Below, in pieces: positions 1-64,000 of a DNA stretch of 64,000 nucleotides (position 1 is its first letter; each line of letters starts with the position of its first letter). A model generated the notes under the pieces. That model saw nothing but the letters and a program-made list of their open reading frames with translations, was not told where the DNA came from and did no database searches. The position numbers and the translations under genes were made by a program. Source of the DNA: Rhizobiales bacterium NRL2. GTDB lineage: Bacteria > Pseudomonadota > Alphaproteobacteria > Minwuiales > Minwuiaceae. Location: the NCBI GenBank assembly GCA_001664005.1, contig CP016093.1:1929001-1993000 (forward strand), written 5' to 3'.

Positions 1-249
1 GGCGGCATCGGCTCCTACGCCCGCGATGTCCGCATCTCCAACGAATTGCGTCTGGCCATTCTGGGCGATTCCAAGATCCTGGGAATCAACTACTCGATCG
101 AGACCGTCGGCGGCGTGGTCTATCTCATCGGCATCGCCCAGAGCGAGGAGGAACTGGACCGCGTGATCCAGCACGCCCGTTCGATCAAGGGCGTCAAGAA
201 GGTCGAGAGTTATGTGCGCCTTAAGGACGATCCGCGGCGGACAAGCTGA
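1..249 (+). CDS. BON domain protein, C-terminal part
   Basis: This is the 3' end of a gene that starts left of the window: the frame is open from base 1 and stops at 249. The visible 82 residues look like one BON domain, with the SIETVGGVVYLIG strand pattern and a C-terminal helix-strand ending KGVKKVESYV. BON domains occur in OsmY-like periplasmic or lipid-anchored proteins and are thought to bind phospholipid or envelope surfaces. The signal peptide or lipobox cannot be checked because the N-terminus is missing. The next gene starts 13 bases downstream, so the two may be co-transcribed. Confidence 0.72.
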   Translation, partial: GGIGSYARDVRISNELRLAILGDSKILGINYSIETVGGVVYLIGIAQSEEELDRVIQHARSIKGVKKVESYVRLKDDPRRTS

Positions 250-262
250 CGGGGCGCCCGGG

Positions 263-1057
263 ATGGACTGGCGCGGCGAACTGAGCGAACAGGGCCGGCG
301 GGACAACGATGCCCTGGACATCGCCGGCACGTTGCTCGCCCTCTCCGCGGCGGACGATCCGGCGCGCGATCTGACGCCGGCGCGGGACGAACTGGCGGCG
401 CTGGCCGAACCGCTGGCGGCGCAGGCCTCGGCCTCCGCTCTTGCCGACCGGATCGCCCGCGGCCACGGTTATCGCGGCGACGCCGAGACCTATGACGACA
501 TGCGCAACGCCGACATCGCCGAGGTGGTGCGCCGGCGCAGGGGGCTGCCCGTCGCGCTGGGGCTGCTCTACATGCATTGCGGCCGCGCCCAGGGCTGGTC
601 GATCGCCGGCCTCAACTTCCCCGGCCACTTCCTGCTCCGGCTTCAGGGCGGGGAGAAGCCCGAACTCATCGATCCCTTCAACGCCGGCAACACCATCACT
701 CCGGCGGAAATGAGCGCCATGCTCCAGCGAATGAACGGGGCCGGTGCAAGATTGCAGCCCGGCCACATGGCCGCGGTTCCGGTGCGGCACGTGCTGATGC
801 GGCTGCAGAACAACATCAAGATCCGGGCCCTGCAGGCCGGCGACACGGACAGGGCGGTGGCGGTGCTGGAGCGGGTCAGCCTGTTCGCGCCGGCGGAGGC
901 GGCTGTCTGGCTTGAATGGGCGGGGATCGAGAGCGGGCGGGGCAACATGCGCCGCGCGCTGGCCCTGCTCGACCGGGGCGCGGAGCACGCCGCCGACGAG
1001 GTCTCCAAACTCGCCATCGCCGACGCCCGGCAGGCACTGGGCCGGCGTCTCAACTGA
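263..1057 (+). CDS. SirB1-family transglutaminase-like/TPR protein
   Basis: A 264-residue protein with the SirB1 layout: an N-terminal helical part, a transglutaminase-like core (RRGLPVALGLLYMHC, then GLNFPGHFLLRL and LIDPFNAG, which carry the Cys/His/Asp positions of that fold) and a C-terminal pair of TPR-like helices. Family members are usually of unknown function, and several sit near cell-envelope or heme genes. I chose the ATG at 263 because the upstream ATG at 212 would overlap the BON gene by 38 bases. The ribosome site before 263 is weak, so the start is uncertain by up to 17 codons. Confidence 0.78.
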   Translation: MDWRGELSEQGRRDNDALDIAGTLLALSAADDPARDLTPARDELAALAEPLAAQASASALADRIARGHGYRGDAETYDDMRNADIAEVVRRRRGLPVALGLLYMHCGRAQGWSIAGLNFPGHFLLRLQGGEKPELIDPFNAGNTITPAEMSAMLQRMNGAGARLQPGHMAAVPVRHVLMRLQNNIKIRALQAGDTDRAVAVLERVSLFAPAEAAVWLEWAGIESGRGNMRRALALLDRGAEHAADEVSKLAIADARQALGRRLN

Positions 1058-1068
1058 GCGGTTCAGCA

Positions 1069-2154
1069 TCACCCGGCGTCGCTGGAGAACATGATTGCGG
1101 CGAGCCGTTTCCGCGCGAAGGCAGAGGCGCCGAGCAGCCGGATCAGACCGTCTCGTACGGCCTTCGTCAGCGGTCCCGAGGCGGTAACGAGCCGGAACCC
1201 CCTGTCGGCGGCGCGCATGACACCCTTTGCCGCTTCCAGCCGGCGGCGCTGATAGCCGTCCAGGTCGCCTTCGGAGACGGCGCGCGCGAAATCGAAGGCG
1301 TCGTCGATGCCCAGGTTCATGCCCATGCCGCCGACCGGCGAATGAACGTGGGCGGCGTCGCCCGCCAGCCAGACGCGGCCGTGGCCGAAACAGTCGACGC
1401 GGCGCTCGCTGAGCCCGAAGCTGTTGCGCCAGCTCACCGTGCCGAGCGCCATTTCGCGGCGCACTCTCGCGTCCAGGTCGGGATGGTTGCCAATGGCGCG
1501 GAAGCGGCCGTCACCCAGGGTGATCATGAACATCGCCAGGCTCGGGTCGTCCAGAAAGGCTGCGGCCTGGCAGTCGGGCCAGGGCCAGTCCACTTCGGCG
1601 TCGAGCAGCGACCAGTCGCCTTCATAGGGCACGCCTTCGAATTCGACGCCCAGGCTTCGGCGGGTAATGCTATGCGCCCCGTCGGCGCCCAGAACACGGT
1701 CGGCCTCGAAGATCTGCCCGTCATCGGTCGCGACCGACGCGATGCCGTCGTTCTGCCGGACCTCCGCGGCTTCGGTGCACCAGAGAATCTCGATACCGCG
1801 CGCCTCGGCCAGTCCGGCGAGGATCGCTTCGGTGCGGCTCTGGGGCAGTGCGACCATGGTCGGCGGCGGCGCGGCCGGTTGCGGGATATCGAGCGTGGTG
1901 AGCGCGCGGCCATTGCGGAAGAATCCGACGCGTTGCAGCGGGGTCGCCGCGTCCAGGATCGGCAGTGCCGCCCCGACCGTATCGAGATGAAGCAGGCTGC
2001 GGCGGTTGACGCCGACGGCGCGGGATTCGCCGATGGTGTTGTCCAGCCGTTCCAGCACCCGGACCGCATGCCCGCGCCGGGCAAGCGCCAGCGCTGCGCT
2101 CAGCCCGGTGGGGCCGGCGCCGACCACGACGATGCTGGCAGGCGCGCCGGTCAT
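1069..2154 (-). CDS. FAD-dependent monooxygenase (PheA/TfdB-like)
   Basis: A 361-residue flavoprotein of the aromatic-hydroxylase class. The N-terminus has the Rossmann dinucleotide motif [20 protein letters not shown], and a second FAD motif appears late as [20 protein letters not shown] followed by a helix starting [10 protein letters not shown]. Such enzymes use NAD(P)H and oxygen to hydroxylate aromatic or quinone-like substrates; the substrate cannot be read from sequence. It lies convergent to the SirB1-like gene (11-base gap) and divergent from gshB, sharing a 119-base promoter region. It is slightly shorter than typical family members because the C-terminal thioredoxin-like domain is absent. 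Confidence 0.85.
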
Positions 2155-2214
2155 GCAGGCGACGTGGGGACGGCGGGACCGCGGTCAATGTCGGCGCCTG
2201 CGGCGGAACGGCTT

Positions 2215-2242
2215 TTGACCGGCCCGGCGTACGCCCTATCAT
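2215..2242 (+). promoter_or_regulatory. Predicted sigma-70 type promoter of gshB
   Basis: TTGACC at 2215-2220 and TATCAT at 2237-2242 are separated by 16 bases. Each hexamer matches the housekeeping consensus at five of six positions. The -10 element ends 31 bases before the gshB start codon. Confidence 0.6.
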
Positions 2243-2273
2243 CGCGGCGGAATTCTTTGGGGAGCGCTGCCGG

Positions 2274-3212
2274 ATGAGCCTGAAAGTCGCGGTCCAGATG
2301 GACCCGATCGCCGCGATCGACATCAACGCCGATTCCACCTTCGCCCTGATGCTGGAGGCGTCGGCGCGGGGGCATCGGCTCCACTATTATCTGCCCCAGG
2401 AACTGGCCTGGACCGGCGGGCGGGTAAAGGCCCGCCTGCGCGAGGTCGAGGTCCGGCGGGAAAAGGGCAACCATTTCACCCTGGGCGAGGACCGCATCGC
2501 CGACCTGACCGAGATGGACGTCGTCCTGCTGCGTCAGGATCCGCCCTATGACATGGCCTATCTGACGACGACCTACCTGCTGGAGCGCATCCATCCGAAG
2601 ACCCTGGTGGTCAACGATCCCGCCGAAGTGCGCAATGCACCTGAGAAGCTGTTCGTCACCGATTTCGTCGACCTGATGCCGGCGACCCTGATCACCCGCG
2701 ACACGGCGATGATCCGGGCCTTCTACCACGAGCATGGCGACATCATCGTCAAGCCGCTCTACGGCAATGGCGGGGCGGGCGTCTTCTACCTCAGGGACGG
2801 CGATCACAATCTGAGTTCCCTGCTGGAGATGTTCCAGCAAATGTTCCGCGAGCCTCTGATCGCGCAGAAGTTCCTGCCCGCCGTGCGCGAGGGGGACAAG
2901 CGGATCATCCTGGTCGACGGCGAGCCCGTCGGCGCCATCAACCGTGTCCCGGCGGAGGGCGAGTCCCGTTCCAACATGCATGTCGGCGGGACGCCGCTGA
3001 AATCGACGCTGACCGAGCGGGAGCACGAGATCTGCACCCGCATCGGCCCCGAGCTGAAAGCGCGCGGCATGATCTTCGTCGGCATCGACGTGATCGGCGG
3101 CCTGATGACGGAGATCAACGTGACCAGCCCGACCGGGATCCAGGAGATCGACCGCTATGACGGGGCCAATCTCTCCGGTCTGATCTGGGATGCGATCGAG
3201 GCGAAGCGCTAG
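2274..3212 (+). CDS. gshB: Glutathione synthase
   Basis: A 312-residue ATP-grasp ligase that joins gamma-glutamylcysteine to glycine in the second step of glutathione synthesis in the cytosol. The start [12 protein letters not shown], the region [20 protein letters not shown], the glycine-rich loop [12 protein letters not shown] and the C-terminal [17 protein letters not shown] are hallmark GshB segments, and the length is normal. The ATG at 2274 follows GGGGAG at a usable distance and a good promoter. gshA is not adjacent. A ChaC-like glutathione-degrading enzyme is encoded about 28 kb downstream in this window. Confidence 0.96.
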
Positions 3213-3380
3213 GCTGCGCCCCGTCCGGCGCCCTTGCGCCATCTTGCCTTCGCATGCGCAAATGAGGCAGGAATCCGGCGGGCCTTTCGCCTATAGTGCG
3301 CGACGAATTCGGTTGGGGACGAACCGGCGCGCCATGCCGGGCAATCGAGGCACAGATTCTAACCACGGAAGGAGTTGGGA

Positions 3381-6047
<2,667 letters not shown>

Positions 6048-6063
6048 GGGCCGGTGCGATTGA

Positions 6064-6093
6064 CGGGCGGGTCACCCATGTGTGACTCGCCCG
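6064..6093 (+). terminator. Stem-loop after acnA (possible terminator or attenuator)
   Basis: Bases 6064-6075 pair with 6082-6093 over 12 positions with one G-U pair, around a six-base loop. The stem begins 17 bases after the acnA stop and ends 29 bases before the next start codon. No clean T-tract follows, so a classical intrinsic terminator is not certain. Confidence 0.4.
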
Positions 6094-6122
6094 GATCGCG
6101 GCGCCCTCCTAATTTCCGGCGC

Positions 6123-6860
6123 ATGACACGCGTGAGATCATGGCTGGCCCTGGCGGCCGCGGCGCTTCTGGCGCCGTCGAGTTGGGCAGAGGACGCGCCA
6201 GGCAATCTCACCGTGGTCGAGCTGTTCACCAGTCAGGGATGCAATTCCTGTCCGCCCGCCGACAGGTTGCTGGGCGAACTGGCGGCGCGGAAGGACGTGC
6301 TCGGGCTCAGCTACCACGTCGACTACTGGGACTATCTCGGCTGGAAGGACACGTTCTCCCTGCCGGAATCCTCCGTGCGCCAGCGCGGCTATGTGGGGCA
6401 CGCGGGCGGGCGCTACGCCTATACGCCGCAGATCGTCGTCGGCGGCGAGCATCAGGTCGTCGGCAGCCGGCGCGCTGCGGTCGAGACTGCGATCCGCGAG
6501 GAAGCCGCCGAGCCCATGACGGTGGAGATCCGGGCGCGGCCGGATGGCGGCGGCATGTGGCATGTCGCGATGGAACCGACCGAGCTGCCGGAGATCGTCT
6601 GGGTCTGGCTGGTAACCTTCGACGACCGTCACGACGTCGACATCGAGCGGGGCGAGAACAGCGGCAAGACGCTCTCCTACTACAATGTCGTTCGCCGCAT
6701 CGAACGCATCGCCACCTGGGACGGGCGGACCGCGCTCGACGTGCCGGTCGACATGCGGCAGGCTTGGGCGGATGGCCGCGACGGCTGCGCCGTGATCGTT
6801 CAGACGGCCGGTTTCGGTCCGGTGCTGGGCGCCGCGCGCATACGGCGGAATGGAAGCTGA
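6123..6860 (+). CDS. DUF1223 secreted thioredoxin-like protein
   Basis: A 245-residue protein with an N-terminal signal peptide (RVRSWLALAAAALLAPSSWA) and the DUF1223 core VVELFTSQGCNSCPPADRLL, which has a thioredoxin-like Cys40-x-x-Cys43 pair. The family is widespread in proteobacteria and predicted to be exported, but its reaction is not known; a disulfide or redox role is an inference from the fold. I chose ATG 6123 because the upstream ATG at 6054 would place the hairpin at 6064-6093 inside the coding sequence and delay the signal peptide. The gene follows acnA by 75 bases. Confidence 0.85.
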   Translation: MTRVRSWLALAAAALLAPSSWAEDAPGNLTVVELFTSQGCNSCPPADRLLGELAARKDVLGLSYHVDYWDYLGWKDTFSLPESSVRQRGYVGHAGGRYAYTPQIVVGGEHQVVGSRRAAVETAIREEAAEPMTVEIRARPDGGGMWHVAMEPTELPEIVWVWLVTFDDRHDVDIERGENSGKTLSYYNVVRRIERIATWDGRTALDVPVDMRQAWADGRDGCAVIVQTAGFGPVLGAARIRRNGS

Positions 6861-6890
6861 CGGCCGGCGGACAGGCGGCGCGCTTTCCAT

Positions 6891-6908
6891 TTGTGATCCG
6901 GATCACAA
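6891..6908. promoter_or_regulatory. Perfect CRP-like palindrome
   Basis: TTGTGATCCGGATCACAA is an exact 18-base inverted repeat and contains the TGTGA-N6-TCACA pattern recognised by CRP/CAP-type regulators. It starts 30 bases after the DUF1223 stop and lies 162 bases before the start of the TPR gene. It is not the TTGAT-N4-ATCAA pattern of FNR/FixK. Confidence 0.6.
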
Positions 6909-7070
6909 GATGATGCGCTGAAGTGGCGTTCGCGCCGCGTCCGGTTGGCCGGGAGCCGTCGAATCCGGCCCGCAGCGCCGGATTTCGGGGGCGGCCGCTC
7001 ATGAAGGGTTAACCCGGATCTGTGAGATTTGCTATTGCGGCTGACCGGGAAGCTCTGGAAGATCGGATTT

Positions 7071-8870
7071 ATGGGTATTCTTGCGCTGAGAACTGGAAGT
7101 GTGGCCCGCACCGTCTGGGCGAGCGCCGTGCTGATCGCCGCAACGGCCATGACCGCCGGTGCGGGGGAAGGGCTGCCCGACAGCGATTTTTCCGAACTGC
7201 CGCAGGTCGCCGCGGTGACCGGTCAGTCCTCGGCCCAGACCCCCAGGGGCCAGAGGCTGAGTGGGGAAGGGTTCGGCGCCTATCTCGCCGGACGGCAGGC
7301 CCGCAAGGACGGCGATACTACCGCCGCTGCGCGCTACTATGCCATGGCGCTGGCCGCCGATCCGGACAATGACAGGCTGGCCCGGCGCGCCTTTGTCCTC
7401 GACGTCAGCGAGGGCCTGTTCGATCGCGCCATCCCGCTGGCCAACCGCGTGCTGGCCGGGGACGAGGCGGCGCCGGTCGCGAACCTCACCATTGCCGTCG
7501 ACGATCTGAAAAACGGCCGTTACGGCAAGGCCGAAGCGCGGATCGCCGGCGCTGCAAAACGTGGCGCCATGCGCCTGGTGGGCCCGTTGCTCCGTGCCTG
7601 GGCCGCCTATGGCGCCGGCGACGTCAAGGGGGCGCTGGCCCGTCTCGACCAACTGCAGGGCAACGAAACCTTCAAGCCCTTCGAAATGTACCACCGGGCG
7701 CTGCTGCTCGGCGCATCGGGCGATCCGGACGGAGCGCTCGCCGCGCTCGATTCCCTGCCCGACGACGTCGGCCTGGATCTGCGTTCGCGCCTTGTCTACG
7801 CATCGCTGATCGAGCGGCGCGACGGCCGCGAGGCGGCGCTGGCCTATCTGAAGGGACTGACCGCTCGCTATGGCGAGGATCCGGTGTTGCGGACCTACCT
7901 GACCGGCGAACGGCCGGTCGCCGACGCCTTCCCGGTCAACGATGCCGGGGACGGCGCGGCGGAAGCGCTCTATGGCGCTGCGTCGGCGCTGGCGCGGGAT
8001 GCGGTCAATGACGTCTCGCTGGTCTATCTCAGGCTGGCGCTGCACGTCCGTCCCGATCTGGATGTCGGCTACGCGCTGCTGGGGGACATGCAGGAGGAAA
8101 GCGGCCGCTGGGACGCGGCCATGTCGTCCTACCGGCGGATCGACGGCGAGTCGCCCTACAAGTGGGGCGCCAACATCCGCGTCGCCTGGGCGCTCGACAC
8201 GCTGGGCCGCACCGACGATGCGATATCGCTGCTGCGCACGATGGCGAACCAGCGCAAGCAGAACATCACCACCCTGGCGACGCTGGCCGACGTCCTGAGG
8301 GGCCACCGCCGCTTCGACGAGGCGGCCAGGGTGTACGCCGAGGCCATCGAACGCATCGAGACGCCGGGTGCGCGGCACTGGTCGCTGTTCTACGCCCGCG
8401 GCATCGCGCTGGAGCGCACCCAGCGCTGGAAGCAGGCCGAGTCCGACCTGCTCAAGGCCCTGGAACTGAATCCCAATCAGCCGCTGGTGATGAACTATCT
8501 CGGCTATTCCTGGGCCGATCAGGGTGTGAACCTGGAAAAGGCGGTGGCCATGATCCAGAAGGCCGTCGACCTGCGGCCGACCGATGGCTACATCGTCGAC
8601 AGCCTGGGCTGGGCCTATTACCAGAAGGGCGACTTCGATAACGCAGTCAAGCAACTGGAACGCGCCGTCGAACTCAGGCCCGAGGATCCGACGATCAACG
8701 ATCATCTGGGCGATGCGCTCTGGCATGTCGGCCGCCGCCGGGAGAGCTGCTACCAGTGGCGTCACGCCCTGCAGCTCGATCCCGAGCCGGAGCAGGCGGA
8801 GCGCATTGTCGAGAAGCTGAACGGCGGTCTGGACGAGGGTTCCAGGGCTTTCCGTGGCTGCCTCTTCTGA
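7071..8870 (+). CDS. Exported tetratricopeptide repeat protein
   Basis: A 599-residue protein with an N-terminal hydrophobic signal segment (residues about 13-32) and TPR helices along most of its length; the clearest repeats lie in the last 200 residues (MNYLGYSWADQG, DSLGWAYYQKGDFDNAV, NDHLGDALWHVGRRRES). TPR arrays are protein-binding scaffolds, so this is probably a periplasmic or membrane-attached assembly factor. The same type of TPR gene often precedes ispE in alphaproteobacteria. ATG 7071 is preferred over a TTG at 7029 because it follows a GGAAG sequence and starts directly before the signal peptide. It overlaps ispE by 17 bases. Confidence 0.86.
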   Translation: MGILALRTGSVARTVWASAVLIAATAMTAGAGEGLPDSDFSELPQVAAVTGQSSAQTPRGQRLSGEGFGAYLAGRQARKDGDTTAAARYYAMALAADPDNDRLARRAFVLDVSEGLFDRAIPLANRVLAGDEAAPVANLTIAVDDLKNGRYGKAEARIAGAAKRGAMRLVGPLLRAWAAYGAGDVKGALARLDQLQGNETFKPFEMYHRALLLGASGDPDGALAALDSLPDDVGLDLRSRLVYASLIERRDGREAALAYLKGLTARYGEDPVLRTYLTGERPVADAFPVNDAGDGAAEALYGAASALARDAVNDVSLVYLRLALHVRPDLDVGYALLGDMQEESGRWDAAMSSYRRIDGESPYKWGANIRVAWALDTLGRTDDAISLLRTMANQRKQNITTLATLADVLRGHRRFDEAARVYAEAIERIETPGARHWSLFYARGIALERTQRWKQAESDLLKALELNPNQPLVMNYLGYSWADQGVNLEKAVAMIQKAVDLRPTDGYIVDSLGWAYYQKGDFDNAVKQLERAVELRPEDPTINDHLGDALWHVGRRRESCYQWRHALQLDPEPEQAERIVEKLNGGLDEGSRAFRGCLF

Positions 8871-9756
8871 GGCAATCGCACCCGCCGCGCTTTTCGAGGA
8901 CGCGCCGGCCAAGCTGAACCTGTTCCTGCACGTCGTGGGCCGCCGCGACGATGGCTATCACCTGCTGGAGAGCCTCGTCGCGTTCACCGATATCGGCGAT
9001 CGCCTGTCGGCGACGGTTCCGGCCGACGGTACGCTGTCCCTCACCGTTTCCGGGCCCTTCGGGGCGCTTCTGACCGAGTCCCCGGAGAATCTGGTGCTCC
9101 GCGCCGCGCAGTCGCTTCGGAGCCGCCTGGGCGTCGGTGCCGGCGCAGCGCTGCATCTGGAAAAGAACCTGCCGGTCGCCTCGGGCATCGGCGGCGGTTC
9201 GGCGGACGCGGCCGCGGCCCTCCGGTTGCTGAACCGTCTCTGGAAGGGAGGGCTGGAGGACGGGGATCTGGCCGGGATCGGCCTCGCGCTCGGCGCCGAT
9301 GTGCCTGTCTGCATCGCCTCCCACGCCGCCCTCATGAGGGGTGTCGGCGAAGTGCTGGAGCCGGCGGCGCTGCCCGCCCCCTTCGGCGTTCTGCTGGTCA
9401 ACCCGCTGCAGCCGGTCTCCACGCCCCGGGTCTTCGCCGGCTTTCGCCGCACCGGGCGCTTTGCCGCGCGCGCCGCCCATGACTGGACGGCCGAGCGCGA
9501 TCCCCATCGCTGGCTGCATCATCTCGCGGCGGCGGGCAACAGCCTGCAGGCGCCGGCCGAAACGCTGCTGCCGGAAATTGCGACGATCCTGTCGGTGCTG
9601 GGCGAACTGCCGGAATGCCTGCTGGCGCGCATGTCCGGATCCGGCGCGACCTGTTTCGCACTGTTCCCCGACGCGGCAGCCGCGGCGTCCGCGGCGCGGG
9701 ATTTCGGCGCGCGCCGTCCCGATTGCTGGGTGGCGGCGGGGCGGTTGCGGGGTTAA
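8854..9756 (+). CDS. ispE: 4-diphosphocytidyl-2-C-methyl-D-erythritol kinase
   Basis: A 300-residue GHMP-family kinase that phosphorylates CDP-methylerythritol in the non-mevalonate isoprenoid pathway. The substrate motif APAKLNLFLHVVGRRDDGYH and the ATP-binding loop LPVASGIGGGSADAAAA (residues about 106-122) are both intact, and the C-terminal MSGSGATCFALF motif is present. The GTG start at 8854 lies inside the end of the TPR gene, which points to translational coupling. The length is typical for the family. Confidence 0.95.
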   Translation: MAASSEAIAPAALFEDAPAKLNLFLHVVGRRDDGYHLLESLVAFTDIGDRLSATVPADGTLSLTVSGPFGALLTESPENLVLRAAQSLRSRLGVGAGAALHLEKNLPVASGIGGGSADAAAALRLLNRLWKGGLEDGDLAGIGLALGADVPVCIASHAALMRGVGEVLEPAALPAPFGVLLVNPLQPVSTPRVFAGFRRTGRFAARAAHDWTAERDPHRWLHHLAAAGNSLQAPAETLLPEIATILSVLGELPECLLARMSGSGATCFALFPDAAAAASAARDFGARRPDCWVAAGRLRG

Positions 9757-9792
9757 TCATCGCCTGCGGATTCAAGGCAGGATGGAACGCCC

Positions 9793-10440
9793 ATGAGCAT
9801 GGTCATCGCGGTGGACGGGCCGACGGCTTCCGGCAAGGGGACTCTCGCCCGCCGGCTGGCGGCGCATTTCGGCTTTGCCTATCTGGACACCGGCTCGCTC
9901 TACCGCGCGGCGGCGTTGCGGCTGTTGAGGGCGGGCGGCGACGGGTCGGACGTCGCCGCCGCCGTGACGGCGGCGCAAGGGATCGGACCCGACGATCTCG
10001 CCGATCCGGCCCTGCGTGAGGAGGCGACGGGCAACATGGCTTCGCGCGTGGCCGCGCTGCAGCCGGTGCGCGATGCGCTGTTCGCGCTGCAACGAGACTT
10101 CGCCGCCTGCCCGCCGGCCGGTCTGCCCGGCGCCGTCCTCGACGGACGCGACATCGGCACCGTCGTCTGTCCCGATGCCCGGGTGAAGCTGTTCGTCATC
10201 GCCGATGTGACGGCGCGGGCGCGCCGCCGACACCTCGAACTGACTGGGCAGGGACGGGAGGTCGCCTACGAGACCGTTCTGCGGGATCTGGAAGCCCGGG
10301 ACGCGCGGGATTCGGCCCGCGCCAGCGCCCCGCTCGCGCGGGCGGACGACGCAGTGTTGATCGACACCACCAAATTGGATATAGAAGCCGCGTTCTCCGC
10401 GGCGCTGGAGGCGTGTGCGTCCCGTATGGACGGGAGCTGA
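9793..10440 (+). CDS. cmk: Cytidylate kinase
   Basis: A 215-residue nucleoside monophosphate kinase converting CMP and dCMP to their diphosphates. It has the P-loop DGPTASGKGT at residues 8-17, the YLDTGSLYRA substrate motif and LDGRDIGTVVCPDA. ATG 9793 follows AAGGCAGGA. It is followed by rpsA, the usual bacterial pairing. The common alphaproteobacterial neighbour aroA is not upstream; ispE takes that place here. Confidence 0.96.
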   Translation: MSMVIAVDGPTASGKGTLARRLAAHFGFAYLDTGSLYRAAALRLLRAGGDGSDVAAAVTAAQGIGPDDLADPALREEATGNMASRVAALQPVRDALFALQRDFAACPPAGLPGAVLDGRDIGTVVCPDARVKLFVIADVTARARRRHLELTGQGREVAYETVLRDLEARDARDSARASAPLARADDAVLIDTTKLDIEAAFSAALEACASRMDGS

Positions 10441-10527
10441 CGCCGGCTGCGGAGGGTCCGAAGGTTGCGATCGCCCCCGGCGTCGCAAAATCAAGCCTCG
10501 GGCCGCTGAAAGGAGAGAACCCTCGAA

Positions 10528-12270
10528 ATGAGTGATGTTAACGCCGGAGCTGGCACTCAGCTCCCGAGCCAGGATGATTTTGCCGCCCTCCTGGACGAAA
10601 CCTATGGCTCCGAAGACAATCTCGAAGGCTCGGTCATAAAGGGAACCGTGCTGGGCGTGGAGAATGACCACGTCATCGTCGATATCGGTCTGAAGACCGA
10701 GGGCCGCATTCCGCTTCGCGAGTTCCAGAACGGTGGCCGGCCGCCGGAAATTCATGTGGGCGACTCGGTGGAGGTCTATCTCGAGCGCATCGAGAACGGC
10801 CAGCACGAGGCCGTCATCAGCCGCGACAAGGCACGCCGCGAGGAAGCCTGGGCGAAGCTGGCCAAGTCCTTCGACGCCAACGAGCGCGTCGAGGGCATGA
10901 TCATCGGCCGGGTCAAGGGCGGCTTCACCGTCGACCTGTCCGGCGCGGTGGCGTTCCTGCCGGGCTCCCAGGTCGACATCCGTCCGATCCGCGACGTGAC
11001 TCCGCTGATGAACACGCCGCAACCGTTCCAGATCCTGAAGATGGACCGCCGCCGCGGCAACATCGTCGTCTCCCGCCGTGCCGTGCTGGAAGAGACCCGC
11101 GCCGAGGCCCGCCAGGAGCTGATCCAGCGCCTGGAGGAAGGCATGATCACCGACGGCGTGGTCAAGAACATCACCGACTACGGCGCGTTCGTGGACCTGG
11201 GCGGCATCGACGGCCTGCTGCATGTCACCGACATGTCCTGGCGGCGCGTCAATCACCCGACCGAGGTTCTGAACATCGGCGAGACCATCAAGGTCCAGGT
11301 GATCAAGGTCAACAAGGAGACCCAGCGCATCAGCCTCGGCATGAAGCAGCTGCAGGAAGATCCGTGGGACGGCGTGGCGCTGAAGTACCCGGTCGGCGCG
11401 AAGCTGACGGGCCGCGTCACCAACATCACCGACTACGGCGCGTTCGTGGAGCTGGAGGCCGGCGTCGAAGGTCTGATCCACGTCTCCGAGATGTCCTGGA
11501 CCAAGAAGAACGTCCATCCGGGCAAGATCGTCTCCACCAGCCAGGAGGTGACGGTGCAGGTCCTGGAGGTCGATCCGGAGAAGCGCCGCATCAGCCTGGG
11601 CCTGAAGCAGACCATGGACAATCCATGGGACAACTTCGCGGAGACCCATCCCGTGGGCTCGACCGTCGAGGGCGAGGTCAAGAACAAGACCGAGTTCGGC
11701 CTGTTCGTCGGCCTGGACGGCGAGATCGACGGCATGGTCCACATGTCCGACCTCAGCTGGGACGCTTCGGCCGAGCAGGCCATGAACGACTACAACAAGG
11801 GTGATCACGTCCGCGCCGTGGTGCTGGATGTGGACACCGAGAAGGAGCGTATCAGCCTCGGCATCAAGCAGCTCGAGAACGATCCGTTCGCTGGCGCGAA
11901 GTCGCTCAAGCGCGGCGCGACCGTCACCTGCTCGGTCACCCGCGTGCTCGACGCCGGTCTGGAGGTCGAGACTTCGGAGGGCCTTTCGGGCTTCATCCGC
12001 AAGGGCGACCTCAGCCGCGACCGCTCCGAGCAGCGGCCGGACCGCTACGCCGTGGGCGACAAGCTGGATGCCAACGTCATCAACGTCGACAGCAAGACCC
12101 GCCGGGTCAACCTGTCGGTGAAGGCGCTGGAAGTGGCCGAAGAGAAGGAGGCCGTGGCGAATTATGGCTCCTCCGACTCCGGCGCCAGCCTTGGCGATAT
12201 CCTGGGCGCCGCCCTGAAGGCGCGCATGGAGGCCGGCAAGGACGACGAAGAGGAAGACGGCGACAAGTAA
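10528..12270 (+). CDS. rpsA: 30S ribosomal protein S1
   Basis: A 580-residue S1 protein, the mRNA-binding component of the small ribosomal subunit needed for initiation on most messages. Six S1/OB repeats can be followed; repeats 3 and 4 contain the near-identical ITDYGAFVDLGG and ITDYGAFVELEAGV segments, and repeats 5 and 6 are more divergent as usual. The C-terminus is strongly acidic (DDEEEDGDK). ATG 10528 is preceded by AAGGAGAG. A stem-loop with a T-rich tail follows the gene. ihfB, often found after rpsA, is absent. Confidence 0.98.
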   Translation: MSDVNAGAGTQLPSQDDFAALLDETYGSEDNLEGSVIKGTVLGVENDHVIVDIGLKTEGRIPLREFQNGGRPPEIHVGDSVEVYLERIENGQHEAVISRDKARREEAWAKLAKSFDANERVEGMIIGRVKGGFTVDLSGAVAFLPGSQVDIRPIRDVTPLMNTPQPFQILKMDRRRGNIVVSRRAVLEETRAEARQELIQRLEEGMITDGVVKNITDYGAFVDLGGIDGLLHVTDMSWRRVNHPTEVLNIGETIKVQVIKVNKETQRISLGMKQLQEDPWDGVALKYPVGAKLTGRVTNITDYGAFVELEAGVEGLIHVSEMSWTKKNVHPGKIVSTSQEVTVQVLEVDPEKRRISLGLKQTMDNPWDNFAETHPVGSTVEGEVKNKTEFGLFVGLDGEIDGMVHMSDLSWDASAEQAMNDYNKGDHVRAVVLDVDTEKERISLGIKQLENDPFAGAKSLKRGATVTCSVTRVLDAGLEVETSEGLSGFIRKGDLSRDRSEQRPDRYAVGDKLDANVINVDSKTRRVNLSVKALEVAEEKEAVANYGSSDSGASLGDILGAALKARMEAGKDDEEEDGDK

Positions 12271-12325
12271 GGCCTGAAACGGGGCGCGCCCTTGCGGCGC
12301 GTCTCCGCAGGTCTACGATCGCGTG

Positions 12326-12360
12326 CGGGGAGCGTCATCGGCGCTCCCCGTTCCTTCTTT
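12326..12360 (+). terminator. Intrinsic terminator of rpsA
   Basis: CGGGGAGCG at 12326-12334 pairs perfectly with CGCTCCCCG at 12342-12350 around a seven-base loop and is followed by TTCCTTCTTT. It lies 55 bases after the rpsA stop. Its position also argues against a GTG start at 12323 for the next gene. Confidence 0.75.
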
Positions 12361-12373
12361 CGGGGTCGGGGAA

Positions 12374-13339
12374 TTGGCGGCAACGGGCGACATCGACTGC
12401 TGGGTGCTTTCCAACGGCGGCGCCGGCATGCTCAACCAGTGCATCGGCCTGGCCGAGGCGCTGGACGTCGCGTGGACCGACAAGCGCGTGGCCATCCGCC
12501 AGCCCTGGCTCAGCCTGCCGCCCGGTCTGTGGCTCAGGCCCTTCGCCGCGCTCGGTCCGGGGTCCTCGGACCTGCGGCCGCCCTGGCCGGACCTGCTGAT
12601 TGCCAGCGGCCGCCAGACCGTCGCCATCGCCGCCGCCATCCGCCGTGCCTCGGCGGGCCGCACATTTACCGTCCAGATCCAGAAGCCGGGTATCCCGCCC
12701 CGGCATTTCGACCTCGTGGTCACGCCGCAGCATGACCGGCTGGCCGGTGCGAACGTCGTCGCCACCATGGGCGGGCTGAACCGCATCACGCCGGCACGCC
12801 TCGAGACCGAGGCCGTCCGCTTCGCCGACAGCGTCGCCCATTTGCCGCGCCCGCTGATCGCCGTGCTGGTGGGCGGCTCCAGCAAGGCCTACCGGATGAC
12901 GGACGCCAGCTGCCGCGATCTCGCGGCGAAGCTGCGCGCCCTGGCCGAGCGGGAAGAGGCGGGGCTGCTGGTCACCGCGTCGCGCCGCACCGGCGAGGCC
13001 AACGCCGCCGTCCTCCGGGAGGCGCTGGACGGCGTGCCTCATCTCTGGTGGGACGGGAGCGGCGAGAACCCCTTTCTGGGATGGCTCGGTCTCGCCGACG
13101 GTTTCGTGGTCACGGCCGATTCCGTGAACATGATCTCGGAGGCCTGCGCCACGGGAAAGCCGGTCATGGTCCACGACCTGCCGGGTGGCACGGCCAAGTT
13201 CGACCGTTTTCACCGGCTGTTCCGGGAGGCCGGTCTGGTCCGGCCCTTCGACGGGCGGCTGGAGCGCTACTCATACCAACCGCTGAACGAGACCGCCGAG
13301 GTCGCCCGCATCGTCCGGGAGCGCATGGCGGGGCGGTAG
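12374..13339 (+). CDS. Mitochondrial fission ELM1-family protein
   Basis: A 321-residue protein of the ELM1-like family (DUF1022), named after a plant mitochondrial fission protein; bacterial members are unstudied and may have a glycosyltransferase-like fold. Recognisable parts are the N-terminal CWVLSNGGAGMLNQCIGLAEAL, the middle VLVGGSSKAYRM and the C-terminal FVVTADSVNMISEACATGKP, which resembles a nucleotide-sugar binding loop. I chose TTG 12374 rather than GTG 12323 because the rpsA terminator occupies the upstream alternative and the TTG directly follows a G-rich ribosome site. Hairpin repeats follow the gene. Confidence 0.8.
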   Translation: MAATGDIDCWVLSNGGAGMLNQCIGLAEALDVAWTDKRVAIRQPWLSLPPGLWLRPFAALGPGSSDLRPPWPDLLIASGRQTVAIAAAIRRASAGRTFTVQIQKPGIPPRHFDLVVTPQHDRLAGANVVATMGGLNRITPARLETEAVRFADSVAHLPRPLIAVLVGGSSKAYRMTDASCRDLAAKLRALAEREEAGLLVTASRRTGEANAAVLREALDGVPHLWWDGSGENPFLGWLGLADGFVVTADSVNMISEACATGKPVMVHDLPGGTAKFDRFHRLFREAGLVRPFDGRLERYSYQPLNETAEVARIVRERMAGR

Positions 13340-13387
13340 GTCCCTTTAGATCGTTCCGCTGTTTGATTGAACCGCCACTCACTCGGC

Positions 13388-13477
13388 GTGTCACCCCCGC
13401 CTCTGTGCGGGGGTCCGGAGCGGCTTCGCCGCAAGTCGACAAACTGGCCGGATGCCCGCACAAGGCGGGCATGACAC
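13388..13477. repeat. Intergenic paired-hairpin element, copy A
   Basis: A 90-base element bounded by GTGTCA and TGACAC, itself an inverted repeat. It contains two perfect stems: CCCCCGC (13394-13400) with GCGGGGG (13407-13413), and ATGCCCGC (13452-13459) with GCGGGCAT (13465-13472). It lies between convergent genes and could end both transcripts. Its layout resembles the elements at 14931 and 34534 but the sequence is a different subtype. Confidence 0.55.
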
Positions 13478-13554
13478 CGAAGCTCCACTGGCAACTCAAT
13501 CTCCCCAAGGCTTGCTCTGGAATCCCGGGGCCGGCGCTTGCCCCGATATGTCAT

Positions 13555-13573
13555 TGCCCGGACAAGACGGGCA
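13555..13573. repeat. Small hairpin between convergent genes
   Basis: TGCCCG at 13555-13560 pairs with CGGGCA at 13568-13573 around seven bases. It lies 16 bases beyond the stop codon of the leftward HCCA-isomerase-like gene and probably contributes to termination or belongs to the same repeat class as the element at 13388. Confidence 0.35.
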
Positions 13574-13588
13574 GCGACAATTGCTACT

Positions 13589-14200
13589 CTAGCCCGCCTT
13601 CTGGCGCGCGATCTCGTCCTCGACGTCGCGCAGCTTGTCCTTGCCGAAGAACATCTCGTCGCCGACGAAGAAGGTCGGGCTGCCGAAATTGCCGCGCTCG
13701 ACCGAGGCCTCGGTGTTCCCGATCAGCTTCTGCTTGATCGCCGGGTCCTGCGTCGCCTCGACAAGGGCGCGGCCATCGAGGCCGGCGGCGTCCAGCACCG
13801 CCGCGACGGTCTCGGGATCGTCCATCTTGCGGTTGTCCTCCCACATGGCGCGGAAGACGGCCTCGACATAGTCGCTCAGCCGGCCGTCGCGCTCGGCCGC
13901 CAGGGCGCCGCGCATGATCAGCACCGTGTTGACGGGGAAGTGCTCGTTCCAGCGAAACCCGCTGATGCGGTGGTTCTCGACGAAACGCTTCATCTCGAGC
14001 TGCCCGTATTCCGCCTTGTTGCGGATGCCCTTCAGGCTTTCCATGGGCGAGACGTTGCCGGTCAGCTTGAAGACGCCGCCCAGCAGGACGGGCACGTAGT
14101 CGAACTTCGCGCCGCTACGCTGCTCGACCGCCGGGATGACGCGGTGCGCGAGATAGGCGTTCGGGCTGCCGAAATCGAAATGGAATTCAACCCTGGGCAT
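13589..14200 (-). CDS. DsbA-family 2-hydroxychromene-2-carboxylate isomerase-like protein
   Basis: A 203-residue protein of the HCCA isomerase/GST-kappa branch of the thioredoxin fold. The N-terminal FHFDFGSPNAYLAHRVI motif contains the catalytic-type serine at residue 12, and the cis-proline region appears as NFGSPTFFVGDEMFFGKDKL. Family members use glutathione as cofactor for isomerisation in aromatic degradation, but many are of unknown substrate. No other ring-degradation genes are adjacent. It diverges from the PPOX flavoprotein gene with 77 bases between starts. Confidence 0.86.
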   Translation of the reverse strand: MPRVEFHFDFGSPNAYLAHRVIPAVEQRSGAKFDYVPVLLGGVFKLTGNVSPMESLKGIRNKAEYGQLEMKRFVENHRISGFRWNEHFPVNTVLIMRGALAAERDGRLSDYVEAVFRAMWEDNRKMDDPETVAAVLDAAGLDGRALVEATQDPAIKQKLIGNTEASVERGNFGSPTFFVGDEMFFGKDKLRDVEDEIARQKAG

Positions 14201-14277
14201 CGATAATCCTCCCCTTCTGCCGGCGGGGAGCGTATCACGGCGGTGGCGATCTCGGCAGCCATTCGGGAGGCGGAACG

Positions 14278-14892
14278 ATGGACAGGATCGAGACCATCGA
14301 TCAACTGGAGACGATCTATGGCGAGGCGCCGGAGCGGGCGCTGGCCAAGGAAAGCCCGACGATCATTCCGGAATACGCCGCCTTCATCCGCCGCGCGCCG
14401 TTCTGCATGCTGGCGACCGTCGGGCCGGAGGGCGTCGACGTCTCGCCCCGCGGCGACCCGCCGGGCTTCGTCCGGGTGGCCGACGAGCGGACGCTGATGC
14501 TGCCGGACCGGCGCGGCAACAACCGGGTGGATTCGCTGCGCAACATCGTGCGCGACGGCCGCGCCTCCCTGATCTTCATGATCCCCGGCATCGGCGAGAC
14601 GCTGCGCGTCAACGGCGGCGCGGACCTGTCGATCGATCCCGGTCTGCTCGACAGCTTCGCCTTCGAAGGCAAGACGCCGCGCTGCATCGTCCGGGTCCAT
14701 GTCGAGACCGTCTATTTCCAGTGCCAGAAGGCGCTGGCGCGCTCGGGCCTCTGGGACCCGGCGGCGCGGGCGGACCGCTCCGAGGTGCCGACCGCGGGGC
14801 AGATGCTGCAGGCGCTGATGAAGGACAGGGACTTCGACGGCGACGATTACGACCGGACCTATCCGGAACACATGGCCCGGACAATCTATTAG
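14278..14892 (+). CDS. FMN-dependent PPOX-type flavoprotein
   Basis: A 204-residue split-barrel protein of the pyridoxamine 5'-phosphate oxidase superfamily, closest by motif to the MSMEG_1061/DR2398 subgroup. Diagnostic segments are FCMLATVGPEGVDVSPRGDP, TLMLPDRRGNNRVDSLRNI and the C-terminal VYFQCQKALARSGLWDP. The subgroup is FMN-binding and generally uncharacterised. ATG 14278 follows a GGGAGGCGGAACG stretch. The gene is alone and is followed by an intergenic hairpin repeat. Confidence 0.88.
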   Translation: MDRIETIDQLETIYGEAPERALAKESPTIIPEYAAFIRRAPFCMLATVGPEGVDVSPRGDPPGFVRVADERTLMLPDRRGNNRVDSLRNIVRDGRASLIFMIPGIGETLRVNGGADLSIDPGLLDSFAFEGKTPRCIVRVHVETVYFQCQKALARSGLWDPAARADRSEVPTAGQMLQALMKDRDFDGDDYDRTYPEHMARTIY

Positions 14893-14930
14893 AGTGTTCT
14901 AATGTTTGATGGGTCGGCCCAGGCCCGTCG

Positions 14931-14998
14931 CCCCCGGACTTGATGCAAGGCTCCAGCAAACCAAAGGACCGGGTCCTGGGGTCAAGCCCCGGGACGCC
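14931..14998. repeat. Intergenic paired-hairpin element, copy B
   Basis: The element has GGACTTGAT at 14936-14944 and, 42 bases later, a hairpin at 14975-14993 whose arms flank TCAAG, ending in ACGCC. Copy C near 34.5 kb has the same two blocks in the same order; the second block matches at 16 of 21 positions. The rest of the 225-base gap (14893-15117) shows no gene. Confidence 0.55.
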
Positions 14999-15117
14999 AA
15001 GTGATTCCATTCCTTCTCGGAAGACCCCAAGTCCGCTCACGGATGAGCGCAACGGTTGTCAAAGGCAAGCCGGCTGCGGGGCGGATGGGTCCGGCGTCCG
15101 CCCCCTGCAGGCTTCGG

Positions 15118-15666
15118 TCAGCCCGCCAGCGAGGCTTCGACGTACTGGCGGAAATGCTGGATCGGCGGGGTGCGCATCGTCGGGTCCTTGGCCAGGTCGT
15201 CCCAGCGGCGGAGCTTCACGGCTTCCTGCGCGAAGGGACGGTGGACGAAGTACTCGGCCTCCCGGCCCGTGAAAGGCCCGCCCTGCACCGCCAGCGAGGT
15301 GACGGAGGCGGGCGAGAGCGTGGCGAAGTACTCCAGATCCGTGGCGCAGAGAAAGCGCTTGGCGTCGACATGCAGCCGCACCGGCTCGGTCACGTCGGGA
15401 CCGAACCACTTCGCCAGTTCATCGGCGCCGATCGCCTCGTGACGCAGGTCCTTGCCCTGGTTCGCGGCCTCGGCGTCGTCGTCCAGCAACAGGTGCCCGT
15501 AGTCGTGCAGCAGCGCCGCGGTGATCGTGGCGGGGCTGGCGCCGTCCCGTTCGGCCAGCAGGGCGCACTGCACCCCGTGGGCGAGCTGGGTCACGGCCTC
15601 GTTGCCGTACATCCGGCCGCCGCGTGCAGCCAGCAGGTGCAGGATCTCGCCGGCAATATCGCTCAT
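15118..15666 (-). CDS. PhnZ-like HD-domain oxygenase (phosphonate catabolism)
   Basis: A 182-residue HD-fold protein of the type associated with phosphonate operons. It contains the metal residues His30, His54-Asp55, His76, His99 and Asp156. From memory, the diiron oxygenase PhnZ has the same set with nearly identical spacing (34, 58-59, 80, 104, 161). The PhnZ Tyr24 and Glu27 lid positions correspond to Tyr20 and Glu23 here, and Lys103 follows His99 as in PhnZ. PhnZ oxidatively cleaves 2-amino-1-hydroxyethylphosphonate to glycine and phosphate. Its ATG overlaps the phnM stop as ATGA. It may instead be a phosphohydrolase; the substrate is unproven. Confidence 0.78.
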   Translation of the reverse strand: MSDIAGEILHLLAARGGRMYGNEAVTQLAHGVQCALLAERDGASPATITAALLHDYGHLLLDDDAEAANQGKDLRHEAIGADELAKWFGPDVTEPVRLHVDAKRFLCATDLEYFATLSPASVTSLAVQGGPFTGREAEYFVHRPFAQEAVKLRRWDDLAKDPTMRTPPIQHFRQYVEASLAG

Positions 15667-16799
15667 GCGACCCGCCTTCCCTCGCGCCAGACGCCGCGCA
15701 CGACCGGCAGGCCGTCCACCAGCCGGACGCGGACGAGATCGGCGCGCAGGCCCTCGGCGATCTCGCCCCGGTCGGCGAGGCCGGTGGCTTCCGCGGGGTT
15801 GACCGTCACGGTGCGCATGGCGTCGGCGAGATTCATCTCCGGCGCGTGGCGGGGCAGATCGAACGCCGCCTGCAGCAGGCTGTAGGGGATGTAATCCGAG
15901 GAAAGGATGTCGAGCAGTCCCAGCCGAGCCAGCTCGGCGGCGGCGATATTTCCCGAATGCGAACCGCCCCGGACGACGTTGGGCGCCCCCATCAGTACCT
16001 TCATGCCATGGCCGTGGGAGGCGCGGGCGGCTTCCTCGCGGGTCGGGAACTCGGCGATGGCGACGCCGTCGGCGATGGCTTCGGCGACATGGCCGGCGGT
16101 GGCGTCGTCATGGCTGGCGAGCGCCAGTCCCATGCTGCGCGCGCGCTCGACGATGCGCCGCCGGTTGTCCGGCGCAACCCGGGCGCCGCGCGCCTGCCGG
16201 TCGACGATGAAGGCGTCCAGCTTCTCGGTCGACCAGCCGGTCTTGCCGCCGTAGTAGGTCCGGAACTGGTCGAGATCGGTGAACTGCCGCTGGCCGGGGG
16301 TGTGATCCATCAGCGAGACCAGACGGATGCGGGGGCTGTCGGCCATGCGTTCGAATTCGTCGGCGGCGTTGTCGGCCGACAGCTCGCAGCGGATATGCAG
16401 CAGATGGTCGGCGCGGGTCATGTCGGCGTCCAGCGCGTCGGCGATCGCGCCGGCCAGCACCATGGCGTCTTCGCCGACATTTTCCGAATCGGCGTCGTCG
16501 CCGACGCGCAGCGCATCGAAGACCGTGGTGATTCCGCTGGCCGCGACCTGGGCGTCGTGGGACAGCACCGCCGCGATCGGGTTCCATTTCACCTTCGGCC
16601 GCGGCAGGTAACAGCCCTCCAGGAAATCGGTGTGCAGCTCGATCAGGCCGGGCAGCAGGAAGTCGCCGTCGATATCCTCGCCCGTGACGCCACGGCCCTC
16701 GGAGAAGGCGGCGATGCGCCCGTCACGCAGAACCAGCGAGCCGGTGACGACGCGGTCGCGCAGGACGATCTGCGCGTTGTCGAATACCGTCTCGCCCAT
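15663..16799 (-). CDS. phnM: Alpha-D-ribose 1-methylphosphonate 5-triphosphate diphosphatase
   Basis: A 378-residue amidohydrolase-superfamily enzyme. It closely follows the PhnM motif series: LIELHTDFLEGCYLPRP, SHDAQVAASGITTVFDAL, LMDHTPGQRQF, ALASHDDATAGHVAEA, GAPNVVRGGSHSGN and LDILSSDYIPYSLL. PhnM removes pyrophosphate from the triphosphate intermediate of the carbon-phosphorus lyase pathway. ATG 16799 is chosen because GGAGGG stands nine bases upstream; a longer reading to 16847 lacks this. It is first in a two-gene operon with the PhnZ-like gene. No phnGHIJKL genes are in the window. Confidence 0.92.
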   Translation of the reverse strand: MGETVFDNAQIVLRDRVVTGSLVLRDGRIAAFSEGRGVTGEDIDGDFLLPGLIELHTDFLEGCYLPRPKVKWNPIAAVLSHDAQVAASGITTVFDALRVGDDADSENVGEDAMVLAGAIADALDADMTRADHLLHIRCELSADNAADEFERMADSPRIRLVSLMDHTPGQRQFTDLDQFRTYYGGKTGWSTEKLDAFIVDRQARGARVAPDNRRRIVERARSMGLALASHDDATAGHVAEAIADGVAIAEFPTREEAARASHGHGMKVLMGAPNVVRGGSHSGNIAAAELARLGLLDILSSDYIPYSLLQAAFDLPRHAPEMNLADAMRTVTVNPAEATGLADRGEIAEGLRADLVRVRLVDGLPVVRGVWREGRRVA

Positions 16800-16982
16800 C
16801 TTCGCGGCCCTCCGTTCTGCCGGCGGCCTGCCCGCCGCTCCGTCCAATAGCGCAAAGCCGCCGCCCAGTCAGCGGGGCATGAGCACGCGCCGGATTCCGC
16901 CGCCGCGACGACGGCAGGGGATAACCTCTGATTCTGACGGATTTGTGCCGCTTTTCTTACCGTTGCATGACCGCCCCGGCGA

Positions 16983-17270
16983 TCAGCGCATCCTGGCGCG
17001 GGCCTTCTCGAAGGTGCGCTGCAGATCGTCCCAGGCATTGTCGAGGCCGCGCAGAAAGCCTTCCCAGCTCTCGTCGCTCTGGTCCTTGGCTTCCTCCCAG
17101 CGGTCGCGCAGCAGCTGACGGCGCTCGCGCAGTTCGCGGAGGTATTCTTCGTAGTCGCTGGAACCGCCGACGTCGGAACGTTCGGCATTCTCTTCCAGCT
17201 TGACGATGTCCATGTCCGCCTGCTTCAGGCGGGCGTGCATCTTGCGGGCATATTCTTCCTGGCGGTCCAT
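16983..17270 (-). CDS. Small coiled-coil hypothetical protein
   Basis: A 95-residue, very charged protein predicted to be almost wholly alpha-helical (EEYLRELRERRQLLRDRWEE). It has no signal peptide, no cysteine and no recognised domain. The start MDRQEEYARK at 17270 is preceded by GAGAAGAACA, a usable ribosome site; the longer open frame upstream is arginine-rich and looks like a shadow. It lies alone between phnM and the LOG-family gene. Function unknown; a structural or protein-binding role is the only reasonable guess. Confidence 0.65.
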   Translation of the reverse strand: MDRQEEYARKMHARLKQADMDIVKLEENAERSDVGGSSDYEEYLRELRERRQLLRDRWEEAKDQSDESWEGFLRGLDNAWDDLQRTFEKARARMR

Positions 17271-17388
17271 TGTTCTTCTCGTTTGCCGTTGGCTGACATG
17301 CGGACCGGCCGCACCGATCCATTCGTGTGACGGAATTGGTCGTTCGGACCATCGGCGCAAGCGGGACCGATTGTCCCGACGCCCGGCG

Positions 17389-17973
17389 TCAGATCTTCTC
17401 GGGGTGTTCCTCGAACCGCTCCGGCGGCGAGGCTTCCAGCAGGGGCAGAACGTCCTCGACGCGATCGACGAAACTGACGAACTCGAGAAGCGCCGGTCCC
17501 GCATAGCGGTGCTCGATGAAGTGTGCGAGCAGGGCGCGGAACGGTTCGAAATAGCCGTCCTGATTGACCACGACCACGGGCTTGTCGTGCAGCTCCAGCT
17601 GCCGCCAGGTCAGGATCTCGACCAGTTCGTCCAGGGTGCCGATACCGCCCGGCAGCACGCAGAAGGCGTCGGCGCGGCGCACCATCTCGGCCTTGCGTGT
17701 ATGCATCGTGTCCACGACCAGCAGTTCGGTGACGTCCTCGTTCTGGACCTCGACCTTGTAGAGATGTTCGGGGATGATGCCGACCACGGTGCCGCCGCCG
17801 GCCAGGCCGCCCTGCGCGACCCGGCCCATCAGCCCGAGCCGGCCGCCGCCGTAGATGATCGTGCGGCCGCTCTCCGCGATCAGCCGGCCCAGCCGGGCCG
17901 CGGCGTCGAGATGGGCCTCGCTGGCGCGGCTGCTGGAGCCGCAGTAGATGCAGATGGAGGCTATCTCTGACAT
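17389..17973 (-). CDS. LOG-family (TIGR00730) Rossmann protein
   Basis: A 194-residue protein of the lysine-decarboxylase-like LOG family. It has the nucleotide-binding YGGGRLGLMG (residues 41-50) and the signature LPGGIGTLDELVE (107-119), with the MHTRKAEM segment between them. Characterised members are phosphoribohydrolases that cleave cytokinin or other nucleoside 5'-monophosphates to the base. ATG 17973 fits the family N-terminus (ICIYCGSSS directly after it). Its start codon overlaps that of the divergent secreted-protein gene, and no strong ribosome site is visible on this strand. Confidence 0.9.
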   Translation of the reverse strand: MSEIASICIYCGSSSRASEAHLDAAARLGRLIAESGRTIIYGGGRLGLMGRVAQGGLAGGGTVVGIIPEHLYKVEVQNEDVTELLVVDTMHTRKAEMVRRADAFCVLPGGIGTLDELVEILTWRQLELHDKPVVVVNQDGYFEPFRALLAHFIEHRYAGPALLEFVSFVDRVEDVLPLLEASPPERFEEHPEKI

Positions 17974-18358
17974 GCGGAAGATCGCTCTGATCCTGATGAC
18001 CGTCGCACTTTTCTCGCCGTTCGGCGCGACTCGGTCAATGGCCGGCGAGCCTGACGTGGTCGCCGTGGAGGTCGCTGCGTTGCCGTCGGACCCCGGCATG
18101 TTCCGCTTCAGCGTGACGGTCCGGCACGGCGATACGGGCTGGGAACACTATGCCGACGGCTGGGAGGTCGTGGCGCCTGACGGCCGGGTGCTGGGCCGGC
18201 GTGAGCTGCTGCATCCCCATGTCGGCGAACAGCCCTTCACCCGTGGGGCCGATATCAGGATCCCGCCGGAGATCGGCCAGGTGACCGTACGGGCGCATGA
18301 CAATGTCCATGGTCTGGGCGGCCAGGTGGTCTCGGTGACGGTGCCGCACGGAGGCTGA
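17972..18358 (+). CDS. Secreted hypothetical protein
   Basis: A 128-residue protein with a signal peptide (RKIALILMTVALFSPFGATRSMAG) and a beta-rich remainder containing HGDTGWEHYADGWEVVAPDG and RRELLHPHVGEQPFTRG. Similar small exported proteins seem to be common in alphaproteobacteria, but I know of no function. ATG 17972 follows GGAGG eleven bases upstream; ATGs at 17948 and 17954 are alternatives. The chosen ATG forms CATG with the start codon of the divergent LOG-family gene, so the two genes have no leader between them. Confidence 0.7.
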   Translation: MRKIALILMTVALFSPFGATRSMAGEPDVVAVEVAALPSDPGMFRFSVTVRHGDTGWEHYADGWEVVAPDGRVLGRRELLHPHVGEQPFTRGADIRIPPEIGQVTVRAHDNVHGLGGQVVSVTVPHGG

Positions 18359-18435
18359 GATGAAGGAATCATTGCGGTTGCGGGCTTGCAGGACTACGAA
18401 TTCCCGATTGACGTGAACTGCGGATCGGAAATCTC

Positions 18436-19839
18436 TTGAACAGAGCCCTGTTCGCCGCCATCGGCCTGGCGGCAGTGATCGCCATCGGCGCCTATTTCGT
18501 TTTCCAGGACTCGGAGGACTCCAGTGTCGTCGTTCTGAGCGGCGAAACCCGGGCTCCGGCGACGGCCGGCGCGGACGCCGACAAGGATGCCCCGGCCGAA
18601 CCGGAAACCGCGGCGAAGCCGGCGGGGGACGACGCGGCTGCTGCGGACCGGCCGCCCGCCGACGCTGCCGCTCCGGCGCCAGAGGGAAGCACCGGCACTG
18701 CGGCGGGCGGAGCCGGGACCGACCCCGACGGCCGGGCCGCCAGCGAAACCGCGGCGAAGACACCGGCGCAGACGCCCGAAAGCAAGTCCGGCGCGGCGGA
18801 TGCCAGGAACGCGGGCGGCGAAACGCTGAGCGTCGAGGTGGCGAAGAACGCGGTTCGCGCCGAACAGGCGGTCGGCGACAAGCCAGCGGCCGAAGGCGCA
18901 GGCGGGAATGCCACCGTTGCAGCGGTCGCGGAACGGGTCGAGAAGCCCGCGGCGTCCGCCGGAGAAGCGGCGGCAGAGAGCGGACGCGACACCGACCAGG
19001 CCATGGTCGCGATGACTCCGCCCGCCTTCGATATCGTGCGCATCTCCGACGTCGACTGCACGGCGGTGACGGCCGGCCGGGCCGAACCCGGCGCGACGGT
19101 TTCCCTGCTGGCCGATGACGAGGTGCTGGCGACGGTGCAGGCCGACGCGGCCGGCGAGTGGGCGCACTACGTCGAGACGCCGCTCGGTCCGGGGTCCGTG
19201 GCGCTCAGCCTGCGCGCGGAGCGGGATGGACGCGCCGCCGAATCGGCCAGCGAGGTGATCTTGGTGGTTCCCGACTGCGCCCGGCCGTCCGGGGACAACT
19301 CCGCCATCGCGCTGCTGGCCCCGAAGGACCGGACGGACACGAAGATCCTGCAGGAGCCGAAGACCGAGACCGCGGCCGGAAAACTGTCCGTGGGCAAGGT
19401 CGACTATGACGATCAGGGCAATGTCTCGGTCTCGGGGTCCGGCAAGGCCGACCGCGAAGTGCGCGCCTATGTCGACGGCAAGCTGGTCGGCCGCACGCGC
19501 GCCGATTCCAGCGGCCGCTGGCTGCTGGTGCCGGACACCGAGATCAAGCCTGGCGTCTACGACCTGCGCGTTGACGAGGTGGACGAGAAGGGGGCGGTTC
19601 AGGCGCGGGTGGAACTGCCCTTCTCGCGGGCAGAGCCGGGTGAACTGGACCTGGGCCGGCAGCGTGTCATTGTCCAGCCGGGCAATTCGCTCTGGCGCAT
19701 CGCGCGCAGCACCTACGGCCAGGGCATCCGCTACACGGTGATCTACAAGGCCAATGACGACCGCATCCGCGATCCGGACCTGATCTATCCGGGCCAGGTC
19801 TTCCGCCTGCCGCCGGTGGAGGGCGCTGCCGTCAACTGA
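18436..19839 (+). CDS. LysM-domain envelope protein with Ig-like repeats
   Basis: A 467-residue membrane-anchored protein. Residues 4-24 form a single N-terminal hydrophobic anchor. About 150 residues of Ala/Pro/Asp/Glu-rich linker follow, then two beta-sandwich-like units (GRAEPGATVSLLADDEVLAT and SVSGSGKADREVRAYVDGKL), and finally a LysM module from about residue 411 (VIVQPGNSLWRIARSTYGQG to LIYPGQVFRLP). LysM binds peptidoglycan, so the protein probably spans from inner membrane to cell wall. The TTG start at 18436 is the only one before the anchor and follows a GGA-containing stretch. Confidence 0.87.
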   Translation: MNRALFAAIGLAAVIAIGAYFVFQDSEDSSVVVLSGETRAPATAGADADKDAPAEPETAAKPAGDDAAAADRPPADAAAPAPEGSTGTAAGGAGTDPDGRAASETAAKTPAQTPESKSGAADARNAGGETLSVEVAKNAVRAEQAVGDKPAAEGAGGNATVAAVAERVEKPAASAGEAAAESGRDTDQAMVAMTPPAFDIVRISDVDCTAVTAGRAEPGATVSLLADDEVLATVQADAAGEWAHYVETPLGPGSVALSLRAERDGRAAESASEVILVVPDCARPSGDNSAIALLAPKDRTDTKILQEPKTETAAGKLSVGKVDYDDQGNVSVSGSGKADREVRAYVDGKLVGRTRADSSGRWLLVPDTEIKPGVYDLRVDEVDEKGAVQARVELPFSRAEPGELDLGRQRVIVQPGNSLWRIARSTYGQGIRYTVIYKANDDRIRDPDLIYPGQVFRLPPVEGAAVN

Positions 19840-19904
19840 AGCCTTTATCGGTTTCACGCGGCTGCTCTATTCTGCCCCTGATTTTGCAATGGGGAGGATA
19901 TCCG

Positions 19905-20678
19905 ATGAACAATCCGATGGGGATGGAAGGCCGTACCGTGCTGGTGACAGGCGCGGCGCAGGGAATCGGCCGCGCGGTGGCGCTCCAGGCGGCCTCGCTG
20001 GGCGCGCGCCTGGCAATCAACGACATGAACGCCGACGGACTGGCGGAGACCGTTGATCTGATCGGGCGGGATGACACGATCTCCCATGTCGGGTCGGTCG
20101 CCGATGCCGGCTTCGTCGAGCAGATGGTCAACGATACGGTCAAGCAGGCGGGCGCCGTCCACGGCCTGGTGAACAATGCGGGGATCGTGCGTGCGGCGAT
20201 GATCCACAAGATGCCGCTGCAGACCTGGCAGGAGGTGATCGACGTCAACCTGACCGGCGTCTACCTCTGCCTGCAGGCGGTGGGCCGCCACATCATCGAG
20301 CGGCGCAAGGACGGCGACAAGGAGCCGGGCCGGATCGTCAACGTCTCCTCCATTGCGGGCCGGCGCGGCACCATCGGCCAGATCAACTACGGCGCGGCCA
20401 AGTCGGGCGTGCTCGGACTGACGATGAGCGCGGCGCGCGAATGGGGCCGCCACGATCTCAACGTCAATTCGGTCTGCTTCGGACTGGTCGAGACGCCGAT
20501 GACCGAGACGATCCGCGGCGAGAAGTTCCGCGACCAGTACATGGCCAGCATCCCGCTGCAGCGGTTCTCGACGCCCGAGGAGGTCGCGGTGCCCGTCTGC
20601 TTCCTGCTCTCGGACGGGGCGAGCTACATTACCGGTCAGCACCTGACCATCGACGGCGGCAGTCATATCGGCTTCTGA
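19905..20678 (+). CDS. SDR-family NAD(P)-dependent oxidoreductase
   Basis: A 257-residue classical short-chain dehydrogenase. It has the cofactor motif TGAAQGIGRA near residue 17, NNAG, the catalytic Ser in VNVSSIAG and the Tyr-x-x-x-Lys pair in NYGAAKSG. The C-terminal YITGQHLTIDGGSHIGF is typical of the FabG-like group. The substrate cannot be told. ATG 19905 follows a strong GGGGAGGA site by six bases, which rules out the earlier in-frame ATG at 19884. It lies in the same direction as the LysM gene, 65 bases downstream. Confidence 0.92.
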   Translation: MNNPMGMEGRTVLVTGAAQGIGRAVALQAASLGARLAINDMNADGLAETVDLIGRDDTISHVGSVADAGFVEQMVNDTVKQAGAVHGLVNNAGIVRAAMIHKMPLQTWQEVIDVNLTGVYLCLQAVGRHIIERRKDGDKEPGRIVNVSSIAGRRGTIGQINYGAAKSGVLGLTMSAAREWGRHDLNVNSVCFGLVETPMTETIRGEKFRDQYMASIPLQRFSTPEEVAVPVCFLLSDGASYITGQHLTIDGGSHIGF

Positions 20679-20716
20679 TCCCGAGGCGGGCGTCCGGCGG
20701 CAGACCGGGCGCCCGC

Positions 20717-20947
20717 CTACCGATCGCCATTGCGCTTCTCGTAGACCTTGACGAGGAAATCGCCGATGGCGCCGAACATCATGAAGGCGGCGCCGACGAT
20801 GAACAGCCAGACGCCCAGCGTCTTCCACTGCTCGAACTGCGGCAGGAAGAGCACGCTGCCGGCGAGGAAGTTGATGTTGCCGAACAATCCCAGACCGGTG
20901 TGAATCCAGCCATATTCGTGCACGACGGTGCGGGCCAGGCGGGACAT
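20717..20947 (-). CDS. YrhK-like small membrane protein
   Basis: A 76-residue protein with two hydrophobic helices (GLFGNINFLAGSVLFL and VWLFIVGAAFMMFGAIGDFL) and a short basic tail, matching the YrhK-like domain. The domain is found in small bacterial membrane proteins of unknown role. The start MSRLARTVVHEYGWIH at 20947 is preceded by TTGGAG; the longer frame has no family-like sequence upstream. It is convergent with the SDR gene and divergent from the isocitrate lyase-like gene. Confidence 0.78.
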   Translation of the reverse strand: MSRLARTVVHEYGWIHTGLGLFGNINFLAGSVLFLPQFEQWKTLGVWLFIVGAAFMMFGAIGDFLVKVYEKRNGDR

Positions 20948-21117
20948 CGGTTGTTGCTCCAATCTTGTCTCGACCGGTTTTGTTGCGCATGTAGCCGCGC
21001 CGCCGCCGCGTGCAAGTCCGCAACCGGTCATTGCCCCGGCGGCGTTCCCCGCTACCTTTCCCCGGGACGGACAAGCGGCCGGCCTCCCGCCGGCGGCCCG
21101 GCGAGGGGGACAAAGCC

Positions 21118-21930
21118 ATGACGGCCCGATCGGACGCCTTCCTGAAGCTCCACGTGAAGGGGCAGCCCTTCGTCATGCCCAATCCATGGGACGCTGGGTC
21201 CACCCGAATTCTGGAGAGCATGGGATTCCCGGCGCTGGCGACGACCAGCGCCGGACTGGCCTTCAGCCTCGGGCGGCGCGACGCGGAAGGCGCGGTCAGC
21301 CGCGCTGAAGCAATCGCCCACGCGCGCCTGATCGCGGAAGCCACCGATCTGCCGGTCAACGGGGATCTGGAAAATGGCTTCGGCCCGAGGCCGGAGGACT
21401 GCGCGGAGACGGTGCGGCAGGCGGTCGAGGGTGGTCTCGCCGGCTGCTCCATCGAGGACACGACGGGCGATCACACGAACCCGATCGTCCCATTCGAATT
21501 GGCGGTCGAACGTGTGGCGGCTGCGGCCGAGGCGGCGCGCCAGGCCGGCGGGCTGGTGCTGACCGCGCGGGCAGAGAATTTTCTCTATGGCCGGCGGGAT
21601 CCGGACGACACCATCCGCCGGCTGAACGCCTTCGCCGAAGCCGGGGCCGATGTGCTTTACGCCCCCGGCCTGCGTGATATCGAGACGGTCCGCAACGTCA
21701 TCTCGGCCGTCGACAGGCCGGTGAACGTGCTGGCTTCGCCGGGGCTGACGGTCGCCGCGATTGCCGAGGCGGGCGCGGCGAGGATCAGCCTGGGCTCCGC
21801 CTTCGCGCTGGCTGCGCTGCGCGGTCTCGTCGGCGCGGCCGAGGAGGTCATGGAGCGCGGCAGCTTTGAATTCGACTCGGCGAAGCCCGGCTATCCCGAA
21901 ATCAGCGCGCTGATGAAGGGGCGGAGCTGA
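21118..21930 (+). CDS. Isocitrate lyase/PEP mutase-family protein
   Basis: A 270-residue TIM-barrel enzyme of the isocitrate lyase/phosphoenolpyruvate mutase superfamily. Key segments are VMPNPWDAGSTRILE, the metal-site strand PVNGDLENGFGP and CSIEDTTGD. The KKCGH loop of true isocitrate lyases is absent, so it belongs to the short lyase/mutase branch, whose members cleave or rearrange small 2-oxo or oxaloacetate-like acids. The substrate is not predictable. ATG 21118 follows GAGGGGGA. Despite the family name, nothing here links it to the phnM pair 4 kb away. Confidence 0.87.
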   Translation: MTARSDAFLKLHVKGQPFVMPNPWDAGSTRILESMGFPALATTSAGLAFSLGRRDAEGAVSRAEAIAHARLIAEATDLPVNGDLENGFGPRPEDCAETVRQAVEGGLAGCSIEDTTGDHTNPIVPFELAVERVAAAAEAARQAGGLVLTARAENFLYGRRDPDDTIRRLNAFAEAGADVLYAPGLRDIETVRNVISAVDRPVNVLASPGLTVAAIAEAGAARISLGSAFALAALRGLVGAAEEVMERGSFEFDSAKPGYPEISALMKGRS

Positions 21931-21933
21931 GGG

Positions 21934-22854
21934 TCAGCGCCGCGGCGTGGCCGGCGGCTGCGGCGCATCCTTGGGAAAGGCCGTGCCGATGGCGGCGAAG
22001 ATGAACAGGGCCGCGACGATCTCCGTCCAGCCCAGCCGCTCGCCCAGCAGCAGGGCCGCCGAGCCGAGGCCGACCAGGGGCACCAGCAGCATGGACAGCG
22101 ACGACGTCTTCACCGGCAACCGCTTGACCAGCCACAGATAGGTGGCGACGCCGAAGACCTGCGCGATCATCCCGGCGTAGAGCGTCGCGCCGACGGCCTG
22201 CCATGAGACCGGCTTCAGGTCCGGCAGTTCGGGCAGGGCCATGACCACGATGGGCGCGGCGCCGAAGACGAGCTGCCATGTGATCACCGACATGTGGGGC
22301 ATGCCGTAGTCGGTGCGCTTCTGCCAGACGGTGCCGAAGGCGAAGCACCAGGCAGCGCCGATCATGACGAGGACGCCCACGGGCGTCTCCCCGAAGCTGG
22401 TGATGTCGTCGCCGATCAGCACCAGCAGGCCGATCATGGCGAGCGCCAGTCCCGCCAGCCGCCAGCGGGTGACCCGCTCGCCCAGCATCGGGATGCCCAA
22501 CAGGAAGGCCCAGACCGGCATGGTGTAGGCGATTAGCGCCGCCCGCCCGGCGCCGATGAGCGTGACACCGATGGCTGACAGCAGCAGCCAGGCGCCGACA
22601 TTGAAGATGCCGGCGATCATCAGGGGGCGCCATGAGCCCCTGGGCACCCTGAGGCTGTAGCCGGCGGCCCTGGTCACGATCACCATCGAGATCACCGCCA
22701 GCACCGAGCTGATGGCGCGGAAACTGAGCACCGGGATCTCGGCGACGGCGACCTTCATCGCCGGCCAGAGCAGGCCCCAGACCAGAACCAGCATGACGAA
22801 CATGAACAGGCTGAAGGCGCGGCCGCGTTCTTCGGTGAGGGCGGTAACGGACAT
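21934..22854 (-). CDS. DMT-family (EamA) transporter
   Basis: A 306-residue inner-membrane protein with ten predicted hydrophobic helices arranged as two EamA repeats. The first runs from FMFVMLVLVWGLLWPAMKVA and the second from GVLVMIGAAWCFAFGTVWQK. Family members export or import metabolites such as amino acids; the substrate is unknown. MSVTALTEERG at 22854 is the likely start because the upstream codons read as unstructured, Cys/Pro-rich sequence. It diverges from the iron-regulated operon, and the 193 bases between them hold the Fur-box-like element and promoter. Confidence 0.9.
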   Translation of the reverse strand: MSVTALTEERGRAFSLFMFVMLVLVWGLLWPAMKVAVAEIPVLSFRAISSVLAVISMVIVTRAAGYSLRVPRGSWRPLMIAGIFNVGAWLLLSAIGVTLIGAGRAALIAYTMPVWAFLLGIPMLGERVTRWRLAGLALAMIGLLVLIGDDITSFGETPVGVLVMIGAAWCFAFGTVWQKRTDYGMPHMSVITWQLVFGAAPIVVMALPELPDLKPVSWQAVGATLYAGMIAQVFGVATYLWLVKRLPVKTSSLSMLLVPLVGLGSAALLLGERLGWTEIVAALFIFAAIGTAFPKDAPQPPATPRR

Positions 22855-22954
22855 GGGCGGGGACTGTAGCGGCAACGGGCTGCGCGCCAAGCCGGAATGT
22901 CCGGCCGCTCCCATGAACCGGCCGCATGGCTGATCCGGGATGCGGCATTCTGAC

Positions 22955-22973
22955 AATGAAAGTGATTTTCATT
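22955..22973. promoter_or_regulatory. Fur-box-like operator
   Basis: The 19-base stretch is palindromic at 16 positions. Its core TGAAAGTGATTTTCA (22957-22971) fits the 7-1-7 Fur consensus TGATAATNATTATCA at all but three defined positions (A for T, G for A, T for A). It ends five bases before the -35 hexamer of the DUF4856 operon. Confidence 0.65.
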
Positions 22974-22977
22974 CGTA

Positions 22978-23006
22978 TTGCTCTCGGACGGCATTGGCGC
23001 TATTGA
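22978..23006 (+). promoter_or_regulatory. Predicted promoter of iron-uptake operon
   Basis: TTGCTC at 22978-22983 and TATTGA at 23001-23006 are separated by exactly 17 bases. The hexamers match consensus at four and four of six positions. The start codon of the DUF4856 gene is 42 bases downstream. Confidence 0.55.
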
Positions 23007-23047
23007 GAGGCAATCGCACGCTATCGGATGTTCAGGGGAAGGATCCA

Positions 23048-24436
23048 ATGAAGCACGCTTCGAAAATCGCCGCCGCTGCTGTTGCCATTGCTGCGCTGAC
23101 GACGGCGGCGCAGGCCGAGGAAGGCGTCTATGCCGGCTTCCCGGTAACGGTGAAGGGGTATTCGGGCGACAGGACGCATTCGGTGTCCTACACCGGGCAG
23201 GCGGCGCGCAACGTGCTGCACGACTCGCTGAAGAAGCTGGCCGGCAAGGGCGCCAGCGCCGAGGAGATGCTGAGCTACTACGAGGGCAAGGGGCCGGGTC
23301 GTACGATCATCGCACCGGCCTCGAAGAACGGTTTCCCGATCCTGCAGTCGACTGTCGACGAAATCAGCGGCGACAAGAACATCGCCGGCAAGACCTACAA
23401 GGGCGCGATCCTGGGCTGGCCCAATGCGCTGACCGGTCCGGAGGTCGTCAGCTTCTGGATCGGCAAGGCCGTCGGCGGCAACGGCGTGGATCTGACCAAC
23501 GGCTACGACTACGCGCAGCTGATCTCCAAGTTCATCATGGGCGCGATGAACTACAACCAGGCCGTCGACGACTATCTCGACGAGAACCTGGAGGCGGACA
23601 AGAAGCCGAACGACAAGCCCTACAGCGATGGCGCGGCCTATACGGGCAAGGAACACAGCTGGGACGAGGCCTTCGGTTATTTCGGCGCGCCCGCCCACGC
23701 CATGAAGCTGACGCCGGCGCAGGTCTACGACATCGCCAAGCAGAACCCGGAGGCGCTGGCCGCCGCCGACCACAATGGCGACGGCAAGGTCGACCTCCGC
23801 ACCGAAATGACCTTCGGGCCGGCCTATTACGCCGCCGGCTTCGACAAGGGCGGCAAGACCGAGTACCTGCACGGCATCGTTGGCGCGTTCCTGGAGGGAC
23901 GGAAGCTGATCGCCGCCGCTGGCGGCGAGAAGCTGACCGACGCCCAGCGCGCCGAGTTGAAGGCCCATGCCGCGACCATCGATGACCTGTGGTCGAAGGT
24001 GCTCGCCGAGGCCGTCTTCAAATATGCCGGTTCCGTCTACAAGGATCTCGGAAAGCTGAAGATCATCATGGACGCCAGGGGCGAGACCGACGAGGTCTTC
24101 GGCGACTACGTCAAGCACTGGGGCGAACTGAAGGGCTTCTCGCTGGCGCTGCAGACCGGCCGCGAGAACCTGGGTGAAACCGCCGTGCGGATGAACCGCC
24201 TGATCGGTTTCGGCCCGTGGCTGCTGAACTCGAGCCAGGTCGTCGATGTCGACAGCGACGGCAACTACCTCAAGGGCCAGGCAGTGGAGATGGGCGAGTA
24301 CATGCTGCACATGCTGAAACTCCAGAAGCTGATGGTCGACGAGTTCGGCATCGAGGCGCGCAACAACGACATGCTGGCGGACATCAAGTCGCTGGCCGGC
24401 CAGCTCGGCAACGGCGCCAGCGCCGAAAACGACTGA
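23048..24436 (+). CDS. Periplasmic DUF4856 protein, iron-operon first gene
   Basis: A 462-residue exported protein with a clean signal peptide (KHASKIAAAAVAIAALTTAAQA) and DUF4856-like motifs such as HSWDEAFGYFG (around 203-213). Residues 241-249, DHNGDGKVD, form a Dx(N)xDGxxD calcium-type loop, and DVDSDGN occurs near the end. The family is uncharacterised; some members sit beside metal-uptake genes, and imelysin-like iron proteins have a comparable helical makeup, but homology is not shown. It is first behind the Fur-box promoter and ahead of a ferric transporter, so a role in capturing or handling iron is inferred. ATG 23048 follows GGGGAAGGATCC. Confidence 0.82.
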   Translation: MKHASKIAAAAVAIAALTTAAQAEEGVYAGFPVTVKGYSGDRTHSVSYTGQAARNVLHDSLKKLAGKGASAEEMLSYYEGKGPGRTIIAPASKNGFPILQSTVDEISGDKNIAGKTYKGAILGWPNALTGPEVVSFWIGKAVGGNGVDLTNGYDYAQLISKFIMGAMNYNQAVDDYLDENLEADKKPNDKPYSDGAAYTGKEHSWDEAFGYFGAPAHAMKLTPAQVYDIAKQNPEALAAADHNGDGKVDLRTEMTFGPAYYAAGFDKGGKTEYLHGIVGAFLEGRKLIAAAGGEKLTDAQRAELKAHAATIDDLWSKVLAEAVFKYAGSVYKDLGKLKIIMDARGETDEVFGDYVKHWGELKGFSLALQTGRENLGETAVRMNRLIGFGPWLLNSSQVVDVDSDGNYLKGQAVEMGEYMLHMLKLQKLMVDEFGIEARNNDMLADIKSLAGQLGNGASAEND

Positions 24437-24495
24437 GTGCGGCGCGCGAGCGGTCCGCCGCCGGACCGCTCGCACCCACGCTGACCGAGGGGGCC

Positions 24496-26553
24496 ATGCT
24501 GGCGATCCTGATCGATTATCTGGGCTCCATTGCGGATGCGTTCGTCAATCCGCAGAAGCGGGTCTTCCTCGGCTACCTGGCCAGCGCGCTCGTCATCGCG
24601 CTGGCCGCGTCCGTTCTGGCAGCCGGCGGCTGGCGTCAGGGCCTGCGCGCAGGACTGGTCCGCGTCTTCGACCGACGCATCTGGTTCTCGCGGTCGGCGC
24701 GCGCGGACTATCTGATCGTCTTCATCAACCGCGCCGCGATGATGCTGATCGCGCCGCGGCTGATCACGCACATGGCCGTCGCCTCGGCGCTCTATCTCTG
24801 GCTGCACGGCTGGGCAGGGATGCCGGCGTCGCCTTCGCCGGAAATGCCGGCCTGGGCGGTGGCGGCGCTGTTCTCCGTCGTGCTGTTCCTCGCCGACGAC
24901 TTCTCGCGTTACGCCGTGCACCGGATGATGCACCGTTCGCCGCTGCTCTGGCCGTTCCACGCGGTCCACCACACCGCCGAAGTGCTGACGCCGCTGACCG
25001 TCTACCGCACGCATCCGGTCGAAGGCGTTGTATTCGCCCTGCGCAGCGCCGCCGTGCAGGGCGTGGTGATCGCGGGTTTCGTCTTCTTCGTCGACAATCG
25101 CATCGATCTGGTCACCGTCCTTGGCGCCAACGCGCTGGTCTTCGCCTTCAACGTCGCGGGTTCGAACCTGCGCCATTCGCATGTGCCGATCCGCTATGGC
25201 CGGCTGCTCGAACGCTTCCTGATCTCGCCGGCGCAGCACCAGATCCATCATTCCCTCGATCCGCGCCATCACGACCGGAACTTCGGCGCGGCGCTGGCGG
25301 TCTGGGACTGGATCGGCGGCAGTCTGGTCGTCTCCGAACGCGGCGAGGAACTGCGCTTCGGGGTGGCTGCGGCGCCGGGCCACGACGCCAACTCGCTCTA
25401 CAACCTCTATGTCGGACCGGTGCGGCTCGCCGCACAGGCTTTCCGGCGCGTACCGCCCATCCGATTCCTGGGGAGGACATCCATGCAAGCGTTCAATGCT
25501 GTCCGTCATGGCGGCCGGCCCGCCGCCGCGCGCGTCCGAGCTTTCGCGCTTGGCGCCGGCGTTCTCGCCGCCGCCACGCTGGCCGCCGGCGATCTTGCCG
25601 CGGCGGAAGGGGAACTGGACATCTACTCCCACCGCCAGCCCTTCCTGATCCAGCCCTTCATCGACGCGTTCACCGAGCAGACGGATGTGAAGGTGAACGT
25701 CGTCTACGCCTCCAAGGGTCTGGCCCAGCGCCTGCTGGTGGAGGGCGAGCGCAGCCCCGCCGACCTGGTGCTGACGGTCGATATCGGCCGGCTGGGCGTC
25801 TACGCGGACAAGGACCTGCTGGCGAGCGTCGATTCCGACGTGCTGGAACAGAACATTCCGGCGCACCTGCGCGACCCGGAGGGCCGCTGGTTCGGCCTGT
25901 CCATCCGCACGCGGGTGGTCGCGGTTTCCAGGGAGCGGGTCGAGCCGGGCGCCATCACCCGGATCGAGGATCTCGCCGACCCGAAATGGGAGGGCCGGAT
26001 CTGCTCCCGGCCCGGCAGTCACGTCTACAACCGCGCCCTGCTGGCCTCATTGATCGCCGCGCACGGCGTCGACCAGGCCGAGGCATGGGCCGAGGGTCTG
26101 GTCGCCAATCTGGCACGCCGTCCGCAGGGCAACGACCGCGCCCAGATCAAGGCGATCCACGAAGGCGAATGCGACGTCGCCATCATCAACCACTACTACT
26201 ATGGCAAGCTGAAGACCTCCGAGACGCCCGAGCATCACGAATGGGCGGACTCGGTGCGGCTTGTCTTCACCAACCAGGACGACCGCGGCAGCCACATCAA
26301 CATCTCCGGCGGGGGCGTCGCGAAGTACGCCGACAACAAGGCCGACGCCATCCGCTTCCTCGAATTCCTGACCAGCCCCGAGGCGCAGCGGCTCTACGCC
26401 GAGGTCAATACCGAGTACCCGGTGAACCCGGCTGTCGAGACCCCGGCGTCGCTCGCGGAGTGGGGCGCTTTCAAGGCCGATGACCTGCCCATCTACCGCA
26501 TCGCGGAGCTGGCGCCGGAGGCCCAGAAGATCATCGACAGGGTCGGATGGTAG
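24496..26553 (+). CDS. Sterol desaturase-family hydroxylase fused in frame to ferric-iron binding protein
   Basis: One open frame encodes 685 residues. Residues 1-329 are a membrane fatty-acid hydroxylase/sterol desaturase-type domain with its diiron histidine boxes: HRMMH (142-146), HAVHH (155-159), HSH (227-229) and HQIHH (248-252), set among several hydrophobic segments. Residues 330-685 are a complete ferric-iron substrate-binding protein including its own signal peptide. No stop codon separates them, although the CGA at 25462-25464 is one transition away from TGA. A strong internal ribosome site allows separate translation of the second half. ATG 24496 follows GAGGGGG. The ATG of the permease overlaps the stop. 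Confidence 0.68.
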   Translation: MLAILIDYLGSIADAFVNPQKRVFLGYLASALVIALAASVLAAGGWRQGLRAGLVRVFDRRIWFSRSARADYLIVFINRAAMMLIAPRLITHMAVASALYLWLHGWAGMPASPSPEMPAWAVAALFSVVLFLADDFSRYAVHRMMHRSPLLWPFHAVHHTAEVLTPLTVYRTHPVEGVVFALRSAAVQGVVIAGFVFFVDNRIDLVTVLGANALVFAFNVAGSNLRHSHVPIRYGRLLERFLISPAQHQIHHSLDPRHHDRNFGAALAVWDWIGGSLVVSERGEELRFGVAAAPGHDANSLYNLYVGPVRLAAQAFRRVPPIRFLGRTSMQAFNAVRHGGRPAAARVRAFALGAGVLAAATLAAGDLAAAEGELDIYSHRQPFLIQPFIDAFTEQTDVKVNVVYASKGLAQRLLVEGERSPADLVLTVDIGRLGVYADKDLLASVDSDVLEQNIPAHLRDPEGRWFGLSIRTRVVAVSRERVEPGAITRIEDLADPKWEGRICSRPGSHVYNRALLASLIAAHGVDQAEAWAEGLVANLARRPQGNDRAQIKAIHEGECDVAIINHYYYGKLKTSETPEHHEWADSVRLVFTNQDDRGSHINISGGGVAKYADNKADAIRFLEFLTSPEAQRLYAEVNTEYPVNPAVETPASLAEWGAFKADDLPIYRIAELAPEAQKIIDRVGW
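25471..25477 (+). promoter_or_regulatory. Strong internal ribosome binding site
   Basis: GGGAGGA at 25471-25477 lies five bases before the ATG at 25483, inside the larger open frame. Its spacing and match to the anti-Shine-Dalgarno sequence are as good as any in this window, and it directly precedes a signal-peptide coding region. Confidence 0.7.
25483..26553 (+). CDS. Ferric iron ABC transporter substrate-binding protein (internal start)
   Basis: Starting from the internal ATG at 25483, this is a 356-residue FbpA/FutA-type binding protein. The signal peptide runs to about residue 41 (GAGVLAAATLAAGDLAAA then EGE). The mature part begins LDIYSHRQPFLIQPFIDAF, a typical FutA/FbpA opening. The ferric ligand motif NHYYYGKL places three tyrosines at 238-240. 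It would deliver Fe3+ in the periplasm to the permease encoded next. It can also be made as the C-terminal half of the 685-residue fusion; which product is made is not known. It ends four bases into the permease gene's overlap (ATG inside the last codons). Confidence 0.78.
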   Translation: MQAFNAVRHGGRPAAARVRAFALGAGVLAAATLAAGDLAAAEGELDIYSHRQPFLIQPFIDAFTEQTDVKVNVVYASKGLAQRLLVEGERSPADLVLTVDIGRLGVYADKDLLASVDSDVLEQNIPAHLRDPEGRWFGLSIRTRVVAVSRERVEPGAITRIEDLADPKWEGRICSRPGSHVYNRALLASLIAAHGVDQAEAWAEGLVANLARRPQGNDRAQIKAIHEGECDVAIINHYYYGKLKTSETPEHHEWADSVRLVFTNQDDRGSHINISGGGVAKYADNKADAIRFLEFLTSPEAQRLYAEVNTEYPVNPAVETPASLAEWGAFKADDLPIYRIAELAPEAQKIIDRVGW

Positions 26554-28220
26554 CGACCGACGCAGCCGCCGCGCCGCCGCGAGCGGGCGGGTGGCTGCTG
26601 CGCCCTTCGACCCTGCTGGTGGTCCTGCTGGCGGGGGTCCTTCTGGGCCCGATCCTGGCCGTGTTCTTCGCCGCCGCGCAGGACAGCGAAGGTCTCTGGC
26701 CGCATCTGCTCCAGACGGTGCTGCCGACCTATGTCGCCAATACCGTCATCCTGATGACCGGGGTCGGCGCGGTGGCGCTGGCCTTCGGCGCGGGGGCCGC
26801 CTGGTTCGTCACCCATTACAGCTTTCCGGGACGCCGCGTCCTGGAATGGGCGCTGCTGCTGCCGGCGGCGGTGCCCGCCTACATCGTCGCCTACACCTAT
26901 ACGGACTTCCTCGAATACGCCGGACCGGTGCAGGGCGTGCTCAGGGACCTGTTCGGCTGGCGGACGTCGCGTGAATACTGGTTCCCCGAGATCCGCTCCA
27001 TGGGTGGCGCCATCCTGGTGATGGGCGCGACGCTCTATCCTTACGTCTACATGATGACGCGGATCGCCTTCCGGATGACGCCGGAATCCCTCTACGACGT
27101 GGCCCGTGCGCATGACCGCAACGTCTTCCTCACCGTCGCCCTGCCCATGGCGCGGCCGGCGATGGCCGCCGGGCTGGCGCTGGTGCTGATGGAGACGATC
27201 TCCGACTTCGGCACCGTCGAGTATTTCGCGCTGGAGACGCTCACGCTCGGCATCTTCAATGTCTGGCTGGGCATGAACAGCCTGCCGGGCGCGGCGCAGA
27301 TCTCCATCGTCGCCGTGCTTTTCGTCGTCACACTTCTGGTGATGGAGCTCTACGCGCGGTCGCGGCGGCGCTATGCGGATTCGGGGCGGCGGGTGACGCC
27401 GCCGAGGCCCCGGCGGCTGACCGGCTGGCGCGCCGCCGGCTGCGCCGTGGCCTGTCTGATTCCGGTAGCGCTGGGCTTCGTCTTCCCTGCCGCGATCCTG
27501 ACCGGTTTCGTGCTGCGCGGCCATTCGCTGGACGACTACGCCACGGTCTTCGCCGTGGCCCTGAACTCGGTCTGGGTCGCGGCGGCGGTCGCCGTGCTGG
27601 TGCTCCTGTGCTCGGCCATTCTTGCGGTCACCGTCACCTGGCGGGGCAATCGCCCGCTCAGGATCCTGGCCGGGCTGGCGGCGACCGGCTACGCCTTTCC
27701 CGGCACCATTCTCGCCATCGGCGTGCTCACCTTCGCAGGGGCGGTGGACGATGTCATCGCGGGCGTCTTCGTCGAGGGTCTGGGCCTGCCTGGCGGCTGG
27801 TACCTGACGGGCACCATCGCCCTGGTGCTGCTCGCCTGTCTGGTGCGCTTCCAGGCGGTGGGCTATGGCGCCCTGGTCACGGGCGTGGGCCGCATGCCGC
27901 CCAACCTGCTGAATGCCAGCCGCGTCCTGGGCCGCAGCTTCTCCGGCGGCGTCGTGCAGGTGGTGCTGCCCTTCATCCGCAGCTCGGTGATGGCGGCCGG
28001 CCTGCTGGTCTTCGTCGACGTGATGAAGGAACTGCCGATGACGCTGCTGCTGCGGCCTTTCAACTTCGAGACCCTGGCGACCTTCGTCTACCAGTACGCC
28101 AAGGACGAACTGCTGGAACAGGCGGCGCTGCCGGCGTTGATCATCGTCCTCGCCGGCATCGGCCCGGTCATCCTGATGAACCGCATGATCCGCAGCGCGA
28201 CGGCCGTGCGGCAGCTCTAG
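26547..28220 (+). CDS. Ferric iron ABC transporter permease, two-domain
   Basis: A 557-residue inner-membrane permease of the FbpB/SfuB type with about twelve hydrophobic helices in two homologous halves. EAA-type loops that contact the ATPase are seen as ESLYDVARAHDRNVFLTVALP in the first half and NASRVLGRSFSGGVVQVVLP in the second. It moves Fe3+ delivered by the adjacent binding protein. It overlaps the preceding gene by seven bases. No ATP-binding subunit follows: the next gene is convergent and its stop codon shares CTAG with this one. The ATPase must be encoded elsewhere or shared. Confidence 0.93.
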   Translation: MVATDAAAAPPRAGGWLLRPSTLLVVLLAGVLLGPILAVFFAAAQDSEGLWPHLLQTVLPTYVANTVILMTGVGAVALAFGAGAAWFVTHYSFPGRRVLEWALLLPAAVPAYIVAYTYTDFLEYAGPVQGVLRDLFGWRTSREYWFPEIRSMGGAILVMGATLYPYVYMMTRIAFRMTPESLYDVARAHDRNVFLTVALPMARPAMAAGLALVLMETISDFGTVEYFALETLTLGIFNVWLGMNSLPGAAQISIVAVLFVVTLLVMELYARSRRRYADSGRRVTPPRPRRLTGWRAAGCAVACLIPVALGFVFPAAILTGFVLRGHSLDDYATVFAVALNSVWVAAAVAVLVLLCSAILAVTVTWRGNRPLRILAGLAATGYAFPGTILAIGVLTFAGAVDDVIAGVFVEGLGLPGGWYLTGTIALVLLACLVRFQAVGYGALVTGVGRMPPNLLNASRVLGRSFSGGVVQVVLPFIRSSVMAAGLLVFVDVMKELPMTLLLRPFNFETLATFVYQYAKDELLEQAALPALIIVLAGIGPVILMNRMIRSATAVRQL

Positions 28221-28777
28221 TAGCCGCCGAAGGAGCTGTTTGGCTCCTTCAGGAAGGCAGCTTCCTCCGGTGTCGTCTCCCGGCCCAGAATGCGGTTCCG
28301 GTGCGGGAAGCGTCCGAAGCGCGCGACGATCTCGTGGTGGCGGACGACGAAGCCGTAGACCTCGTCGGTCAGGCCGAGCCGGCGGAATATTTCCAGCGAG
28401 CGTTCCTGAACCGCCAGATCCTCGGAATGTTCGAACGGCATGTAGAGGAACATGCACCGGTCGTCGGGCAGGCACCGGTCGAAGCCGCGCTCGATCGCCC
28501 TTTGCGCCACGTCCAGCGCCTTCGCGTCGGTTGCGAAGGCGCGCGGTTCGTCACGGAACATGTTGCGGGGCAACTGGTCCAGCGCGATCACCAGCGCCAG
28601 CGCCCCCTCCGGCGTCTCCTGCCAGTGGTCCAGCCCGCCGGCTGCGGCCCTTTCGTACAGCGCGCCGAACTCGCGCCGGATGCGCTCGTCCAGCGCATCG
28701 TTCCGGGTCCAGTAGTCCTTCGGCTCCAGTTCCCCGAACCAGAAGCCGAGCAGCCTTGCAATATCCGGGTCTTCCAT
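28217..28777 (-). CDS. DUF924 family protein
   Basis: A 186-residue all-helical protein of the DUF924 family, recognised from LLGFWFGELEPKDYWTRND, ALALVIALDQLPRNMFRD and MPFEHSEDLAVQERSLEIF. The fold resembles TPR-like repeats; the function is unknown. ATG 28777 is chosen because GGAGGGG lies six bases upstream; a TTG two codons earlier has no spacing left. Its stop overlaps that of the ferric permease gene. Confidence 0.9.
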   Translation of the reverse strand: MEDPDIARLLGFWFGELEPKDYWTRNDALDERIRREFGALYERAAAGGLDHWQETPEGALALVIALDQLPRNMFRDEPRAFATDAKALDVAQRAIERGFDRCLPDDRCMFLYMPFEHSEDLAVQERSLEIFRRLGLTDEVYGFVVRHHEIVARFGRFPHRNRILGRETTPEEAAFLKEPNSSFGGY

Positions 28778-28854
28778 CCCCAACCCCTCCGCGTTATCTG
28801 CGAGCGTGAAATGACAGGGCCGGAATGTAGATCATCGACCTGGAGAGACCAGCC

Positions 28855-29871
28855 TTGCGCCTGAGCGTACTCGATCAGAGTCCCATCCGCGCGGGCTGCA
28901 CGCCAGCGGACGCCGTGCGGGAAAGCGTGGAACTCGCAAGGGTTTGCGACCGGCTCGGCTATCACCGCTACTGGCTGGCCGAGCACCATGCCTCCGCCGG
29001 GCTCGCCGGCGCCGCGCCCGAAATCCTGATCGGCCACATTGCCCAGGCGACGCGCCATATCCGTGTCGGCTCCGGCGGGGTGATGCTGAACCACTACTCG
29101 GCGCTGAAGGTGGCGGAGTGCTTCCGCATGCTGGAGACCCTGCATCCGGGCCGCATCGATCTCGGCCTCGGCCGCGCGCCGGGCAGCGATCAGAGAACCA
29201 TGCAGGTGCTGCGCGCGGGGCCGGGGTCCGCACCCGTCGACTACTACCCCCGGCAGGTTCTGGACACGATCGGCTTCCTGAATGACGCGCTGGAGCCGGG
29301 TCATCCCTTCTTCGGCATCGAGGCTCAGCCGAAGGGGCCGACCGCGCCGGAGGTCTGGCTGCTGGGGTCGTCGGCGGACAGCGCCTCCTACGCGGCGCAT
29401 TTCGGTCTGCCGTTCTCCTTCGCCCATTTCATCGCGCCGCGCGGCGGCGACCAGGTGACAGCGGCCTACCGGCAGGCCTTCCGTCCCTCCGACTACTGTC
29501 CCGCGCCGATGACCTCGGTCGGCGTCTTCGCGCTGGCCGCAGACACCGACGAGCGGGCTCAGTACCTGGTCAAATCCCGCAATCTGTGGCTGGTCCGCCT
29601 GATGAAGGGGGAGCTGGCGCCGTTCCCGACGCCGGAGGAAGCCGACGCCTACGACTATGGCCCCCACGATCTGGCGATCCTGGAGGCCAATCGAGGCCGT
29701 TCGATCGCCGGCGACGCGGCGGCGGTGCGTTCGCAACTCATGGCGCTCGCCGAACGATACGGCACCGATGAGCTTGTCATCGTCACCATCAGCCACGACT
29801 TCGACGCCCGCGTGCGTTCCTATGAACTGCTTGCGGAGGCGTTCGGCCTGACGGCGCGGGCGGCAGCATGA
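28855..29871 (+). CDS. LLM-class flavin-dependent oxidoreductase
   Basis: A 338-residue luciferase-like monooxygenase with a TIM-barrel fold. The N-terminus LSVLDQSPIRAG, the block YHRYWLAEHHASAGLAGAAP and GRIDLGLGRAPGSD are typical of the MsnO8-like group. Such enzymes use reduced flavin and oxygen; the substrate is unknown. The TTG start at 28855 follows GGAGAG by seven bases. It is the first gene of a tight rightward cluster: the MFS transporter start overlaps its stop (ATGA). Confidence 0.91.
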   Translation: MRLSVLDQSPIRAGCTPADAVRESVELARVCDRLGYHRYWLAEHHASAGLAGAAPEILIGHIAQATRHIRVGSGGVMLNHYSALKVAECFRMLETLHPGRIDLGLGRAPGSDQRTMQVLRAGPGSAPVDYYPRQVLDTIGFLNDALEPGHPFFGIEAQPKGPTAPEVWLLGSSADSASYAAHFGLPFSFAHFIAPRGGDQVTAAYRQAFRPSDYCPAPMTSVGVFALAADTDERAQYLVKSRNLWLVRLMKGELAPFPTPEEADAYDYGPHDLAILEANRGRSIAGDAAAVRSQLMALAERYGTDELVIVTISHDFDARVRSYELLAEAFGLTARAAA

Positions 29872-31157
29872 CCACAGGCACGATGGACGAAAGCGCCTCG
29901 GCGCGCGTCGGCGGCCTGCGCGCCTGGATCGTCTGGTTCCTGGGCGCCAACGCCTTCTTCTACGCCTTCTTCGAGCGGGCGGCCCCCAGCGTCATGGTCG
30001 ACCAGTTGATGGGCGCCTTCGCCGCGGGCGCGGGCGTCGTGGGTAATCTGGCCGCGCTCTATCTCTACATCTACGCCTTGCTGCAGCTTCCCGTCGGCCT
30101 GCTTCTGGACCGCTGGGGACCGCAGAAGCTGCTTGCTTCCGGCATGGCGATCGCAGGGCTCGGCGTGGCGACCTTCGCCCTGGCGGACAATATCTGGGTC
30201 GCCTATGCGGGCCGACTGGCGATCGGCGCGGGTTCCGCCGTGGGCTTCATTTCGGCGCTCACGCTTGCGGCCCACTGGCAACCGCCGCACCGCTTCGGAC
30301 TCTTTTCCGGCATGACCATGGGGTACGCCATGATCGGCGGTTTCCTGGCGCAGGGGCCGCTCGGCGCGCTGGTCGAGTCCTATGGCTGGCGCGATCCCCT
30401 GCTGGTGACGGCGGTCTGGGGCGTCGTGCTGGCGGCGCTGATCTGGCTGGTTGTCCGTGACCGGCCCGACGGCAGGCCCGTGCAGCGGACGGGCAACCAG
30501 AGCCTCGGGCGTTCGCTGGTGCAGGCCATGAGCCTGGGCCACAACTGGGTGCTCGCAATCTACGGCCTCGTCATCTCCGGGCCATTCCTGGCTTACGGCC
30601 TGCTCTGGGGGGTGCCGCACATGATGCTGGTCTACGGCATCGAGCGCGACATCGCCGGATTCAGCGCCAGCCTGATGACCATCGGCTTCGCCATCGGCGG
30701 CCCCCTCGGCGGCTTCCTCTCGGACTATTTCCGCCGCCGCAAGCTGCCGCTGATATTCGCTTCTCTCCTTTCGCTGGTGCTCTGGGCGACCATGCTCTAC
30801 GCCCCGACGCTGCCGCTGCCGGTCTATCAGGTGCTTCTGTTCCTGGTCGGCCTGTTCGGCGGCTCCATGATCCTCGTCATCGCTCTGGGGCGGGAGCTTT
30901 CGCCGCCCTCCATCGGCGGCGCCGTGACGGGCTTCGTCAATGGCGCCTTTGTCGGCGGCGGCGCGCTGCTGCAGCCGATCATCGGTATCGTGCTCGACTG
31001 GGTCTGGGATGGTACGGTGTCCGCCGACGGCGGGGTGCCGGTCTATACGCCGGCCAACTACGACACGGCGCTGGTGATCATCCCGGTGGCGTCCGGCATT
31101 GGCTTCCTGCTGTCGCTTCTGATGCGCGAAAGCCATTGCAGGCCGGTGGGTGAATGA
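29868..31157 (+). CDS. MFS transporter
   Basis: A 429-residue major facilitator protein with twelve predicted membrane helices. The helix 2-3 loop motif appears as LPVGLLLDRWGPQKLL and its counterpart in the second half as GPLGGFLSDYFRRRKLP. The substrate is unknown. The ATG overlaps the stop of the flavin oxidoreductase gene, and its own stop overlaps the start of the ChaC-like gene, so all three are probably translated together. Such coupling suggests, without proof, that the oxidoreductase and transporter deal with the same compound. Confidence 0.92.
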   Translation: MTTGTMDESASARVGGLRAWIVWFLGANAFFYAFFERAAPSVMVDQLMGAFAAGAGVVGNLAALYLYIYALLQLPVGLLLDRWGPQKLLASGMAIAGLGVATFALADNIWVAYAGRLAIGAGSAVGFISALTLAAHWQPPHRFGLFSGMTMGYAMIGGFLAQGPLGALVESYGWRDPLLVTAVWGVVLAALIWLVVRDRPDGRPVQRTGNQSLGRSLVQAMSLGHNWVLAIYGLVISGPFLAYGLLWGVPHMMLVYGIERDIAGFSASLMTIGFAIGGPLGGFLSDYFRRRKLPLIFASLLSLVLWATMLYAPTLPLPVYQVLLFLVGLFGGSMILVIALGRELSPPSIGGAVTGFVNGAFVGGGALLQPIIGIVLDWVWDGTVSADGGVPVYTPANYDTALVIIPVASGIGFLLSLLMRESHCRPVGE

Positions 31158-31831
31158 GCAGCGAACACAAGATTACCCGCGAAGGCATCCTGGAAGGAGC
31201 GGTCGAGGAGCGGCTGCAGGAGGCCGAGCGCAAGGGCCTGCTGCAGCGTCTGCCGGAAGAGGTCCGCATTCGCGAGCGTGAGCGGGTGCTGGCCGAGATG
31301 GGCGAGACGGTCTGGGTCTTCGGCTATGGCTCGCTGATCTGGAACCCGGCCTTCCACTACGTCGAAAGCCGTCCGGGCCGCATCCATGGCTTTCATCGCA
31401 GCTTCTGCCTGGAGACGCCGCTGGGGCGCGGATCGCCCGAGGCGCCGGGGCTGGTGCTGGGCCTCGACAGGGGCGGCTCGTGCCAGGGCGTTGCCTTCCG
31501 CGTCGCGCCGGAGCTTGCCGCGCACGAACTCGACATCGTCTTCCGCCGGGAGATGGTCAGCGACGCCTATCTCGCCCGTGTCGTGCGCGTACACACTGCC
31601 GACGGGCCAGTCCGCGCCGTGACCTTCGTCATCAACCCCGTGAGCCCGCGCTATTGCTGCAAGCTGGACCTCGAGAAAAGCGCGCAGATGATCGCAAGGG
31701 CCGAAGGCTGGCTTGGACCCTGTTCGGACTATCTTCTGAACACGGTCGACCACCTGGCGGAGCTGAAGCTGGTCGATCATGGCCTGTTCCGGCTGGCGGA
31801 ACGGGTGCGGGAGATTCAGGCCGCCGCCTGA
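31154..31831 (+). CDS. ChaC-like gamma-glutamylcyclotransferase
   Basis: A 225-residue protein of the ChaC family, which releases 5-oxoproline from glutathione in the cytosol. Recognition rests on the substrate loop VFGYGSLIWNPAFHY, the conserved GRIHGFHRSFC, the acidic RREM near the middle and YCCKLDLEKSAQMIARAEGWLGPC. An N-terminal helical extension of about 50 residues precedes the domain. It is coupled to the MFS gene by ATGA. Its last 16 bases overlap the end of the convergent TPR gene. Confidence 0.9.
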   Translation: MSSEHKITREGILEGAVEERLQEAERKGLLQRLPEEVRIRERERVLAEMGETVWVFGYGSLIWNPAFHYVESRPGRIHGFHRSFCLETPLGRGSPEAPGLVLGLDRGGSCQGVAFRVAPELAAHELDIVFRREMVSDAYLARVVRVHTADGPVRAVTFVINPVSPRYCCKLDLEKSAQMIARAEGWLGPCSDYLLNTVDHLAELKLVDHGLFRLAERVREIQAAA

Positions 31832-33435
31832 CGGCGCGCCAGCTCCGCGAGCCGGGCGGCGACGCCGCCGACGGCGCGGGACCAGTCCCGGTCCGGCAGG
31901 CGGACGAAATCGGTCATGTTCGGAAAGAACGGATTGACCGGCTGGCCCAGCGCAAATTCGTAGGGCAGGCGGGAAAGCACGAGCGACGGCACGCCGAGGC
32001 TGGCCGCGAGCTGGCGCGAGGTGTTGGTCGGCCCGATCACCAGGTCGAGGCCGGCGGTGAGCCGCGCGACCCTGTCGAAGTCGTCCTTCATGTCCAGGCC
32101 CGGCATCTGTTCGATCCGGATGCCGAAGCGGCGCTCGGCCTCCGCGATTTCCTTCGAGACGTCGCCATATTGCAGGTTCACCCAGGTAACGCCCGGCACG
32201 GCGAAGACCGGGCCCCAGTGTTCGAGCGGGATATAGCCCCGGTCGCGCAATCGGCTGCGCCTTGTGCTGGTCCATGAGATGCCGACGCGCAGGCCGGGTT
32301 CGGTGCGCGGGCCAGCCTCGGCGGTCAGCAGGGGCGGTGTGGCGGGGAAGTCCTCCAGCCGCCGCCGGAAGATCGTCTGCGGGCTGCCGGCCTCGATATA
32401 GGCGTCGAATTTCGGCGCTTCGGCCAGCCAGTCATAGCCCCGGTGGACGCCGGGCCTCTCAGAGCCCTGCCATGGGACGAAGCGTACGTCCGGGAAGCTG
32501 CGGGAGAGCAGTTCCACCAGCCGGGGATCGCATTCCCACCAGAGCTCGCCGCACGCGGCGCGCGCGTCGGGCAGGCAGTGCAGGAAGTGCAGTTCGTCGC
32601 CAACGCCCTGCTCGGCGGCGACAAGCAGGCGGCCGTCAGGCATGGCGCGGCCGTTCCAGCGCTTCAGCTTCAGGTCGCGGCGGACGAAGCCGGGGTAGAT
32701 CGGCTCCAGACGAGCCTCATAGTCCCGCCAGCCCGTCTCGATATCGCCCGCCGCCAGGGCGAACAGGGCATGGTTGAAGCGTAGCGCAGCGTCGCCGGGC
32801 CTGAGCTTCAGCGCGGCGCGGTAGGCGGCGCGCGCTTCTCCGGGCCGGCCGTCGGCGAACAACACCTCCGCCAGGTTGCCGGCGGCGGCGCCGTCCTTCG
32901 GGTCGAGCCGCAGCGCTTCATTCAGAAAGGTCTCTGCGTTCGCGTGGTCTTCCAGGTCCGCCATCACCGCGCCCAGCGTCGTCCACAACGGCGCACAGGT
33001 CTGGTCGAGCTGGATCGCCGACTGGAGGAGCTCGATAGCGTCCTCCTGCCGCTCCAGGTCGCGTAGCGCGTGGGCAAGGCCGCAGACCGCCGCCGGCGAG
33101 CCAGGCTCTGCCATGGCCGCTTCACGGAAGAAGCCGGCGGCCTGCTCGGAGGCCTTGAGGTCGCGGGCGAGACGACCGAGCGCGATCAGGGTCTCGGCAT
33201 TGCCGGGCGCGACCGAAAGCGCCCGCTCGAAAGCGTCGACGGCCCCGGCGGCATCGCCCAGCGCCTGCAGCGCGGTGGCGCGGCCCTGGTGGACCTGGAA
33301 ATCGCGCGGGTGCGCGGCGGCGGCCTGGTCGAAGCAGGTCAGCGCCTGATCCGGCCGGCCGCGCGACAGCGCCGCCCAGCCACGGGCGGCGGCTTTCGAT
33401 CCGGCTTTGGGCGTCCTGCTCATGGGTCCCATCAT
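31816..33435 (-). CDS. TPR protein with glycosyltransferase-like C-terminus
   Basis: A 539-residue protein. Residues from about 15 to 240 are consecutive TPR units (TALQALGDAAGAVDAFERAL, ALGRLARDLKASEQAAGFF, NLAEVLFADGRPGEARAAYR). The remaining part, from LKRWNGRAMPDGRLLVAAEQ to GPTNTSRQLAASLGVPSLVL, resembles the GT-B fold of heptosyltransferase or O-GlcNAc transferase-like proteins; the last motif is the usual sugar-nucleotide site. It may glycosylate envelope or flagellar proteins, but the substrate is unknown. Starts at 33435, 33432 or 33423 are all possible; none has a good ribosome site. Confidence 0.85.
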   Translation of the reverse strand: MMGPMSRTPKAGSKAAARGWAALSRGRPDQALTCFDQAAAAHPRDFQVHQGRATALQALGDAAGAVDAFERALSVAPGNAETLIALGRLARDLKASEQAAGFFREAAMAEPGSPAAVCGLAHALRDLERQEDAIELLQSAIQLDQTCAPLWTTLGAVMADLEDHANAETFLNEALRLDPKDGAAAGNLAEVLFADGRPGEARAAYRAALKLRPGDAALRFNHALFALAAGDIETGWRDYEARLEPIYPGFVRRDLKLKRWNGRAMPDGRLLVAAEQGVGDELHFLHCLPDARAACGELWWECDPRLVELLSRSFPDVRFVPWQGSERPGVHRGYDWLAEAPKFDAYIEAGSPQTIFRRRLEDFPATPPLLTAEAGPRTEPGLRVGISWTSTRRSRLRDRGYIPLEHWGPVFAVPGVTWVNLQYGDVSKEIAEAERRFGIRIEQMPGLDMKDDFDRVARLTAGLDLVIGPTNTSRQLAASLGVPSLVLSRLPYEFALGQPVNPFFPNMTDFVRLPDRDWSRAVGGVAARLAELARRQAAA

Positions 33436-33505
33436 CGGATGGCATGGTTAAGGAATCGTCGCGGTGCTAGCCTTCCCCGCTCCGCATTGAGGAGGGGAGG
33501 ATTCA

Positions 33506-34513
33506 ATGGCCGGACCGAAGATCGACACGGTGCGCTTGCAGCGCATCTCCAAGGGCTACTGGGAAGCAGGCGCGTTCTTCGCCGCCATCGACCTTGAGGC
33601 CTTCACGCTGATCGACGCGGGCGACAACACGGTCGAGAAGCTGGGCGCCGCCGCCGGCATCGGCGCGCTCAACGCGGAGCGGCTGCTCGACGCTCTGGCC
33701 GGGATGGACCTGGTGACCCGTGACGCGGGCGGCGTCTACGCGAACCCGCCGGATGTCGACCGCTTCCTGGTCAAGGGCAAGCCCGGCTATGCCGGCGCCT
33801 GGATGTGTTTCCTCAGGGAAAGCTGGCCCGACTGGAACCGCATGGCCGAGATCCTCAAGCAGGACACGCCGGCCGACCGGCTCGGCATGTATGACGACCT
33901 GACCGAGGAAAGCGCGCGCGCTTATCATGAGGCGACCTATTCGATCGGTCTCGGTGCGGCGCGCAAGTTCCACCGGGAGGTGGACCTGTCCGGCCGGCGG
34001 CGCATCATGGACCTTGGCGGCGGGTCCGGCGCCTACTGCATCGTCGCCGCCGACACCTATCCGGAGATCGAGGGGGTCGTCCTCGATCTGCCGCCCGTGG
34101 TGCCGGTGGCCCGCGAGTACATCGAAAACCACGGCGTCGCCGCCCGCGTCCGGGCCGAGGTCTGCGACTTCACCGCCGACCCGCTGCCCCGAGGCTGCGA
34201 CGTGGCGATCCAGGCCTCCAACCTGCCGATCTATGACCGCGCGATCATCGGCGCGCTGGTGCAGCGCATCCACGACGCGCTGGAGCCGGGCGGCGAGTAT
34301 CACCTGATCGGGGAGATGGTCGACGATGACCGCATGGGCCCGATCGGCCCGGCCCTCTGGGGCCTTTACGAGGCGATTCCCGGCTCGACCGGCCACGCGC
34401 ATTCGATCGCGGAGTGCATCGGCTACCTGGAAGCCGCCGGCTTCGAGAATGTCACCGCGACCGAGTTCATTCCGAAGACGCTGACGCGGGTCACGGGTTA
34501 CAAGCGGAAATAG
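33506..34513 (+). CDS. SAM-dependent O-methyltransferase-like protein
   Basis: A 335-residue class I methyltransferase of the acetylserotonin/hydroxyneurosporene O-methyltransferase type. It has an N-terminal winged-helix dimerisation region (about residues 10-90) and the SAM loop IMDLGGGSGAYCIVA (residues 167-181), followed by acidic EGVVLDLP. The substrate is unknown. ATG 33506 follows a strong GGAGGGGAGG site. No pigment or secondary-metabolite genes accompany it, so a biosynthetic pathway cannot be named. A paired-hairpin repeat lies directly after the stop. Confidence 0.87.
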   Translation: MAGPKIDTVRLQRISKGYWEAGAFFAAIDLEAFTLIDAGDNTVEKLGAAAGIGALNAERLLDALAGMDLVTRDAGGVYANPPDVDRFLVKGKPGYAGAWMCFLRESWPDWNRMAEILKQDTPADRLGMYDDLTEESARAYHEATYSIGLGAARKFHREVDLSGRRRIMDLGGGSGAYCIVAADTYPEIEGVVLDLPPVVPVAREYIENHGVAARVRAEVCDFTADPLPRGCDVAIQASNLPIYDRAIIGALVQRIHDALEPGGEYHLIGEMVDDDRMGPIGPALWGLYEAIPGSTGHAHSIAECIGYLEAAGFENVTATEFIPKTLTRVTGYKRK

Positions 34514-34533
34514 TGATGCCCGAGATGACGGCG

Positions 34534-34607
34534 CCCACGGACTTGATCCGAGGGCCCGGAGGAAAATACATGCCGGTCTGGGTTCTCGGGTCGAGCCCGA
34601 GCACGCC
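34534..34607. repeat. Intergenic paired-hairpin element, copy C
   Basis: GGACTTGAT at 34539-34547 forms the loop side of a CGGA/TCCG stem, and CTCGGG (34585-34590) pairs with CCCGAG (34596-34601) around TCGAG. The order and end sequence ACGCC match copy B. It lies between two genes that are convergent, where it could serve as a shared terminator. Confidence 0.55.
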
Positions 34608-34616
34608 GGCCGGAGA

Positions 34617-35351
34617 CTAACCGAGCTTCAGCGCGCTGCGGACCTGGCCTTCGGCCTTGTCGAGGGCGGCGTCATCCTCGCCGTAGAGGCGGGCGACGGG
34701 CTTGCGGGGTCCGGTGACGAAGCCGGCCTCCGCGATCCGGCCGATGGCGCCTCTGGGTCCCAGGGTCTCGAGCGCCGCGCGCAGCGGCCCGCCATTCCAG
34801 GTGCTGATCGCGCCGCGCCGATCGGCCATGACGTCGCGGCGTTTCTCCGCCAGCGTCGCGACCTCGCCCGGGTTGCGCAACGCGTCCTCGCCGAAGATCA
34901 GCGCGAAGCGTTCGGCCGCCGTGCCGGATGTCAGCCCGCCCTCCATAGCGTAGAAGGCGCTGGTGCGGTCGAACTCCTTCAGGCCGGTCAGTATATAGGC
35001 GCCGGTCTCGATCACCGCCTTCTCCAGTGCGCCGCCGCGGGCCTTGCCGGTCAGCAGCCCGGCGACCTCGTGGAAGCGCGCCTTACCCAGCGTGCGGCCG
35101 ATGGGGATGGGGCGCGTGAAGGGCGGCTCGCCGATCCAGAAGACGCGCTCCGCCGGAATCCGCTCCGACGCCTGCGCGCCTGCGCCGCGCAGCATCATCA
35201 GACCCCCATCCTCCAGCCGGTCGCAGTCGAACGGCAGGAAATCGTCGATGGCAGCGGCCACGCTGCAGCCCGTCGCCGCCAGAACGGGCGCGAGTGCCAG
35301 CACGAGCGGCGAAGGCGGGTGTTCCGTCGAGAGTAGTCCGATCCGGGCCAT
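34617..35351 (-). CDS. Unrecognised hypothetical protein
   Basis: A 244-residue soluble protein with no signal peptide or membrane helix. I do not recognise it. The N-terminus ARIGLLSTEHPPSPLVLALAP looks like the first strand and helix of an alpha/beta nucleotide-binding-type fold, and it is rich in Ala, Gly and Arg. A C-terminal helix (DAALDKAEGQVRSALKLG) ends it. It is divergent from the AceE-like gene with 97 bases between the starts and convergent with the methyltransferase gene. The codon and base usage are like the neighbours, which supports a real gene. Confidence 0.7.
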   Translation of the reverse strand: MARIGLLSTEHPPSPLVLALAPVLAATGCSVAAAIDDFLPFDCDRLEDGGLMMLRGAGAQASERIPAERVFWIGEPPFTRPIPIGRTLGKARFHEVAGLLTGKARGGALEKAVIETGAYILTGLKEFDRTSAFYAMEGGLTSGTAAERFALIFGEDALRNPGEVATLAEKRRDVMADRRGAISTWNGGPLRAALETLGPRGAIGRIAEAGFVTGPRKPVARLYGEDDAALDKAEGQVRSALKLG

Positions 35352-35392
35352 CGGGCCATCCTGCGCAATCGTGTTCGATTCGTCGCCGCCGT

Positions 35393-35421
35393 TCGACAGC
35401 GCCCCGGCCGCGCACTACCAT
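35393..35421 (+). promoter_or_regulatory. Predicted promoter of AceE/transketolase-like gene
   Basis: TCGACA at 35393-35398 and TACCAT at 35416-35421 are 17 bases apart, with five and four of six matches to the housekeeping consensus. The start codon of the AceE-like gene is 28 bases downstream of the -10 element. Confidence 0.45.
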
Positions 35422-35448
35422 GCCTGCCAGAATTCGGGAGGCCCGGAG

Positions 35449-37767
35449 ATGCCCGACACCGGCGCGACGATGAACGACCTACACCTGCTCCAGCAACTGG
35501 AGCGGAAGGTGCTGTGGCTGTCATCCTGGACAATCCATCACGCCAACCACGTGCGCGAGAACCGCGACGGGCTGAAGGTCGGCGGCCATCAGGCTTCCTG
35601 CGCTTCGGTCTCGACATTGATGACCGCGCTCTATTTCGCGGTGCTCAGGCCCGAGGACCGGGTCGCGGTGAAACCCCACGCCTCGCCGGTCTTCCACGCC
35701 ATCCAGTATCTGTTCGGCCGCCAGAGCCGGGAGCGGCTGGAGCGGTTCCGGGCCTGGGGCGGTGCGCAGTCCTATCCCTCTCGGACGAAGGACGCCGACG
35801 ACGTGGACTATTCGACGGGGTCCGTCGGGCTGGGCGTCGCGGCGACCATGTTCTCCTCGATGATCCAGGACTATGTCCGTCTGCACCGTCTGGCCGACGA
35901 CAGCGAGCCGCCGGCGCGCATGGTCGCCGTCCTGGGCGACGCCGAGCTGGACGAGGGCAATGTCTTCGAGGCCCTGCTGGAGGGCTGGAAGCACGACGTG
36001 CGGAACCTCTGGTGGATCATCGACTACAACCGCCAGAGCCTGGATGGCGTCGTCAATGACCGGTTGTTCGAGAAGATCACCGGCTTCTTCCGCGCCGTGG
36101 GCTGGGAAGTGGTGACGCTGAAATACGGCAAGCTGCAGCAGCAGGCCTTCGAGGGGCCCGCAGGCGGCGCGCTGAAGGCATGGATCGACGACTGCCCGAA
36201 CCAGCTCTACTCCGCCCTCACATTCAAGGGCGGCGCGGCCTGGCGGGAGCATCTGGCCCGCGATCTGAAGGACGCCGATGGCGGGCGCGAGTTCCTCGAC
36301 AGCCACGATGACGCGGCGCTGCAGCGCCTGATGACCAACCTGGCCGGTCACGACATGGCGGCGGTGCTGGAGGGTCTCCGCGGCGTCAATTCGGATCTGC
36401 CGCACTGCTTCGTCGCCTACACGGTGAAGGGCTTCGGTCTGCCGCTGGCCGGCCACAAGGACAATCACGCGGGCCTCATGACGCCGGATCAGATGGCCGG
36501 CTTCCGCGAGATCATGGGCGTCGCCGAGGGCGAGGAATGGTCGCCGACTGCGGGTCTGGAGGCCGATGCCGACGACCTGATGGCCTTCCTGCGCGCCGCG
36601 CCCTTCAACGCCCGCGAGCCGCTGCCGCCGGCGCCCCTGATCGCCGTGCCGGAGATCGCCGCGCCGGCAGCCGAGCGCATGTCCACGCAGGAGGCGTTCG
36701 GACGGATCCTCAACGATCTGAGCCGGGAAGACAGCGATTTCACCCGGCGCATGATCACGGCCTCCCCCGACGTCACGGTCTCGACCAATCTCGGCCCCTG
36801 GGTGAACCGGCGGAAGATCTTCGACCGCAACCCGCAGGCGGATGTCTTCCGCGAGGAGCGCGTCGCCTCCCCGCAGCGCTGGGAGAAGTCGCCGACGGGC
36901 CAGCATGTCGAACTGGGCATCGCGGAGAACAATCTCTTCCTCTTCCTCTCGCAGGCGGGGCTCGCCGACCGTCAGTTCGGCGCCCGGCTCCTGCCGGTGG
37001 GCACCCTCTACGATCCCTTCATTGCCCGGGGCCTCGATGCGCTGAACTACGCCTGCTACCAGGATGCGCGGTTCATGGTGGTCGCGACGCCGTCGGGCGT
37101 CTCGCTGGCGCCGGAAGGCGGCGCGCATCAGTCGGTCTCGACCCCGCTGATCGGCCTGGGCCAGCCGGGCCTGCTCAGCTACGAGCCCGCCTTCGCCGAC
37201 GAACTGGCGGCGATCATGGCTTTCGGCTTCCGCCACATGCAGGCCGACGACGGCGCCGCGATCTATCTCAGGCTCTCCACCCGGGCTTTGGCGCAGCCCG
37301 AGCGCGAACTGTCCGGGGACGAGCGCGATGCGGCGGTGCTCGGCGCGCGCTGGCTCGTGGAACCGTCCGGCGACGCTGAAGTGGCCGTCGCGTTTCAGGG
37401 CGCGATCGCGGCCGAGGCGCTGAAGGCGTTCGAGGAGGTCGCGGCGGACTGCCCCGGCGCGGGACTGCTCGCGGTGACCTCGGCCGACCGGCTCTATCGG
37501 CACTGGAAACGCGACGGCGAGCGCAGCCATGTCGCGTCGCTGCTGGCCCGGCTGGCGCAGGATGCCGGCCTGGTCACCGTGATCGACGGCCATCCCGCGA
37601 CGCTCGCCTGGCTGGGTGGTGTGAAAGGACACGCGACCGAGGCGCTGGGCGTCACGCGCTTCGGCCAGTCGGGCGACACGATCGACCTCTATGCCGATCA
37701 GGGCATCGACGCCGACGCCATAGCCGACGCAGCTGCCCGGGCGCTGGTCCGCCGCGCGGCGCGCTGA
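35449..37767 (+). CDS. AceE/transketolase-like thiamine diphosphate enzyme
   Basis: A 772-residue ThDP enzyme with the fold order of homodimeric E1 dehydrogenases and transketolases. The cofactor motif runs from LGDAELDEGN (162-171) to IDYNRQSLDG (191-200), close to the AceE version. PHASPVFHAIQYLFG corresponds to the conserved active-site histidine region, and the pyrimidine-domain glutamate lies in HVELGIAENN. It is shorter than AceE, about 890 residues. No E2 or E3 genes are near, so it may act alone or with partners encoded elsewhere on an unknown 2-oxo acid. ATG 35449 follows GGGAGG by seven bases. Confidence 0.82.
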   Translation: MPDTGATMNDLHLLQQLERKVLWLSSWTIHHANHVRENRDGLKVGGHQASCASVSTLMTALYFAVLRPEDRVAVKPHASPVFHAIQYLFGRQSRERLERFRAWGGAQSYPSRTKDADDVDYSTGSVGLGVAATMFSSMIQDYVRLHRLADDSEPPARMVAVLGDAELDEGNVFEALLEGWKHDVRNLWWIIDYNRQSLDGVVNDRLFEKITGFFRAVGWEVVTLKYGKLQQQAFEGPAGGALKAWIDDCPNQLYSALTFKGGAAWREHLARDLKDADGGREFLDSHDDAALQRLMTNLAGHDMAAVLEGLRGVNSDLPHCFVAYTVKGFGLPLAGHKDNHAGLMTPDQMAGFREIMGVAEGEEWSPTAGLEADADDLMAFLRAAPFNAREPLPPAPLIAVPEIAAPAAERMSTQEAFGRILNDLSREDSDFTRRMITASPDVTVSTNLGPWVNRRKIFDRNPQADVFREERVASPQRWEKSPTGQHVELGIAENNLFLFLSQAGLADRQFGARLLPVGTLYDPFIARGLDALNYACYQDARFMVVATPSGVSLAPEGGAHQSVSTPLIGLGQPGLLSYEPAFADELAAIMAFGFRHMQADDGAAIYLRLSTRALAQPERELSGDERDAAVLGARWLVEPSGDAEVAVAFQGAIAAEALKAFEEVAADCPGAGLLAVTSADRLYRHWKRDGERSHVASLLARLAQDAGLVTVIDGHPATLAWLGGVKGHATEALGVTRFGQSGDTIDLYADQGIDADAIADAAARALVRRAAR

Positions 37768-37787
37768 GCGGTCCCTTCGGGGCTGGA

Positions 37788-37804
37788 CAGGCAGCAACTG
37801 CCTG
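37788..37804. repeat. Short perfect hairpin before the thioesterase gene
   Basis: CAGGCAG (37788-37794) pairs with CTGCCTG (37798-37804) around CAA. It sits 20 bases after the AceE-like stop and 31 bases before the thioesterase start. No T-tract follows, so read-through into the next gene is plausible. Confidence 0.3.
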
Positions 37805-37835
37805 CCGATGATCCGGCCGCCGAGGGGGAGGATTC

Positions 37836-38273
37836 ATGGACGACAAGACCGACTATTTCGCCAACAAGCGCAATCCGGACGAGCACTACCGCCATTTCGA
37901 CCCGGAAGACCCGCACGAGGTCAACACCGGCCCCTTCCACTGGCGCAAGAAGGGGGGCCGGGTGCAGTTCGCCTTCCGCGCCGAGCGCAAGCACTGCAAC
38001 TCCGGCGGCATCGTCCATGGCGGCTTGCTGATGACCTTCGCCGACCTGATGATGTGCGGTACCGCCACCGAAGGGACGGACGACCGCGGCGTCTACACGG
38101 TCGCCTTCAACGCGGAATTCGTGGCCAGCGGCGAGGAGGGGGACTTGGTCAAGGCTCGCGCCGAAGTGGTGCGGCGGACGCCCAAGACGGTCTTCATCCG
38201 CGGCGAGATCTACACCGATGACCGGATCGTGCTGACCTGTTCAGCCGTCCTGCGCCGCATCCGCGCCGCCTGA
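37836..38273 (+). CDS. PaaI-family hotdog thioesterase
   Basis: A 145-residue single-domain hotdog protein. The core helix carries HCNSGGIVHGGLLMTFADLMM, the PaaI-type HGG motif with its nearby catalytic acid, followed by the strand YTVAFNAEFVASGEEGD. Such enzymes hydrolyse acyl-CoA thioesters; the chain preference is unknown. ATG 37836 follows GGGGGAGGATTC. It is downstream of the AceE-like gene in the same direction and could be co-transcribed. Its last 33 bases overlap the end of convergent lpxK. Confidence 0.88.
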   Translation: MDDKTDYFANKRNPDEHYRHFDPEDPHEVNTGPFHWRKKGGRVQFAFRAERKHCNSGGIVHGGLLMTFADLMMCGTATEGTDDRGVYTVAFNAEFVASGEEGDLVKARAEVVRRTPKTVFIRGEIYTDDRIVLTCSAVLRRIRAA

Positions 38274-39257
38274 GGGCCGCGCGAGGGCGAGCAGCGGCGA
38301 CAGCAGGGCCTCGAGGCTTTCCGGCTGGTCGAGCCGCAGGGCGACCTCGACGACCGTGACCTTGGCGCGCTGATCCGGCGGCAGGCGGACCGCGTCCTTC
38401 GCGGTCGTCACCGGCGTGGCCTTCTCCGCCGCTGCCGCCTTCAGCACCGCCTCGATCTCGGTCTTGCGGAAGGGGTGATGGTCGGGGAAGTCCCGATGGC
38501 CGGCGATCTCCGCACCGATGCCGCGCAGGGTGTCCCGGAACTTCCCGGGCCGGGCAATGCCGCAGAAGGCGTAGACTTTGCGGCCGGCCAGCACCTCGGC
38601 CGCCCTATCGGGAATGAGATCGCCCCGCAGCACGGGAAGAGGCCCGCGCTGCAGCCGTTCGCCGATGCTTCCGCCGCCAATGGCGATCACGGCGTTGGCG
38701 CGGCCGAGGCCGGTGGCGACGCTTTCCCTGAGCGGGCCGGCGGGAAAGACCGCGCCGTTGCCGAAGCCGTATGCGGTGTCGACGACGATGATCGAGAGCG
38801 CCTTGACCAGGGCCGGATTCTGATGGCCGTCATCCATCACGATGACGTCGGCATGGCGCGCCAGCAGTTCCGCGCCGCGGCGGCGGTCGGCGGCGACCAC
38901 CGTCGGGCCGTGCGCGGCGTGAAGCAGGGCTTCGTCGCCGACCTCCGCCGCGCTGTGGCGCGACGCATCGACCAGGGTTGCGCCCCGTCTCGACAGTCCG
39001 CCGCCATAACCCCGGCTCAGCACGCCCGGCCGTAGCCCATGGGCGCGGAACCAGTCGGCGAGCATCCGGACAGTGGGGGTCTTGCCGGCGCCCCCCATGA
39101 CGAGATTGCCGACGCAGATCACTGGAACGCCGGGGTCATGGGGATTGGCCGTCGCTCGCCGCAGCCAAGCGGCCGCCCGCCAGGGCAGAGTGAGGGGCCG
39201 CAGCGCCAGCCGCGGCAGGGCGGCACCGCCGGGCGCCCAGAAATGCGGGGCCTTCAT
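38241..39257 (-). CDS. lpxK: Tetraacyldisaccharide 4'-kinase
   Basis: A 338-residue membrane-associated kinase that adds the 4'-phosphate to lipid A disaccharide. The P-loop is in ICVGNLVMGGAGKTPTVRML, followed by LSRGYGGGLSRRG, VGDEALLHA and IVMDDGHQNPALVK, all family hallmarks. ATG 39257 overlaps the waaA stop as ATGA. It is the last gene of a leftward msbA-waaA-lpxK set for lipid A and core synthesis. Confidence 0.95.
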   Translation of the reverse strand: MKAPHFWAPGGAALPRLALRPLTLPWRAAAWLRRATANPHDPGVPVICVGNLVMGGAGKTPTVRMLADWFRAHGLRPGVLSRGYGGGLSRRGATLVDASRHSAAEVGDEALLHAAHGPTVVAADRRRGAELLARHADVIVMDDGHQNPALVKALSIIVVDTAYGFGNGAVFPAGPLRESVATGLGRANAVIAIGGGSIGERLQRGPLPVLRGDLIPDRAAEVLAGRKVYAFCGIARPGKFRDTLRGIGAEIAGHRDFPDHHPFRKTEIEAVLKAAAAEKATPVTTAKDAVRLPPDQRAKVTVVEVALRLDQPESLEALLSPLLALARPSGGADAAQDG

Positions 39258-40519
39258 GACCCGGGCAACAGCGGCTCCAGGCGGGCCATGACCCGGTCCA
39301 GAACCGCCGACTGGCGGGCCGCGATGGCGAGCGCCCGCGCGCCGAGGCTGTTGCGCTCGTCCGCGTGGGCGATCAGCCGCGCGAGGGAGGCGGCGAGTTC
39401 CTCGCTGTCCTGCACTTCGATCAGGGCGCCTTCGGAGCGCAGATCCGCGACCACGTCGGCGAAGTTGTGGGTATGGGGACCGGTCAGCAGGCCACGCCCG
39501 AAGCGCGCGGGCTCCAGCAGGTTCTGCCCGCCATGGGGGACCAGCGAGCCGCCCACGAAGACCGGCCCGTCCAGACGGTAGAACAGGCCCAGTTCTCCGA
39601 TGGTGTCGGCAATGTAGACGCCGCAGTCGGGGCCCGGCGTCTGCCCGGCCGTGCGCTGGCACCACGCGATCCCGCGCTTTTCCGCCTTGCGGGCCATGTC
39701 GGCGGCGCGTGCGGGATGACGCGGCACCAGAACGGTGAGCAGGTCCGGGAAACTGTCACGCAGGGTCAGGTGGGCATCCAGCGCGATGTCGTCCTCGCCC
39801 GGATGGATGCTGGCGGCGATCCAGAACGGCCGCGCGGCCACGATCTCCCGCAGGCGCGCCAGGTCTTCCTCGTCGGCGGGCAGGGGATCGGCGGCGTATT
39901 TCAGGTTGCCCTCGCAGCGGACATTGCCGCCGCCCAGGTCGGCGAAACGGGCTGCCGCCTCGTCGGTCTGCGCCAGGATCAGGCGGAAGGCCGAGAGCAG
40001 TTCCCGCGCCGCGCCGGACGCCAGCCGCCAGCGCCGCCAGGAACGGCGCGACATCCGGCCGTTGATCAGCGCCATGGGCCGGCCTGTGCCCGCCATGGCG
40101 GCGAGCAGATTCGGCCACAGCTCGCTTTCGATCCAGATTGCCATGTCGGGCCGCCAGTGGCCGATGAAACGCCCTGTCGCGTCCGGCAGATCGACGGGCA
40201 CGTACTGATGCAGGGCGCCGTCGGGCAGGTCCCGCGACAGCATCTTTCCTGACGTCACCGTACCCGTGGTGATCAGGATGGACGTTTCGGGGCGTTCGGC
40301 GCGCAGCCGGTGGATCAGGCGGAGCACGGACTGCGCCTCTCCGACGCTTGCGGCGTGCAGCCAGATCAGCGGCCCGTCGGGCCGGGGCAGGGAGGCGTGG
40401 CCCATGCGCTCCCCGATCCGGTCCGGGTCTTCCTTGCCGGCGCGCAGACGGCGGCGAAGCAGCGCCTGGCCGAGCGGCGCGGCCGCGCGGCCCGCCCGCC
40501 GGTAAAGCCAGAGGATCAT
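39254..40519 (-). CDS. waaA: 3-deoxy-D-manno-octulosonic acid transferase
   Basis: A 421-residue GT30 glycosyltransferase that attaches Kdo to lipid A at the inner membrane. The N-terminal hydrophobic anchor is followed by a basic stretch and the motif IWLHAASVGEAQSVLRLI; ESELWPNLLAAM and FVGGSLVPHGGQNLLEPARF are also diagnostic. Length is typical. Both ends overlap neighbours by ATGA: its start with the msbA stop and its stop with the lpxK start, so the three are translationally coupled. Confidence 0.95.
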   Translation of the reverse strand: MILWLYRRAGRAAAPLGQALLRRRLRAGKEDPDRIGERMGHASLPRPDGPLIWLHAASVGEAQSVLRLIHRLRAERPETSILITTGTVTSGKMLSRDLPDGALHQYVPVDLPDATGRFIGHWRPDMAIWIESELWPNLLAAMAGTGRPMALINGRMSRRSWRRWRLASGAARELLSAFRLILAQTDEAAARFADLGGGNVRCEGNLKYAADPLPADEEDLARLREIVAARPFWIAASIHPGEDDIALDAHLTLRDSFPDLLTVLVPRHPARAADMARKAEKRGIAWCQRTAGQTPGPDCGVYIADTIGELGLFYRLDGPVFVGGSLVPHGGQNLLEPARFGRGLLTGPHTHNFADVVADLRSEGALIEVQDSEELAASLARLIAHADERNSLGARALAIAARQSAVLDRVMARLEPLLPGS

Positions 40520-42351
40520 TCGGCCCCGACTGCCGCCGCAGCCGTGATCTCCGCGTCGCCCGAATAGAGCTCGGCATAGCGCCCGCCGCGCGCCATCAAC
40601 TCGCCATGGCTGCCGGATTCCGCCACCCGGCCGTCCTCGATGACGTAGATCCGGTCGGCGTTGATCACGGTGGAAAGCCGGTGGGCCACGGTGATGGTCG
40701 AACGGCCCTTCTGCAGATGGTTGAGGGCCGCCTGGACCTTTCGTTCGGAATCGGTATCCAGCGCCGACGTTGCTTCGTCCAGCAACAGGATTGGGGCGTC
40801 GCGCAGCATGGCCCGTGCGATGGCGATTCGCTGACGCTGGCCGCCCGAGAGCCGGAACCCGGCCGAACCCACCACGGTCTGATAGCCGTCCGGCAGCGCC
40901 GCAATGAAGCCGTGGGCGTTTGCGCCCTCGGCCGCGGCCTCGATCTCGTCGTCGGTCGCGTCGGGCTTGGAATAGGCGATATTGGCGCGCACCGTGTCAT
41001 CGAACAGGGCGGTTTCCTGGCTGACGAAACCGATGGCGCGGCGCAGGCTTTCGACGCTGACGGCGTCGACCGCCTGGTTATCGATCGTCACCTGGCCGCC
41101 GCTGGTGTCATAGAAGCGTCCGACGAGGTTGAGGATCGTCGATTTGCCCCCGCCGGACTGGCCGACCAGCGCGATGGTCTCGCCGGGCCGGCATTCCAGC
41201 GTGATGCCGTGCAGGGCCTCGGTGCCGTCGGGGTAGACGAAGCGGACGTCGTCGAAGCGGACATGGCCGCGCGGCACCTTCAGTTCCCGTCCGCCGGAGC
41301 GGTCCTCGATCTGCGGCAGGCTGTCCAGCGCGTCGAACAGCCGTTCCGCCGCCGCCAGGCCCGACTGGAAGGCAGCGTTGACCTTGCCGAGCTGGCGGAT
41401 CGGCGACGCGGCGAGCAGCAACGCGGTGAGAAAGGCGAAGAAGGCGCCGGGCGTCAGTGCGCCCTCGATCACCCTGATGCCGCCATACAGCACCGCGGCG
41501 GCCACCGCGATGCCGGCGATGACCTCGATGATCGGGCTGATCAGCGCGCGCACGCGCAGGTTCTTCAACAGGGTCGCGAGCCGGACCGCCAGCGCGTCTC
41601 TGGCGCGGCGGGCCTCGTAGTCCTCGCGGTTGTAGGCCTTGACCTGCCGGATGCTCGACAGGGTGTCGGACAGGAACGAGGCGAGAAAGCCCGATGCCTG
41701 CTGTACCTGCTGCGACGATTTCCGCGAGAGCCGGCCGATGCGCGCGATGGGCAGGCCGGCCGCCGGCAGCACGATCATCGCCACCAGCGCCATCTGCCAG
41801 TCCTTGGTGAACATCACGATGATCAGCGCGATGGCGGTCATGGAGTCCCGCACCAGGGCCACGAAGGTCGTCGCCAGCGCTTCCTGCATCATCTGCGCGT
41901 CGGTGAGGAATCGGCTGATCGATTGCCCCACGGTGTGATTGTAGAAGAACCGCAGATCGGAGCGGATCATGCGGTCGTAGAGATCGCCCTGGACGTCGTT
42001 GGCCACACGAATGCCGACCGCGCGCATCACATAGTGCTGGCCGAAGGTCGCCACCGCCATGACGGTGAAGATGCCGACGATGATCAGCGGGATCCCGAAC
42101 AGCTCCTCGCGGTTCTGGTTGATGAAGATCTCGTTGATGATCGGCTCCATCATGTGGGCGATGGCGCCGGTCGTGCCGGCGACCACGGCGATGGAGATCA
42201 GGCCGATGACCAGGTCCCGCTTGTAGCGGGACATGTAGTCCGACCAGATCCGGCGCACGAGCCTGCCCGTCGGCGTCCGCCGTCCCGCGCCCTTCGAAGC
42301 CTTCTGATTCTGCACGTCCGTTCCGTCTCTTGCGGGAAAGGCGCGGACCAT
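40516..42351 (-). CDS. msbA: Lipid A export ABC transporter (MsbA-like)
   Basis: A 611-residue half-transporter with an N-terminal six-helix membrane domain and a C-terminal ATPase. The nucleotide-binding part shows Walker A VGQSGGGKSTILN, the signature LSGGQRQRIAIARAML and Walker B ILLLDEATSALD. Placement with waaA and lpxK supports lipid A flipping across the inner membrane. The start is uncertain: ATG 42351 has no ribosome site, and a GTG at 42315 is an alternative that removes twelve residues outside the membrane domain. It lies 29 bases after the dihaem cytochrome gene. Confidence 0.9.
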   Translation of the reverse strand: MVRAFPARDGTDVQNQKASKGAGRRTPTGRLVRRIWSDYMSRYKRDLVIGLISIAVVAGTTGAIAHMMEPIINEIFINQNREELFGIPLIIVGIFTVMAVATFGQHYVMRAVGIRVANDVQGDLYDRMIRSDLRFFYNHTVGQSISRFLTDAQMMQEALATTFVALVRDSMTAIALIIVMFTKDWQMALVAMIVLPAAGLPIARIGRLSRKSSQQVQQASGFLASFLSDTLSSIRQVKAYNREDYEARRARDALAVRLATLLKNLRVRALISPIIEVIAGIAVAAAVLYGGIRVIEGALTPGAFFAFLTALLLAASPIRQLGKVNAAFQSGLAAAERLFDALDSLPQIEDRSGGRELKVPRGHVRFDDVRFVYPDGTEALHGITLECRPGETIALVGQSGGGKSTILNLVGRFYDTSGGQVTIDNQAVDAVSVESLRRAIGFVSQETALFDDTVRANIAYSKPDATDDEIEAAAEGANAHGFIAALPDGYQTVVGSAGFRLSGGQRQRIAIARAMLRDAPILLLDEATSALDTDSERKVQAALNHLQKGRSTITVAHRLSTVINADRIYVIEDGRVAESGSHGELMARGGRYAELYSGDAEITAAAAVGAE

Positions 42352-42380
42352 ATCATCGCCGCCGCGCCGGGTTAAGCGGG

Positions 42381-43580
42381 TCAGTCGGCGGCCGTTGCGG
42401 CATAAAGCGACAGTTCGCGCGCCGCCTCCAGCCGGGGGAGGGCGGCTTGCATCGCTTCGCCGAGTGCGGCCAGGGCGGCGCGCGCCTCGGGAAACCGGCG
42501 TGCGGCGGCGAGCGCCGTCACCTGCTTCAGGTCCTTCGCCCAGGACCGCGTCGCGTCCCGCGCCTCCGTCGCCTCGGGGCGGTAGCGGCGATGCACCCGT
42601 CCGACCTCCATCGCCACCATGTCCGCGATCCGGTCGGCGCGGACGAAATCCTCGTCCAGAAGCGGCTGGTTGAGCACTGCCAGGAAGCCGAGCAGACGCG
42701 CCAGATCTCCGGCCGGTGTCTCCGGATCGAACCGCCGCGTGACCGCCCCGGCGGCCTGGAGCCAGGCAAGGATCGGTTCCAGCGCCTCCGCCGGCGGCGG
42801 ATCGCGATGCGCCGCCACGGCGGCCCGGAGCGTGGGCGCCGATCCGTCGTGCAGATAGGGCGCGGTCTCGGCAAGGCCGAAGACGGCCGGCGGTTCGAAA
42901 AAGCCGCCCGTGCCGATGTCGTGGCGCGCCGGTGGTGGCAGGGCGTCGACATCGCCATGACACGCCGCGCAATGGTCGCCGTAGGCGTCACGGCCGGCGG
43001 CGGCTTCGTCGGTGGTCCCGGGACGGGGCGGGAGGGCTAGTTGCTGCTGATATGCGACCAGAGCGTCGAGCAGCCAGGGTTCGATTTCCGGGCCGCCGAA
43101 CTCGTTCATGATCACGTGGCGGCTGAAGTCGCGCAGGCTGGCGACGCGGCCGTCATGGCCGTAGGGAGCGGTCAGCCGCACACCGCGAAGGCTCGGGATG
43201 TTGACCGGATTGTCGATCCCGTCGTCCTCGCGGAAATGGAACTCGAGGTGCGTGACGTCGACATTGCCGGGCCTGTCCGAAGCGCCGGGAACGAAGAATC
43301 GTACATTGGCCGCGCCGTTCGGGTGGCAGGCGTCGCAGGAGAGCCCCCGGCGCGCCGCTTCCCGCCCGAGGGTCAGCGGGCTGCGGAAGGCGAGTTCCCC
43401 CAGCCGGGCCATGTAGCCCATTGTCCCGCCCTGCATCTCGGCCCGGATCCAGCGGGCGGGGCGTTCGCTCAGTGTCGTCTGGACCGTCGAGCCGGGCGGC
43501 AGCCATTTCAGCGGATCTTCCTGGGCGAGGCCCGCGCCAGCCGGAAGCAGGGACGCGGCCAGCATGACAAGCGATGGCAT
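42381..43580 (-). CDS. Exported dihaem cytochrome c, peroxidase/MauG-like
   Basis: A 399-residue protein with a short signal peptide (PSLVMLAASLLPAGAGLA) and two c-type haem sites, CDACH at 82-86 and CAACH at 204-208. Segments such as PSLRGVRLTAPYGHDGRVASL and FFEPPAVFGLAETAPYLHDG match the dihaem cytochrome c peroxidase/MauG group. The role may be peroxide removal or oxidative maturation of another protein. It lies between nrdJ (74 bases) and msbA (29 bases) on the same strand, an unusual place. A second possible start lies five codons in. Confidence 0.85.
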   Translation of the reverse strand: MPSLVMLAASLLPAGAGLAQEDPLKWLPPGSTVQTTLSERPARWIRAEMQGGTMGYMARLGELAFRSPLTLGREAARRGLSCDACHPNGAANVRFFVPGASDRPGNVDVTHLEFHFREDDGIDNPVNIPSLRGVRLTAPYGHDGRVASLRDFSRHVIMNEFGGPEIEPWLLDALVAYQQQLALPPRPGTTDEAAAGRDAYGDHCAACHGDVDALPPPARHDIGTGGFFEPPAVFGLAETAPYLHDGSAPTLRAAVAAHRDPPPAEALEPILAWLQAAGAVTRRFDPETPAGDLARLLGFLAVLNQPLLDEDFVRADRIADMVAMEVGRVHRRYRPEATEARDATRSWAKDLKQVTALAAARRFPEARAALAALGEAMQAALPRLEAARELSLYAATAAD

Positions 43581-43654
43581 CAGATGCCGCCATTGCCGCG
43601 CCGCGCCGCCGCCGCAGGGGCGGAGCCGCCCCCTGTCCGATGAATTCCGGCCGC

Positions 43655-45994
43655 TCAGGCGCACTTCGAATGGCCGCAGGAAAGGCACGTGTCGCAGCCC
43701 TCCATGCGCGCCAGACTGGCCTCGCCGCAGCGCGGGCACTGGCGCATGGCGGCGGGCGTGTTCGGCTCGCCCACGGCGATGGTCTTCGCCTGGGCCTCCA
43801 GCTCGGGCCGCTTCGGATCGGCCATGAAGCCGATGGAGATCATGTGCTTCTCGATCACCTCGCCGATGGCGGCCAGCATGGAGGGCACGTAGCGGCCCTT
43901 GATCCAGGCGCCGCCGCGCGGGTCGAAAACCGCCTTGAGTTCCTCGACGACGAAGCTGACATCGCCGCCGCGGCGGAAGACCGCGGAGATCATCCGCGTC
44001 AGCGCCACCGTCCAGGCGAAATGCTCGACATTCTTGGAATTGACGAAGATCTCGAAGGGCCGCCGGCGGCCATCCTGGATGATGTCGTTCAGCGTGATGT
44101 AGATGGCGTGGTCGCTTTCCGGCCAGTTCAGCTTGTAGGTCTGGCCGGGCAGCACGCCGGGCCGGTCCAGCGGCTGCGTCATGTAGACGACGCCGCCGGA
44201 CTCGTAGGGATCCTTCGCCTTCGGTTGCGGCTTCGCCGCCTCGGCCCGCGGCGCCAGCGGCAGTTCGGCCTGCTCGTCCGCCGCCTTGTCCGTTTCCTTC
44301 TTTTTCACCGACAGAACGGCGCCGGTGACCTCGTTCGGACGGTAGGTCGTGCAGCCCTTGCAACCGCTCTCGTAGGCCAGCAGGTAGATGTCCTTGAAAT
44401 CCTCGAAGCCGATCTCTTCGGGGCAGTTGATGGTCTTGGAGATCGATGCGTCGATGTACTTCTGGACCGCGGCCTGCATGGCGACATGCTCGGCCGGGCT
44501 GAGCGACTGGGCGTCGACGAAGTAGTCCGGCAGAGGCCGGTCGCCGTGCATGCGCCGCCAGAGCCGGAAGGCGTAGTCGGTCACCTCCTCCTCCCGCCTG
44601 GAGCCATCGGGCATGAGAACGGCGCGGTTGTAGGCGAAGCTGAACACGGGCTCGAGCCCCGAGGAGATGTTGTCGGCGAACAGGGAGATGGTGCCCGTGG
44701 GCGCGATCGATGTGACCAGCGCATTGCGCACCCCGTCGCGCGCGATCGCCTCCCGGACGTCGGCGTCCAGTTCCCCGATGCTCTCTCCCGCCAGATAGCG
44801 GTCCCGGTCGAACAGGGGGAACGGACCTTTTTCCCGCGCCAGTTCGGCGGACGCGAGATAGGCGTGGCGGCGGATCGCGGCCATCCACCGCTCCGTCATC
44901 GCCACGGCTTCCTCGGAGCCATAGCGCGCGCGGCACATGATCAGTGCGTCGGCGAGGCCGGTGACGCCCAGGCCGATGCGGCGCTTGGCCTGCGCCTCCT
45001 TCTGCTGTTCCTCCAGCGGGAAATTGGAGACGTCGGTGACGTTGTCCATCATCCGCACCGCCACCGGCACCAGTTCCGCCAGCCGGTCCTCGTCCAGCCG
45101 GGCGTCGTCGGTGAAGGGGTCGACGACCAGCGCGGCGAGGTTGATCGAGCCCAGCAGACACGCGCCGTAGGGCGGCAGCGGCTGCTCCCCGCAGGGATTG
45201 GTCGCCGCGATTTCCTCGCAGTAGTGCAGGTTGTTGCGCTGGTTGATGCGGTCGATGAAGATCACGCCCGGTTCGGCATAGGCGTAGGTCGCGCGCATGA
45301 TGCGGTCCCAGAGATCGCGGGCGCGCAGCGAGCGGTAGGTCCGCCCGCCGAAGGTCAGTTCCCAGCTGTCGTCGGCCTTGACCGCCTCCATGAAGGCATC
45401 GGTCACCAGCACCGACAGGTTGAACATGCGCAGCCGGCCCGGATCCTCCTTGGCGGCGATGAAGGCTTCGATGTCGGGGTGATCGCAGCGCATGGTGGCC
45501 ATCATCGCGCCGCGTCGGTGGCCGGCGGACATGATGGTCCGGCACATGGCGTCCCAGACATCCATGAAGCTGAGCGGCCCCGAGGCGTCGGCTCCGACGC
45601 CTTTCACCGGCGCGCCCTTCGGCCGGAGCGTGGAGAAGTCGTAGCCGATGCCGCCGCCCGCCTGCATGGTCAGCGCGGCTTCCTTCAGATGTTCGAAGAT
45701 GCCGGCCATGTCGTCGGGGACTGTCCCCATGACGAAGCAGTTGAACAGCGTCACCCGCCGCGAGGCGCCGGCTCCGGCGATGATCCGGCCTGCGGGAATG
45801 AAGCGGAAATCCTCGAGCGCGCGGTAGAAGGTCTCCTCCCAACGCGCCGCGTCGGCGCCCTCCACCGAGGCGAGCGCCTTCGCGATCCGGCGCCAGCTGT
45901 CTTCCAGGGTCTGGTCGACCGGCTGCCCGTCCGGGCCCTTCAGGCGGTATTTCATGTCCCAGATCTGCTGGGAAAGGGGAGCGATCGCGTTCAT
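43655..45994 (-). CDS. nrdJ: Adenosylcobalamin-dependent ribonucleotide reductase
   Basis: A 779-residue class II reductase that makes deoxyribonucleotides using adenosylcobalamin instead of oxygen-dependent radicals. The active-site cysteines are in FNCFVMGTV (Cys86) and ATNPCGEQPLPPYGACLLGS (Cys268), with the LLGSINLAAL strand after it. The C-terminus has a two-pair zinc-type cysteine motif (CPRCG and CDTCLSCG) typical of the NrdJ/Z branch. ATG 45994 follows GGAAAG. A clear promoter lies 36-64 bases upstream. No B12-riboswitch sequence was seen. Confidence 0.96.
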   Translation of the reverse strand: MNAIAPLSQQIWDMKYRLKGPDGQPVDQTLEDSWRRIAKALASVEGADAARWEETFYRALEDFRFIPAGRIIAGAGASRRVTLFNCFVMGTVPDDMAGIFEHLKEAALTMQAGGGIGYDFSTLRPKGAPVKGVGADASGPLSFMDVWDAMCRTIMSAGHRRGAMMATMRCDHPDIEAFIAAKEDPGRLRMFNLSVLVTDAFMEAVKADDSWELTFGGRTYRSLRARDLWDRIMRATYAYAEPGVIFIDRINQRNNLHYCEEIAATNPCGEQPLPPYGACLLGSINLAALVVDPFTDDARLDEDRLAELVPVAVRMMDNVTDVSNFPLEEQQKEAQAKRRIGLGVTGLADALIMCRARYGSEEAVAMTERWMAAIRRHAYLASAELAREKGPFPLFDRDRYLAGESIGELDADVREAIARDGVRNALVTSIAPTGTISLFADNISSGLEPVFSFAYNRAVLMPDGSRREEEVTDYAFRLWRRMHGDRPLPDYFVDAQSLSPAEHVAMQAAVQKYIDASISKTINCPEEIGFEDFKDIYLLAYESGCKGCTTYRPNEVTGAVLSVKKKETDKAADEQAELPLAPRAEAAKPQPKAKDPYESGGVVYMTQPLDRPGVLPGQTYKLNWPESDHAIYITLNDIIQDGRRRPFEIFVNSKNVEHFAWTVALTRMISAVFRRGGDVSFVVEELKAVFDPRGGAWIKGRYVPSMLAAIGEVIEKHMISIGFMADPKRPELEAQAKTIAVGEPNTPAAMRQCPRCGEASLARMEGCDTCLSCGHSKCA

Positions 45995-46029
45995 CTTCGG
46001 CTTTCCGCGGCGGGATTGGAGGACACGGG

Positions 46030-46058
46030 ATCATAGGCCATGCGTTGCCGCCAATCAA
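46030..46058 (-). promoter_or_regulatory. Predicted sigma-70 type promoter of nrdJ
   Basis: Read on the minus strand, TTGATT (46058-46053) and TATGAT (46035-46030) are 17 bases apart. They match consensus at four and five of six positions. A perfect 12-base palindrome, CACCGATCGGTG, lies further upstream at 46092-46103 and may be an operator. Confidence 0.6.
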
Positions 46059-46164
46059 CGAAGCGTTCTCTTTATGTTTACGGCATTCGCCCACCGATCG
46101 GTGAACAGGCCGAGTGGGCGGTCACGCCGTTCTCCATCCATATATCCACCGCTGTGGACGAATT

Positions 46165-46875
46165 TCAGCCCCCGGCTTCGAGTTTCCGGGTTCCGCCTTC
46201 GATGGCCGCCTCCAGACGCTGCATGAAATCCTTGCGTTCCAGGCCGGGCGGGATGGGCTCCATGTATTCCAGCACGATCTCGCCGGGCCACTTCATGAAG
46301 CCCTTGCGTGCCCAGTGACTACCCGAATTGAGGGCTACCGGGATCACGGGCAGGCCGAGGTCGCGGTAGAGGGCGGCGACACCGGGCAGATAGCGGCGCG
46401 TCTCGCCCGGCATCACCCGGGTTCCCTCAGGAAAGATGATCAGGTGACGGGCGTCGTCGCGGGCCCGGCGGGCGTGGCGCAGCATGTCCTTCAGGGCCGC
46501 CGCACCCGCCCCGCGGTCGATGGGGATCTGGCGCGTGTGGCGGCAATACCAGCCATAGACCGGCACTCGCAGCAGTTCGCGTTTCATCACGATGGCGGGG
46601 TCGTCGACCTCGATATGCCAGATGATGGTGTCCCACATGGACTGGTGCTTGACCGCCAGGATCGCCGGCGCGGGCAGCAGGTTCTCCCGACCCCGCACGC
46701 TCCAGCGCGTTCCCACCAGCCAGCGCAGACCCCAGTTCAGTCCCATCGCCCAGATGCGCTGGCCCCGCATCACCGCCTGACGCGGCAGCAGCAGGCCGGG
46801 CAGGAAGGCGACGTTCATCACCGCCGACCAGAGCCAGAACCAGATGGTGAACAGGAGTGCGCGGATGACGGTCAT
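46165..46875 (-). CDS. plsC: 1-acyl-sn-glycerol-3-phosphate acyltransferase
   Basis: A 236-residue membrane-bound acyltransferase that converts lysophosphatidic acid to phosphatidic acid. It has an N-terminal hydrophobic anchor (LLFTIWFWLWSAVMNVAFL) and the catalytic HQSMWD box at 77-82, matching the H-x4-D rule. The second box FPEGTR is at 148-153. ATG 46875 overlaps the stop of ydcF as ATGA. It is the last gene of the leftward ftsE-ftsX-ydcF-plsC run. Confidence 0.93.
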   Translation of the reverse strand: MTVIRALLFTIWFWLWSAVMNVAFLPGLLLPRQAVMRGQRIWAMGLNWGLRWLVGTRWSVRGRENLLPAPAILAVKHQSMWDTIIWHIEVDDPAIVMKRELLRVPVYGWYCRHTRQIPIDRGAGAAALKDMLRHARRARDDARHLIIFPEGTRVMPGETRRYLPGVAALYRDLGLPVIPVALNSGSHWARKGFMKWPGEIVLEYMEPIPPGLERKDFMQRLEAAIEGGTRKLEAGG

Positions 46876-47474
46876 CGGAAGCGCAGGTCGCCGATGTCGG
46901 CCGTCAGCCGGGCGCGAACGAGACTGAAGAGATACTTGTGATACTCCAGAGCGATGCGCCGCCGCGTGGGCGAGTTCCACCACCAGCGCTCCGGATTGTC
47001 CTCGCCGGCGCGGGTGGGCAGCGGCTCCAGGCGTACGTCTGCCATTACCCGGCGCATCTCCACTAGGCTGCGCGGCATGTGGTAGGCGGCTGTCACCACC
47101 ACCAGGGAGGAGATGTTGTTGCGCCGGACCCAGCGCGCCGTCTCCTCGGCATTGCCGACCGTGTCCTTGGCCCGACGGTCGAGTTCGATGCAGCAGTCGA
47201 AGAGCGCCTCGTCGGTGGAGAAGGCGGCGGCGATCTCGGATTTCGCCGTGCCGTCGCCCACGCCGGTGATCAGCATGCGCGCGTCCGGATAGCGCTTCAG
47301 CAGCTCCAGCCCCCCCGAGATGCGTCCGGCCGAACCGGTGAGCACGACGATGCCCTCGGCGGGTCCGGGACTGGTGGGAATGCTGTAGACCCGCCAGGCG
47401 AAACCCAGCAGCCCGCCGAGCCAGAGCGCGACGAGGCACAGGAGCAGCCGGATCACGACACCCGAACGGCTCAC
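46872..47474 (-). CDS. YdcF-family protein
   Basis: A 200-residue protein with one N-terminal membrane helix (VVIRLLLCLVALWLGGLLGF) and a DUF218/YdcF domain, seen in GIVVLTGSAGRISGGLELL, ARMLITGVGDG and VVVTAAYHMPRSLVEMRR. The domain is thought to bind nucleotides or act in envelope metabolism. The start is a GTG at 47474 that overlaps the ftsX stop as GTGA and follows GAGGAA. This arrangement with ftsEX is common in alphaproteobacteria. Confidence 0.88.
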   Translation of the reverse strand: MSRSGVVIRLLLCLVALWLGGLLGFAWRVYSIPTSPGPAEGIVVLTGSAGRISGGLELLKRYPDARMLITGVGDGTAKSEIAAAFSTDEALFDCCIELDRRAKDTVGNAEETARWVRRNNISSLVVVTAAYHMPRSLVEMRRVMADVRLEPLPTRAGEDNPERWWWNSPTRRRIALEYHKYLFSLVRARLTADIGDLRFR

Positions 47475-48337
47475 CAGCGTTTCCTCAGCATGCCCATGAC
47501 CGTATAGCGCGCCGTCAGCGTGGCGACGAGGGCGATGATGACGGGCAGAACCGCCATGGCGATCCAGCCGGACGCCATCGGACTCAGGCCTTGAAGCAGT
47601 TCCGAACTCTCCAGACGTGCGGCGCCGACGCCGAAGCCGATGACGATCAGGCCGGGGATGACGCCGCCCAGACCGCCGGCCAGGCCCTGCCACATGGCGT
47701 GACGCTGGAAGCGGCGCGCGATATAGGTCTCGTCGGCGCCGATCAGGCGCAGCAGTTCCACCGTGTCCTGCTGCGCCGAAAGCGAGGCGCGGGTCGCGAA
47801 AATGGTGACAAGAACGATCACGGCGATGGCGATCAGCGCCAGCGCGCCGGCGACGAGACCCGCCATGCCGGCGAGCTGTTGCAGTGGTTTCAGCCAGCTC
47901 TCCGAACGGTCGACGACGATGCCTTCGCGGCCCGCCAGGCGCGCCGCCACGACGCGCGCCGCCGTGGGCGCGGTCAGCCGCACCTCGATCAGCAGCGGCA
48001 GGGGCAGGGCGTTGTCCGTACCCGCCCGGTCCGCGTCGCCGATCCACGGCGCCAGCAGTTCCGCGACCGCGCGGCGGGGCAGGGCTTCGACTTCCAGCAC
48101 CTCGGGCATGGCGCCCAGTTCCCGCACCAGTTCCCTCGCCGTGCCCTCGGCGCCCGGCGCGCCGGTCACGCGCACGGTCAGCCGGTCGCCGCCCAGATCG
48201 CCCCAGGAGGCCGTCAGCGCCGCCAGCGAGAACGCCGCGCCGATGGCGATGGCGACCACGAAGGACAGCGCCGCGATGATCCACGGCATGAAACGGCTCG
48301 ACGGATCGCGCTCGAGGGCGAGTTCCCGGCCGCTCAT
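47471..48337 (-). CDS. ftsX: Cell division protein FtsX
   Basis: A 288-residue membrane protein that with FtsE forms the divisome ABC complex which controls peptidoglycan hydrolases at the septum. It has four membrane helices: one near the N-terminus (MPWIIAALSFVVAIAIGAAF), then a periplasmic domain, and three in the last 140 residues. ELLRLIGADETYIARRFQ is the typical FtsX coupling segment. Its start overlaps the ftsE stop by ATGA and its stop overlaps ydcF by GTGA. Confidence 0.93.
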   Translation of the reverse strand: MSGRELALERDPSSRFMPWIIAALSFVVAIAIGAAFSLAALTASWGDLGGDRLTVRVTGAPGAEGTARELVRELGAMPEVLEVEALPRRAVAELLAPWIGDADRAGTDNALPLPLLIEVRLTAPTAARVVAARLAGREGIVVDRSESWLKPLQQLAGMAGLVAGALALIAIAVIVLVTIFATRASLSAQQDTVELLRLIGADETYIARRFQRHAMWQGLAGGLGGVIPGLIVIGFGVGAARLESSELLQGLSPMASGWIAMAVLPVIIALVATLTARYTVMGMLRKRW

Positions 48338-49050
48338 GCGGGCGCCGCCGCAGCCTGGTCGGCGACAAGTCTTCCGTCCTCCAGGCGCAGCACCGGATAG
48401 GCGAACCGCGTCGGCAGCGCCGGGTCGTGTGTGGCGATGAGGACCGTGGTGCCGAGACCGTTCAGCTTGACGAACAGCGTCATCAGCCGCTCGCCCATCT
48501 CCCGGTCGACATTGCCCGTCGGCTCGTCGGCCAGCAGCAGGCGGGGACCGCCGATGACGGCACGGGCGATGGCGACGCGTTGCTTCTCGCCGCCCGAGAG
48601 TGTCGGCGGGCGCGCATCCGTCTTGTCGGTCAAGCCGACCCAGGCCATCATTTCGGCGACATAGTTGCGGATGTCGGCGGCCGGCAGCCGGCCGGCCAGG
48701 CGCAGCGGAAGGGCGACGTTCTCGGCCGCGCTCAGGTGATCCAGCAGGCGGAAATCCTGGAACACCACGCCGACGCGCCGGCGCATGGCCGGCACCTGGC
48801 GGCGCGGCACCTCGTTGACGTCCTTGCCGAACATGGCCATCAGGCCCCGGCTTGGCCGCTGCGAGAGATGCAGCAGGCTGAGCAGCGAGGACTTCCCGGC
48901 ACCGGAACGGCCGGTGAGAAAATGGAAGGAGCCCGGCGCGAGGTCGAGGTCGAGCCCGCGCAGCACTTCGGGCCCGCTGCCGTAGCGCAATCCGACATTG
49001 CGCAGCGTCACCAGGGGGGAAGCTGCCGATCTTTCATCGCCGTTGGTCAC
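48334..49050 (-). CDS. ftsE: Cell division ATP-binding protein FtsE
   Basis: A 238-residue ABC ATPase partner of FtsX. Motifs are Walker A TGRSGAGKSSLLSLL, signature LSGGEKQRVAIARA and Walker B LLLADEPTGNVD. I chose the GTG at 49050 (residues VTNGDERSAASPLVTL): the longer frame from TTG 49128 would run across the whole divergent promoter region and adds a basic, unconserved stretch. It diverges from the zinc-ribbon gene, with 101 bases between starts. The group FtsEX, zinc-ribbon protein and CpdR is a known alphaproteobacterial arrangement. Confidence 0.92.
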   Translation of the reverse strand: MTNGDERSAASPLVTLRNVGLRYGSGPEVLRGLDLDLAPGSFHFLTGRSGAGKSSLLSLLHLSQRPSRGLMAMFGKDVNEVPRRQVPAMRRRVGVVFQDFRLLDHLSAAENVALPLRLAGRLPAADIRNYVAEMMAWVGLTDKTDARPPTLSGGEKQRVAIARAVIGGPRLLLADEPTGNVDREMGERLMTLFVKLNGLGTTVLIATHDPALPTRFAYPVLRLEDGRLVADQAAAAPA

Positions 49051-49151
49051 GTCCGCCCCGCATTGCCGCCGCCTTGAACGGCTTTTGATAAGCTGCCTAT
49101 ATGGCTTCCGATGTTCGATAATCGACAAAGACTCAGCGGATCAATGCCTGA

Positions 49152-50000
49152 ATGATGCTGACCTGTCCCTCCTGCGGGGCCCGGTTCCGGGTAAAACCAG
49201 AAATGTTCGCCGCGGGCCCGCGGCTGGTGCGGTGCGCGCGCTGCAGGCACGAATGGCGGGGCCGGCCCGATCCGGACAGCGAAGCTGAGGATGCGGCGTC
49301 TGCCGCGCCTGTCGCCGTCGACGAAGCACCTGAAGCGGACGCAGCGGCCGAATCGCCGCCGCCGGCGGAAGCGGACGCGGCAGCGGAAGACGCGGTTGCC
49401 GAAGATGACGGCGAGGACGCCGGCGATGACGGGCCGGCGGAGGATTTCGGGGGCGCCGAGGCGGAACCGGCGTCCGGACGGCGGGAACCGGTCTTCGACA
49501 CCATCCCCGGCGCCGCGCGGCCGGCGGACGATGATTTTCGACCTGCCGAAAGGACGGAGAAGCGGCGGACGCCAGCCTGGGTCTGGGGCGGATGGGCGCT
49601 GATCCTTGCGGTACTGGTCTTCACGGCGCTTGCACTGGCCTTTCTCAGGGATCCGATCGTGAACGCGTGGCCGCCGTCGGCGCGGCTTTTCGACCGGATC
49701 GACCGCGTGAGCCGCGCGGAAGCGGTTCAGCCGGTGAGTCTGGTGATCGAGAGTTCCCGCCTGACCGGCGGGCAGATGGAACTCGGCATCCGCCTGATCA
49801 ACGGCACGGCGGAGCCGCAACCGCTGCCGATCGCCGTCATCCATCTGCTGGATGCGGCGGGCGAACTGGTAAAGACGGAACGCATCCGCCTTGACGACGA
49901 TCCGCTGGCGCCGAAGGAAAGCCGTACCATGCGCCTGCTGCTGGAAGACCTTCCCGAGGGGCTGCAAAAGGTGCGCGCGGACACGGAAACGGCGGAATGA
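49152..50000 (+). CDS. MJ0042-type zinc-ribbon membrane protein
   Basis: A 282-residue protein. The N-terminus is a zinc ribbon with CPSC (Cys5, Cys8) and CARC (Cys28, Cys31), the MJ0042/zinc_ribbon_5 motif. An acidic linker of about 100 residues rich in Ala, Glu and Asp follows, then a single membrane helix at about 143-164 (WVWGGWALILAVLVFTALAL) and a beta-rich outer domain. Family function is unknown. Two adjacent ATGs (49152 and 49155) can start it. It precedes the CpdR-like gene and diverges from ftsE. Confidence 0.88.
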   Translation: MMLTCPSCGARFRVKPEMFAAGPRLVRCARCRHEWRGRPDPDSEAEDAASAAPVAVDEAPEADAAAESPPPAEADAAAEDAVAEDDGEDAGDDGPAEDFGGAEAEPASGRREPVFDTIPGAARPADDDFRPAERTEKRRTPAWVWGGWALILAVLVFTALALAFLRDPIVNAWPPSARLFDRIDRVSRAEAVQPVSLVIESSRLTGGQMELGIRLINGTAEPQPLPIAVIHLLDAAGELVKTERIRLDDDPLAPKESRTMRLLLEDLPEGLQKVRADTETAE

Positions 50001-50069
50001 CGTCCGGGATTGTCTGTTTTCCGATCCGAGGTCATCTTTTGTTAGGTAGTTGAGCCGGAACCTGAACCG

Positions 50070-50429
50070 ATGTCCCGGATACTGGTCGCAGATGACGAAC
50101 CCGACATTCGCGACGTGATACAGCGCGCCCTCAAGGCGGCCGGTCACGATGTGACGGCCGTGGCCGACGGCGCTGCGGCGCTGCAGAAGCTGGGCGAGCA
50201 GCGTTTCGACCTGCTGCTGACCGACATCGTCATGCCCATCATGGACGGCGTGGCCCTGGCGCTGAAGGTCGGCAAGGAACATCCGGATGTCCGTATTCTG
50301 ATGATGACCGGCTACGCCGATCAGCGCGACCGCGCCTACAACCTCGACAGCCTGATCGAGGATATCGTGGTCAAGCCCTTCACCGTCGACGAAATCGTGC
50401 TCAAGGTGCAGGAAGCCCTGTCGGACTGA
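50070..50429 (+). CDS. cpdR: CpdR-like single-domain response regulator
   Basis: A 119-residue receiver domain without an output domain. The phospho-acceptor is Asp52 in LLLTDIVMPIMDG, with acidic Asp8-Asp9, Thr80 and Lys102 completing the usual site. In Caulobacter, unphosphorylated CpdR localises ClpXP and controls CtrA degradation and cell-cycle progress; the motif series and neighbourhood fit that assignment, but a general CheY-like role is not excluded. ATG 50070 lies 69 bases after the zinc-ribbon gene. Confidence 0.82.
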   Translation: MSRILVADDEPDIRDVIQRALKAAGHDVTAVADGAAALQKLGEQRFDLLLTDIVMPIMDGVALALKVGKEHPDVRILMMTGYADQRDRAYNLDSLIEDIVVKPFTVDEIVLKVQEALSD

Positions 50430-50439
50430 GCGTCCGCGG

Positions 50440-50730
50440 TCAGGCTTCGGTGGCCGGCGCGCTCGGCGCCGCGGACGGATTTCCTGCGAACAGTTGCTCG
50501 CAGCGCGCCTCGGCCTGATCCTCGGCCTGCGGGACGGCGGCGGCGGTGCGCAGGACGATCGAGCGCGTCAGGGCCTCGACGCAATGCCGTTCGGCCAGTT
50601 CCAGTGCCAGCATCGCGTCGGAAGGGCGTTCCGGCGGGGCGAGCGGAATGCCGGAGGCGCCCGCGCCGAGCAGGCCACAGAATGCGACTGCCGTCACAAT
50701 ACGCACCGCGGTGAATGTGATCCTGTTCAC
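50440..50730 (-). CDS. Small secreted hypothetical protein
   Basis: A 96-residue protein starting with GTG at 50730 after GGAAG. It has a signal peptide (NRITFTAVRIVTAVAFCGLLGAGASG) and two cysteines in the mature part (HCVEAL and RCEQLF) spaced to form one disulfide. No known family was recognised. It is convergent with the CpdR-like gene (10-base gap) and divergent from the peptidase gene. The longer frame upstream is arginine-rich and was not used. Confidence 0.55.
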   Translation of the reverse strand: MNRITFTAVRIVTAVAFCGLLGAGASGIPLAPPERPSDAMLALELAERHCVEALTRSIVLRTAAAVPQAEDQAEARCEQLFAGNPSAAPSAPATEA

Positions 50731-50873
50731 GTTCGGGCTTCCGTCCCTGGGTTGACGCCTTATCGGAGCACCTCTCGCAACCATCGCGCCATGCGGTGAA
50801 AGCGGATGGCCACGGGAAGCCGCAGAATATAGTGTCCGCAGCGGTTCCATTTCCGGAGTTCGTTCACCACGCC

Positions 50874-51836
50874 ATGATCGACAAGTCCAGCAGGCGGACC
50901 CTCTATCCGCGCATCGAGCCATTCGACCAGGGGCGCCTTTCCGTTTCGGACCTGCACACGCTGCACTACGAGCAGTGCGGCAATCCCGACGGCAAGCCCG
51001 CCGTGGTGATCCATGGCGGTCCCGGCGGCGGCAAGAAACCGGACGACCGGCGCTATTTCGATCCGCAGAAGTACCGCGTTGTCCTGTTCGACCAGCGCGG
51101 CTGCGGGCAGAGCACGCCCCATGCGGAGCTGACCGAAAACACCACCTGGCGGCTGGTCGAGGATCTGGAGGCGCTGCGAAGCCATCTCGGCATTGAGAAG
51201 TGGCAGGTTTTCGGCGGCTCCTGGGGCAGCGCGCTGGGCCTGGCCTATGCGGAGAGTCATCCGGACAGGGTCAGCGAACTGATCCTGCGCGGCATTTTCA
51301 CCCTGCGCCGTGAGGAACTGCTCTGGTTCTACCAGAAGGGAGCGGACGCGCTGTTCCCCGATCTCTGGGAGAACTATGTCGCCGAGATTCCGGTGGAAGA
51401 GCGCGGCGACATGATCGCCGCCTACTACCGCCGGCTCACATCCGAGGACGAGAGCGTCCGCCTTTCGGCCGCCCGCGCCTGGAGCACCTGGGAAGGCGGA
51501 ACGCTTTCGCTCTACGCCGATCCCGGCCGGGTCGCCGATTTCGCCGATGCGCGCTTCGCCCTCGCCTTCGCCCGGATCGAGTGCCACTACTTCGTCAATG
51601 GCGGCTTCTTCGAGAGCGATGACTGGCTGATTGCCAACGCCGCCCGGATCCGCGGCATTCCCGGCGTGATCGTGCAGGGCCGCTATGACGTGGTGACGCC
51701 GATGATGACGGCCTGGGCGTTGCGCAAAGCCTGGCCGGAGGCCGATTTCCGTGTCGTCCCCGATGCGGGACACGCGGGCAGCGAACCGGGCATCGTCGAC
51801 GAACTGGTGCGCGCGACCGACCGCTTCGCCGGCTGA
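50874..51836 (+). CDS. pip: Proline iminopeptidase
   Basis: A 320-residue alpha/beta hydrolase that removes N-terminal proline from peptides. The oxyanion loop VVIHGGPGGGKKPDD, the FDQRGCGQSTPHAELTENTT segment and the nucleophile elbow FGGSWGSALGLAYAE with Ser116 are the standard Pip signature; the C-terminal DAGHAGSEPG holds the catalytic histidine. Length is normal. ATG 50874 gives the typical N-terminus RRTLYPRIEPF; the upstream in-frame ATG at 50796 would add 26 unlike residues. Confidence 0.94.
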   Translation: MIDKSSRRTLYPRIEPFDQGRLSVSDLHTLHYEQCGNPDGKPAVVIHGGPGGGKKPDDRRYFDPQKYRVVLFDQRGCGQSTPHAELTENTTWRLVEDLEALRSHLGIEKWQVFGGSWGSALGLAYAESHPDRVSELILRGIFTLRREELLWFYQKGADALFPDLWENYVAEIPVEERGDMIAAYYRRLTSEDESVRLSAARAWSTWEGGTLSLYADPGRVADFADARFALAFARIECHYFVNGGFFESDDWLIANAARIRGIPGVIVQGRYDVVTPMMTAWALRKAWPEADFRVVPDAGHAGSEPGIVDELVRATDRFAG

Positions 51837-51838
51837 CC

Positions 51839-52459
51839 TCAGGGCAGGAGGCCGGAGACCAGCACCTCCTGCGTCAGCTTGCGGCGCAACGCGTCCTCGA
51901 AATGATCCAGGCTGTCGACGCCCATGACGAAACCATTGGCGACCTTGCTGGCGTAATAGGCCTCCAGGTTCTCGCGCTGATGGCCGAAGACCAGGCCGTT
52001 GATCTCGATCCCCGCGCCCGCCGCCTGCTCGCGCAGGCGCTCCAGCCCCAGTGAATCGCGGTTGTCGCGGCCGTCGCCGGAGATGTCGATGATCCGCCGG
52101 CCCGGTTTGCCCTCCAGCAGTTCCAGCGCGTCCGACATGCCCCGGGAGATCGCCGTGGCGCCCCTCGGACCGAGCGGGCTCCAGCGTTCGTAGATGTTGG
52201 CGGCGTCGGCCGGCGTGCTCCAGCCGACCACGATTTCCGAGCGGGTGTCGAACTCGACTATGGCGACCATCGTGTCCTTCAACGCCCTGGCCATGAACGG
52301 GTCGCGCAGCACGCGGGCATAGGCGCCGCGCTGCAGGGCAAGCTCGCGGTCGTCGATCGAGTTGGAGCGGTCCACGACAAGCACCAGCCATTCCCGCGCC
52401 TGCGCCGGGCCTGCAACCAGGACGCCGGACAGGATCAGCAGGACCGCCAGCAGGCGCAT
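51839..52459 (-). CDS. DUF1194 von Willebrand-type exported protein
   Basis: A 206-residue protein with a signal peptide (RLLAVLLILSGVLVAGPAQA) and a von Willebrand factor A-like domain. The metal-ion site appears as DRSNS at 30-34, and DISGDGRDN later in the domain fits the second half of that site. Family members are uncharacterised. It is convergent with the iminopeptidase gene, two bases apart. ATG 52459 follows CGAGG; an ATG at 52504 would add a Pro/Arg-rich stretch. The PQQ-dehydrogenase terminator lies upstream of it, so it likely has its own promoter. Confidence 0.84.
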   Translation of the reverse strand: MRLLAVLLILSGVLVAGPAQAREWLVLVVDRSNSIDDRELALQRGAYARVLRDPFMARALKDTMVAIVEFDTRSEIVVGWSTPADAANIYERWSPLGPRGATAISRGMSDALELLEGKPGRRIIDISGDGRDNRDSLGLERLREQAAGAGIEINGLVFGHQRENLEAYYASKVANGFVMGVDSLDHFEDALRRKLTQEVLVSGLLP

Positions 52460-52529
52460 GGCCGGCCTCGGGCGTGTGGTGCACCGGTTGTTCGGGAGCG
52501 GCATTGGCGGGACTCGCGGGTGAACTCGC

Positions 52530-52568
52530 AAAGAACGAGGGGGAGCGGGCGGCGACGCCCGCTCCCCC
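52530..52568 (-). terminator. Intrinsic terminator of PQQ-dehydrogenase gene
   Basis: GGGGGAGCGGGC at 52539-52550 pairs perfectly with GCCCGCTCCCCC at 52557-52568, closed by a G-C pair over a GCGA-type tetraloop. On the minus strand it is followed by TCGTTCTTT. It lies 21 bases after the dehydrogenase stop codon. Confidence 0.8.
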
Positions 52569-52589
52569 GGTTCCTGGCTGGTCCCGTCC

Positions 52590-54689
52590 CTACTTCGGCC
52601 GGACGGCGTCTGCCGTGGCCTGGATGAACGCCTGGATCCTGACGACGTCATCCTTGCTCAGGCGGCCGGTGAAGTCCGGCATGCCGCCCTGCACGAAGGT
52701 GTCGCTGAGGACCAGATCGGGCAGGTTGCGCAGTACGTTGGCGTCCGTGAAGCCCAGATTGGGCACGTTGCCGCCATTCTGCACGCCGGGCACGCCATGA
52801 CACTGAGCGCAGCTCGAGACATAGAGGCCCGTGCCGGCGGTGACGTGTTCGGGATCGTACTCGACGCCCTGCACCAGTTCGCCGGCCTGCATCGCCACGT
52901 CCTTCGGCTTCTCACCGCTCGCGCCGACCGCGAAGGTGTAGACCCGCCCCGGTCCGACGGTCTCGGTAGCCTTGTTGGCGACCCCGTAGACGCCGCCCCA
53001 GCCGACCGCGATCGAGACATACTGCTTGCCGTCGATCATGTAGGTGGAGGGGCCGGCCACGGCACCGGTGCCCAGAGGCGTCTGCCAGAGGGTGGCGCCG
53101 GTCGTCGCGTCATAGGCCACGAAGCGACCGTCCGCGGTGCCCTGGAAGACCAGGTTGCCGGCGGTCGCGAGCGTGCCGCCGTTCCACGGCGAGAGATACT
53201 CCTGCCGCCAGACTTCCCGCTGGTTGACCGGATCCCAGGCGATCAGGGAACCGTAAGGCTTGGCTTCCGGCGCTACGGCGTTCAGCGCGAAGCCCAGGTT
53301 CCAGCCCGAATTGGACGCGAACTTGAACGGCTTGTGTTCGTCCTGGACGAAGTCCTTTTCCGGCAACTGGGTGACCGGGACGCCCTGGGCGGGGATGTAG
53401 ACCAGGCCGGTCTGCTCGCTGAACGACATCGGGTGCCAGTTGTGGGCGCCATAGGCGCTGGGGATCGTTTCCCAGGGCTTGTCCTTGGCGCGCGCATCCG
53501 GAACCTCGATCGGCCGGCCATTGGCGTCGTAGCCCTCGGCCCAGCTCACTTCCACGAAGTTCTCCGCGGAGATGAACTCGCCGTCGGTGCGGTCGACCAC
53601 GAAGAAGAAGCCGTTCTTCGGCGCGTGCATGATGACCTTGCGCTCGCGGCCGTCGATCTGCAGGTCGGCCAGCATCAGCGGCTGGGTTGAGGTGTAGTCC
53701 CAGTGATCGCCCGGCGTCTCCTGATAGTGCCAGACATATTCACCGGTGTCCGGGTTCAGGGCCACGATGGAGGCGAGATAGAGATTGTCGCCGCCGCCGG
53801 GGCTGCGGATGTCGCGGTTCCAGGGATTGCCGTTGCCGGTGCCGACGTAGAGCAGATTGAGCTCCGGGTCGTAGACCATGCTGTCCCACATGGTGCCGCC
53901 GCCGCCGGCCTCCCAGTACTTGCCCGACGGATCCCAGGTCAGCGCCGCGCGTGCCATGGATTTGTCCTCGAACGGTTTCGAGGGATCGCCCGGCACGGCG
54001 AACCAGCGCCAGGCCTGCTCGCCGGTTTCGGCGTCATAGGCGGTGATATAGCCGCGCACGCCGTACTCGGCGCCGCCATTGCCGATGATCACCTTGCCGT
54101 TCACGACGCGGGGCGCGCCCGTGATCGTGTAGGCCTTGTCGCGGTCGATGACGGTGTCGACTTCCCACACCGGCTGACCGGTCGCCGCGTCGAGCGCGAC
54201 CATGCGGCCGTCATAGGTGCCGACATAGACCTTGCCCTTGTGGAGCGCGACGCCGCGGTTGACGATGTCGCAGCAGCCCTTCTCCGCGTAATCGCGGGGC
54301 ACCTGCGGGTCGTAGGTCCAGATTTCCTCGCCCAGCCGCGCGTCGATGGCGTGCACGATGCTCCAGGACGACGTCACGTACATGATGCCGTCGACGACGA
54401 TCGGCGTCGCCTCGACGCCGCGCCGCGAATTCAGGTCGTAATACCAGGCCAGACCCAGTTCGCCGACGTTGGCGGTGCTGATCTGGTTCAGCCGGCTGTA
54501 GCGTTTCTCGCCATAGTCCAGACCGTAGTTGAGCCAGTTCTCGCTGGTCTTGGCGTTCTCGATGATGGCGTCCTTGTCGACGCCACCGGTAATTTCGCGG
54601 ATCTTGGCCTCCGACAGGGGCTCCGCCCATGTCGAAGCAGCGGTCAATGCAAGCGTGACCGCGGCCAGCGCGATTGCTGTACTGCGCAC
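52590..54689 (-). CDS. PQQ-dependent alcohol dehydrogenase with C-terminal haem
   Basis: A 699-residue periplasmic quinohaemoprotein of the methanol/ethanol dehydrogenase family. It has a signal peptide (residues 1-22), beta-propeller repeats, the adjacent Cys139-Cys140 disulfide ring near the PQQ site, HAPKNGFFFVVDRTDGEFI and a C-terminal cytochrome domain with CAQCH at 627-631. The segment WDYTSTQ has Thr where lanthanide (XoxF) enzymes have an extra Asp, so calcium use is more likely. The GTG start at 54689 follows a strong GGGAGGA site. Electrons probably pass from PQQ to the haem and on to a membrane quinone or cytochrome. PQQ synthesis genes are not in the window. Confidence 0.95.
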   Translation of the reverse strand: MRSTAIALAAVTLALTAASTWAEPLSEAKIREITGGVDKDAIIENAKTSENWLNYGLDYGEKRYSRLNQISTANVGELGLAWYYDLNSRRGVEATPIVVDGIMYVTSSWSIVHAIDARLGEEIWTYDPQVPRDYAEKGCCDIVNRGVALHKGKVYVGTYDGRMVALDAATGQPVWEVDTVIDRDKAYTITGAPRVVNGKVIIGNGGAEYGVRGYITAYDAETGEQAWRWFAVPGDPSKPFEDKSMARAALTWDPSGKYWEAGGGGTMWDSMVYDPELNLLYVGTGNGNPWNRDIRSPGGGDNLYLASIVALNPDTGEYVWHYQETPGDHWDYTSTQPLMLADLQIDGRERKVIMHAPKNGFFFVVDRTDGEFISAENFVEVSWAEGYDANGRPIEVPDARAKDKPWETIPSAYGAHNWHPMSFSEQTGLVYIPAQGVPVTQLPEKDFVQDEHKPFKFASNSGWNLGFALNAVAPEAKPYGSLIAWDPVNQREVWRQEYLSPWNGGTLATAGNLVFQGTADGRFVAYDATTGATLWQTPLGTGAVAGPSTYMIDGKQYVSIAVGWGGVYGVANKATETVGPGRVYTFAVGASGEKPKDVAMQAGELVQGVEYDPEHVTAGTGLYVSSCAQCHGVPGVQNGGNVPNLGFTDANVLRNLPDLVLSDTFVQGGMPDFTGRLSKDDVVRIQAFIQATADAVRPK

Positions 54690-54914
54690 GATTTTCCTCC
54701 CTGGAACTTTTCTGTTCTTCGCGATCCGGGGAGTCGAGCTGGCCGCCACGGTTGACCCCCTGTCCCCGTACCGATCAGCAAGCCTAGTCGGTTGTGAATT
54801 CGTGCGCCAGCTTCTTGCGTTCAAGCGTCCGTTCGGCCGCTTTCTTACCAATCAGTAGTTGGTTGTTACTTGCAGGTAATGAAAATCTTCATTCATGACG
54901 GCGGGGGCGTCGCG
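54690..54914. other. Upstream region of the PQQ-dehydrogenase gene, AT-richer, no gene
   Basis: This 225-base gap separates the dehydrogenase start from the flhG stop. It is richer in A and T than its surroundings. It contains an inverted repeat of AATGAA and TTCATT with a four-base spacer at 54878-54893. No convincing -35/-10 pair or further open frame was found. Confidence 0.4.
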
Positions 54915-55718
54915 TCAACCGGTGAGGCCGCGGGCGATGCGTTCCACGTCCTCGCCGGCGAGGCTGGTCGGATGCCGCTTCAACAGCGGGGTCTGACGGC
55001 GGATGGCGTCGGGCACGCGGCTGTCGCGGCGGACGATGCCGGCCAGAGAGGGGGCGAATCCGAGAAAGTTCTCGCAGGCCGTGCGCAGCTTCTCGTAGGT
55101 GCGCTCGCCATCGCGCTGGTTGCTGGCCAGGTTGATGACGACGCGAATATCGGCGCCGGCGTCGGCGCCGTGGATCAGCTTGATCAGGGCGTAGGCGTCG
55201 GTGATCGCCGTCGGCTCCTCGTTGGTGACGACCAGCAGCGGTCCTGCATTCGCCGCAAGGGTGCGGACGGCGCGGTCCACCCCGGCGCCGAGGTCCAGGA
55301 TCACGCTGTCATAGGTGTCGCCGACCAGCTTCAGGCCGCGGCGCAGCATGTCGAGCTGAGCTGCGCCGGCATCGGCCAGCCGCGCCGTGCCCGAACGGCC
55401 GGCGACGACGTCCACGCCGGTTGCCGGATCCTGCGTGACCACATCTCGGAAGGAGGCTTGACCGGTCAGGGCCTCGGAGAGGTCGCGGGCGGGCGACAGC
55501 CCGAGCTGGATATCCACGTTGGCAAGTCCCAGGTCGCCGTCGAACAGCAGCACCTTGCGTCCTGCCCTGCGCATGGTGTGGGCGAGAGTGATCGCGAACC
55601 ACGTCTTGCCGACGCCGCCCTTGCCGGACGCCACCGAGATCATGTTGGCGCCGAGCCGGGCGGACGGATGCCCCGCGGGGCCGTCCTGGCTGCGCGAGCG
55701 GGCCGGGTGCTGGTTCAT
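54915..55718 (-). CDS. flhG: Flagellar number regulator FlhG (MinD/ParA-like ATPase)
   Basis: A 267-residue deviant-Walker ATPase. The A motif is SVASGKGGVGKTWFAITLA, followed by LLFDGDLGLANVDIQLGL, typical of the FlhG/YlxH branch. With FlhF it normally sets the place and number of flagella. The C-terminal amphipathic helix of MinD is not obvious. ATG 55718 overlaps the flhF stop as ATGA, and it is the last gene of the leftward flagellar run. Confidence 0.9.
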   Translation of the reverse strand: MNQHPARSRSQDGPAGHPSARLGANMISVASGKGGVGKTWFAITLAHTMRRAGRKVLLFDGDLGLANVDIQLGLSPARDLSEALTGQASFRDVVTQDPATGVDVVAGRSGTARLADAGAAQLDMLRRGLKLVGDTYDSVILDLGAGVDRAVRTLAANAGPLLVVTNEEPTAITDAYALIKLIHGADAGADIRVVINLASNQRDGERTYEKLRTACENFLGFAPSLAGIVRRDSRVPDAIRRQTPLLKRHPTSLAGEDVERIARGLTG

Positions 55719-56665
55719 GCGCGTTTCCTGTCGTTGTTCAGGTCGGTCGCCTGATCGGGGTCGCTGAGGATCATCCGCGCGAGCGCGGCGGGAGTGAGGG
55801 TATGCAGGCCGTCGGCGATCACCGGCGACGCACCTGCGAGGCAGAAGGCGAGACCGGAACCGGCGGCCGCCAGCAGACCGCCCAGCCGACGGGCGGTGTC
55901 GAGACGGGTGACGATCATCCGACGGGCGCCGATGCTGCGGAAGGCTGCGGCCATGTCCTCGGATTCGTAGGGGTCTCCGCCGGCGGGCAGCACCAGGATG
56001 GGCTCGGCCTCGTTGATCCGCACCGTTTCCGTCAGCCTGGCCATGTCATAGGCGTCGAAGGGGTTCACGCCCTCGGTGTCGATCAGCCGGGGGCCGCGCC
56101 AGTCGAGGCGGCGTTCCGGGCTGAGCCGCACCGGCGGATTCTCCACGATGGCGCCGAGAGCCTTCAGACGGTTGTCGCCGCCGGGGCGTTCGATATCCGT
56201 GGTCGCGATCTTCAGCGGCTGCTTGCGCAGTGCCGCCTCCAGGGCAAATTTCGCGGCCACCACCGTCTTGCCGGCGCCCGGCGGGCCGACCAGCGCCAGC
56301 GCCGGTTCGGCGCCGGGTTCGGCGGGACGGAAGCTGAAACAGTCGTCCATGCCCGCCGTGAGCGACACCGTGAGGTCCGGGTCGTCCACCTGCGCCGCCA
56401 CCCTGCAGATGCGTTCGTTGAGAGCCGTCGGCGCGCCGTGAAAGGCGATGGCGCGGACCAGGAACTCGGCGTCCGGCGTCAAGCCGGCGTCTTCCTGCTC
56501 GGGTTCGGTGGCCGGAGCCGGGGCGGCGCGCTCGACCGCCGCCGTGACCTCGACGCCCTCGCGGGTCTCCCTGGTGCCGAGAATGACCGCTTCGGGACCC
56601 AGTTCGCGGCGGACGTCGCCGAGGGCGGCGGAGACCGTGCGGGCGATGAAGGTGCGGACCTGCAT
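55715..56665 (-). CDS. flhF: FlhF-like SRP-family GTPase, divergent
   Basis: A 316-residue protein in the usual place of FlhF between flhA and flhG. The N-terminus (QVRTFIARTVSAALGDVRRELGP) is FlhF-like, with the characteristic VILGTR strand. The P-loop GPPGAGKT is kept at 127-134. Other GTPase motifs are altered: the DTAGR box reads DTEGVN at 196-201, the DTYR box is replaced near TTDIERPGG, and TKLD reads TRLD at 253-256. Known FlhF marks the cell pole for flagellar assembly. Here hydrolysis may be weak or lost. It starts six bases after the flhA stop. Confidence 0.82.
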   Translation of the reverse strand: MQVRTFIARTVSAALGDVRRELGPEAVILGTRETREGVEVTAAVERAAPAPATEPEQEDAGLTPDAEFLVRAIAFHGAPTALNERICRVAAQVDDPDLTVSLTAGMDDCFSFRPAEPGAEPALALVGPPGAGKTVVAAKFALEAALRKQPLKIATTDIERPGGDNRLKALGAIVENPPVRLSPERRLDWRGPRLIDTEGVNPFDAYDMARLTETVRINEAEPILVLPAGGDPYESEDMAAAFRSIGARRMIVTRLDTARRLGGLLAAAGSGLAFCLAGASPVIADGLHTLTPAALARMILSDPDQATDLNNDRKRA

Positions 56666-56671
56666 CGCCGA

Positions 56672-58828
56672 TCAGACCTGCGCCAGCGTGCGCAGCCGCA
56701 CCTTGGGATGGACCTCGTTCTGGCTCATCACCACGGTGGCGTTGCGGAAGCGCTCGACGATGGAGCGGACGAAGGGGCGGATGGCCGGACTGGTCAGCAG
56801 CACCGGGTCATGGCCCTGCTGGCCCAGACGGTCGTAGTGCAGGCGCACCGCGCCGATGAATTCCTGCAGCTTGCTGGGCGCCATGGCGAGCTGACGCTCC
56901 TCGCCGTGCCCGGTCAGGGCGTCGGCGAAGGCCTGCTCCCATTCCGGCGAGAGCGATACCAGGGGCAGGTAGCCGTCGGGGCTGAGATTGGCGTTGCAGA
57001 TCTGGCGTGCCAGGCGGGTGCGCACGTGTTCGGTGATCAGGGTGACGTTCTTGGTGAAGCCGACGGCTTCCGAGATGCCCTCCAGGATGGTGGCTAGGTC
57101 GCGGATCGAGACACGCTCCGACAGCAGGTTCTGCAGCACGCGCTGGATGGCCGAAACCGAGATCTGGTTGGGGATCAGGTCGTCCACCAGCTTCTTGTGC
57201 GCGTCCGGCAGATCGTCGAGCAGCTTGCGCGTCTCCGCATAGGAGAGCAGCTCCGCCATGTGGTCCTTCATGATCTCGGTCAGGTGGGTCGTGACGACGG
57301 TCGCAGCGTCGACCACCGTCAGCCCGCGGAAGCTGGCTTCCTCGCGCAGCGACTCGTCGATCCACTTGGCCGGCAGACCGAAGGCCGGTTCGATCGTTTC
57401 CTCGCCGCGCATGTCGATGGGCCGGCCGGCGGGGTCCATCACCATCAGCCGGCCGACGCGGACATCGCCGGCGCCGGCCTGCACTTCCTTGATGCGGATG
57501 CTGTAGGCGTTGGCGCCGAGCTGGACATTGTCGAGGATGCGCACGCTGGGCATGACGAAGCCCATGTCGGTGGCGAACTGGCGGCGGAGCGCCCTGATCT
57601 GGTCGGTGAGCTTCGGCGCATTGCCGTCGCCCTCCAGCAGCTTCAGCAGGCCATAGCCGATTTCCAGGCGCAGTTCGTCGATCGCCAGCACTTCCGAAAG
57701 CGGCTGCTCGCTCGGGGTCTCCTCTTCCGCTTGCCTGGCGTCGTCCTCGCGCCTGATTTCCGCAGCCGCGGCGTCCTTCTTGCGCCGGGCCATGTACCAG
57801 GCGCCATAGCCCGCCGCCCCGGCCAGCGCCAGGAAGGGCAGCATCGGAATGCCCGGCAGCAGCGACATTGCGACAAGCAGGAACGAGGACAGGCCCAGCG
57901 CCTGCGGATATCCGCTGAGCTGTCCGAACAGCGCCTTGTCGGCGGAACCGGTGACGCCGGCCTTGGAAACCAGCAGGCCCGCGGAGGTGGAGACGATCAG
58001 CGCCGGAATCTGGGAAACCAGGCCATCGCCGACGGTCAGCAGGGTGTAGGTCTGCGCCGCGGCGCCGAAGCTCATGTCGTTCTGCGCGACGCCGATGACG
58101 ATGCCGCCGATGACGTTGATGAAGGTGATCAGCAGGCCGGCGATGGCGTCGCCGCGGACGAACTTCGCCGCGCCGTCCATGGCGCCGAAGAAGGTGCTCT
58201 CGTCCTCCAGCTCCTTGCGGCGGTCGCGGGCGTCCTTCTCGTCGATCAGGCCGGCGGAGAGGTCGGCGTCGATCGCCATCTGTTTGCCCGGCATGGCGTC
58301 CAGGGTGAAGCGCGCTGCGACCTCGGCGATGCGGCCGGAGCCCTTGGTGATGACCACGAAGTTCACGATCACCAGGATCGAGAAGACGATGATCCCGATG
58401 ACGAAGTTGCCGCCCATCACGAAGTTGCCGAAGGCCTCGATGACGTTGCCGGCGGCGTCGGTGCCGGTGTGGCCTTCGGACAGGATCAGGCGCGTCGAGG
58501 CCAGGTTCAGCGACAATCGGAGCATGGTCGCGATCAGCAGGACCGTCGGGAAGGAGCTGAATTCCAGCGGCTTGCCGATGAACAGGCAGGTCATCAGGAT
58601 CAGCACGGAGAAGGTGATCGAGATGGCCAGGCTGAAGTCGAGCAGCCAGCCCGGCATGGGCAGCATCAGGACGACCAGGATGGCCACGACGCCCAGCGCC
58701 AGCGCGATGTCGCCGCGCATCAGATGGCTTTTGAGGACGGCGAGCGTGTCGGCGCCGTTGCTGCCGAAGCCGCCGCCGGTCGCCGTCACTTCGCCGCCGC
58801 CGCGTTCTGCGGGGAGCTGCTCGCTCAT
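56672..58828 (-). CDS. flhA: Flagellar export protein FlhA
   Basis: A 718-residue component of the flagellar type III export gate. The N-terminal half has about eight membrane helices with the family segments LPMPGWLLDFSLAISITFSV and SSFPTVLLIATMLRLSLNLA. The cytosolic loop begins RFTLDAMPGKQMAIDADL. The C-terminal half is the soluble docking platform for export substrates. Length is typical. ATG 58828 lies 35 bases after the flbD stop. Confidence 0.97.
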   Translation of the reverse strand: MSEQLPAERGGGEVTATGGGFGSNGADTLAVLKSHLMRGDIALALGVVAILVVLMLPMPGWLLDFSLAISITFSVLILMTCLFIGKPLEFSSFPTVLLIATMLRLSLNLASTRLILSEGHTGTDAAGNVIEAFGNFVMGGNFVIGIIVFSILVIVNFVVITKGSGRIAEVAARFTLDAMPGKQMAIDADLSAGLIDEKDARDRRKELEDESTFFGAMDGAAKFVRGDAIAGLLITFINVIGGIVIGVAQNDMSFGAAAQTYTLLTVGDGLVSQIPALIVSTSAGLLVSKAGVTGSADKALFGQLSGYPQALGLSSFLLVAMSLLPGIPMLPFLALAGAAGYGAWYMARRKKDAAAAEIRREDDARQAEEETPSEQPLSEVLAIDELRLEIGYGLLKLLEGDGNAPKLTDQIRALRRQFATDMGFVMPSVRILDNVQLGANAYSIRIKEVQAGAGDVRVGRLMVMDPAGRPIDMRGEETIEPAFGLPAKWIDESLREEASFRGLTVVDAATVVTTHLTEIMKDHMAELLSYAETRKLLDDLPDAHKKLVDDLIPNQISVSAIQRVLQNLLSERVSIRDLATILEGISEAVGFTKNVTLITEHVRTRLARQICNANLSPDGYLPLVSLSPEWEQAFADALTGHGEERQLAMAPSKLQEFIGAVRLHYDRLGQQGHDPVLLTSPAIRPFVRSIVERFRNATVVMSQNEVHPKVRLRTLAQV

Positions 58829-58863
58829 TTCAACCTGCCGGAAAGGGGGTCAGAACCAATTGC

Positions 58864-60255
58864 TCAGTACGCCATGCGCCGCATCTCGCCCGGCCCGGGG
58901 ACGGGGACGCCCTCCTCGGTATAGGCCTTCAGCTTGTTGCGAAGCGTCCGGATCGAGATGCCCAGGATGTTGGCCGCGTGGGTGCGGTTGCCGAAGCAGT
59001 GGTCCAGGGTCTCCAGGATGAGCTGCTGCTCGACCTCGGCGACGGTGCGGCCGACCAGGCCGGCCTGCGCCGCGTCTTCCTCCGAGATCACGCCGCCGCC
59101 GGAGATCTCTCCGGCGACCCGCCCCGCGGACGGCGCCGCGTTCTCCCCCGGACGGGAACCGTCGGGCAGCACGATCGCTTCGATGGTGATCTCGTTCCCG
59201 GTCGCCAGCAGCACGGCGCGGTGGAGGGTGTTTTCCAGTTCGCGGACATTGCCCGGCCACGGATGCCCGCGCAGGACACGCGCGGCGTCGCGGTCGATCG
59301 GTTTGCAGGCGACGCCGTTGGCCTCGGAATACTTGGCGACAAAATGGTCGGCCAGAACCGCGATGTCCTCAGGCCGCTCGCGCAGCGGCGGCAGCTTCAG
59401 GTTCACCACGTTCAGGCGGTAAAGCAGGTCCTCGCGGAAGGTGCCCGATTTCACCTCGGCGACGAGATCGCGGTTGGAGGTGGCGATGACCCGGATATCG
59501 ACCTTTATCGGCTTGCCGCCGCCGACCCGGTCGATCTCGCGTTCCTGGATCGCCCGCAGCAGCTTGGCCTGCAGGCGGATGTCCATTTCGGAGATTTCGT
59601 CCAGCAGCAGCGTTCCGCCATCGGCTTCCTCGAACTTGCCGATGCGCCGGGCCACCGCGCCGGTGAAGGCGCCCTTCTCGTGACCGAACAGCTCCGATTC
59701 CAGAAGGTTGTCGGGGATGGCGGCGCAGTTGACGGCGACGAAGGGTTTGTCGGCGCGCCGGCTCTTCAGGTGAATGTGGCGCGCCATGACCTCCTTGCCG
59801 GTGCCGCTCTCGCCGGTGACCAGGATGCAGGCGTTGGAAGGCGCCACCTGGTCGGCCAGCTTGATCACCTGCTCCATGCGCTGGTCGCGGTAGAGCAGGT
59901 CGGTCTCCTCGTCGGCGACCGCCTTCAGGACGGCGGCGATCAGCTCGGGATCCGGGGGCAGGGGGACATATTCCTTGGCGCCGCCCTTGATGGCGCGCAC
60001 CGCGGCTTCGGTGTCGTTGCCGATGCCGCAGCCGATGACGTCCAGACTGATGTGCTCGGCGGCCAGCCCCGTCACGAAGGCGGCGATGTCGAGCTTGACG
60101 TCGACCATGGCGAGGTCGGCGCCGCGGCCGGAACGCAGTGCGTGCATCGCGCTCTCGACGGTGTCGACATGGGCGACCTTGGCCCCGTTCTGCATGGCGA
60201 TCTTGCTGGCCGCGCCGAACTGGCCGGACAGGGGCCCTACGATAAGAAGCCGCAT
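58864..60255 (-). CDS. flbD: Sigma-54-dependent flagellar regulator FlbD
   Basis: A 463-residue transcription activator of late flagellar genes. The N-terminal 110 residues are a degenerate receiver-like domain without the usual phosphorylation pocket, as in Caulobacter FlbD. The AAA+ part has the P-loop GESGTGKE (148-155) and the sigma-54 contact loop GAFTGA (195-200), and Walker B is in GGTLLLDEISEMD. The C-terminal helix-turn-helix is in GNRTHAANILGISIRTLRNK. It should act on -24/-12 promoters at ftr-type sites; its own regulon sites lie outside this window. Confidence 0.95.
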   Translation of the reverse strand: MRLLIVGPLSGQFGAASKIAMQNGAKVAHVDTVESAMHALRSGRGADLAMVDVKLDIAAFVTGLAAEHISLDVIGCGIGNDTEAAVRAIKGGAKEYVPLPPDPELIAAVLKAVADEETDLLYRDQRMEQVIKLADQVAPSNACILVTGESGTGKEVMARHIHLKSRRADKPFVAVNCAAIPDNLLESELFGHEKGAFTGAVARRIGKFEEADGGTLLLDEISEMDIRLQAKLLRAIQEREIDRVGGGKPIKVDIRVIATSNRDLVAEVKSGTFREDLLYRLNVVNLKLPPLRERPEDIAVLADHFVAKYSEANGVACKPIDRDAARVLRGHPWPGNVRELENTLHRAVLLATGNEITIEAIVLPDGSRPGENAAPSAGRVAGEISGGGVISEEDAAQAGLVGRTVAEVEQQLILETLDHCFGNRTHAANILGISIRTLRNKLKAYTEEGVPVPGPGEMRRMAY

Positions 60256-60274
60256 GGCGTTTCTTTCCTCCGTA

Positions 60275-61057
60275 TCAGGTCGCGTAGTACCGCACGCGCT
60301 TCAGCGGCGGCAGCAATGAGTTGATGAGCGTCTCCAGCCGGCGCGGATTTTCCTTGCGGCTGATGGAGCAGGCGGCGGCGGCGTAGAGCCGGTTGAGCGT
60401 CGCCTCGTCGGCGGCGTTGCGTTCGATCTTGGTGGCCAGCGGATGCAGCACCATGTTGGCCAGCACCGCGCCGTAGAGGGTGGTCAGCAGGGCCAGGGCC
60501 ATGGCCGGCCCGATCTCGGCGGGGTTGTCGAGACGGTTCAGCATCTGCACCAGACCCACCAGCGTGCCGATCAGGCCCATGGCCGGGGCGATTTCCGCGG
60601 CGCGCCGCAGGATATGGACGACGCCGCGCTCGCGCTGAGCGATGGAGACCATGTCGTTCTCCAGGATACGCTCGATCTCGGCGGTCGGCGTATCGTCGGC
60701 CACCAGTTCCAGCGCCTTGCGCAGGAAGGGCTCCTCGCGCACGCCCGTCAGCGTCCGGGGCAGGCCCAGATGGCCCTTGCGCCGCGCCTCGTCGGCCAGC
60801 CGGACGGCCATCATCGCGGCCTGGGAGGCGTCGCGCGGGCGGCGGAAGATCGCCTGCAGGGTGATCGGCACGGCGCGCAGGACATCGCCGACATGGAAAC
60901 TGATCAGCGTCACGGCGGCGGTGCCGCCCAGCACGATCAGCACCGAGGGCAGGTTGACGAAGTTCGCCCATCCGTCGCCCAGGGCCACGGTCAGCGCCAG
61001 CAGGCCGAATCCGGCCAGCAGTCCCAGCGCCGTCGCGATGTCGAAGCGGCTCAGCAT
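60275..61057 (-). CDS. MotA/TolQ-like motor protein
   Basis: A 260-residue protein with two N-terminal membrane helices (LGLLAGFGLLALTVALG and LPSVLIVLGGTAAVTLISF) and two more near residues 165-210 (IAPAMGLIGTLVGLVQML, ALLTTLYGAVLANMVLH). The middle is a charged cytosolic loop, the MotA layout. Such proteins form the ion channel of the flagellar stator with MotB. No motB gene is adjacent. The longer frame upstream overlaps fliN and was discarded; ATG 61057 gives a five-base gap to the fliN stop. A PomA-type sodium stator is possible. Confidence 0.88.
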   Translation of the reverse strand: MLSRFDIATALGLLAGFGLLALTVALGDGWANFVNLPSVLIVLGGTAAVTLISFHVGDVLRAVPITLQAIFRRPRDASQAAMMAVRLADEARRKGHLGLPRTLTGVREEPFLRKALELVADDTPTAEIERILENDMVSIAQRERGVVHILRRAAEIAPAMGLIGTLVGLVQMLNRLDNPAEIGPAMALALLTTLYGAVLANMVLHPLATKIERNAADEATLNRLYAAAACSISRKENPRRLETLINSLLPPLKRVRYYAT

Positions 61058-61062
61058 GGCCT

Positions 61063-61425
61063 TCAGCTCCGGTTCCCCTTGATGATTTCCGTCATCGTCA
61101 CGCCCAGACGCTCGTCGACGACCACCACTTCGCCGCGGGCGACGAGGCGGTTGTTGACGTAGATGTCGATGGCCTCGCCGACCTTGCGGTCCAGTTCGAC
61201 CACGGCGCCGGTCTCGATCTTCATCAGCTGGCTGACCTGCATGCGGGACTTGCCCAGCACGGCCGAGACCTGCACGGGAATGTCGAAGACCGCCTCCAGG
61301 TCGTTCGCGGTCTTGCTCGTCTCCTCGTCGTCTGCAGCGACGTCGGTGCCGGCGACGTCGGTCGCGGGCACCTGGGCGGCGCCTTCTTCGAGGTTGTCGA
61401 GGTCGAGTTCGTTGTCGTCCGCCAT
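61063..61425 (-). CDS. fliN: Flagellar motor switch protein FliN
   Basis: A 120-residue protein with an acidic, disordered N-terminus of about 45 residues and one SpoA domain (DIPVQVSAVLGKSRMQVSQL to LVARGEVVVVDERLGV). It makes up the lower C-ring of the motor and helps set rotation direction. ATG 61425 is 24 bases downstream of the fliH stop. Length is normal for alphaproteobacteria. Confidence 0.95.
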   Translation of the reverse strand: MADDNELDLDNLEEGAAQVPATDVAGTDVAADDEETSKTANDLEAVFDIPVQVSAVLGKSRMQVSQLMKIETGAVVELDRKVGEAIDIYVNNRLVARGEVVVVDERLGVTMTEIIKGNRS

Positions 61426-61449
61426 GATCGGCTGCTCCGTTGGATCGGG

Positions 61450-62061
61450 TTACTGGACGTTGTCGGTGGCGAGGTAGGTGCGGACCGCACGCTCGATCAG
61501 CGCCTCGGTCCGGGAAAGTTCGAGCGCGGCGCCGCCGTCGGCCCATTCGACGCGGCAGTCGCTGTCGGTCATCGTCTCGTCGGGCAGCATCACCAGATGG
61601 CCGTCGAAGCCGGCGCTGGCTGCGATGGCGGAAATGCGCTCCCGGATCGCTTCGGTCACGCCGTCGGACGCCCGTATCACCAGGCGCGGCTCGTCGCGCA
61701 GCTCGCCGATGCAGTCGACGATCAGCGCCTCGATGGCCGCCAGGGGATGGGCCTCGATCAGGTTGCCCGCCAGCTTGCGTCCCACGGTCACCGCCACCTC
61801 GGCGGCTTCGCGGCGGCAATCGCCGAGCGCCGTCCGAAGCTGCTCGCTGGCGGCGTCGATCTGTTCCGATATCACCGACAGCGAAGCGCTGGCGGCGGCT
61901 TCGATTTCCTGGCGCGCTTCCTGATGGCCGGCGCGCTGGCCTTCGGCATAGCCCTCCGCGCGGGCGGCCGCGAGATCCTCCTCGGTGAAGGTCTCGGCCT
62001 TCTTGCGCCGCCGGGCTCCGCCGTCGCCGAAGTTCTTGTCGAAAAGGAACTTCTCGCCCAT
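61450..62061 (-). CDS. fliH: Flagellar assembly protein FliH
   Basis: A 203-residue soluble protein, the negative regulator and docking partner of the FliI ATPase. It shows an N-terminal KFLFDKNFGDG, a long helical region (AAARAEGYAEGQRAGHQEAR, with the GxxxG-like spacing typical of FliH) and a C-terminal globular part. Identity is supported by position between fliG and fliN. fliI itself is not in the window. The longer frame upstream overlaps fliG and was rejected; ATG 62061 is 14 bases after the fliG stop. Confidence 0.85.
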   Translation of the reverse strand: MGEKFLFDKNFGDGGARRRKKAETFTEEDLAAARAEGYAEGQRAGHQEARQEIEAAASASLSVISEQIDAASEQLRTALGDCRREAAEVAVTVGRKLAGNLIEAHPLAAIEALIVDCIGELRDEPRLVIRASDGVTEAIRERISAIAASAGFDGHLVMLPDETMTDSDCRVEWADGGAALELSRTEALIERAVRTYLATDNVQ

Positions 62062-62075
62062 GGTCCGCGCCCCGC

Positions 62076-63089
62076 TCAATAGACCAACTCGTCGTCGCCC
62101 TTGTTGTCGGCGAGCATGATCTCGCCGCGCTGGGCCAGGTCCTTGGCGGTGTTCACCATTTCCATTTGGGCGGCCTCGACGTCCCGCAGGCGGACAGGGC
62201 CCATGGCCTCCATGTCCTCGCGCAGGATCTTGGCCGCACGCTCCGACATGTTGGAGAAGAACAGGTCGCGCAGGGAATCCGACGCACCCTTCAGCGCCAG
62301 ACCCATCTTGTCCTTGTCGACGCCGCGCAGCAGGGTCTGCACACCGGCCGGATCCAGCTTGGCCAGGTCCTCGAAGGTGAACATCAGCGCCTTGATGCGC
62401 TCCGCCGAGTCGCGGTTGCGCTCCTCCAGGGCGGCGACGAAACGGTTCTCGGTCTGGCGGTCGAGATTGTTGAAGATCTCCGCCATCATCTCGTGGCTGT
62501 CGCGGCGGTTGGTGCGCGCCAGGTTGTTCATGAACTCGATGCGCAGCGTCTCCTCGACCTTGTCGAGAACCTCCTTCTGCACCGATTCCATGCGCAGCAT
62601 CCGCGCCACGACTTCCATCGCGAAGTCCTCGGGCAGGGCGGCCAGGACGCGGGAGGCGTGGTCGGGCTTGATCTTCGAGAGCACCACCGCGACGGTCTGC
62701 GGGTACTCGTTCTTCAGATAGTTGGCGAGCACCGTCTCGTTCACGTTGCCCAACTTGTCCCACATGGTGCGGCCGGCCGGGCCCCGGATCTCCTCCATGA
62801 TCAGCTCGACGCGCTCGCGGCCCAGCGTCTTGGCCAGCATGCGCTCGGTGCTTTCGAAGGAGCCGACCAGGGAGCCGCCGGAGCTCATCTGGTTGGCGAA
62901 CTCGACAAACAGGCGCTCCACCAGATCGGAGTTGATCGAACCGAGGTTCGCCATCGTCTGGGAAACTTCCTTGATCTCCTCGTCGTCGAGCAGCTCCCAG
63001 ACCTTCGCGGTGCCTTCCTCGCCCAGGGAGAGAATCATGATGGCCGCTTTCTGCGAACCGCTCAGATGCCGGTATTCAAGACTTGGCAT
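62076..63089 (-). CDS. fliG: Flagellar motor switch protein FliG
   Basis: A 337-residue rotor protein of the C-ring that contacts the stator. The N-terminal domain starts [20 protein letters not shown], the middle has the EHPQ-like [14 protein letters not shown], and the C-terminal torque domain contains [20 protein letters not shown] with alternating charged residues. Length and order (fliF, fliG, fliH) are standard. The stop is followed by fliH with a small gap. Confidence 0.97.
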
Positions 63090-63099
63090 GATACGCTCC

Positions 63100-64000
63100 T
63101 CAACGGTCCTGGTAGAGCCAGTTGCGCAGGATCGCGACGGCCTCTTCGGGGTGCTTTTCGACGATCTCGGCGATCTTCTTCAGCGACGATTCCTTCACCC
63201 GGCCCTCGACGTGGCTGAGATCGATGGTCGGTGAGGGCGGCCGCTGCTCGGCCGCCGGCAGGGCGGGCATGCCGCCGTCGCCGCCCTGGCCGCTGGGCGG
63301 CGGCAGGGACAGGTTGCCTTCGGCCTGGCGGCCGGCGGCGGCCAGCGCCGCGTTGATGTTGCCGCTGGCGCCGGCCAGCGCGAGCGAGTCGTCGGCGGCG
63401 TCCATGTTGCCGGTGGCCAGGATGCGGCTCAGCATCGGGCGGACGACCAGCAGCATGACCAGCAGGGCGATCAGACCCAGCGCGGCGGTTTCGCCGATGC
63501 GGATCAGCTCCGCCTTGCCGAGTCCGGCGACCTCGAATTCCTCCGCGACGGGTTCCTCGAAGACAGCATCGACATCGGCGAAGCGAAGGTTGGAGATCTC
63601 GACGGTATCACCGCGCTCTTCGTTGTAGCCGACGGCGGAACGGACCAGCCGGCCGAGTTCTTCCAGTTCGTCCTCCGTGCGCGGCTCATAGGTGCGGTTG
63701 CCCTCGGTGTCGGTGCGGTAGTTGCCGTCGACCAGCACGGCGACCGAGAGGCGTTCGATCACGCCGGCTTCCCGCACCTCGGTGCGGATCTGCTGGGAAA
63801 TCTCGAAGTTCGTCGTCTCCTCGGTCACCGATTCCTTGTTCGAGGTTTGCTCGGTCGCGCCGGCGCCGATGTCCTGTCCGGGCAGGTTGGTGGCCACGGT
63901 TACGGCGTCCTGGGCATTGCCTTCATTGGTGCTCGAGGTCTCCTCGCGGAGCTGGGTCGAGCGCACGACCTGGCCGTCGGGATCGTAGGTCTCGCTCTGG
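63100..64000 (-). CDS. fliF: Flagellar MS-ring protein FliF, C-terminal part
   Basis: The frame is open to the right window edge, so the N-terminus is missing. About 300 residues are present. They include the periplasmic loop ([39 protein letters not shown]), the second membrane helix ([19 protein letters not shown]) and the C-terminal cytosolic tail that binds FliG ([20 protein letters not shown]). FliF forms the ring in the inner membrane on which the flagellum is built. Confidence 0.95.

Follow-up and report, generated by a model that had tools for sequence, protein, structure and literature searches.

The window analysed here, a 64,000-nucleotide stretch of the Rhizobiales bacterium NRL2 genome, holds an HD-domain gene (HD below) that is best read as encoding a mixed-valent diiron oxygenase of the PhnZ/TmpB kind; its oxygenase activity is itself predicted from sequence and a fold model. 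HD is coupled to the only phnM found in the genome, and genes of its family recur beside C-P lyase genes. We put at about 60% the probability that HD is a PhnZ-type oxygenase working without a dedicated hydroxylase, through which alpha-hydroxyphosphonates would be used as a side branch of C-P lyase.

Table 1. Features of the phnM-HD pair (window coordinates)
Feature	Position	Strand	Description
HD gene	15118-15666	minus	Phn-HD protein of 182 aa; HD domain of the PhnZ/TmpB type, predicted diiron oxygenase
phnM	15663-16799	minus	alpha-D-ribose 1-methylphosphonate 5-triphosphate diphosphatase; 378 aa, ATG at 16799
ATGA	15663-15666	minus	shared phnM stop and HD start; read from sequence and start analysis

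On the minus strand phnM comes first and HD second. Direct reading and start analysis bore out the coordinates, strands and lengths that an earlier note on this DNA had given for both genes, together with their ATGA coupling. The same -4 overlap was present in the sister genome (G007, locus L043) and in a Reyranellaceae MAG (L206), and these two and the window were the three clear ATGA overlaps among the 18 phnM-HD junctions compared. The genes overlapped or abutted at L116; the HD start codon lay 8-35 bases past the phnM stop at 11 of the 18 junctions and 29-59 bases past it at L175. Looser junctions were seen at L087 (TTG at 79, gap of 0.3 kb) and L085 (gap of 0.6 kb, with no HD start codon in the stretch between). 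A Pho-box-like consensus pattern matched the window once against 2.1 matches expected, and not near phnM. On the plus strand, positions 21010-21930 of the window encode an isocitrate lyase/PEP-mutase superfamily protein with weak scores against phosphonate models; its best model was prpB (73.7 bits), and every score was under the cut-off.

The PhnM protein scored over the cut-offs of four NCBIfam PhnM equivalog models and of one subfamily model, with NF011983 as the best model (572.1 vs 486 bits) and TIGR02318 scoring 491.5 vs 390.55 bits; it stayed under the cut-offs of the remaining PhnM models listed, and no PDB sequence match was found for it at E ≤ 0.001. The genome is a single contig of 4.70 Mb (completeness 99.99), in which the window phnM was the single TIGR02318 match at E ≤ 1e-20 and the other two matches of the protein search were partial, at 20-22 bits. 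The earlier note had described the pair as lacking C-P lyase genes. No PhnJ was found within the window, but the claim is false genome-wide: the search for phnGHIJKL that the note itself proposed located a phnF-phnGHIJKL-DUF1045 cluster holding the one PhnJ of the genome (3,273,204-3,274,016), approximately 1.33 Mb from the window phnM. The phnK of this cluster is contained in a longer open frame, phnCDE follow at about 3.284-3.288 Mb, some 7 kb past DUF1045, and a phnN-like gene lies at 4.371 Mb. We take the DUF1045 gene of the lyase clusters to be the gene of the 2H phosphoesterase RcsF. No phnM was tagged beside the distant cluster, and the note's picture of a phnM without its C-P lyase was thus wrong.

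A similar division was seen in the sister genome, with phnM-HD on contig C69 and phnF-GHIJKL-DUF1045 on C65, where no phnM was tagged in the 20 kb read. G002, from another genus of the same family, had everything in one place, in the order phnGHIJKL-DUF1045-phnM-HD-phnN. Because no phnM was tagged beside the distant lyase, the only phnM found is in the window and G002 keeps the genes together, the best reading of phnM-HD is that it belongs to a C-P lyase operon or regulon from which it has become detached; as to the direction of change, we infer that the joined arrangement came first. On C14 the sister genome carries another phnM-like gene, a divergent one (L044; 37% identity, 143 bits). A number of genomes had a second, divergent phnM-like gene at approximately 270-380 bits in the TIGR02318 search (e.g., G176:C37:172831-173946 and G189:C1:2667301-2668407), lying in some of them near C-P lyase genes on the opposite strand. 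A second phnM copy outside the operon is described as possible in PMC9381506.

The HD protein passed the cut-off of the NCBIfam Phn-HD model TIGR03276 (224.2 vs 214.6 bits) and missed those of the TmpB equivalog NF049941 (151.4 vs 300 bits) and of the G. maris-type hydroxymethylphosphonate dioxygenase NF052439 (161.6 vs 300 bits). Its best PDB sequence match was TmpB (6npa, 108.1 bits), and PhnZ (4mlm) matched at 98.6 bits. All nine residues named in the earlier note aligned with PhnZ and TmpB residues: His30, His54, Asp55, His76, His99 and Asp156 shared columns with the iron ligands of 4mlm and 6npa, as Tyr20, Glu23 and Lys103 did with their counterparts. The six ligands correspond to the H...HD...H...H...D motif given for PhnZ-type enzymes in PMC8177086, which also describes how the Glu of the YxxE loop contacts the amino group of the substrate in PhnZ/TmpB; this substrate loop is present in HD as Tyr20 and Glu23. 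Five invariant histidines have been described for Phn-HD (PMC11203657); candidates for these in HD are His30, His54, His58, His76 and His99, which are widely conserved among its relatives. An AlphaFold2 model built from 13 HD sequences beside or near phnM had a mean pLDDT of 91.8. When it was compared with the PDB by Foldseek, all 10 matches at E ≤ 0.001 were TmpB or PhnZ (query TM 0.85-0.88), and the first hydrolase appeared only at E 0.15. Profile, residues, predicted fold and PDB matches thus all back the PhnZ-type diiron oxygenase assignment of the earlier note. A generic HD phosphohydrolase or house-cleaning enzyme, placed after phnM by chance, would agree with the phosphohydrolase annotation on some relatives and with the lack of tagged phosphonate neighbours at most fetched unlinked loci. 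However, we consider it very unlikely, given the TIGR03276 score, the retained YxxE loop and six iron ligands, a Foldseek list headed by TmpB and PhnZ only, and the enrichment near C-P lyase described below.

A sample of 289 genomes of the class was searched for strong HD matches, defined as ≥130 bits with weaker HD-domain matches left out. There were 71 of these in 61 genomes, from a match list that ended among the weak scores, while PhnJ was found in 48 and PhnM (E ≤ 1e-20) in 56 of the 289. Fourteen strong HDs lay within 5 kb of PhnJ, compared with about 0.12 expected for the 45 HDs in PhnJ genomes under random placement in a 4.4-Mb genome with kinship ignored. Fourteen had a same-strand phnM no more than 700 bp away, and the union of the two sets was 17 of 71 HDs, from 14 family codes and all in PhnJ genomes. 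A strong HD was present in 37 of 48 PhnJ genomes vs 24 of 241 others (Fisher p 6e-21) and, once tmpA-linked HDs were removed, in 33 of 48 vs 12 of 241 (p 5e-22), both p values ignoring genome size and kinship. Another 18 HDs, other than the 17 linked to C-P lyase, were within 300 bp of a TmpA match, which was over the cut-off in all but one case (17 of 18; G170 under the cut-off). The remaining 36 were linked to neither, and 22 of them were in PhnJ genomes. Two genomes (G009 and G155) had two HDs each, one with C-P lyase and another next to tmpA, a sign of different HD roles.

The surroundings were read for 63 of the 71 strong HD loci, with gene tags taken from phmmer matches between our own ORF calls and proteins from the window genome or from G003; the ORF calls are biased towards G+C-rich genes and break down where a locus is A+T-rich, as at L122. 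Besides the window, 13 fetched loci had HD directly after phnM, and phnG-phnL lay upstream in 10 of the 13. HD did not always adjoin phnM and was also found elsewhere in lyase loci, beside phnC, after phnL or after phnCDE. Among the unlinked HDs whose surroundings were read (29 of 36), two had a phnCDE-like transporter within 5 kb and the other 27 had at most ABC-ATPase-like tags, indicating that the HD family may have a wider role. In those two (L133 in G198 and L136 in G088), the transporter was directly upstream of HD with no C-P lyase genes in the stretch, an arrangement resembling the Variovorax, Acidovorax and Polaromonas loci L156, L182 and L193. The HD of G094 (contig C270), a split gene by appearance in the HMM output, was one ORF in the ORF call and was rejected as split.

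The link with C-P lyase was also seen in named beta- and gammaproteobacterial and actinobacterial loci. A search of named genomes, built from HDs beside or near phnM, gave at least 355 confirmed relatives, of which the best 80 were kept. Among these best 80, 11 had phnI or phnJ in the flank (a count that is not a frequency), including Pelagibius, Acidovorax, Cupriavidus and two MAGs, one gammaproteobacterial and one actinobacterial; one had phnM only, eight had only transporter, phnN or DUF1045 tags, and the remaining 60 were without any of these tags over the thresholds used. Pelagibius sp. Alg239-R121 has the genes together as phnGHIJKLM-HD at locus L175.

The residues above were compared in the 33 HDs with phnI/phnJ or phnM in the stretch (window included). 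Columns 20, 30, 54, 55, 58, 76, 99, 103, 121, 128 and 153 were invariant, and column 156 was Asp in 32 and Glu in one. Column 23 was Glu in 27, among them L168, L208 and L209 with a loop one residue shorter (YxE), Ser in five and Gln in one (L097). These columns were nearly as conserved in the 107 HDs without phnI/phnJ/phnM tags, where column 23 was Glu in 84, indicating that the linked HDs are not set apart by residues. The five Ser23 cases were the genus-mates G003-G006 and G008, and with the Gln of L097 they suggest that amino recognition is not universal. We rejected the HDs of these genus-mates as orthologues of the window HD, because both the loop, with Ser in place of Glu23, and the tree assign them to another subgroup. 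They lie beside phnC and have a YGLS loop (L038, L039, L041, L042 and L045 in G003, G004, G005, G008 and G006, respectively). The phnC-side HD of the genus-mates comes from this other Phn-HD subgroup, which makes two subtypes of HD that accompany C-P lyase within the one genus.

The backbone of the HD tree was weak, with 22 of 67 inner branches starred, and PhnZ formed a long branch; the closest characterised relative was therefore not named from it. The PhnZ/TmpB placement expected in the earlier note held at the level of the family. Within the family, TmpB-type proteins formed a supported clade with the window HD outside, and with PhnZ on its long branch the tree gives no finer placement. 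When all C-P-lyase-linked HDs were constrained to one clade (22 rows vs 48), the constraint was rejected with a p-AU of 0.000891, a value weakened by the group having been named after the tree was seen. The linkage was thus probably gained, or lost, more than once. TmpA matches over the cut-off adjoined HDs outside the main TmpB clade at L098 (G269), L100 (G045) and L102 (G172), possibly a second TmpA/TmpB-like lineage.

As the earlier note had stated for the PhnY dioxygenase, a hydroxylase partner was not nearby: none of the 10 PhyH (PhnY-type) matches of the genome was in the window. No TmpA match at E ≤ 1e-100 was found in the genome. Nine of the 10 PhyH proteins were scanned; their best score against the methylphosphonate hydroxylase model was 39.3 bits with a cut-off of 500, one was over the ectoine hydroxylase cut-off, and no NCBIfam model for the AEP hydroxylase PhnY* was among their matches. 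In 17 of 18 linked loci, no hydroxylase was evident by eye in the first 90 residues of untagged ORFs up to 4 kb from HD; at the eighteenth (L104) a 2OG-oxygenase-like ORF lay near HD on the opposite strand. An unrecognised hydroxylase may be present among the PhyH proteins of the genome, and another possible candidate is a TauD/gamma-butyrobetaine-hydroxylase-like protein that is 32% identical to a TmpA (L218 1393-2577, at 3.757 Mb of the same genome), whose gene adjoins a glnD-like gene by eye. If either type of protein acted with HD from a distance, the two would make up a scattered PhnY*Z-type pathway and phnM would be a mere neighbour. The 10 PhyH matches, the TauD-like protein and the tmpA genes beside 18 of the 71 HDs in the class sample lend this some weight. 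However, it is rather unlikely in view of the low scores of the nine PhyH proteins scanned, the ectoine hydroxylase match of one of them, the 4-kb locus of the TauD-like gene, in which no phosphonate gene was evident by eye, and the 17 of 18 linked loci where inspection by eye showed no evident hydroxylase.

HD most likely acts on a small (R)-alpha-hydroxyphosphonate, which it would oxidise with formation of phosphate and a carboxylate. The substrate would probably be aminated, e.g., 1-hydroxy-2-aminoethylphosphonate (HAEP), an amino substrate being favoured by the retention of Glu23. HD would be made alongside PhnM within a C-P lyase regulon, co-regulated with the distant genes. The window PhnM would then serve the C-P lyase encoded about 1.33 Mb away, and phosphonates would presumably enter through PhnCDE. 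C-P lyase would handle alkyl- and aminoalkylphosphonates, and HD probably handles their alpha-hydroxylated relatives in parallel, in a branch predicted to have no dedicated PhnY*/TmpA hydroxylase. PhnZ is somewhat substrate-tolerant yet specific for (R)-alpha-hydroxyphosphonates (PMC10574752). Where its gene lies near phnWX/phnWAY, this has been taken to suggest that (R)-HAEP must be processed separately (PMC8154272), the same tributary logic as for HD with C-P lyase here.

The coupling had been explained in the earlier note by either a hybrid pathway or a different substrate for one of the two enzymes; to these we add a third option, likelier than both, that HD recurs as an accessory gene in C-P lyase operons and probably allows parallel use of alpha-hydroxyphosphonates. 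In a hybrid pathway, HD would act within the C-P lyase route on a ribosylated or activated (hydroxy)phosphonate intermediate around the PhnM step. HD closely follows phnM in many families, and the rejected one-clade constraint would fit repeated selection for the link. We nevertheless judge a hybrid quite improbable, since HD occupies other positions in lyase loci too, the PhnZ residues compared, Glu23 included, are mostly kept, and the C-P lyase of E. coli works without HD. The PhnP role in clusters without phnP, moreover, has already been assigned, as likely, to RcsF (PMC3840354). A bolder version, in which an aerobic variant of the C-P lyase pathway includes the phnM-coupled HD as a step in its own right, oxidising a phosphonate intermediate made by PhnI/PhnM, seems to us a long shot. 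If it were true, several bacterial groups would have an O2-dependent exit from the pathway that yields a carboxylate and not an alkane (methane, for example).

With methylphosphonate as substrate, C-P lyase releases methane, whereas the known PhnZ-type enzymes yield phosphate and a carboxylate. If the accessory reading is right and the oxygenase regularly accompanies C-P lyase, these bacteria would use a wider range of phosphonates, and form a wider range of by-products, than their C-P lyase genes suggest. Surveys that use phnZ as an AEP marker may then count C-P lyase accessory genes too; the marker splits into subclades, and only the original one is AEP-specific (PMC8316502). The reading further offers a specific substrate test for Phn-HD proteins without a hydroxylase partner. 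The protein family is already known; new here are the recurrence, now measured, of its link with phnM and C-P lyase, and the finding that the pair stands apart from the lyase cluster in this genome. No account of a phnM-HD pairing was found in the literature covered, mostly the text of open papers.

Several known systems can be set beside the pair. PhnZ (HF130_AEPn_1; PDB 4mlm, 4mln, 4n6w and 4n71) has the predicted fold, the six iron ligands, the YxxE loop and the Lys in common with HD, at 35% identity in the structural alignment with 4mlm_A. However, PhnZ partners the hydroxylase PhnY* on AEP (PMC10574752), whereas HD adjoins phnM with no PhyH in the window. TmpB is the best PDB match of HD (37% identity with 6npa_A in the structural alignment), but TmpB-type genes adjoin tmpA and form the clade outside which the window HD falls, under the TmpB equivalog cut-off. 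The Achromobacter PhnHD belongs to the same family (TIGR03276), with the window HD above the curated cut-off. In PMC11203657 it is placed close to phosphonatase operons, has the residues known to bind cofactor and substrate, and gives a model resembling TmpB. Its context is thus a phosphonatase operon, whereas that of the window HD is phnM and, in relatives, C-P lyase operons. PhnM is an equivalog-level match to the PhnM of C-P lyase, but its gene is detached, outside the phnG-M cluster and about 1.33 Mb from phnJ. In another sample, phnZ co-occurred with C-P lyase genes at only 21% (PMC9381506). The same paper reports that some C-P lyase operons contain genes for substrate-specific hydrolases; the text covered does not say which genes these are and does not mention a phnM-HD pair, and these hydrolase cases are kin to the link between HD and C-P lyase described above.
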